A stretch of DNA of 32,403 nt from Candidatus Niyogibacteria bacterium RIFCSPLOWO2_01_FULL_45_48. Its GTDB lineage: Bacteria > Patescibacteriota > Minisyncoccia > HO2-45-28. The stretch lies in NCBI GenBank assembly GCA_001819395.1, contig MHMQ01000002.1, forward strand, positions 1 through 32,403, in the 5' to 3' direction. Positions 1 to 32,403 of this stretch are shown piece by piece. Under the pieces are notes generated by a model that was not told the DNA's origin, did not search any database, and worked only from the letters and a program-made list of their open reading frames with translations. How positions within the stretch are numbered: the stretch's first letter is position 1; every line of letters starts with the position of its first letter. Made by a program: the position numbers and the translations under genes.

Positions 1-2358
1 TTTCTGGTAAATCCGGCGTCAGCCGGAGCCGACACGGTGCTAATTGCCGCGGCGGTGGGGGACTCCTCCAAATTCTTTGTTGACGCCGAAGGCGACATAT
101 TTGCCAATTCCCTGACATCTATAGGAGGGCAGACTCTTTCCTCAACCACGGCTTCCACTCTGCTTGTTGAAAACAACACAACGCTCGGAGATGCCATAGG
201 CGATTCGGTCATATTCAATTCGGGACTCTTGCAATTCAACAACCGCGCCACTTCCACGATTCCGAATCTCACGGTCAATGCCTGGTCAATCGCCACTTCC
301 ACCTCAATCGTTCCCACATTCACAATTTCAACCGCGTCTTCTCCTTTCGGTTTTGTGGGCATCGGGACGACAAGCCCGACCGAATCTTTCTCAACCGCGG
401 GCAGGTTTTACGTCGGAGGCACGGGAACTTCAACGGTTGAAAACAATTTTTCAATACTGGGGACTCTTGGAGTGGGTAGCGGAACAACCTATATCACATC
501 ATCCGGCCTTAACTTCTCAACCACGGGGTCAATCACCGCAGGAACCCTGGGAGGCCTTTCAATTCCATACGCTTCCACAACCGCTCTTACAGTTTCCGGC
601 TCGGCTTCAACCACAAATCAGGTTATTTCGTCTTTGATTTCCGGCAGGATTCCCTACGCTTCAACGGCAGGACTTTTAATTGATAATTCCGCTTTAACTT
701 TTGACGGAACGCGTTTGACTGCTTCTTATGCTTCTACAACTGTCATTTCCTCAACCGGTTCGGCTTATTTCGCGACATCCGACGGCAACGTCGGCATCGG
801 GACGACCAGTCCAACAACGCTTCTCGATATAGCATCAAGTGATGCCAACACTTACACCAACGCTTCAGACGGCGGAGGAACGGTATTTCGTTTATCGAAT
901 ACTAATACGACCAATAATAATTTTTCGGAGTTACGATACTCTACCAATGACACCAATGGTGCTCTGACAGTCACCTCCCGTATTCTCAGTAGAATCGTCA
1001 ACCATACCGCAGGGGCTGTTTCTTCAGAGCTCGTGTTTATCAATCGCAATGCCGGCACACTGACAGAAGCTATGCGTATCAATAATAACGGCAACGTCGG
1101 CATCGGTACACAATCAAACTCCACACAAAGATTGGGTATAAAAGGCACAGGTACTACAAATGCCTCAACTGGACTCATTATTTCAAATAGCGCGGGGAAC
1201 GTCTATCTTAACTCGCTTGATAACGGGGAATTTAGAATTTCTTTACCGAACACGCAAACCCTAGTCGCTTTATGCCATAGCACACAAGGACAAATAGCCG
1301 TAGGCACGACAGACCCAATAGTGGATTGTTCCGGCGCCCCCTCGGACATAGCCGAATGGTACGAGGCAGAATCTAACGTAGAAGTTGCTGATATAGTATC
1401 TTCTTCCGACCAAACTATAGAATTTCAGTATGCGGGAAAGATTGATGATTATTATGATGAAAATGGCCAAAAATCAGAGGAGGTCCCGCAAGACTTCGCC
1501 ACTACGACAATCTCAATTCTTTCAAAATCAACAAAGCCTTATGATTCAAAAATAATAGGCATTGTTTCAACAGCCCCGTATCAAACTTTTGGAGAAGATG
1601 TAAAAGACGTTGCAATAAATCCTCAAAGAATAGCCCTGACCGGCCGTGTTCCGGTCAAAGTTTCCCTTGAAAACGGCCCGATTGCGGTGGGAGACAGGAT
1701 TACTTCTTCTTCGCTTGCGGGCGTTGGAATGAAGGCAACCGCCGAGGGCCCGACTGTGGGAATCGCGCTTGAGCCGTTTGACGGTTCCGCGCCCTCCTCA
1801 ACACTCGGTGTTTCTTCTTCAACACCGAGTGTTTCCCCAGGCGTCGGCAAAATCCTTGTTTTCGTCAATCTAGGCTGGAATCATCTGGACTCGCAAATTT
1901 CAGGCGGCGCGGTTGGCGGCGGATTTTGGATTTCAAATTCGGCAGGCGTCATCACCACTAACAACATTTTGGACTTGTCGGGGCAAGGGATAATAAACGT
2001 CGGCTACATCACTTCTGCGAATTGGAGAATTACGGAAGACGGCACGCTGGAAGCCAAAAAAATTGTGGCGGACAATGCCGAAATCAAAAATGGAATCACA
2101 ACCTACGACAGCGCGACAGGAGAGACCTACTGCATAAGAATAACCAACGGCGCGGTGGTATCTCTCGCCGGCAAATGTTCGGATTTATTAACCCCAAGCG
2201 CACCGGCATCTTTGCCACCGTCCCCAAGCTCCGAACCGACTCCGCCATCCGTAGATGAACCGATTTCCGACGCAACCACCGCCTCATCAACCCCGACCGA
2301 AGAATCGCCTTCGGAAGAATCAACGGAGACCGCCACAACCACTGAATCAACTCCCTAG
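1..2358 (+). CDS. Repetitive surface / tail-fibre-like protein, 5'-truncated by the window edge
   Basis: Frame 1 is open from base 1 (FLVNPASAGADTVLIAAAVGD...), so the tracked GTG at 37 is probably internal. Repeated (N)VGIGTTSPT motifs, a conserved 'SDIAEWYE...VADIV' segment and an 'IALTGRVPVKVSLENGPIAVGDRITSSSLAGVGMKA' segment, then a Ser/Thr/Pro/Glu-rich C-terminal tail. Confidence 0.75.
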   Translation, partial: FLVNPASAGADTVLIAAAVGDSSKFFVDAEGDIFANSLTSIGGQTLSSTTASTLLVENNTTLGDAIGDSVIFNSGLLQFNNRATSTIPNLTVNAWSIATSTSIVPTFTISTASSPFGFVGIGTTSPTESFSTAGRFYVGGTGTSTVENNFSILGTLGVGSGTTYITSSGLNFSTTGSITAGTLGGLSIPYASTTALTVSGSASTTNQVISSLISGRIPYASTAGLLIDNSALTFDGTRLTASYASTTVISSTGSAYFATSDGNVGIGTTSPTTLLDIASSDANTYTNASDGGGTVFRLSNTNTTNNNFSELRYSTNDTNGALTVTSRILSRIVNHTAGAVSSELVFINRNAGTLTEAMRINNNGNVGIGTQSNSTQRLGIKGTGTTNASTGLIISNSAGNVYLNSLDNGEFRISLPNTQTLVALCHSTQGQIAVGTTDPIVDCSGAPSDIAEWYEAESNVEVADIVSSSDQTIEFQYAGKIDDYYDENGQKSEEVPQDFATTTISILSKSTKPYDSKIIGIVSTAPYQTFGEDVKDVAINPQRIALTGRVPVKVSLENGPIAVGDRITSSSLAGVGMKATAEGPTVGIALEPFDGSAPSSTLGVSSSTPSVSPGVGKILVFVNLGWNHLDSQISGGAVGGGFWISNSAGVITTNNILDLSGQGIINVGYITSANWRITEDGTLEAKKIVADNAEIKNGITTYDSATGETYCIRITNGAVVSLAGKCSDLLTPSAPASLPPSPSSEPTPPSVDEPISDATTASSTPTEESPSEESTETATTTESTP

Positions 2359-2385
2359 TCATTAATTTTATAGCAATCTACTTTA

Positions 2386-2436
2386 CATTTTATCTATTAT
2401 ATCAAAATTTGACCTATAGGCCAAAAAATGAAAGAG
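2386..2436. repeat. Imperfect direct repeat copy 1 (partner 3142..3192)
   Basis: CATTTTATCTATTATATCAAAATTTGACCTATAGGCCAAAAAATGAAAGAG aligns ungapped to CATTAAATCTATTCTATCATAATCTAACCTATCGGTCTAAAAGTGAAAGAA, 40/51 identical by eye. Confidence 0.75.
2409..2424. promoter_or_regulatory. Operator-like dyad TTGACCTATAGGCCAA
   Basis: 16-mer with 7 of 8 self-complementary pairs, in the gap between convergent genes; lies within a repeat also found upstream of the PaaX/Cas2-like gene. Confidence 0.45.
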
Positions 2437-2487
2437 TTAAAGTAAATAAAAAATAAATAAAAATAAGAACACAAAAGGTTTATAAAG

Positions 2488-3144
2488 TTATAAATGAGAT
2501 TTTAGCATTTGACGATAGTGATATAAAACTTTTCCATTCGGCATTTCGGAAGCCTTTAAAACATACACAAACGGTTTTACATTAAAAACATCTTTTATAA
2601 ATTCAATTTCTTCTTCACAAGGGAATGGGTGGACCCAAACGCTTTTTTGAAGAGGGTAACACCCGATCTCGCTTAACTTTCTTTGCAAGGATCTACGCGC
2701 CAAACGACGATTTTCGGGAATATCAAAAATTATTATGCGCCAATTTCCGTCCCACTTGAGCGGCGCTTCGATCTTTAAAGTTTCCAAAACAAAGCGCCTG
2801 AATTTTTTTTCGCCATTTTTGGTGAATTCGTAAATATCTGCACCGTTTTCTTCTTTACAAAAAACCAAACTGTGTTCTTTTTTCATTCGATAAAAATTCT
2901 GCCAAAGACGAGCGTATCTTTTACGCTCCTCCACCTTCCTGTTGTTAGTTGAACGGCCAATTGTGCTCACGACTCCCGGAACAACAACTGCCGCTGTTAA
3001 CACGCCGCCAAACACAGCCAGGCCGAATAAAACCTTAGCAGCCGAAGTTGTGGTCGGGTGATCATTTATAAATTTTTTAAATTGCTCCTTTATTTTTTCC
3101 GGCAAATCAGGGCTTTTAAAACGTAATGGTTTGGATTTTGGCAT
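2488..3144 (-). CDS. PaaX-like / Cas2-fold protein with predicted N-terminal transmembrane segment
   Basis: C-terminal 'WRIIIFDIPENRRLARRSLQRKLSEIGCYPLQKSVWVHP' matches the PaaX/Cas2 ferredoxin-fold pattern; winged-helix-like middle part; hydrophobic 'AAKVLFGLAVFGGVLTAAVVVPGVVSTIG' near the N-terminus. Confidence 0.75.
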   Translation of the reverse strand: MPKSKPLRFKSPDLPEKIKEQFKKFINDHPTTTSAAKVLFGLAVFGGVLTAAVVVPGVVSTIGRSTNNRKVEERKRYARLWQNFYRMKKEHSLVFCKEENGADIYEFTKNGEKKFRRFVLETLKIEAPLKWDGNWRIIIFDIPENRRLARRSLQRKLSEIGCYPLQKSVWVHPFPCEEEIEFIKDVFNVKPFVYVLKASEMPNGKVLYHYRQMLKSHL

Positions 3145-3192
3145 TAAATCTATTCTATCATAATCTAACCTATCGGTCTAAAAGTGAAAGAA
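3142..3192. repeat. Imperfect direct repeat copy 2, spanning promoter and start codon of the PaaX/Cas2-like gene
   Basis: Partner of 2386..2436; contains minus-strand TAGAAT at 3152-3157 seven nt before the ATG. Confidence 0.75.
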
Positions 3193-3218
3193 TGTTGTGG
3201 ATTATTGCGTGCCAGTTA

Positions 3219-4400
3219 TTATTGTGTCGGTTCCGGGCCTATTTTCCTTTTGCTGGCCGTGATAAATTCCGATGTTTTCGTAGTTGCTAGGGTATTTATT
3301 TTTTGAGCAACTTCTGGCGATAAGGTAGGCAAGAGTTCCTCGAGACGTTTTTCGTCTGCCTTAAGCACTTCCTCCCACTTTCCAATCGAATGTAAAATTT
3401 CTTCAACTTTCTCCATGTCGTATTTTTTTGCCACTTTAACTGATTTTGAAACATAGCCCTCGTCGCCAAAAAGGCGAAGAACATCTTTTTGGCGCATGTA
3501 GTCGGACATAAGCGCTTGAAGTTCTTTCAAGCGGCCGGAGTTATCTTTTGATTCTTCTTTCAGTTTAAAATACTCAGCGATTATCTCTTTTATTTTTATA
3601 TCATCAGGGGCGGGGGACTTGTCTTTGTTATACAAATGCCTCCAGACGGGGCAAATGGGCTTATATCCGCACCAGTCGCACAAAGGACCGGGTGTGGGCT
3701 GAAAATCGTTATTTGAGGCTATTTTGGCCTTAATTTCATGGATAACTCCCAAAACGCTGTTCTTTGTAGCTTCCAGATCCGTCTCGGTCCGTTTTGTGCT
3801 CAAGGATTCACCGTGAGAAAGATAATAAAGAGTCAAGCGTATGTTTTTGTTTTTTATGTCTGGCCAGCGGTTCAAAAGTCCAAGGTGATAAATTGAGAGC
3901 TGTAAATTTTTATCCAAAGTTTCCTGGGAAGGGAGACGCCGGCCGGTTTTGTAATCGACTATTTCGTAAGTTTCGTCATCCGGCTTATCTACGCGGTCGA
4001 TAATTCCCGAAAGGGTGTGCGTTTCGCCGGTGGATTTGTCTTTTATGGATGTTTCGAATCTTGACTCCAGATCCAAAACGTTAAAATTCCACGGCTGGTT
4101 CTTTTTATAAAATTTTTCAAGAATACTCGCGCCGTGCCGGTTAAAAATTTTTTCTGACTCTTCGTCGGGCCACTTGGTCTTTTCACGCAGTTTCAACCAC
4201 TCTTCGTTATAAAAATTGACCACTTCGTCAAGAGTGGGGTAGAGAGGGTCGCGTGAAAACATAAAACGAAGCGCGGAATGCAGAGCCGTTCCAAAAACGG
4301 CCTCTTTTGATTTAGGAACACGAATCCGGTCAATTTCCTGATATTTATATTTAAGCGGACAGGTTTTATATGTATCTATGGCAGAATACGAAATGCGCAT
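3219..4400 (-). CDS. PD-(D/E)XK nuclease family protein (RecB/AddB/Cas4-like, putative Fe-S cluster)
   Basis: 'SYSAIDTYKTCPLKYKY' N-terminus, 'GTALHSALRFMF', 'GIIDRVD...EIVDYKTGR' catalytic pattern, and C-terminal 'CDWCGYKPIC' (CxxCxxxxxC) pairing with the N-terminal Cys. Confidence 0.85.
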   Translation of the reverse strand: MRISYSAIDTYKTCPLKYKYQEIDRIRVPKSKEAVFGTALHSALRFMFSRDPLYPTLDEVVNFYNEEWLKLREKTKWPDEESEKIFNRHGASILEKFYKKNQPWNFNVLDLESRFETSIKDKSTGETHTLSGIIDRVDKPDDETYEIVDYKTGRRLPSQETLDKNLQLSIYHLGLLNRWPDIKNKNIRLTLYYLSHGESLSTKRTETDLEATKNSVLGVIHEIKAKIASNNDFQPTPGPLCDWCGYKPICPVWRHLYNKDKSPAPDDIKIKEIIAEYFKLKEESKDNSGRLKELQALMSDYMRQKDVLRLFGDEGYVSKSVKVAKKYDMEKVEEILHSIGKWEEVLKADEKRLEELLPTLSPEVAQKINTLATTKTSEFITASKRKIGPEPTQ

Positions 4401-4408
4401 TAAGTAAA

Positions 4409-4437
4409 ATTATATAAAATAAACCCCTTTCGGGCAA
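4409..4437 (-). promoter_or_regulatory. Promoter of the nuclease gene: TTGCCC-N17-TATAAT, 8 nt before ATG
   Basis: -10 ATTATA on + at 4409-4414; -35-like TTGCCC at 4432-4437 inside the hairpin. Confidence 0.5.
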
Positions 4438-4442
4438 AGGGG
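4424..4442 (-). terminator. Rho-independent-like hairpin CCCCTTT-GCCCG-AAAGGGG followed by a T-rich tract
   Basis: 7-bp perfect stem with 5-nt loop; minus-strand downstream sequence TTTATTTTATATAATTTT. Confidence 0.65.
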
Positions 4443-4492
4443 ATAATAAATAAAGACAGTCGCACAATATACCTTTAACGACCTACTTCTAC

Positions 4493-4783
4493 TTACTGTT
4501 TCAAAATAGGATTTTGGCCGGCCTTAATTGCGTTCATCGCGTCAATAAACGCGCTCCAGATAAAATCAACAAAAAAACTCTTGGCAAATTCCCAAACGAC
4601 GCCAATCGTTTTACCAACCCAACTGTCCAAAACCGCCTTTAAAGCCTTACCGATAAAAGAAAAATTTTCCTGAAGAGTTTTGTTTTGAAAAAGAGCCGAT
4701 AACGATACCCCCAAAAGGCTCAGAATAACAACCAAGAGCAAAAAAATGACTATCAGCTGTATAAACCCGCGGTTTTTGTCCAT
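4493..4783 (-). CDS. Hypothetical small membrane protein (96 aa)
   Basis: ORF with one hydrophobic N-terminal helix 'FIQLIVIFLLLVVILSLLGVSLSALF'; TATAAT 7 nt before its ATG. Confidence 0.6.
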   Translation of the reverse strand: MDKNRGFIQLIVIFLLLVVILSLLGVSLSALFQNKTLQENFSFIGKALKAVLDSWVGKTIGVVWEFAKSFFVDFIWSAFIDAMNAIKAGQNPILKQ

Positions 4784-4790
4784 ATGGTTA

Positions 4791-4796
4791 ATTATA
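4791..4796 (-). promoter_or_regulatory. -10 box TATAAT (TGG-extended), 7 nt before ATG at 4783
   Basis: Minus strand ...GTTGGTATAATTAACCATATG. Confidence 0.55.
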
Positions 4797-4805
4797 CCAA
4801 CATTA

Positions 4806-6080
4806 TTATAAGTATGTTAGTGGGTTTAAATAAACATTGAATGGCGCTATGGGTATTTCCATGTTGGCGCAGTTTGTAACCTTTTTGACATCCCCCAAGC
4901 GAACTACACGCACTCCTTCGGAAGCAAAAACCGTGAAATGGAGATGCGGACCGGTGCTATAGCCCGTATTTCCGCTGTATCCGACCAGCTGACCCCCGGA
5001 AATATTCTGACCCGGGCTGACGCTTATCAAAGAAAGATGGGCGTAAAGTGTTGAGAGATTGTTCGGATGCTTCACAAGCGCCCATTTTCCATAGGAATAA
5101 CACCCGCGCTGTAAATCCGTGTTACCGGTCGCTATCACAACGCCGTCGGCAGAAGACTTAACCGGAGTTCCTATTGAAGCGCGCAAATCAATGCCGTTAT
5201 GCCCTTTTCCGCCGTAAACCTGCGGATTTTGAGTTGCAAACGGAGTATTTCCAAAATACTGGGTTATGAAAACGCTGTTTAAGGGCCATTTTAATACACC
5301 CGAACCGGGACTGGGCAACGAAGACGGGTCTATGGTGATTCTTAACTCCTCCTCAATACTTCTTATTTCGGCCTCCAGGGCCTCTTTTTTGGACAAACGG
5401 TCGTCCAAAAGCTCCTTGTACTCGGCTTCCTTGTTCTGGGTGATTTTAAGCAAGTTATTTTTTTGAATCCGAGCGTCTTCTTCTATTGATTTTCTGGAAT
5501 CAAGTTCCAAACGCAAACTTTGAAGTGACAATTTTGTTTTCTCCTGTTTGGACTTTTCGGCTTCCAAAACAATCTTTGCCTCTTTTAGTTCGTTAAGCTT
5601 AAGCCCAAGATCGGAGCTGAGACTTTCTATGTAGTCTATATCGCTAAAAAATCCCGAAAGATCGGGACGGGCCAGCATGATTTCAATCAGGCTTTGTGAT
5701 TCTATTTCGTTCATGTTTCTGACAATCTCCGCCAAGGCATTTTTAAATTTTTCTGTTTCGGAACCTTTTTCGGCAATGCCTATTTGCAGTTCTTCCAGCG
5801 TCAATTCGGCCGCTTCCACTTTTTTTTGGGTTACTTTTATGTCGGTTAAAAGTTTGTTTATGGTCTTGGTCAGAACTCCAACTTGGTTTTTGAGAGTACC
5901 GGTTTCTTTCGATGTTTTATCTATTTCGGTCTGGAATTCGGCTATCTCTTCTTCCAGTTCTTTTATTTGCGCGTTTTTTTCTTCAATTTCAGATCTTAGT
6001 TCGTCGACAGACTCCGCGTCCGCAAAAACAGGCGCAACAAAGATGAAAATAAATGCGATGGTTAAAAATTTGGACCTCAT
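4806..6080 (-). CDS. Murein hydrolase activator / M23 (LytM) peptidase with N-terminal coiled coil
   Basis: Signal peptide-like N-terminus, long coiled coil, LytM motifs 'GHNGIDL', 'YAHLS', 'GPHLHF'; overlaps gltX by 4 nt. Confidence 0.9.
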   Translation of the reverse strand: MRSKFLTIAFIFIFVAPVFADAESVDELRSEIEEKNAQIKELEEEIAEFQTEIDKTSKETGTLKNQVGVLTKTINKLLTDIKVTQKKVEAAELTLEELQIGIAEKGSETEKFKNALAEIVRNMNEIESQSLIEIMLARPDLSGFFSDIDYIESLSSDLGLKLNELKEAKIVLEAEKSKQEKTKLSLQSLRLELDSRKSIEEDARIQKNNLLKITQNKEAEYKELLDDRLSKKEALEAEIRSIEEELRITIDPSSLPSPGSGVLKWPLNSVFITQYFGNTPFATQNPQVYGGKGHNGIDLRASIGTPVKSSADGVVIATGNTDLQRGCYSYGKWALVKHPNNLSTLYAHLSLISVSPGQNISGGQLVGYSGNTGYSTGPHLHFTVFASEGVRVVRLGDVKKVTNCANMEIPIAPFNVYLNPLTYL

Positions 6081-7510
6081 TCGAACATTTTGATTGCTTT
6101 TTCAATCCTTTTAACCGATTCTTCCTTGCCCAAAATCTCCGCGATTTCAAAAGGGCCTGCCGAGTGCCGTTTTCCGCTCAATGCCACCCTGAAAGGCCAC
6201 AGCGTCTCCCCTCGCCCTTCTTTTTTGGAATATTCGGCAATACCGTCCTCAAGGTCTTTTTTGTTCCAACTATTAGTCCCGGATAAATAAGCATGGATGT
6301 GCCTTAAATGTCGCACAATATTTTCAGCAGACTGGCCCTCTTTCCAAAAAAGCAGTTCTTTGGGATAAAAAGGGTCTTTATAAAAAATTTCGGCCATGTC
6401 CCCTATTTCATCCAAAGTGGTCAAACGCTCTTTTGTCAAAGATAACACTTTGGACCATTTGTCGTGATTTTCATTTATTTTTTCCGCAAGATCTTCCGTA
6501 AACGGCAAAAGTCTTTCGGAAAAATCTGCCTGATTTAAGTTTTTGATAAATGTGCGATTGAGCCAATTTAGTTTGTCTATAGTAAAAACCGCTCCGCCCT
6601 TCTGGACTTTATTTAAAGAAAACTCTTGCAGCATTTCTTTCTTCGTAAAAATTTCCTTTTCCCGGCCGTCCTTATCGGGCGCCGGATGCCATCCCAAAAG
6701 AATCAAAAAATTTAAAAGCGCCTCCGGGAGATAACCGGTTTTTCTGTATTCGAGAACCGATTTGGCGCCGTGCCGTTTGGAAAGCTTGGAGCGATCCAAG
6801 CCCAAAATAAGCGGGAGGTGCGCGTACAAGGGCCTTGGAAAATCAAGAGCGTTTTGCAGCAAAATTTGTTTTGGCGTATTTGAAATATGGTCTTCGCCTC
6901 TTATCACGTGAGTTATCGCCATTTCACGGTCATCAATCACGACCGCAAAGTTATAAAGCGGCGTTCTTAAATTTTTAGCTATGGAAAAATCTCCGAGTAT
7001 TCCGGAATCAAAACTGATGTCGCCCCTGACAAGATCATTGAAAGAAATTTCTTTAGAAAAATTGTTTTTAAACCGAAGTATGCCTTTTTTATCGTCCATG
7101 GCGCCTGTTTTGTTTCTATGCGAACACACATGCTTCATCGCTTCTTTTCTGGACATCTGTTCTTGTCTTTCTTTCGCCAGATCCTCTTCCGAATGGGGAC
7201 ACCAAAAAATAAGTCCGGCATCAAGCAGATTTTTTAAATATTTTTCATAAATATCCGCGCGTTCCGACTGGCGATAAAACTCGTCCCAATCCAAACCAAG
7301 CCACTCAAGACTTTCGCGAATATCTTTTTCAAAAATCGTATCGGATCGTTCGAGGTCCGTATCCTCTATTCTTAAGACAAAGTCTCCGCCATGCTGCTTG
7401 GCGAAAATAAAGTTAAATAAAGCCGAGCGAGCCGTTCCCGCGTGCATCGGCCCGGTTGGAGACGGCGCAATGCGCGTTCGGATCTTTTTTGCCCCTTTTT
7501 CTTTAAGCAT
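6077..7510 (-). CDS. gltX: Glutamate--tRNA ligase
   Basis: 'RIAPSPTGPMHAGTARSALFNF' HIGH-like motif and 'DRSKLSKRHGA' KMSKS-like motif. Confidence 0.95.
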   Translation of the reverse strand: MLKEKGAKKIRTRIAPSPTGPMHAGTARSALFNFIFAKQHGGDFVLRIEDTDLERSDTIFEKDIRESLEWLGLDWDEFYRQSERADIYEKYLKNLLDAGLIFWCPHSEEDLAKERQEQMSRKEAMKHVCSHRNKTGAMDDKKGILRFKNNFSKEISFNDLVRGDISFDSGILGDFSIAKNLRTPLYNFAVVIDDREMAITHVIRGEDHISNTPKQILLQNALDFPRPLYAHLPLILGLDRSKLSKRHGAKSVLEYRKTGYLPEALLNFLILLGWHPAPDKDGREKEIFTKKEMLQEFSLNKVQKGGAVFTIDKLNWLNRTFIKNLNQADFSERLLPFTEDLAEKINENHDKWSKVLSLTKERLTTLDEIGDMAEIFYKDPFYPKELLFWKEGQSAENIVRHLRHIHAYLSGTNSWNKKDLEDGIAEYSKKEGRGETLWPFRVALSGKRHSAGPFEIAEILGKEESVKRIEKAIKMFE

Positions 7511-8633
7511 GGGGATGTTCTGTCGCCAAAGTTATGATCTGTCTTGCCAGAGATTCGGCGGCATCGGGCTTAGAATAAGATTTGGCGGCCTGGCTCATTC
7601 TTTCAAGACGCGAAGGATCGGCAAGAAGTTTGCGTATTTCTCCCATAAGTATGTGGGGAGTGAGATTGGACTCTTCAACAACAACGGCGCCTCCCGCTCT
7701 TGCGTACGCGTAAGCGTTCTGCCGCTGGTGATCTTGGGCTGAATCGTCAATCGGCACCAATATCGACGGTTTGGCCCAGGCGGATATTTCGTAGATAGCT
7801 CCGGCTCCGGAACGCGAAATTATTAAATTTGAAACAAGGGCGGCGTTGCGCAGCGTATCCTCGTCCATAAAAGCAAAATGTTTGTAGCGGTTTTTAAAAG
7901 AGCTTTGACTTAAAACAACCGAAACCCTTTTTGAAATGTCGTCAAAGTTATTTTTACCGGATTGGTGTATGATTTTGATCTCTTTCAAAATATCCGGCAA
8001 GATGTCCAAAACAACATTGTTTATATTTGCCGCCCCCTGAGAACCGCCCAAAACCAAAATTGTAGGCAGGTTTTCATAACCGAAGACCGATTTGGCTTCC
8101 TCCGTGTTTCCGCCCAAAAGACGAGTTCTGACCGGATTTCCGGTCAGCGCGGTCTTGGATTCAGAAAAGTATTTTGCGGTTTCCGGAAACGATATGGCGA
8201 TTTTTTTGGCGAAAAAGCCGGCCCAGCGGTTAACCCTTCCCGGAACCGAATCAGATTCGTGAATTATAACCGGAATACCGAAAATCCTGGCGGCAATAAG
8301 CACGGGAAAACTGGCGTATCCGCCTTTAGCAAAAACGACATCGGGCATCTGCCTAAAAACATAAACAATGGCCCGCAATATGCCCCATGCTGTTTTAAAA
8401 AGATCGCTGACATTCAGCAAGGAAAAATACCGCCTGATTTTGCCGGCAGGAACAGTCACAAATCCAATCCCCTCTTCTTTCAAAAGATGCTCATCATAGG
8501 GGTTATCTGCCGCATAAACCAGGCTCATTTCAACAAACCTTTCTTCCTCGGCTATTTTTTTAAGCGCGCGGACGACAGCTATTATCGGATAAAAATGGCC
8601 GCCGGTCCCGCCGCCAGTCAATAATATGCGCAT
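7503..8633 (-). CDS. murG: UDP-N-acetylglucosamine--N-acetylmuramyl-(pentapeptide) pyrophosphoryl-undecaprenol N-acetylglucosamine transferase
   Basis: 'MRILLTGGGTGGHFYPIIAVV', 'VFAKGGYASFPVLIAA', 'IHESDSVPGRVNRW', 'LGGSQGAANIN'. Confidence 0.95.
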   Translation of the reverse strand: MRILLTGGGTGGHFYPIIAVVRALKKIAEEERFVEMSLVYAADNPYDEHLLKEEGIGFVTVPAGKIRRYFSLLNVSDLFKTAWGILRAIVYVFRQMPDVVFAKGGYASFPVLIAARIFGIPVIIHESDSVPGRVNRWAGFFAKKIAISFPETAKYFSESKTALTGNPVRTRLLGGNTEEAKSVFGYENLPTILVLGGSQGAANINNVVLDILPDILKEIKIIHQSGKNNFDDISKRVSVVLSQSSFKNRYKHFAFMDEDTLRNAALVSNLIISRSGAGAIYEISAWAKPSILVPIDDSAQDHQRQNAYAYARAGGAVVVEESNLTPHILMGEIRKLLADPSRLERMSQAAKSYSKPDAAESLARQIITLATEHPHA

Positions 8634-8634
8634 A

Positions 8635-9729
8635 CTATCTGTTTTTAAATCGGCTTATATTTGATAAAATTCCGGCTGCCGCAAGGGTGGCCGCAAGCGA
8701 TGATCCGCCCTGGCTTATGAACGGCAAGGTCAGTCCGGTAAGCGGAATAAGTCCGGCAAGCGCCGATATGTTTATAAACGCCTGCACAACTATAAGTATA
8801 ACTAGTCCCGAGCCAAGCAGTCCAGCAAAAACATCGGGAACGGATCTTAAAACAATGACTGCCCGCCACAAAAAGAACAAAAACAAAAAAACCAAAAAAG
8901 AAGTTCCGACAAAACCAAACTCTTCGCCGATTACTGCAAATATCGCATCAGCCGTCGGCTCGGGAAGATAATTGTATTTTTGGAGACCCTGTCCGAAACC
9001 TTTGCCGAAAATTCCTCCTGAACCCAGAGCGATGGAGGCTTGCCGCACCTGATAGCCGGCGCCCTGCGGATCATAATCGCGGTTCAAAAAGACCATGATT
9101 CGGTCTTTGGTATACGGCTTGAAATAAATCGCGACCGCGAGCAATATCAGCATAAAAATACCCATTAAACCGAGATGTTTTATTTTTCCTCCGCCAATGA
9201 AAAAAAGAAGAAATCCGGAAATAACAATGACTCCAAGCGTCCCCAAGTCCGGCTGTTTAAAAAATACGGCTCCCATCGCCAAAATCATCAAAAACATCGG
9301 CAAGGCTCCGAACTGCAAAGATCCGACGTCTTTTCCGCGGCTTGATAGCCAAGCCGCCACATACATGACAAATCCGATTTTCATAAATTCCGACGGCTGA
9401 AAAAAAATCGGCCCGAAACTAAGCCAGCGAGCGGCCCCTCCGCTTTCAAATCCGAGGCCGGGAATAAAAACCGCCAAGGTCAAAAAAAACCCGAACAAAA
9501 AGATCCAAAAGGCGGTTTTATGCCAAAAATGAAAATTTATTCTGTCGGTTATGTAAAAAAGAACCGCGCCAAGACCTAAACCCAACACAAGCTGGCGTAA
9601 AATCGGCTTAAAAGGCGACGAATCTTCTTCAAAAAGGCCGAGGGCGGCTGAAGATAAAACGAAAATACCGACTAAAACAAAAGCCGCTATCGTTAAAAAA
9701 AGGATAGTATCCCGGGGCCTTGACATCAA
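8635..9729 (-). CDS. ftsW: SEDS family lipid II polymerase / FtsW-like protein (start may be ATG at 9726)
   Basis: Multi-TM; 'GGAARWLSFGPIFFQPSEFMKIGFVMYVA', 'DYDPQGAGYQVRQASIALGSGGIFGKGFGQGLQKYNYLPEPTADAIFAVIGEEFGFVG', 'PFISQGGSS'. Confidence 0.92.
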   Translation of the reverse strand: MMSRPRDTILFLTIAAFVLVGIFVLSSAALGLFEEDSSPFKPILRQLVLGLGLGAVLFYITDRINFHFWHKTAFWIFLFGFFLTLAVFIPGLGFESGGAARWLSFGPIFFQPSEFMKIGFVMYVAAWLSSRGKDVGSLQFGALPMFLMILAMGAVFFKQPDLGTLGVIVISGFLLFFIGGGKIKHLGLMGIFMLILLAVAIYFKPYTKDRIMVFLNRDYDPQGAGYQVRQASIALGSGGIFGKGFGQGLQKYNYLPEPTADAIFAVIGEEFGFVGTSFLVFLFLFFLWRAVIVLRSVPDVFAGLLGSGLVILIVVQAFINISALAGLIPLTGLTLPFISQGGSSLAATLAAAGILSNISRFKNR

Positions 9730-9731
9730 TT

Positions 9732-10943
9732 TTATAATAGCCCTTTTTTGGCTCTAAAAACAGCCTTTTTGAAGATGCGCCCGCGGTCAAATTCATTTTT
9801 AAACATATTGAAACTGCTGGCTCCCGGAGAAAAAAGTATGACATCGCCCTTTTTCGCAAACCCAAAAGCCATTTTAACGCCTTCTTCAAGAGAACCGGCA
9901 CGCAAAGCCTTGAAAAAATGTATTTTATCCGAAGCCCCGCCCGGAAGCAGAATGACTTTTTTCAATCCTCTGATTTTTTTTGAAAATTCGGCGTAATTCA
10001 GTTTCTTGTCTTCCCCTCCAGCAATCAAAATAACGCGGGAAGGGCCGATCTTGAAACTTTTTTCAACCTCATGCAGACTGAAAATCGCAGCCCCCGGATT
10101 TGTGGCCGTGGTGTCGTTTACAACGCGAATACCCTTAAACTCGCCGAGATATTCCGTTCGCCCCTCGGCCGACCTAAAGGATTTCAGGCGTTTTTTTATA
10201 TCTTGGGATCCGATTCCCAAAAACGAAGCGACTTTTACGGCAACATCGGATTTGCCCGACCACAGAAAATCTCCCCTGGTTTGATATCTGAAAATATTCT
10301 CCTTCGTCTTTTTATATTCGTTAAAGTTATGATAACGATTCAGATGATCCGGAAATATATTGGTTATGATGGCGTAGCGCGGACTTGTTTCCATCCCCTC
10401 CAAATTAAAGCTTGAAAGTTCGTAGACAAAAAAATCCGGCATTTTTTTTAAGTTTATAAGCGACTCTAGGGCCGAGTATCCGGGAATATTGCCGATAAGC
10501 CGAACTTTGAAACGCGAACCAAGGAGATGCGCCAAAAGTGCGGCTGTTGTTGTTTTGCCTTTGGTGCCGGTTACTCCTATTATCTTTTCTCTCGGTATTA
10601 GGTTGAAAAAAATTTGTGTTTCGGATAATACTTCTTTTCCCAAGCGTTTGGCGTATCTGATGTAAGGCGAATTGGCCGGCATTGCCGGATTTTTGATGAT
10701 TATATCGGCTTGTTTAAAGTCGGAAAACCTGTGACGTCCTAAAACGAATTTAATTTTCCCGTTAGAAAGTTTTTTTATCAGCGGTCCGAAGTCTCTTGCA
10801 GGTCTTAGATCGGTTATCGTAAGTCCGGCCCCGGCCTTTAGAAAAAACTTCACAACACCCTCTCCTCCGCCCTGCAGACCGAGCCCGGCTATGAGTATTT
10901 TTTTGCCCTCAAAAACACGTTTGGCCTTGGTTAAGAGGTTCAC
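9732..10943 (-). CDS. murD: UDP-N-acetylmuramoylalanine--D-glutamate ligase
   Basis: Mur ligase 'GVTGTKGKTTTAALLAHLL', 'NIFPDHLNRYHNFNEYKKTKENIF', 'VNDTTATNPGAAIFSL'; start codon GTG. Confidence 0.92.
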   Translation of the reverse strand: MNLLTKAKRVFEGKKILIAGLGLQGGGEGVVKFFLKAGAGLTITDLRPARDFGPLIKKLSNGKIKFVLGRHRFSDFKQADIIIKNPAMPANSPYIRYAKRLGKEVLSETQIFFNLIPREKIIGVTGTKGKTTTAALLAHLLGSRFKVRLIGNIPGYSALESLINLKKMPDFFVYELSSFNLEGMETSPRYAIITNIFPDHLNRYHNFNEYKKTKENIFRYQTRGDFLWSGKSDVAVKVASFLGIGSQDIKKRLKSFRSAEGRTEYLGEFKGIRVVNDTTATNPGAAIFSLHEVEKSFKIGPSRVILIAGGEDKKLNYAEFSKKIRGLKKVILLPGGASDKIHFFKALRAGSLEEGVKMAFGFAKKGDVILFSPGASSFNMFKNEFDRGRIFKKAVFRAKKGLL

Positions 10944-10947
10944 GCGG

Positions 10948-12528
10948 TTAAAAACTATTTCTATAAATCACTCTGCCGGGCTTTGCGCCAAGGGTTCCGT
11001 CAACCAAAGCCGCAATCCCGTTTACAAAAACCCACTTTATTCCCCGGCTCAATTGCGATGGGTTTTTGTAATCGGCCGTGTCGCCGATGGTTAGCGGATC
11101 AAAAACAGCAATATCGGCAAAAAATCCTTTTTTAAGCGAACCCCTGTTATTCAGGCCGGCGATCTCGGCCGGAAGCGCGGTCATTTTGCGGACAGCTTCT
11201 TCCCAAGTTAGAATTCCCATTTCCCTGACCAGCATCTTAAACGCGCGGCTAAACGCCCCGAAAGACCTCGGATGCGTTAAATTTGAGCCTGTTTTGCCGG
11301 GACTAAGTCCGTAACCGTCCGAGGATATTGCTGTATAATCTTTTTTGGAAAGCTCAAACAGATTTTCTTCCGATATCGCTTCGTTAAAGATGCTTACTTG
11401 CAAATCATTAGTTGCCAAAAGCTCAATTATTGTTTCTTCCGGACTCAGGCCGGCGTTATCGGCAATATCCTTCAAACTTTTTCCGATAACGCCGGTATCT
11501 TTTAGGGTCGAGGCTATTATTATTTTTTCGTAATGCAAAGTAAGCGTCCGAAGTTCTTCCGTTATTTTATTTTTCATATTATCGTTTGAGAGTTTTTCCA
11601 GGATGTCGGAAGACTGGCCGGATACGGCCCATTCCGGCAGTAAAAGATATAAATCGGATCCGGTCGCCGTGTAAGGAAAAAAGTCCGCGGTTATTTTAAG
11701 CCCGTCGGCCCTCGCGCGTTCTATTATTTCCAGAGCCGACTTCTGTTTGGGCCATGATTTCTTACCCAAAACCTTAAAATGTGAAATATGACTTTTTGAG
11801 TTTGAGGCCCTGGACAAGCTGACTATTCTGGAAACGGCGCCCACTATGCCAGCCCCTTCGTCAGCCAAGTGGTGAACCGACGTGCCCGAAAGCCCTTTAA
11901 CCTGCGACAAAATACTCAAAACTTCTTCGTCGTCCGCAGCTTGTGAGTGTTCACGGCCGAGTCCGGTTGAAATACCCAAGGCCCCCTCCTCCATGGAAGC
12001 GTGAATCAAATAAAGGATTTTTTTTAAATCGTCTTGGTTTGCGGCAAGTCCGACGTCCATCCCCGAAGCCCTTCTTGCGGTTCCGTGGCCGACAAAAGAG
12101 CCGAAATTAATGGCCATGCGATGATTTTCAACTTCTCTTATGAATTCGCCGAAACTTTGCCAATTTATATTTGCTTTTGAGACATCGGCCCATTTTTGCA
12201 GATCTCCGATATCCGACGGCCGGGTTAGCGGTGCCAAAGATGAACCACAATTCCCTCCGATAATTGTTGTAACGCCCTGATAAAGAAGATTCTCTTGCGA
12301 CGGATAATCAAAGAGCGTCCAGTGGGTATCGGAATGATTGGTAAGATCTATCAGGCCCGGAACGGCATAAAGACCCGACGCGTCAATTTCAACAGAAGCG
12401 TGTTCCGAGTTTAAGTCGCCGATTTTTGCGACCCTGTCTCCTTCAATCCCGATATCGGATTTTTTGGGCGAATCACCCGATCCGTCAAAAATCGTGGCGT
12501 TTTTTATGATAGCCGAATATGAGGGCAT
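10948..12528 (-). CDS. N-acyl-D-amino-acid deacylase-like amidohydrolase
   Basis: 'GLYAVPGLIDLTNHSDTHW', 'LLYQGVTTIIGGNCGSSLAPL', 'SKSHISHFKVLGKKSW', 'AISSDGYGLSPGKTGSNLTHPRSFGAFSRAF'. Confidence 0.85.
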   Translation of the reverse strand: MPSYSAIIKNATIFDGSGDSPKKSDIGIEGDRVAKIGDLNSEHASVEIDASGLYAVPGLIDLTNHSDTHWTLFDYPSQENLLYQGVTTIIGGNCGSSLAPLTRPSDIGDLQKWADVSKANINWQSFGEFIREVENHRMAINFGSFVGHGTARRASGMDVGLAANQDDLKKILYLIHASMEEGALGISTGLGREHSQAADDEEVLSILSQVKGLSGTSVHHLADEGAGIVGAVSRIVSLSRASNSKSHISHFKVLGKKSWPKQKSALEIIERARADGLKITADFFPYTATGSDLYLLLPEWAVSGQSSDILEKLSNDNMKNKITEELRTLTLHYEKIIIASTLKDTGVIGKSLKDIADNAGLSPEETIIELLATNDLQVSIFNEAISEENLFELSKKDYTAISSDGYGLSPGKTGSNLTHPRSFGAFSRAFKMLVREMGILTWEEAVRKMTALPAEIAGLNNRGSLKKGFFADIAVFDPLTIGDTADYKNPSQLSRGIKWVFVNGIAALVDGTLGAKPGRVIYRNSF

Positions 12529-12559
12529 GAATCAGATGTGTGTATCTAATTGTACCTTT

Positions 12560-12871
12560 TTAAATAAAGACAAAAAAGAAGACGGCGAATACAATAAAGC
12601 CAGCCGTCCATATTCCCGCGCGCGCGGCAAAAACTTTTTCAAAACCAATGATGGTTTTTAACGCCTCCTGAAAAATAAGCGTTGATCCGAAAATTACGGA
12701 CAGTTTCCATAAAGCAATATCGGCAATAACCGCCGCGACAGACGAAACAATCAGAGCCTCAACTCCCCAAGAAAAAACCGCTGTAAAAAAAACCGATCCG
12801 GCAAAAACCAAAATCCACGGAGCAAAAAACAGTCCCAGAATAAGTAAAAGCATGAATAAAAATCTTTTCAT
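12560..12871 (-). CDS. Small membrane protein directly downstream of mreC
   Basis: 103-aa hydrophobic ORF overlapping mreC by 4 nt. Confidence 0.6.
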   Translation of the reverse strand: MKRFLFMLLLILGLFFAPWILVFAGSVFFTAVFSWGVEALIVSSVAAVIADIALWKLSVIFGSTLIFQEALKTIIGFEKVFAARAGIWTAGFIVFAVFFFVFI

Positions 12872-13587
12872 TTAAGAATATTTACCGAGTAAAGACTGTA
12901 AATATTGAACGGCTGTTTTACTTTCAAAGTTTTTACGGGCGCGCTGGGCGGAGTTTCTATTTCGGACACATAGCCGACAATATACGGCTGGTTAGTCAAA
13001 GAAAAGACCGCCGAACCGCTTTCCGCCTGAAAATCGCGCGGCAAGGTTATAGCAAACTCGTTATTGCCCATGCCGACTGCCGTAACGGATACCCCGGGTT
13101 TTGCGAGAAAAACATTTTGCTCAATTCCATAGCTAGAAAAAGAAACCACCCGGCTTGAGTCGTCAAAAACTTCGCTAACCGTCCCAATAATAATATTTTT
13201 ACCCGCCAAAACCAGCTGTCCTTGTTTTACTCCATCTTCGGCGCCCTTGCCAAGAATAAGCTGGTCGTAATTTATCGCCGGAGGTCTGAAAATAACCACA
13301 GCTTCGATAAAATTCTCGGGCAAATCCGCCTTTTCCTGCCGAAATTCAAAAAGGGACTTTTGGGTTTCGAGGTCGGCCAGTTTCAGCCGGAGCGCCGTAT
13401 TTTCTTTCAAAAGGGAGTTTTTTGAGGCAAGAAAATCGTACGATGAAGACAAAACCAGCGAACGTGCCGTTTTAATTTTTCTGAACACAAAAGAGGCAGC
13501 CGAATGTTTGAAAGTGGCCGAGAAAAAAAATAGAAACACGGCTCCCAGAACAAAAACGGCGCTTACCCACTTGAACTTCGGACTCAT
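12868..13587 (-). CDS. mreC: Rod shape-determining protein MreC
   Basis: N-terminal TM, coiled coil, β-domain 'LILGKGAEDGVKQGQLVLAGKNIIIGTVSEVFDDSSRVVSFS'; coupled to mreB. Confidence 0.88.
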   Translation of the reverse strand: MSPKFKWVSAVFVLGAVFLFFFSATFKHSAASFVFRKIKTARSLVLSSSYDFLASKNSLLKENTALRLKLADLETQKSLFEFRQEKADLPENFIEAVVIFRPPAINYDQLILGKGAEDGVKQGQLVLAGKNIIIGTVSEVFDDSSRVVSFSSYGIEQNVFLAKPGVSVTAVGMGNNEFAITLPRDFQAESGSAVFSLTNQPYIVGYVSEIETPPSAPVKTLKVKQPFNIYSLYSVNILK

Positions 13588-14636
13588 TGAGGAGAAACGT
13601 CTTCTTCCTTTTCCAGAAGAACATTTCTAAAATCGTTAAGATTCTCAAGAATTATCCCGCATCCCCTGACAACCGCGGTCATCGGGTCTTCGGCGACGCG
13701 CGTCGGAATTTTTGTTTCGTTTTCAACCATTTTGTCCAGCCCCTTAAGATACGCCCCTCCGCCAACCATGACTATTCCGCGATGCATGACGTCGGACACC
13801 AACTCCGGCGGCGTCATTTCGATAACTTCTTTGATTCCGTCAATCACCACTCTGACCGATTTGGCCGTGGCTTCGCGCACGTCCGAATCTGTTATTATAA
13901 CTTCTCTGGGAAGGCCCGTTACCAGATCGCGCCCCCTTACTACGCTTTCAAACGGCGTTTCCGGCTTCAGAGCCGTGCCGATCGCCATTTTGAGATCCTC
14001 GGCCGTCCTTTCGCCCAAAAGAAGTTTAAACTCGTCCCTTACGTAATTTATGATGTCATTATTAAACCGGTCGCCGGCAACGCGCAAATTCATGGATGAA
14101 ACCAGCCCCCCAAGAGATATAACGGCTATGTCCGTAGTTCCGCCGCCCATATCGACAACCATGTTGCCGACCGGCTCCAAAACAGGCATTCGGATGCCTA
14201 CGGCCGCCGCCATCGGTTCTTCCACAAGGTGAACTTCGCGCGCGCCCGAATTTCGCGCAGCATCCCTTACTGCTCTGCGTTCAACTTCGGTTATGCCGGA
14301 TGGTACGCCAACTACGACCGCGGGCCTGGTCAAAAAAGACGAGTTTGGCTGATGGACTTTTTTAATAAAATAAGAAAGCATTTCCTGAGTGATTTCGAAA
14401 TCGGATATGACCCCCTCAACCAGCGGTCTGATGACGGAAATATGCGCCGGGGTTCTGCCGACCATGCGTTTTGCTTCTGAACCGACGGCCACAACCTGCC
14501 CTGTTTTCTGATTCAGCGCGACAACAGACGGTTCGTTTATAACCACTCCGCGCCCTTCAGCATAAACCAAAACATTAGCAGTACCCAAATCAATGCCTAC
14601 GTCCTTTGAAAAAAGTTTAAAAAAATTATTTAACAT
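13584..14636 (-). CDS. mreB: Rod shape-determining actin homologue MreB
   Basis: 'DVGIDLGTANVLVYAEGRGVVINEPSVVALN', 'VVDMGGGTTDIAVISLGG', 'MVGGGAYLKGLD'. Confidence 0.97.
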   Translation of the reverse strand: MLNNFFKLFSKDVGIDLGTANVLVYAEGRGVVINEPSVVALNQKTGQVVAVGSEAKRMVGRTPAHISVIRPLVEGVISDFEITQEMLSYFIKKVHQPNSSFLTRPAVVVGVPSGITEVERRAVRDAARNSGAREVHLVEEPMAAAVGIRMPVLEPVGNMVVDMGGGTTDIAVISLGGLVSSMNLRVAGDRFNNDIINYVRDEFKLLLGERTAEDLKMAIGTALKPETPFESVVRGRDLVTGLPREVIITDSDVREATAKSVRVVIDGIKEVIEMTPPELVSDVMHRGIVMVGGGAYLKGLDKMVENETKIPTRVAEDPMTAVVRGCGIILENLNDFRNVLLEKEEDVSPQ

Positions 14637-15858
14637 GTTTTAAAAGTGTTTCCAGGCCGACCATTGAGCTTTCGCCATTGTTTCTGGCCTTAAGCTCAAT
14701 CTTATTTTCTGCCAATGTTCTGGAACTTGCAACAGCGCGCCAGACAATACCCAGCAAATCCGCGTCCGTCAATTTTTCTCCGGCCGAAACATTCTCACGA
14801 TCGTCGTACAAAACTTCTATACCGGCTTCGTTCAGGGTTTCATAAACTTCAACCGCCTGACTGTGTCCCCCCTCCAGCTCAACAAGGTGAACCCTAAACG
14901 GGCTCGACTCTTTAGGCCAAATAAGGCCTTTTTCGTTACGGTTTGTCTCCGCCAAAGCCCCCATTATTCTGGAGGGGCCCATACCGTAAGAACCCATCAC
15001 CACCGGCTTGGTTTGTCCTTTTTTGTCCTTATACGCAAGGCCGGCGGCATCGGAAAAACGCGTTCCCAATTTGAAAATATTCCCGACCTCTATTCCGTTT
15101 TCTTTTTTTATTTTTCCTTTTGAACATTTCGGGCACTTGCCGCCCTCCTTGGCTTGGGTTATTTCTTTATTCTGAGCGAAATCGCAAGACTCGCAATAAA
15201 AAATTTCGTCTTCGCCCGCTTCAGTCAGAACCTGAAACTCATGGGTGTATTCTTTGGTGAAACCTCCTCCGCCAGCCTCAACCACCATGGCTTCGAGTCC
15301 AAGACGTTTGAAAATATTTTTATACGCATCGGCGGTTTTCCAATAAAACAAGTCCAAATCCTTTTCGTCGATGTGAAAACTATAAAGATCTTTCATTACA
15401 AACTCCTTGGTTCGCAGAAGGCCGGCCCTGGCTCTCGGTTCGTCCCTGAATTTGGTCTGAATCTGGTAAAAAGACACCGGCAGGTCGCGAAAACTGGAAA
15501 TAAATTTTTTGAGAATCGGAGTCAAAACTTCTTCATGGGTAAACGCAAGCCCGTATTCCTGGCCCGACGAGTCTTTAACTTTATAAAGAACTTCCGTATC
15601 CCAGCGATCGGTGGCCCGCCAATATTTTTTGGAAATAAGGGCCGGCATTAAAAGCTCGGATGCGCCAAGAGCGTTCATTTCTTCGCGGATGACTTTGTTA
15701 ATTTTTTCGAGAACCCTCAGGCCCATCGGCAGAAAAGAATAAACACCCGAAGAATTTTTATCTATAAAACCGGCCCTAAGCAGGTAGCGGGTGCTCGCGT
15801 TCTCCTCGTCGGAAGGCCACTCTTTTAAGGTTTTTACGAAAAATTGCGATTGTTTCAT
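14626..15858 (-). CDS. proS: Proline--tRNA ligase, short form lacking the INS editing domain
   Basis: 'GVYSFLPMGLRVLEKINKVIREEMNALGASELLMPAL', 'TKFRDEPRARAGLLRTKEFVMKDLYSFH', 'IEVGNIFKLGTRFSDAAG', 'GSYGMGPSRIMGALAE'. Confidence 0.93.
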   Translation of the reverse strand: MKQSQFFVKTLKEWPSDEENASTRYLLRAGFIDKNSSGVYSFLPMGLRVLEKINKVIREEMNALGASELLMPALISKKYWRATDRWDTEVLYKVKDSSGQEYGLAFTHEEVLTPILKKFISSFRDLPVSFYQIQTKFRDEPRARAGLLRTKEFVMKDLYSFHIDEKDLDLFYWKTADAYKNIFKRLGLEAMVVEAGGGGFTKEYTHEFQVLTEAGEDEIFYCESCDFAQNKEITQAKEGGKCPKCSKGKIKKENGIEVGNIFKLGTRFSDAAGLAYKDKKGQTKPVVMGSYGMGPSRIMGALAETNRNEKGLIWPKESSPFRVHLVELEGGHSQAVEVYETLNEAGIEVLYDDRENVSAGEKLTDADLLGIVWRAVASSRTLAENKIELKARNNGESSMVGLETLLKHVK

Positions 15859-16931
15859 AATCTGAATTTGATATCTAAATAAGTAATAACCGCCATAAGC
15901 ATTATTAAAATAGCAAAACCTAGAGCATGAGCCAAGTTCCCTGTTTTTTGGCTGATCGGTCTTCCGCGCAACGCCTCTATAGCAAGAAACAAAATTCTTC
16001 CTCCGTCAAGAGCTGGAAACGGCATTAAATTTATAATTGCAAGGTTGATTGAAAGAGAAGCCGTGAACGTAAGCAGGGTTATTATGCCGAAATCCAAAAT
16101 ACCGGAAACCAGCGTAAAGATTCCCACCGGGCCGCTTATAAAACCGGCCACCGACTGTCCTGAAAAAAGAAGGCCTAGTATAAAAAGGAACCCGTCAGCG
16201 GTTCTTGCAAGCGCGATAAAAGTCAGTTCCAGGCCGACCACCGGCGACAAATACCATGGAGCCGTTATCTTCCCGACTTTCGCGGTTGCTACACCCAGAG
16301 GAATTTCGTTTTCGGCCAAATCGGCGGACAAAACAATATTTTGGCCGCTTCTTTCAATCTTTGCAGTTATGGTTCTGCCCGCGTTGTCCCCGGTAAAACG
16401 CTGTATTTCCGAAACATCCAGCGGACGAAGAACGTTTCCGGAATCTGTTTTAAGCTCCAGAATTTTGTCACCCATTTTAAAACCGGATCGTTCGGCTGCG
16501 GAGTCTTTGAGAACTTCGGTAACGGTTATGGATGCGTCCCGCACGCGTCCTGCCCAATAAGGATCCTCGGCATCGACCGGAATGCCCGCCGTGGCCACGG
16601 CGGAAAAAATAACAAAAGCTAAAATTATATTAAAAAGTACCCCGGCGAAAACAACGGCGAAACGCGCGTATATGCTCTTGGAAGCGAAGTTTTCGGGATC
16701 CGCGGAAACGGATTCGTTTTCGCCGGCTATTCTTACGAATCCGCCCAGCGGGAAAAGATTGAAAGAATAGAGAGTCTGGCCGTATTTAAAACCAAAAAGT
16801 CTCGGCGGAAATCCGAAACCGAATTCGTCAACCCGAACGCCGTTTTTGCGCGCGACAATGAAATGCCCGAATTCGTGCGCAAGTATCAAAACGGCCAGCA
16901 CGATTATAAAAATCGCGAGATCCAGAATCAT
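15855..16931 (-). CDS. rseP: M50 family site-2 metalloprotease (RseP/RasP-like)
   Basis: 'LAHEFGHFIVARKNGVRVDEFGFGFPPRLF', PDZ-like region, 'INLMPFPALDGGRILFLAIE'. Confidence 0.92.
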   Translation of the reverse strand: MILDLAIFIIVLAVLILAHEFGHFIVARKNGVRVDEFGFGFPPRLFGFKYGQTLYSFNLFPLGGFVRIAGENESVSADPENFASKSIYARFAVVFAGVLFNIILAFVIFSAVATAGIPVDAEDPYWAGRVRDASITVTEVLKDSAAERSGFKMGDKILELKTDSGNVLRPLDVSEIQRFTGDNAGRTITAKIERSGQNIVLSADLAENEIPLGVATAKVGKITAPWYLSPVVGLELTFIALARTADGFLFILGLLFSGQSVAGFISGPVGIFTLVSGILDFGIITLLTFTASLSINLAIINLMPFPALDGGRILFLAIEALRGRPISQKTGNLAHALGFAILIMLMAVITYLDIKFRL

Positions 16932-16938
16932 TAGTTAA

Positions 16939-16967
16939 ATTTTACACCGCCGCGGGTTTTTCTTCAA
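16939..16967 (-). promoter_or_regulatory. Promoter of rseP: TTGAAG-N17-TAAAAT, 7 nt before ATG; TAA of the -10 is the rpsP stop codon
   Basis: + coordinates: CTTCAA 16962-16967, ATTTTA 16939-16944, start CAT 16929-16931. Confidence 0.6.
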
Positions 16968-17268
16968 CGCCGGCATTTGCGGAAGTTTTCTCCTCCTTTT
17001 TGGATTTTTTTGAAACGTCTATCTTTTCGGACGAAATTATCTTTTTTGAGACAAAGAGATTGTGCGCCGTATCGGACGGCTTCGCGCCGACGGAAAGCCA
17101 GTATTTTACCCTTTCTTCTTTAATATCGGCTGTTTTTTGGCGGGGGTTGTATGAGCCAAGAAACTCAACGGCGCTTCCGGCCTTGGCCGAGCGTCTTTTG
17201 TCGTTAACCACGACCCTGAAAGAAGGGTCGTTTTTCCTCCCCACCCGCTGTAATCGTATGACTAACAT
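16942..17268 (-). CDS. rpsP: 30S ribosomal protein S16 with charged C-terminal extension
   Basis: 'MLVIRLQRVGRKNDPSFRVVVNDKRRSAKAGSAVEFLGSYNP'. Confidence 0.96.
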   Translation of the reverse strand: MLVIRLQRVGRKNDPSFRVVVNDKRRSAKAGSAVEFLGSYNPRQKTADIKEERVKYWLSVGAKPSDTAHNLFVSKKIISSEKIDVSKKSKKEEKTSANAGVEEKPAAV

Positions 17269-17275
17269 GGGGTAT

Positions 17276-17304
17276 AGTTTATAAAATTTTTAAGCATAAG
17301 TCAA
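17276..17304 (-). promoter_or_regulatory. Promoter of rpsP: TTGACT-N17-TAAACT, 7 nt before ATG
   Basis: + coordinates: AGTCAA 17299-17304, AGTTTA 17276-17281, start CAT 17266-17268. Confidence 0.65.
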
Positions 17305-17310
17305 GACGGT

Positions 17311-19506
17311 TTACTGCGCTATTTCTTCGGCTTCGGAGAGCTTCAAAGAAAGCATACGGCTGATGCCGTCGGAGCCCATGGTAACGCCGTACAGGACACC
17401 GGCCTGCTTCATGGTTTCGCGGTTATGCGTGATGGTGATAATTTGGGTGGTTTGAGAAAGGCTTTTCAGCATCTCGGCGTATCTTCGGGAATTTGATTCG
17501 TCAAGCGCGGCATCGGTCTCGTCCAAAACCAGAAACGGCGGAGGATTAACTGCGGACATCGCGAACAGAAGGGCAATTGAGGTTAAAGCTCTTTCGCCGC
17601 CGGAAAGCATGTCCAGACCTTTTATTTTTTTTCGCGGAAGACTTACGTCTATGTCTATTCCCCCCTCATTTTTTAAAATTTCGGGCGAAGACATCTCTTC
17701 CGGCAAATCTTCGTCTTCCGTTTTGGATTGTTTTTCCGGCCGGATTATGGCCAGTTTCGCTTTGCCTCCGCCAAACATAGTTTCAAAAAATCTTTGGAAC
17801 TCCTTGTTTATTTTTTCCACACCTCCAGAAAAATCGTGCTCTATTTTTTCGGCGAGTTCTTTCGAAACTTCCCGCAGGCTTTTTGCCGATTTAATCAGGT
17901 CATCAAGTTCGCGTGAAAAAAATTCGTCCCTTGCTTTGATTTCCTCGTACTCTTTTACGATTGCCGGATCAACGCCTCCGGCCTCTTCCAGGCGGAATTT
18001 AAGGCGATCTATCTCTTTTTTGGCTTTTTCGCGCTCGGGCTCGCTGTAAGCTTCCGCTTCCCCGGGATTTATCTTGTCTTCGCCCAAATGTCTTTTGGCC
18101 TCTTCCAGTTCCCTTGAAAACTCTTCTTCGCGCATTTTTATTTTTTCTTGTTCTATATCGAAATTTCTGAGCGTATTTCGCAAGTCGTTTGCTTCGGACT
18201 CAAGTCCGAAAAGCTCGTTTTCGGACAATCTTTGCGACTGCAAAGATTCGTAAAAAGACAGGTTCAACTCCTCTCTTTTTTTAACCAGAGCTTTTTCCCG
18301 CTCGGTGATGCGCGCCAGTTCTTCTTCCAGATTTTTTTTCTTATCAAACAGATCTTTTTTGGAAATCTTGGCATTTTCCGGCAAAACCGGTCCACTGAAA
18401 AATGAGCTGATTCTGGATATGACTTCCTGAATAATACCCTGAACCTCTTCAAGAACGTCCGTATCCATGGCCGAAGTCAAAGAATTATCTATATCGGAAA
18501 GCAACGCTTCGACTTCTTCTTTTGAAATCATTTCTCCTTCGGCCGAAGAATCGGCGAACTCCGCGGCTTCAAGCATTCCTTCAAGCCTGCCAAGATCACG
18601 CTCTATTTTGGTCCTATGCCCCCGGAGATCCGCAAGCTCCGAATCGGACTCCCTGACCTCCTTGGGCTCGTTTTCGATTTTTTTGAGACCGGCAAGATTG
18701 TCTTTCAGGTCTTTTATTTTTTTTTCAGCGCGAGCGAGCTCTTCGATCGGTTTCTTTTTTTTGGAATACAAATCGGAGCTCACGGCGTTTAACCACGCCT
18801 TTGATCGGGCCAGATAATCATTGAGCATTTTTTCGAGCCTGATCTTTGTCTCGGACACTTGTTTGAACTTTTCGACCAGACGCTCAAGGTGTTTCAGGTG
18901 CGGTCCGATTTCCTTCTGCAATGCCTGGGCCTGGCGCATGTTTTCTTCGGTCCTGTATAGTTTTCTTTCGGCCTCCTGTCTTTTGAACTGATAGATTTTT
19001 AGGCCCAGCGCGTCTTCAATCGCCTGCTGACGTTCTTTCGGAGATGAGTAAAGAACCCGGTCGGCTTCGCCTTGTCCTATTATATGGTGCTGGGAAACAC
19101 CAAGACCAACATTAGACAAAAGCTCAATGATGTCTTTCAGCCTGACCTCGGAGTCATTCAGTAAGTACTCATTTTTGCCGTCGCGATATACCCTGCGGCT
19201 GATGATGACCTCGTCAAACTCAACCGGAAATTGATGCGAAGAATTATCAAAATAAAGAGCCACCGAGGCCTTGCTCATCCGAGAAGCGGAAGCCGAGCCG
19301 TTGAAAATCAAATCCTCGCCCCTTTTTCCCCGGATGCTTTTAAGCGACTGCTCGCCCAAAACCCATCGGATGGATTCGGCCACGTTGGATTTACCCGACC
19401 CGTTCGGACCGACAATCGCGGTTATCGGGCGGGCAAAATCAAAGCGCGCAAGTTTAGCAAAAGACTTAAATCCGGAAAGCTCCAGTTTTTTAAGCCTGAT
19501 ACTCAT
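17311..19506 (-). CDS. smc: SMC-like chromosome segregation ATPase, shortened (731 aa)
   Basis: 'GFKSFAKLARFDFARPITAIVGPNGSGKSNVAESIRWVLGEQSLKSIRG', 'IIGQGEADRVLYSSPKERQQAIEDALGL', 'LSGGERALTSIALLFAM', 'PFLVLDETDAALDESN'. Confidence 0.93.
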   Translation of the reverse strand: MSIRLKKLELSGFKSFAKLARFDFARPITAIVGPNGSGKSNVAESIRWVLGEQSLKSIRGKRGEDLIFNGSASASRMSKASVALYFDNSSHQFPVEFDEVIISRRVYRDGKNEYLLNDSEVRLKDIIELLSNVGLGVSQHHIIGQGEADRVLYSSPKERQQAIEDALGLKIYQFKRQEAERKLYRTEENMRQAQALQKEIGPHLKHLERLVEKFKQVSETKIRLEKMLNDYLARSKAWLNAVSSDLYSKKKKPIEELARAEKKIKDLKDNLAGLKKIENEPKEVRESDSELADLRGHRTKIERDLGRLEGMLEAAEFADSSAEGEMISKEEVEALLSDIDNSLTSAMDTDVLEEVQGIIQEVISRISSFFSGPVLPENAKISKKDLFDKKKNLEEELARITEREKALVKKREELNLSFYESLQSQRLSENELFGLESEANDLRNTLRNFDIEQEKIKMREEEFSRELEEAKRHLGEDKINPGEAEAYSEPEREKAKKEIDRLKFRLEEAGGVDPAIVKEYEEIKARDEFFSRELDDLIKSAKSLREVSKELAEKIEHDFSGGVEKINKEFQRFFETMFGGGKAKLAIIRPEKQSKTEDEDLPEEMSSPEILKNEGGIDIDVSLPRKKIKGLDMLSGGERALTSIALLFAMSAVNPPPFLVLDETDAALDESNSRRYAEMLKSLSQTTQIITITHNRETMKQAGVLYGVTMGSDGISRMLSLKLSEAEEIAQ

Positions 19507-19510
19507 AAAA

Positions 19511-20203
19511 TTACTTCCAGCCTTTCGCGCTTAAAGCGCTGTCGGCGGCATTTTGTTCGGCAATCTGTTTTGACGGCCCCTCGCCTTTTCCGGCGACCGA
19601 GTCGGCCAAATAAACCCCAACGATAAAATGTTTGTCGTGATCCGGACCCCACTCCTCAAGCACGCGGTAGTTCGGAGTAATTCCGGCAAACTCCTGGGCC
19701 CGTTCCTGAAAAAGGCTCTTGGCGTCTCTGTAAAGCTCTTTTTCCAAAACCTCTCCCGTTTTTGTAAGAAGATTTTTCTCAATAAAAATTTTTACCGCGC
19801 TGTACCCTCCGTCAAGATAAATAGCGCCAACCAGAGCCTCAAAAGCATTTGCCAAAATATATCCTCTGGCTCGTCCGACATCCTTAGCTTCGCCTCTGGA
19901 CAAAATCAAACAGTTATTCATTTCGAGCTCCGAGGCAAGACCGGAGAGCATTATGGCGTTCACAAGCGCCGCGCGGATGCTGGTCAGCTCGCCTTCGGGT
20001 TTTTCGGGAAATACGGAAAATAAAGATTCGGTAACCACAAGTTCGAGCACCGCGTCGCCCAAAAATTCCAGGCGCTCGTTGTGGGCGCCGGACCATGACG
20101 GATTTTCATTCAGATAAGAACGGTGGGTAAAAGCCTCGGTTAATAAATTCTTATTTTTGAATTGGTATGATATTTTTTTTTCAAAATCAGACAGGTCCTT
20201 CAT
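19511..20203 (-). CDS. rnc: Ribonuclease III (start placed at internal ATG at 20203, not the tracked 20287)
   Basis: 'HNERLEFLGDAVLELVVTESLF', 'ANAFEALVGAIYLDGG', C-terminal dsRBD 'GKGEGPSKQIAEQNAADSAL'; ATG at 20203 gives a 4-nt overlap with the upstream stop. Confidence 0.93.
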   Translation of the reverse strand: MKDLSDFEKKISYQFKNKNLLTEAFTHRSYLNENPSWSGAHNERLEFLGDAVLELVVTESLFSVFPEKPEGELTSIRAALVNAIMLSGLASELEMNNCLILSRGEAKDVGRARGYILANAFEALVGAIYLDGGYSAVKIFIEKNLLTKTGEVLEKELYRDAKSLFQERAQEFAGITPNYRVLEEWGPDHDKHFIVGVYLADSVAGKGEGPSKQIAEQNAADSALSAKGWK

Positions 20204-21087
20204 TTTATTTTTTCCACCGCTTTTTTTATCAGCGGTCTTATGTCTTCGTATATTTTTAAATCGTTTATTTCGTCGGCCCCAAACCATTTAGCGTCGTCCA
20301 GTCCGCCGGAAGGTCCGAGGGTTAAATCCTTGTCTTGGGTTTCGGCCAAAAAATACGAAACCCTGCGCCTTACCGGACCCTTTTGCGGGTCTGAAGCTAT
20401 ATATTCGTTAACGCCGACTTCTTCGCCCAAAACCACATCCTTCAGACCGAGTTCTTCTTTTAGCTCGCGAAGCGTCCCCGCGCGCACGTCCTCCCCTTCC
20501 TCAAGGTGCCCCTTGGAAAGCGTCCAGTAGCCGAAAACGTCGTGCACCAAAGCAAAACGCAGCTTGCCTTTTTCGCGGAGGTATACCACCCCTCCGCCCA
20601 GGTCTTCTTGCGGCAGTTTGGACGGGTCGGTTATTCTTTTTTTCTTGGAACTGTCGTCTTTTCCCGGCTCGCCTATTTCGCGATAAACAGTTCCCAAAAC
20701 TCCATTAACGAAACGGCCGGAGGAGTCGCCTCCGAAATTTTTCGCAAGTTCAATTGCCTCGTTTATCGCCACTTTCGGCGGAACTTCGTCCCTGTCGCCA
20801 AAAAGGAGCTCGTATAGGCCTATTCTCAAAACATTCCGATCGATCATGGCAATTTGCGCCAAGGGCCATTCTGGAGCGGCTTTTTCTATTATTTTATCGA
20901 GCTCTTTTCTTTTTTTGGCTATACCACTGATAAGTCTTTCGGAAAAACCGCCATCATCAAGACCGGGAGCAAATTCTTCAAGATCCCGATTCATAATTTC
21001 CTGAACAGCTTTCGATTCAAAGCCGTTGAAATCCCACTCAAAAAGTGTTTGCAAGACTACGCTTCGCGAAAGGTGACGATTGGCCAT
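20200..21087 (-). CDS. NusB-Nudix hydrolase fusion protein
   Basis: N-terminal NusB 'MANRHLSRSVVLQTLFEWDFNG...QIAMIDRNVLRIGLYELLF...VAINEAIELAKNFGGDSSGRFVNGVLGTV' followed by a full Nudix box 'GHLEEGEDVRAGTLRELKEELGL' in one uninterrupted ORF. Confidence 0.9.
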   Translation of the reverse strand: MANRHLSRSVVLQTLFEWDFNGFESKAVQEIMNRDLEEFAPGLDDGGFSERLISGIAKKRKELDKIIEKAAPEWPLAQIAMIDRNVLRIGLYELLFGDRDEVPPKVAINEAIELAKNFGGDSSGRFVNGVLGTVYREIGEPGKDDSSKKKRITDPSKLPQEDLGGGVVYLREKGKLRFALVHDVFGYWTLSKGHLEEGEDVRAGTLRELKEELGLKDVVLGEEVGVNEYIASDPQKGPVRRRVSYFLAETQDKDLTLGPSGGLDDAKWFGADEINDLKIYEDIRPLIKKAVEKIK

Positions 21088-21119
21088 AAAATTAAAGAAC
21101 TAAAATTTTTTGAATGCTT

Positions 21120-21401
21120 TTATTTTCTGGAAAGCTCAGCGGCGTCCATCGGTTTGTTTTCCGTATGTTCCGCCTCCTGCGTTTCCAGTTCTTTTTCTTT
21201 TTTCTTTTGCTCTTTTTTGTTTAATTTTTTAAAAACATCCACAACGTCGCGCCCCTTATAGGTCCCGCAATTCATGCAAACTTTCTGCGGAAGTTTTGAT
21301 TCCCCGCATTTCGGACACGGAACAACCGCCTTCACGGATAAGGCGTGATGCGACCTTCTTCGGCCGGTGTGAGAACGTGTATGGCGCATTCTGACTACCA
21401 T
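21120..21401 (-). CDS. rpmF: 50S ribosomal protein L32 with charged C-terminal tail
   Basis: '[16 protein letters not shown]', zinc ribbon '[26 protein letters not shown]'. Confidence 0.9.
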
Positions 21402-21408
21402 TGGGTTT

Positions 21409-21437
21409 ATTATAGCCGGCCGGACTATTTATGTCAA
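21409..21437 (-). promoter_or_regulatory. Full-consensus promoter of rpmF: TTGACA-N17-TATAAT, 7 nt before ATG
   Basis: + coordinates: TGTCAA 21432-21437, ATTATA 21409-21414, start CAT 21399-21401. Confidence 0.8.
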
Positions 21438-21441
21438 AAGT

Positions 21442-22035
21442 CTAGTTTAAAATTTTGGCCAAAAACGATTTCCTGTGTATCCCGCATAAACCATGTTTTT
21501 TCAGCATTTTATAGTGCAAGCGCGTGCCGTATCCTTTGTGGACATCAAACGCATACTCGGGAAATACGCGTGAAAAACGAGCCATTTTTCTGTCTCTCGA
21601 TACTTTCGCAACTATCGAGGCTGCGGCGATTATTGGGATTTTTTCGTCCCCCTTTATCACGGTTTTTTGCAGGTATTTTTCCGGGGCCTTCAAGCTTCCG
21701 TCCAGAAGAATTTTGACTCTGCCTAATTTTTTAATCTTTTCATGCGCTAGAATCCGGCCAATTGCGCGCCTGATGGACGGCGCGATTCCAATGCGATCTA
21801 TCGTGGAGGCCCCGACGGAAGCCGAGCAATATAAAATCCCGGGGTGGTTTTTCATCTTTTCAAGCCACGCTTCACGAGATTTTAAACTTAGGCGCTTGGA
21901 GTCTTTAATTCCTTTGAACAAAATTCTGGCAACCGCTTTCGGGCATGCAACAGCCGCCAAAGTTACCGGGCCGGCGAGAGGTCCGCGTCCGGCCTCGTCA
22001 ATCCCCATAAGCAGTTTTTTACTGGATAAGTTCAT
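21442..22035 (-). CDS. rnhB: Ribonuclease HII
   Basis: 'LLMGIDEAGRGPLAGPVTLAAV', 'GIKDSKRLSLKSREAW', 'GYGTRLHYKMLKKHGLCGIHRKSF'. Confidence 0.93.
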   Translation of the reverse strand: MNLSSKKLLMGIDEAGRGPLAGPVTLAAVACPKAVARILFKGIKDSKRLSLKSREAWLEKMKNHPGILYCSASVGASTIDRIGIAPSIRRAIGRILAHEKIKKLGRVKILLDGSLKAPEKYLQKTVIKGDEKIPIIAAASIVAKVSRDRKMARFSRVFPEYAFDVHKGYGTRLHYKMLKKHGLCGIHRKSFLAKILN

Positions 22036-22041
22036 TTATCT

Positions 22042-22047
22042 ATCATA
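22042..22047 (-). promoter_or_regulatory. -10-like TATGAT, 6 nt before the rnhB ATG
   Basis: Minus strand TATGATAGATAAATG. Confidence 0.4.
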
Positions 22048-22071
22048 TAATAAGGCCATATCGTTTAAAAT

Positions 22072-23091
22072 ATGACCATCAAAACCAGAAGAAAATTATT
22101 TTGGCTTTCTGTGCTTATTTTTTTAATTATCGCGCCTCCAATCGCGCTTTATTCCTCCGGGTGGCGCCTTACTTACGACTTCAAAATAAAAATGACCGGC
22201 GGGCTTTTTGTGGCTGTCCCCGAATCCGGGGCATCGGTCTATCTCAACGGTAAATTCATAAAAAGCACCAACTTTTTACAAAGCGGGGTTTTTGTTCAAA
22301 ATCTTACTCCGGGCCCGTACTCGGTTATGATTTCAAAAGACGGCCACTGGCCATGGACCAAGAATCTGGCAGTCGCGGAAAGTGAAGTGGCTGAAGCCAG
22401 GGCGTTTATGCTGCCGCAAAACATAAACGGGACCGTTCTTCTCAAGGGCCAGTTTGAATCGGTCTATTCTTCCGATAAAAATCCCATTCTCCTTTTGGAA
22501 GAAAAAAGGGGCGACATCTACACCCTGACTTTTTATTTGCCGGAAAGCAACGAATTTCTGGCGCCGGCGAATTCCGCATCAAAAAAACTCCTGTCCTCCG
22601 GAGCCAAATTAAAAACCGTGTCCTGGCGCGACAACGGGGCGGATATATTTTTTGGCAGTAAGTCAGTCGGCGTAAGCATAGATCTCGCCAAGAGATCCGT
22701 CTCGGCGAAAAACAGCACGCTGAAACTCGATGAAACGACGGAATATCTTCCTCATCAAATAAGCTCGGACTGGCGCCAAAAAGCCCAAATCCGGTATGAC
22801 GAAAAAAACATCCGGATAAACTGGCTATCTTTGCCCCTTCCTTACTTTTTGTCATCGGCCGAAGAAACTGTGTATCAAAGCAAGTATTCCATAAGACACG
22901 CGTCGTTTTTTCCAAAAAGAAGCGACGTGGCTCTGGTCGCGGTTGAAAACGGCGTATTTGCTTTCGATTTGGACGGGAGGAGCGTTAAAAATTTCCAGCC
23001 GATTTACAAAGGAAAAAGCCCGGTTTTTGCCGTTCTAAACAACAAAATCTATGTTCTGGATCAGGAAGTTTTGGCAAGAATGGATTTATAA
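22072..23091 (+). CDS. PEGA domain membrane-anchored protein
   Basis: N-terminal TM, then 'GGLFVAVPESGASVYLNGKFIKSTNFLQSGVFVQNLTPGPYSVMISKDGHWPW' PEGA pattern. Confidence 0.7.
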   Translation: MTIKTRRKLFWLSVLIFLIIAPPIALYSSGWRLTYDFKIKMTGGLFVAVPESGASVYLNGKFIKSTNFLQSGVFVQNLTPGPYSVMISKDGHWPWTKNLAVAESEVAEARAFMLPQNINGTVLLKGQFESVYSSDKNPILLLEEKRGDIYTLTFYLPESNEFLAPANSASKKLLSSGAKLKTVSWRDNGADIFFGSKSVGVSIDLAKRSVSAKNSTLKLDETTEYLPHQISSDWRQKAQIRYDEKNIRINWLSLPLPYFLSSAEETVYQSKYSIRHASFFPKRSDVALVAVENGVFAFDLDGRSVKNFQPIYKGKSPVFAVLNNKIYVLDQEVLARMDL

Positions 23092-23097
23092 ACTTTG

Positions 23098-23172
23098 CGC
23101 CCCCGCCGGGATTCGAACCCGGGTTTTCGCGATGAGAACGCGACGTCCTAGGCCAGGCTAGACGACAGGGGC
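23098..23172 (-). tRNA. tRNA-Glu (anticodon CUC), no encoded CCA
   Basis: Minus strand GCCCCTG acceptor pairing with CGGGGGC, anticodon arm TCGCG-TTCTCAT-CGCGA (CTC), T-arm CCGGG-TTCGAAT-CCCGG. Confidence 0.93.
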
Positions 23173-23177
23173 AAAAA

Positions 23178-24476
23178 TCACTCCTTATTTAACCACTCCG
23201 GCTCTTGTCTGACAAGGAGTTCCGATTTTTTTTCGGGATACGCCATTATTTCTTCAACAACGCGCTCCATCCGCATGGCTTGCGATCCTTTGACCAAAAT
23301 CAGGTCTCCCGGCTCTATTATACGCTCAAGCTCGCGCCCCGCCTCGCGTGAATCGTAAACACTGATTACTTTTTTTGCGCCAAATCTGTGGTCTAAAAGT
23401 TCCCTGGCAATGAATTTTGCCCTTGGTCCGCAGGTTATAACCATGTCCGCGATATTTTTAAGCTGATCCCCCGCCTTTTGGTGCGACTGAATCGTAAACT
23501 TTCCGATCTCAAGCATGTCGCCCAAAACGGCGATTTTCCGTTTGGCCGGCAAATCCTTCAAGACATCTATCGCCGCGTGCATCGCTTGGGGCGAGGCATT
23601 GTAGGTATCGTCCAAAATCCACGTTTCTTTTTCTCCTTCAACAAGACGCATGCGTCCCGGCGGAGATTCGTACCGGCTCAAGGCCTCGGAGATTTCAACC
23701 AGATTCATTCCGTAAGTTATTCCGGCGGCAGCCCCGGCTAAAGCGGCATAAACGCTTTGTTTTCCGAAAGAGCCGGGAATCCTCACCGGCACGGATGAGC
23801 CGGAGTAATCCATTTTAAAAGTTATGCCCTCCGGTTTGTTGTTCTCCCCATAAGTCAGTTTATACTCCGACGCCCGCACATTAGCATCCTCGCCAAAACC
23901 GAAAGTTAAAATTTTGGCCCGAGTTTTTTCTTTCATGTCAAGCACGGCATCGTCATCCGTGTTTAAAATCGCCCAATCTTGAACGCTTAAAATTTCAACC
24001 AGCCTTGACTTTTCCCTGGCCACATCTTCGGACCCGGAAAAAAACTCAACATGCGTCGGAATTTCACCGATGGCCGTAATTATGGAAACTCGCGGCTTAA
24101 AGCGCGCCAGTTTCATAATGTCTCCGGGACGGTCAACGCCCATTTCCAAAATTATTTTTTCGGGATAGTTCGGGGCTGTTTTAAAAATCAGCCCCGCTCC
24201 GTTAAAAATAACTTTCAGCCACCCCACGGGCGAATACCAAGGATTACTCTCCCCTATAATAGTAAGGGGAACACCCAGTTCGCTGTTCTGGCTCTTTTCG
24301 CTTTTTCTTACGTTAAACCTGGACAATAAAACTGCACATACCGCTTCTTTTGACGACGTTTTGCCGACAGAGCCGGTAATGGAAATTATTTCCGGCTTAT
24401 ATTTTTTAATAATCAGACGGGCTTCAAAATTTAAAATCCCGGCTATTATTTTTTTAAGAAATTTTTTGACTATCAT
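23178..24476 (-). CDS. murF: UDP-N-acetylmuramoyl-tripeptide--D-alanyl-D-alanine ligase-like
   Basis: 'SITGSVGKTSSKEAVCAVL', 'ILEMGVDRPGDI', 'TWILDDTYNASPQAMHAAIDVL', 'KIAVLGDMLEIG', 'LILVKGSQAMRMERVVEEI'. Confidence 0.9.
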   Translation of the reverse strand: MIVKKFLKKIIAGILNFEARLIIKKYKPEIISITGSVGKTSSKEAVCAVLLSRFNVRKSEKSQNSELGVPLTIIGESNPWYSPVGWLKVIFNGAGLIFKTAPNYPEKIILEMGVDRPGDIMKLARFKPRVSIITAIGEIPTHVEFFSGSEDVAREKSRLVEILSVQDWAILNTDDDAVLDMKEKTRAKILTFGFGEDANVRASEYKLTYGENNKPEGITFKMDYSGSSVPVRIPGSFGKQSVYAALAGAAAGITYGMNLVEISEALSRYESPPGRMRLVEGEKETWILDDTYNASPQAMHAAIDVLKDLPAKRKIAVLGDMLEIGKFTIQSHQKAGDQLKNIADMVITCGPRAKFIARELLDHRFGAKKVISVYDSREAGRELERIIEPGDLILVKGSQAMRMERVVEEIMAYPEKKSELLVRQEPEWLNKE

Positions 24477-24485
24477 TCGAACGAG

Positions 24486-25073
24486 TTATTTTTTAAAAAC
24501 GATCAGCTTATATCCTATAAAATTCCATAGGAGGCCTGATGCGACTCCGGCGGCGGCCCCAAGATTGGCCCAAAGAGCCGGACTAAGGCCGAATCGCGCC
24601 GAAATAAAGTTTACAACCAAAGAAGCGACCCCTACATTAATCGTAATGGCAACAAGGCTTACAACAAGAAACTGAACATACTCTTTCGCCGATACCGCCC
24701 GGCGTGTTTCGAAAACCCAAAAACGATTCCAGACGTAGCTGTTGATGTTGGCTACAATGAAACTCGCCGCTTTAAAAACGGAAAAATATAATCCGGCCGA
24801 AAATCCGGTAATAAAAATTAAAAAATTGAGTATGCCGAAGTCTATGGCCGTATTTAAAAAACCAACTTCACCAAATTTGGCCAGCTGCCAAAACCAGGGA
24901 AATTTCCGTCCGACCAAAACGGCGATGACGGAGCCTAAAAGAAACATCACCGGTAGCGCGAAGACAAGCGCCGCAGTCTCGTAAGGGAGCTCTAAATCCA
25001 GATTGCGAAGCGTAGGAATAAGAAGAACACCCGTTAAAAACCCCGCGAAAACCGCAAGAATATGGTTTTTCAT
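24486..25073 (-). CDS. GtrA family membrane protein
   Basis: 'GEVGFLNTAIDFGILNFLIFITG' and 'FIVANINSYVWNRFWVFE...WNFIGYKLIVF' GtrA-type pattern. Confidence 0.8.
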   Translation of the reverse strand: MKNHILAVFAGFLTGVLLIPTLRNLDLELPYETAALVFALPVMFLLGSVIAVLVGRKFPWFWQLAKFGEVGFLNTAIDFGILNFLIFITGFSAGLYFSVFKAASFIVANINSYVWNRFWVFETRRAVSAKEYVQFLVVSLVAITINVGVASLVVNFISARFGLSPALWANLGAAAGVASGLLWNFIGYKLIVFKK

Positions 25074-25627
25074 GTTTTTTGCTGATCTCCGGCCTTTTCA
25101 ACGGCTTCGAGCTCACCCCAAAAACCGGCCAGAAAATATTTTTTAATAACGGAAAAAGCCAGGGATACGGCAATAAAAACCGCAGATAAAGCCAAAACAA
25201 CCTCTAATTTCGCGCCGGCCTCCCCCACGCCAAAGAACACCAAAATAATTGAAGCAAAATAAATTACGCGCGGAGAAGCCGCGACGCCCAGTTTCTTTTC
25301 CGAAAGCATGTGGCTAAACGACAAATAAATGATTATTAAAGCGTAGAAAACGAGCGCGAGGGCCGTGCCCAAAATCAGACCGCGCTTTACGCCTTCCGGA
25401 CCCTGAAAAATTTTCTGCAGAGTTATAAAACTAAGCCACAAAAGAGACACCGCGCCGGTAAAAACCGACGAAAATCCAAACCTTTCACGGCTGTATTCCG
25501 CGAAATACGCTTCGGTCGCTGTCCACAGGATCAATACCGGAGTCAAAAGCCACCAAAGAGACGGATTGTCTCTAAGAACAAAAAACAAAGCCAAAAAACC
25601 GTCTGTTATATTTTCCATAAATGTCAT
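25070..25627 (-). CDS. Hypothetical multi-TM membrane protein
   Basis: 185-aa hydrophobic ORF, 4-nt overlaps with both neighbours. Confidence 0.65.
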   Translation of the reverse strand: MTFMENITDGFLALFFVLRDNPSLWWLLTPVLILWTATEAYFAEYSRERFGFSSVFTGAVSLLWLSFITLQKIFQGPEGVKRGLILGTALALVFYALIIIYLSFSHMLSEKKLGVAASPRVIYFASIILVFFGVGEAGAKLEVVLALSAVFIAVSLAFSVIKKYFLAGFWGELEAVEKAGDQQKT

Positions 25628-28041
25628 TTTTTAGGATAGCGTCCGCTTACTTCAGCCTCTATTTCGGAAATCGGCTTTCCGTATTTTTGCGCCGAAAGTT
25701 CTTTAAGCGACTCGGCAACAGCCGCGCTTCCCTTTTGGGCCGGAAAGATTTTAATATTGAAAGGTTTTGCCGTCTGTCCATTGACCAGCATGCGCAAATA
25801 GGCATTGAAATTTTCTATATTCAGGAGGTCCTGCGCCAAAAAAACAGGCTTAAACTGCTTTTCCAAATGTTCGGCGTCATCGGCTCCTATTCTGAATGCC
25901 GCGATTGATCCGACATTCCCGAAAACCGCTAGTCTTATCGGATCGATCAGTTGTCCTATGAACTGGTGAGCCAAAACGAGACTAAGCCGGTATTTTCGGG
26001 CCTCGGAAAGGATGGTGGAAATCGAAGGCGTGGTAACGTTCTGGAATTCGTCGAGATACAGATAAAAGTCGCTTCTTTGGTCTTCGGGTATATTTACGCG
26101 GGAAAATGCGGCCATCAGCAGTTTGCCCACTATTATAAGGCCGAGAAGAGAGGCGTTTGTTTCTCCAATCCGTCCTTTTGAAAGATTAACCAAAAGAATC
26201 TTTTTTCCGTCCATTATTTCTCTGAAACGTAAAGACGACTTCTCCTGTAAAAGTATGGGCCTCATGAATTCGTTGCTTAAAAATGTGTCGAACTTGGAAG
26301 TTATGTAAGGAACCATGTTGGCAAGCGCGGCTTCTCCGCCCGCCTTTTCAGCTACGTCTTTCCAGAAAGCGTTTATTACCGGATTTCTTGAGCGGGAAAT
26401 CTTCAGCCGGCGAAATTCCGAATCGGTCATTACCCGCTCTATTTCAAAAAGAGTATTTCCGGAAGACGGATCTTCCATCACCAGAAGGGTTGAATTTCTG
26501 AAATATGTTTCAAAAATCGGGCCGAGAGCCTCGGGTACGTCGGCGTAAAGCTTTCTGAAAATTTCCAAAAGCTCGTTGACTATGAAAGTTTTTTGTTCGG
26601 GGTAAGCCGGGTCGTACTCCAAAAAGTTAAGACCCATCGGGCGCGAAGTGTTGGCCGGATTAAAATACACCACGTCATCCACGCGGTTTTCCGGAACATA
26701 CCCAAGGATCGCGTCCACCATATCTCCGTGCGGATCAATGACACAAAGGCCCTCGCCCGACTCTATGTCCTGTTTAATCATGTTTTGCATGAGAGTGGTT
26801 TTGCCGGTGCCGGTCTGTCCTATTATATACATATGCCTCCGGCGGTCATCGCGCGAAAACTTTATTGGAACACGCTCTCCTCTATAAATATTTTCCCCGA
26901 TAAGTACTCCTTCTGACGGCAGACCTGCCGGAGCAGGAGCGTCTTTGGCTTTTAGGGTCTTCAGTTTCGGAGCGGCGGTAAGGGCCGAGGGAAGATGATA
27001 AACACTCGTCAGCTCCCGGCTATTTAAAGACAGCGCTCCTCTTTTGTCCGCTATTCTGAAAGCAAAACGATAAAGAAAATCACCGAGCTCCCTTGGTTTG
27101 ACTTTTTTATAAACAAAACTGTTTCCCCTTGTTTCGCCGAACTGTATAAAAGAGCTCGCCAGTTCCTGAATTATGCCTTCGGCTTCCTCCGGATAGGACG
27201 CGGAGGCTACAAGCCGGATGTTCACGCTAAATACCGGGAAAGAGGATTTTTCTTCAAGCAGTTTGAGCGTTTCCTCATCCACAACGACCGGGCCGTCTTT
27301 TTTTGCGTTGTCACTGCGCCCGGTTATAAGAAAAACAACCTCCTTCAGGACCCTCGACCAGCCGGTTTCTGTTTTCAGTTTTTTTCCTTCCCGGACGGTT
27401 TTTACTGCCTGTTTAAGTTTTTTAAGAAATTTTTTAGGGTCTCTCTGGACGACTATCTGAAGAGCCGCGCCTTCGCCCTCCTTTTTAAGCTTGGTAAAAG
27501 AATTTGCGATAACCTCAAGAGGGTCGGCGTCCAGGTTTTGGTAGGTTCGTATGGGCAGTAACGGATTTGAAGACAGCTCAAAATAGCCCGCGGCTGCCGA
27601 ACCGGAGGGATTGAAAATATTATAATCTTCCGGCTTTTGCTCCACTTTTGCGGTTGGATACAGGCTCTGCAGATGCTTTTCAAAAAGCCTGGAGTGTTTG
27701 CGCGGAACCGCCACAAAAAACGCGGTCTCTTCGCCGACAGTCGGCAGAGCCAACTCTAAAGCAAAGCTTGAACTTCCGAACCACCGGTCCTCAAAAATTG
27801 CGGCAAGCCCCGAGTAAAACTGCTCCATGACCGAAATGAGGTCTTTAAACGAAACATTATCTTTTTGCGTTTCGCCGGTAATCGGCAGGGTTATTTCATA
27901 AAGAACAAAATTAAGAGACGCTTTTATGGCCTCTTTCTTTTTTAACCTCTTAAGAAAAAAAAGCAGGCTCCCTCCGGCCAATACAAAAACCGTTATTCCG
28001 ATGTAGGCATAGAAAAGCTGTTCAAAAGACAGAAGGTTCAT
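25624..28041 (-). CDS. Membrane-anchored VirD4/TraG/HerA-like ATPase (DUF87/TraM-recognition type)
   Basis: N-terminal TM; Walker A 'IIGQTGTGKTTLMQNMI', 'GLCVIDPHGDMVDAILGYVPENRVDDVVYFNPA', Walker B region 'FYLYLDEFQNVTTPSISTILSEARKYRLSLVLAHQFIGQL'. Confidence 0.87.
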   Translation of the reverse strand: MNLLSFEQLFYAYIGITVFVLAGGSLLFFLKRLKKKEAIKASLNFVLYEITLPITGETQKDNVSFKDLISVMEQFYSGLAAIFEDRWFGSSSFALELALPTVGEETAFFVAVPRKHSRLFEKHLQSLYPTAKVEQKPEDYNIFNPSGSAAAGYFELSSNPLLPIRTYQNLDADPLEVIANSFTKLKKEGEGAALQIVVQRDPKKFLKKLKQAVKTVREGKKLKTETGWSRVLKEVVFLITGRSDNAKKDGPVVVDEETLKLLEEKSSFPVFSVNIRLVASASYPEEAEGIIQELASSFIQFGETRGNSFVYKKVKPRELGDFLYRFAFRIADKRGALSLNSRELTSVYHLPSALTAAPKLKTLKAKDAPAPAGLPSEGVLIGENIYRGERVPIKFSRDDRRRHMYIIGQTGTGKTTLMQNMIKQDIESGEGLCVIDPHGDMVDAILGYVPENRVDDVVYFNPANTSRPMGLNFLEYDPAYPEQKTFIVNELLEIFRKLYADVPEALGPIFETYFRNSTLLVMEDPSSGNTLFEIERVMTDSEFRRLKISRSRNPVINAFWKDVAEKAGGEAALANMVPYITSKFDTFLSNEFMRPILLQEKSSLRFREIMDGKKILLVNLSKGRIGETNASLLGLIIVGKLLMAAFSRVNIPEDQRSDFYLYLDEFQNVTTPSISTILSEARKYRLSLVLAHQFIGQLIDPIRLAVFGNVGSIAAFRIGADDAEHLEKQFKPVFLAQDLLNIENFNAYLRMLVNGQTAKPFNIKIFPAQKGSAAVAESLKELSAQKYGKPISEIEAEVSGRYPKK

Positions 28042-28427
28042 TGTTTATTCGACAGAAGTTCAAACACCAGACGATCGTGAAAATCGTCCAAAAGGTGGGG
28101 ATTTTTCAGATGTTTGGCAACTTCCACGGCGTTTGAAATTCCGTGTTTTCCGGCAATGTTCATAAGCTCGTCTATCTGTTTGGCATGAGGTTCGTTTTGG
28201 AAAGAATCCGCTATTTTTTTAAGTGCGTCGGCGTCTCCCGCGGGCGCTTGAACCGAAGCTGGCGCCGGCGCTGCGGCGGATGCGTACTCCTTCACCACTT
28301 CTTTTGCCGCAGACTCCGGTTTGAACTCGGTGCCGGATTCGGCGAATTCCTTCTTCTTCTCGTTAAGCATCTGCTCAAGAGCTTTTATTTCTTCCTGCAG
28401 TATTTTTGGCGATTCCATGTTGGGCAT
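28038..28427 (-). CDS. Hypothetical 129-aa soluble protein coupled to the ATPase
   Basis: N-terminal coiled-coil-like segment, Ala/Pro linker, helical C-terminus; 4-nt overlap with the ATPase; TATAAT 7 nt before its ATG. Confidence 0.7.
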   Translation of the reverse strand: MPNMESPKILQEEIKALEQMLNEKKKEFAESGTEFKPESAAKEVVKEYASAAAPAPASVQAPAGDADALKKIADSFQNEPHAKQIDELMNIAGKHGISNAVEVAKHLKNPHLLDDFHDRLVFELLSNKQ

Positions 28428-28434
28428 TACTTAT

Positions 28435-28442
28435 ATTATAAT
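28435..28442. promoter_or_regulatory. Overlapping divergent -10 boxes (minus TATAAT 28440-28435; plus TATAAT 28437-28442)
   Basis: ATTATAAT; minus ATG begins 7 nt after one box, plus ATG 6 nt after the other. Confidence 0.6.
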
Positions 28443-28448
28443 CAAAAC

Positions 28449-30095
28449 ATGCTTAATTCCAAAAAGGCCCTGTTCATGGCCGCGGTTATTTTTTTAATCG
28501 CTGTTTTTTTCAGGTTTTGGGAATTAAAAAGCGTCCCGCCGGGACTATACCCCGACGAGGCAATGAACGGCAATAATGCCTTATATTCCTTAAAAACAGG
28601 CGATTTTTCCGTTTTTTACCCCGAAAATAACGGCCGGGAGGGGCTTTTCATGAATATTCAGGCGGTATCTCTGAAATTTTTTGGAAACGAGCCTTGGGCT
28701 TTGCGTCTTATTTCGGCGATTTTCGGATCGCTTACCATTCTTGGACTATTTTACTTTGGACGAGAATTTTCCAGGGGCCTAGAGGGCGCCAAAATTGCCG
28801 GGCTTTATCCCAACGAAATTCTCGCTCTTTCGGCGTCTTTTTTTCTTGCCGTCAGTTTCTGGCATATTAATTTTTCCAGAATAGGTTTTCGCGCGATAAT
28901 GGCCCCATTTTTTATCGTATGGGGATTTTATTTTTTGTGGCTGGTCTTTAGAGACGACTTTTCAAACAGACTCAAATATTTGGCCGCGGCTTTTGGCGGT
29001 TTTGTGTTCGGTTTGGGCGCGCACTCTTACATCGCCTACCGCGTCGCTCCCCTGCTTCTCTTAATCCCGTTTTTTAAAATCCTGAAAAGAAAAAATGGGT
29101 ATAAACAAATAGCGGTATTTTTATTTTTTGCTTTTATTGCTTTTGTTCCGCTCGGCGTTTATTATCTTCAAAACCCGGGTGATTTTTTGGGCCGAACTTC
29201 CCAAGTTTCGATTTTTTCGGAAATCTCGCCGGCAAAATCTTTTTTTGTTAATTCCGCAAAAACCCTCGGTTCATTGTGGTTTTCCGGCGATTGGAATCCT
29301 CGCCATAACTTGCCGGGCGCGCCTCTTTTATGGTGGCCGGTCGGAATTTTATTTGCCGCGGGGCTTTTGGCCGGCACAACTTCGGTCGGACTTTTCGGTT
29401 ATGTTTTCCTTGTGTCGTGGTTTGTTATTTTTTTGATTCCGGCTGTTTTTTCTTCCGAAGGAGTTCCGCACGCCCTTCGGTCAATAATAACACTGCCCGC
29501 AATTATGATGGTTGCCGGGTATGGTTTCTGGGAAATTTTGCGTAAAATTTCTTCCTGGCTCAAACGCCAAACCGAAGGCTTTCCGGAAAAATCCGCGCAA
29601 ATTTCAAGAATCCGTTTTGAACTTGTTTTACTTTTTTCGGCAATTATCGCGGCCCATATCGCGATAAGCTACGCGAATTACTTCGTGCGCTGGGCAAATC
29701 TCACGGAAACTCGCTTTGCTTTTTCGGAAAATTACACCGAGATCGGAAGGTGGCTCAATGAACAGCCGGACGATCTCAAAAAATACGTGCTGGTAAACAC
29801 GGGCGGGGTTTTGGTTTCCGCTCCCGACGATTTCTCCGTAAAACCCATACCCATGCCCGCGCAAACGGTTATGTTTTTGACTGGCACCTGGCCTCAAAGC
29901 GAAAGAATAAGAAAAAACCTGCTGTATATTATGCCGGAGGATATTGGTAAAATTGAATGCGCGGATTCGTGTTTAATAGTCCCGCTTGAAAATGGCGGAA
30001 ATTTAAGCCCAAAACTTAAATCGGCCGTGGAGGGATTGAAATTAAATTTGAACCGCGGATTTGCCGTGTTTTATAAAGGGGTTGATATAAGGTAA
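28449..30095 (+). CDS. GT39/PMT-like membrane glycosyltransferase 1 (start moved from tracked 28143 to ATG at 28449)
   Basis: 'FRFWELKSVPPGLYPDEAMNGNNALYSLKTGDF', 'ENNGREGLFMNIQAVSLKFFGNEPWALRLISAIFGSLTILG'; multi-TM. The upstream extension is antisense to 28038..28427. Confidence 0.82.
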   Translation: MLNSKKALFMAAVIFLIAVFFRFWELKSVPPGLYPDEAMNGNNALYSLKTGDFSVFYPENNGREGLFMNIQAVSLKFFGNEPWALRLISAIFGSLTILGLFYFGREFSRGLEGAKIAGLYPNEILALSASFFLAVSFWHINFSRIGFRAIMAPFFIVWGFYFLWLVFRDDFSNRLKYLAAAFGGFVFGLGAHSYIAYRVAPLLLLIPFFKILKRKNGYKQIAVFLFFAFIAFVPLGVYYLQNPGDFLGRTSQVSIFSEISPAKSFFVNSAKTLGSLWFSGDWNPRHNLPGAPLLWWPVGILFAAGLLAGTTSVGLFGYVFLVSWFVIFLIPAVFSSEGVPHALRSIITLPAIMMVAGYGFWEILRKISSWLKRQTEGFPEKSAQISRIRFELVLLFSAIIAAHIAISYANYFVRWANLTETRFAFSENYTEIGRWLNEQPDDLKKYVLVNTGGVLVSAPDDFSVKPIPMPAQTVMFLTGTWPQSERIRKNLLYIMPEDIGKIECADSCLIVPLENGGNLSPKLKSAVEGLKLNLNRGFAVFYKGVDIR

Positions 30096-30098
30096 AAT
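30093..30098 (+). promoter_or_regulatory. -10-like TAAAAT formed on the TAA stop of the upstream gene, 9 nt before the next ATG
   Basis: GGTAAAATTTAGATATAATG. Confidence 0.4.
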
Positions 30099-30107
30099 TT
30101 AGATATA

Positions 30108-31967
30108 ATGATTAGCCGTTATTTTTCAAACACAATCGCGGTTTCGCTGCTTTTGGCGATGTTTGTTTTTATGTTTTTTTCGTCCGTAAACGAATCGGCT
30201 ATTATGGACGAACTGGCGCATATTCCCGCCGGTTATTCATATTTAACCCAAAAAGACTACCGCCTGAATCCAGAGCACCCGCCCTTAATTAAAGACCTGT
30301 CCGCAATTCCTCTGCTTTTTTTGGATCTTAACTTTCCGACAAATATCCGGGCTTGGTCCGAAGATGTAAACGGCCAGTGGGATATGGGGCGCGCTTTTCT
30401 TTACGAATCAGGCAACAATCCTGATAAAATCATTTTTTGGTCAAGACTGCCGATGATGATTCTCACTCTTCTTTTGGGGTGGCTTATTTTTTCAACGGCG
30501 AGGCGCCTATATGGAGATGGGGTCGGACTTTTGGCTCTTTCTTTTTATTCATTTTCCCCTACTTTCATAGCTCATTCCCGCTACGTAACAACGGATCTTG
30601 CCGCGGCTTTCGGGTTTTTTATAGCCATCACTGCTTTCATATACCAGCTTAAATCGCCGGATCCCAAACGCTTGATTGTGGCCGGCCTCGCTTTTGGAAC
30701 GGCGCTTCTCCTGAAATTTTCTCTGGCGCTTTTGGCTCCCTTGTTTGTTTTATTCATATTTTTGTGGGGTTTTCTTTCACAATTGGATAATCTGCAAGAA
30801 CTCGACACCAATTTCAATCGGGCAAAAAAACTTTTTTACGAATGGTGCAGGCTGGGGCTTAATTTTTTGATCATTTCAATTATTGCCGTACTTTTAATCG
30901 CAACCGTATATCAATACCATGTTTGGAATTACCCTTTGGAACGGCAAACCGGTGACACCGAATTTCTTTTGAGCTCTTTCGGTTTCAGGCCGGCGGCTGA
31001 TTTCGTCTCGTTTATGGCGTCGAAACCGCCCCTGCGCGGACTTGGCCAGTACGCGCTTGGGCTTTTGATGGTAATACAACGCGCGGCCGGCGGAAATACA
31101 ACCTATTTTCTGGGACAAGTTTCAAACAGCGGCTGGTGGTATTATTTCCCGCTCGCGTATCTACTAAAAGAACCGCTCGCGTTCCTTTTGTTTCTGGCTC
31201 TTTCCGTTTTTATAGCCGTGAAATCCGTTCTTGATATCCACGAAAAGTCCTGGTTGGCGGTTTTTGAATGGATGAGGGACAACTTCTTTTTAACCGCGGG
31301 TTCTATTTTCATTGCCGTTTATTGGCTGCAATCGATAAAAAGTCCCTTGAACATAGGCGTCCGGCATGTTCTGCCGACCTTCCCTTTTGTTTATATTCTT
31401 GTTTCCAGAGAAATAATGCGCTGGTTAAGATTTTATTCTTTAAACGAACCCCGAAGCCTTGGCGAGTGGTTTTTCTCAATCTACGAGAAATTTATAAAAT
31501 CGGTTCCCAGATATTTTTTGGTAAGCTTTTTTATGCTCTGGCTCGGGCTAGAAACGGTCTTCGCGTTCCCGAACTATCTTTCTTATTATAATGTTCTCGC
31601 CGGAGGATCCGGCAACGGGTATAAATATATAGTCGATTCAAACTATGACTGGGGACAGGACCTAAAAAGACTCCGTGATTTCGCGGAAACAAATAAAATA
31701 GAAAAAATTGCCGTTGATTACTTCGGCGGAGGATCGCCTCAATATTATCTTGGCAGCAGGTTTGTCCCGTGGCAGTCATCCTTGGGACGCCCGAGTCCTG
31801 ATTCAAAAGATCCGAAATGGTTCGCTATTTCGGCCACGATTCGCCAGGGAGCGCTGGCCAAGCCGGCCCAAGGTTTCACTAAAAATTCGGAGGATTCATA
31901 CCTCTGGCTTGAGGGCCTTACGCCCTACGCCCGCGCCGGCCATTCAATTTTCATCTACAAATTTTAA
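30108..31967 (+). CDS. GT39/PMT-like membrane glycosyltransferase 2
   Basis: 'IMDELAHIPAGYSYLTQKDYRLNPEHPPLIKDLSAIPLLFL', multi-TM, 'NIGVRHVLPTFPFVYIL', 'SYYNVLAGG...YDWGQDLKRL'. Confidence 0.82.
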   Translation: MISRYFSNTIAVSLLLAMFVFMFFSSVNESAIMDELAHIPAGYSYLTQKDYRLNPEHPPLIKDLSAIPLLFLDLNFPTNIRAWSEDVNGQWDMGRAFLYESGNNPDKIIFWSRLPMMILTLLLGWLIFSTARRLYGDGVGLLALSFYSFSPTFIAHSRYVTTDLAAAFGFFIAITAFIYQLKSPDPKRLIVAGLAFGTALLLKFSLALLAPLFVLFIFLWGFLSQLDNLQELDTNFNRAKKLFYEWCRLGLNFLIISIIAVLLIATVYQYHVWNYPLERQTGDTEFLLSSFGFRPAADFVSFMASKPPLRGLGQYALGLLMVIQRAAGGNTTYFLGQVSNSGWWYYFPLAYLLKEPLAFLLFLALSVFIAVKSVLDIHEKSWLAVFEWMRDNFFLTAGSIFIAVYWLQSIKSPLNIGVRHVLPTFPFVYILVSREIMRWLRFYSLNEPRSLGEWFFSIYEKFIKSVPRYFLVSFFMLWLGLETVFAFPNYLSYYNVLAGGSGNGYKYIVDSNYDWGQDLKRLRDFAETNKIEKIAVDYFGGGSPQYYLGSRFVPWQSSLGRPSPDSKDPKWFAISATIRQGALAKPAQGFTKNSEDSYLWLEGLTPYARAGHSIFIYKF

Positions 31968-31970
31968 TTT

Positions 31971-32288
31971 TTAATACTTAATATCCTTGATTAGAAGCTC
32001 GCTATAGTGCTGGCGGTGTCCTCGTTTTACCCGGACTCGGGCCTTTGGCCTGTACCGGAAAACTATAACTTTTTTTGCTCTTTTGTTGCCCAAAATCTCG
32101 GCTTTGACTTCGGCTCCCTCAAGTAATGGCTGTCCCACGCTAACCTTATCGCCGTCGCCCAAAAGCAAAACCTTGTCCAGTTTAATTTCCCCGCCCTTTT
32201 CAAAGGCGGGCGATTTTTCAGTTTTTATTTTTTGTCCGGGCCGAACGACATATTGTTTTCCGGCGATTTCAACCACTGCAAATTTCAT
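31971..32288 (-). CDS. rplU: 50S ribosomal protein L21
   Basis: 'MKFAVVEIAGKQYVVRPGQKIKTEK', 'DKVLLLGDGDKVSVGQPLLEGAEVKAEILGNKRAKKVIVFRYRPKARVRVKRGHRQHYSELLI'. Confidence 0.95.
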   Translation of the reverse strand: MKFAVVEIAGKQYVVRPGQKIKTEKSPAFEKGGEIKLDKVLLLGDGDKVSVGQPLLEGAEVKAEILGNKRAKKVIVFRYRPKARVRVKRGHRQHYSELLIKDIKY

Positions 32289-32296
32289 ATTATAAG

Positions 32297-32325
32297 ATTT
32301 TAATCCTCCCCCTCCGGACTGTCAA
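32297..32325 (-). promoter_or_regulatory. Promoter of rplU: TTGACA-N17-TAAAAT, 8 nt before ATG; TAA of the -10 is the stop of the upstream ORF
   Basis: + coordinates: TGTCAA 32320-32325, ATTTTA 32297-32302, start CAT 32286-32288. Confidence 0.7.
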
Positions 32326-32403
32326 TAGCCGCGGGTTCAAGGCCCGGAGACTTGCCTGTTATTTTCAGAACGTCTTTGTCTATTTTTTTAAACTCCGCAG
32401 ACG
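32300..32403 (-). CDS. C-terminal end of an unidentified ORF running off the window
   Basis: One open minus frame: ...SAEFKKIDKDVLKITGKSPGLEPAAIDSPEGED*; the other two minus frames have stops. Confidence 0.4.
   Translation of the reverse strand, partial: SAEFKKIDKDVLKITGKSPGLEPAAIDSPEGED

Follow-up and report, generated by a model that had tools for sequence, protein, structure and literature searches.

RAYTs are REP-associated tyrosine transposases. In the REP/RAYT systems and REPINs a single low-copy gene is flanked by palindromes, of which copies of 20-40 bp are dispersed through extragenic DNA (PMC3116915, PMC3733652, PMC3686654). The IS200/IS605 family comprises small single-gene elements with palindromic ends (PMC6006769). 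PaaX regulators (PF20803; E. coli PaaX, PDB code 8a39) combine a winged helix with a Cas2-like domain, and palindromic binding sites near promoters are expected of them, while Cas2 itself belongs to CRISPR adaptation. TTHA0973 was considered as a model for a PaaX-like binding site and was dropped, being a TetR-type regulator (PMC6651687). The locus described here lies in a window of 32,403 nucleotides, the whole stretch of DNA analysed, from Candidatus Niyogibacteria. On balance, the window probably holds a member of a family of autorepressed, minimal, single-gene mobile units that resemble REP/RAYT.

The central gene (2488..3144, minus strand) encodes a PaaX/Cas2-like protein of 218 residues, identified by PF20803, a fold match and invariant residues. 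With 75.2 bits against a gathering threshold of 24, the protein belongs to the PaaX_M domain family (PF20803), as PaaX regulators do. It differs from the phenylacetate repressors in scoring far below the cut-off of the phenylacetate-PaaX equivalog (TIGR02277; 27.8 bits against 264.55) and in having up to 13 homologues per genome. The N-terminal half is a hydrophobic, degenerate winged helix, while residues ~130-200 constitute a Cas2-fold domain. The AlphaFold2 model displays a mean pLDDT of 83.5, with residues 52-64 of low confidence, and the solved structure closest to it is E. coli PaaX (8a39; E 9e-4), ahead of many Cas2 structures. Foldseek comparison with several of the latter gave probabilities of up to 1.00, which identifies the Cas2 ferredoxin-like fold. 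A search of PDB sequences with a four-member profile returned chance matches only, and a 79-member profile gave weak but sensible matches to both wHTH and Cas2 proteins, its first half aligning weakly to MarR/ArsR winged helices and its second to Cas2. D141, R150 and S168 are invariant among 109 homologues, and the Asp, Arg and Gln-Ser positions of Cas2 are aligned in the protein. In contrast with Cas2, the fold is here joined to a DNA-binding half, and the surroundings of the gene showed no repeat array. Among the five proteins scanned, no cas1 was found.

In a Pfam scan the protein gave no match to Y1_Tnp, the signature of an HUH/Y1 transposase domain. Because this domain is lacking, the unit is not a member of REP/RAYT, although it would work in a similar manner through an unrelated protein. 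The likeness consists in a single gene of low copy number flanked by palindromes that, in some genomes, also disperse. The differences, apart from a protein with a winged helix and a Cas2 fold, are palindromes arranged as direct repeats, nearly symmetric about a perfect core and overlying the promoter of the gene, as well as much lower copy numbers. Similarly, the TnpA Y1 domain of IS200/IS605 elements is absent, and the ends are matching repeats of ~34-40 bp rather than subterminal hairpins. Six PaaX/Cas2-like paralogues are present in the genome of the window, the 2488-3144 gene included, and PaaX_M occurs in about a third of the genomes in a phylum-wide sample (123 of 380). Values of dN/dS of 0.04-0.125 in orthologues at fixed sites reveal purifying selection, and the protein is therefore functional and maintained. 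Three PaaX_M copies (G270:C1, G122:C1 and G089:C1) contain single internal stop codons and are apparently decaying units.

Two imperfect direct repeats of 51 bp, both on the minus strand, flank the gene. Copy 2 (3142..3192) lies upstream and contains the promoter/operator with the start codon, while copy 1 (2386..2436) begins ~50 bp past the stop codon, in the convergent gap shared with a surface-protein gene. The count of 40/51 identities in an ungapped alignment, given in an earlier note on this DNA, was reproduced exactly, and the next-best place for the repeat in the 32-kb window reaches 29/51. Chance similarity between stretches of promoter-like DNA, in a region that is indeed AT-rich, has a negligible probability, as 2000 Markov-shuffled versions of the intergenic DNA (130 bp) yielded at most 32/51 and orthologues share the layout with a different sequence. 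The arrangement within the copies also agrees with its previous description. In copy 2, the ATG of the gene lies at 3144-3142 (minus strand) and, as read from the sequence, a predicted extended -10 (TGATAGAAT) has the hexamer TAGAAT at 3152..3157 (minus strand) preceded by an upstream TG; the predicted -35 (TAGACC, 3175-3180, minus strand) is weak. Copy 1 has the same layout on the minus strand, with TGATATAAT (hexamer at 2396-2401) and TTGGCC at 2419-2424, but reads ATG TAA.

The 16-bp dyad TTGACCTATAGGCCAA, for which near-perfect symmetry had been claimed, is self-complementary at 14/16 positions but constitutes only the core of the conserved object. This object is a bipartite palindrome, at least 34 bp long, in which the outer arms TTTCA/TGATA enclose a CCKATAGG core. 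The upstream 34-bp palindrome (TTTCACTTTTAGACCGATAGGTTAGATTATGATA, 3156..3189, minus strand) extends over the -35 and the spacer and touches the -10, and its downstream counterpart (TTTCATTTTTTGGCCTATAGGTCAAATTTTGATA) spans 2400..2433 on the same strand. Both are weakly symmetric (9/17 upstream, 12/17 downstream), and the palindromes of relatives are much clearer. At no more than three mismatches, the 34-bp palindrome is found at only two places in the 808-kb genome, both flanking the gene. A genome search with the short dyad (ACCTATNGGT-like) returned mostly chance matches, the few promising ones being located inside genes or lacking the outer arms.

Full-length orthologues, 40-47% identical, from Giovannonibacteria, Uhrbacteria, Tagabacteria and others display the same arrangement in other letters. 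In the short CPR homologues, a bipartite palindrome of ~34-40 bp overlaps the promoter or lies directly upstream of it, and the same palindrome recurs just past the stop codon. The median distance of the palindrome centre is 42 bp to the ATG on the upstream side and 37 bp to the stop on the downstream side. The promoter-side palindrome is repeated on the same strand after the stop codon at L045, L046, L047, L048, L050, L051, L053, L054 and L055. Similarity between the upstream and downstream stretches exceeded the threshold of z > 4 in 81 of 101 non-redundant homologues versus 8 of 442 control ORFs, which were the other ORFs of the same loci. In a cross-check, 74 upstream stretches had their own downstream stretch ranked first of 102. 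In a second sample, chosen by PaaX_M HMM score, 23 of 40 genes exceeded z > 4, many of the misses belonging to a longer subgroup of 237-270 aa. Overall, about 20-40% of homologues lack the both-flank pattern, including most members of ~237-270 aa. At L052, a long perfect palindrome with core GCGATCGC (ctacataaaaaccgcgatcgcggtttttatgtag) lies directly past the stop, at 689, of a PaaX-like gene located at the contig start.

These comparisons bear on the proposal that copy 1 is the remainder of a tandem paralogue, a promoter and a dead start that outlasted the deletion of their gene. The -10 and ATG-like spacing of copy 1, on the same strand, would agree with such an origin, but copy 1 and the stop codon of the neighbouring gene are only about 27 bp apart, and almost all relatives have the downstream copy without a second gene. 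The proposal is thus very improbable. As a downstream copy without a second gene is the rule, the ATG-TAA of copy 1 is therefore incidental.

The cores are palindromes of 6-8 bp (CCGATCGG, ACGATCGT, GCATATGC, GCTATAGC, GCCATGGC, GCAATTGC and others), and palindrome sequences vary from clade to clade in step with the protein. The same 8-bp core is shared by 71% of pairs with protein identity of at least 70%, versus 6-7% of pairs at 20-40%. Pairs with unlike outer arms, which are not independent of one another, differ most around residues 62-69 and 78-90, close to the likely recognition region of the winged helix. Since the core tracks protein identity and the arm differences lie near this putative recognition region, the data suggest that each protein reads the palindrome of its own unit. 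The absence of other copies and of dyad conservation, an outcome contemplated in the earlier note, was not observed; dyads are conserved around relatives, with a sequence specific to each element, and other copies occur elsewhere. Two paralogues in the window's own genome (L012 and L013, contigs C10 and C34), which are 82% identical, display the same core (GCTATCGC) with different outer arms, each palindrome being present both before and after its gene, which suggests a fast change of arm specificity.

With regard to autoregulation through two operators, also raised previously, autorepression is likely, given that the upstream repeat lies across the promoter and the core follows the protein. 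Most likely the protein, which probably dimerises via its Cas2 fold, would bind its own palindrome. Binding at the upstream copy, where the palindrome extends across the -35 and the spacer as far as the -10, would shut the promoter and repress the gene. It is conceivable that the locus has no other role, and that a PaaX-family repressor uses operators over its promoter and past its gene, which cooperate through looping or road-blocking to keep a constant level and stay alike with one protein reading both. The overlapped promoter, the core that follows the protein, the differences concentrated in the putative recognition region, purifying selection and the presence of just two sites in the window's genome are all in line with a regulator of this type. 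However, a regulator without any other target has no obvious use, the L140/L049 locus keeps the gene without the downstream copy, and several observations on unit boundaries and dispersal, presented below, are left unexplained. Regulation as the sole function is thus less likely than a mobile unit, though it is the main alternative.

In relatives, a discrete unit is found in different contexts or is absent at an orthologous site. Between close relatives with unrelated flanks, the outer edges of the two palindromes are exactly where DNA homology begins and ends (L056/L057, L062/L070), and in L091/L121 this is nearly so. Homology that ends at palindrome edges in unrelated contexts is not accounted for by operators that serve regulation only. 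The same applies to the alternative positions in L062 and L070, from two Staskawiczbacteria whose shared neighbourhoods are about 80-85% identical. A 300-bp block has the unit directly on its left in L062, where its right junction is empty (15 bp); in L070 the left side of the block carries a lone palindrome and the right side carries the unit. The difference may reflect relocation, or two ancestral units that were differentially lost; either would represent unit turnover. In L070, a 28-bp direct repeat (TGTCAAGAGTTGCGGACTTATTTAAACT; 4697-4725 and 5838-5868) brackets the unit together with an extra small antisense ORF and is single in L062; it could be a target duplication or the scar of a tandem duplication.

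An allele with one repeat left, of the kind anticipated in the earlier note, was found between murG and gltX in Giovannonibacteria. At this site the full unit is present in G060 and G061, G063 carries the gene and the promoter-side copy alone, and in G059 (locus L138) the gene is absent and exactly one palindrome remains between the expected flanks, where 57 bp of flank plus one palindrome of ~37 bp make up the 94 bp present. Other relatives have neither gene nor palindrome between murG and gltX. The one-repeat allele is equally well explained by host recombination between the direct repeats. No insertion with a defined target-site duplication was recognised among the loci compared, and the ychF region of G065 contains no palindrome, its upstream synteny being too poor for an empty-site call. 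Nevertheless, among the three readings offered for the repeats, a small mobile cassette is the best supported, through edge-bounded homology, alternative positions in sister genomes and the one-repeat allele.

The cognate palindrome is dispersed in two Moranbacteria, with 16 places in G064 and ~10 in G065, while the window's genome has the two flanking copies only. A second palindrome type occurs 8 times in G064 and 0 times in G065, from which no unit of that type was fetched; a reversed control pattern matched 0 places. Similarity between solo palindromes mostly ends at about 38 bp, and two solo clusters of G064 are segmental duplicates. Solos lie between convergent genes in 9 of 15 classifiable cases versus 13 of 67 background gaps, and between divergent genes in 0 of 15 versus 15 of 67. 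With this bias towards convergent gaps and none in divergent ones, the solos are therefore not mainly promoter operators, and a purely autoregulatory role does not explain palindromes in convergent gaps, in which promoters are not expected. Intergenic regions of Moranbacteria also contain another dispersed inverted repeat (GTCATACTGAACTTGTTTCAG...CTGAAACAAGTTCAGGATGAC), which adjoins PaaX-type palindromes (L188:7080-7170, L196:1610-1700).

The enrichment between convergent genes, together with a downstream copy directly past the stop codon, would also suit palindromes that act as protein-bound bidirectional terminators or as nucleoid or insulator sites, the unit being an immobile host gene for chromosome organisation. 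This is improbable. Separate terminator-like hairpins adjoin some solos, terminators need not match the promoter-side copy in sequence, conserved mismatches in the dispersed palindromes argue against simple hairpins, and the sites are few and element-specific.

Around the unit itself, the gene at 3219..4400 (minus strand) encodes a PD-(D/E)XK nuclease of RecB/Cas4 type (PF12705, 130.5 bits) and lies outside the unit, as does the convergent gene at 37..2358 (plus strand), which encodes a large surface-type protein with no Pfam match. The nuclease also scores 24.2 bits against Cas_Cas4 (cut-off 22.7), far below the 130.5 bits of PDDEXK_1. The presence of a Cas4-type nuclease beside a Cas2-like gene is probably a coincidence, because the neighbours of units vary. 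The 37-2358 protein is serine/threonine-rich with recurring 'VGIGTTSPT'-like motifs, and a similar gene occupies the same position in G003. The nearest neighbours scanned (the PD-(D/E)XK nuclease, a small ORF, an M23 peptidase and the surface protein) include no phenylacetate catabolic genes, the far part of the window lying outside the scan. In G003 the same nuclease gene is followed by a PaaX unit of an unrelated clade, and G002 has none there, which shows unit turnover within the family at this locus. Searches with the nuclease flank revealed such turnover in relatives but no site from which the window's own unit is cleanly missing. That unit shows no sign of recent movement and is probably an old, quiescent copy. 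Two profiles found no relative on viral contigs, and a phage origin is therefore not supported.

Taken as a mobile element, the unit would comprise a palindrome, a promoter, the PaaX/Cas2-like gene and the same palindrome again, over about 0.65-0.9 kb. The two palindromes would form its ends, and the unit would come, go and change place as a whole. Comparison of a few relatives shows units with such ends at different places, and that loss can leave a single palindrome. In some genomes the palindrome alone has spread to about 10-16 intergenic places. PaaX regulators, by contrast, are not known from this pattern of a cognate palindrome on both sides of the gene and dispersed in some genomes. Self-catalysis by the protein through its invariant Cas2-type Asp is possible. 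More doubtful than the mobile unit as such is a new class of mobile DNA, widespread in Patescibacteria, in which the PaaX-like protein recognises both terminal palindromes and itself excises, inserts or copies the unit and bare palindromes via the Cas2-type site. We know of no catalytic residue for transposition and of no lone Cas2 fold with demonstrated transposase activity. It also counts against mobility that the clear case of relocation comes from one sister pair and that purifying selection fits a host function too. The main doubt is whether the unit is a paired-operator regulator that merely travels or duplicates now and then.

A literature search, which left aside bioRxiv and covered few subscription journals, returned no paper joining PaaX with Patescibacteria/CPR, or PaaX with Cas2 and palindromes, and the palindrome-bounded PaaX/Cas2-like unit appears to be undescribed in Patescibacteria so far. 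As far as the genome comparisons go, it shows signs of being one of the smallest mobile DNA units. PaaX_M genes are presumably annotated as transcriptional regulators, and if they are palindrome-bounded units, a gene family common in these minimal genomes would need re-annotation. The paired sets of protein and palindrome offer a ready system for reading a DNA-recognition code. Action of a Cas2-fold protein on palindromic repeats that are unconnected with CRISPR would also bear on the origin of the DNA-handling role of Cas2, and, if the protein itself moves the unit, Cas2-fold proteins would be able to act as autonomous mobility enzymes. Patescibacteria (CPR), tiny and mostly uncultured bacteria in which the PaaX/Cas2-like family is widespread, would gain a mobile element of about 0.7 kb.
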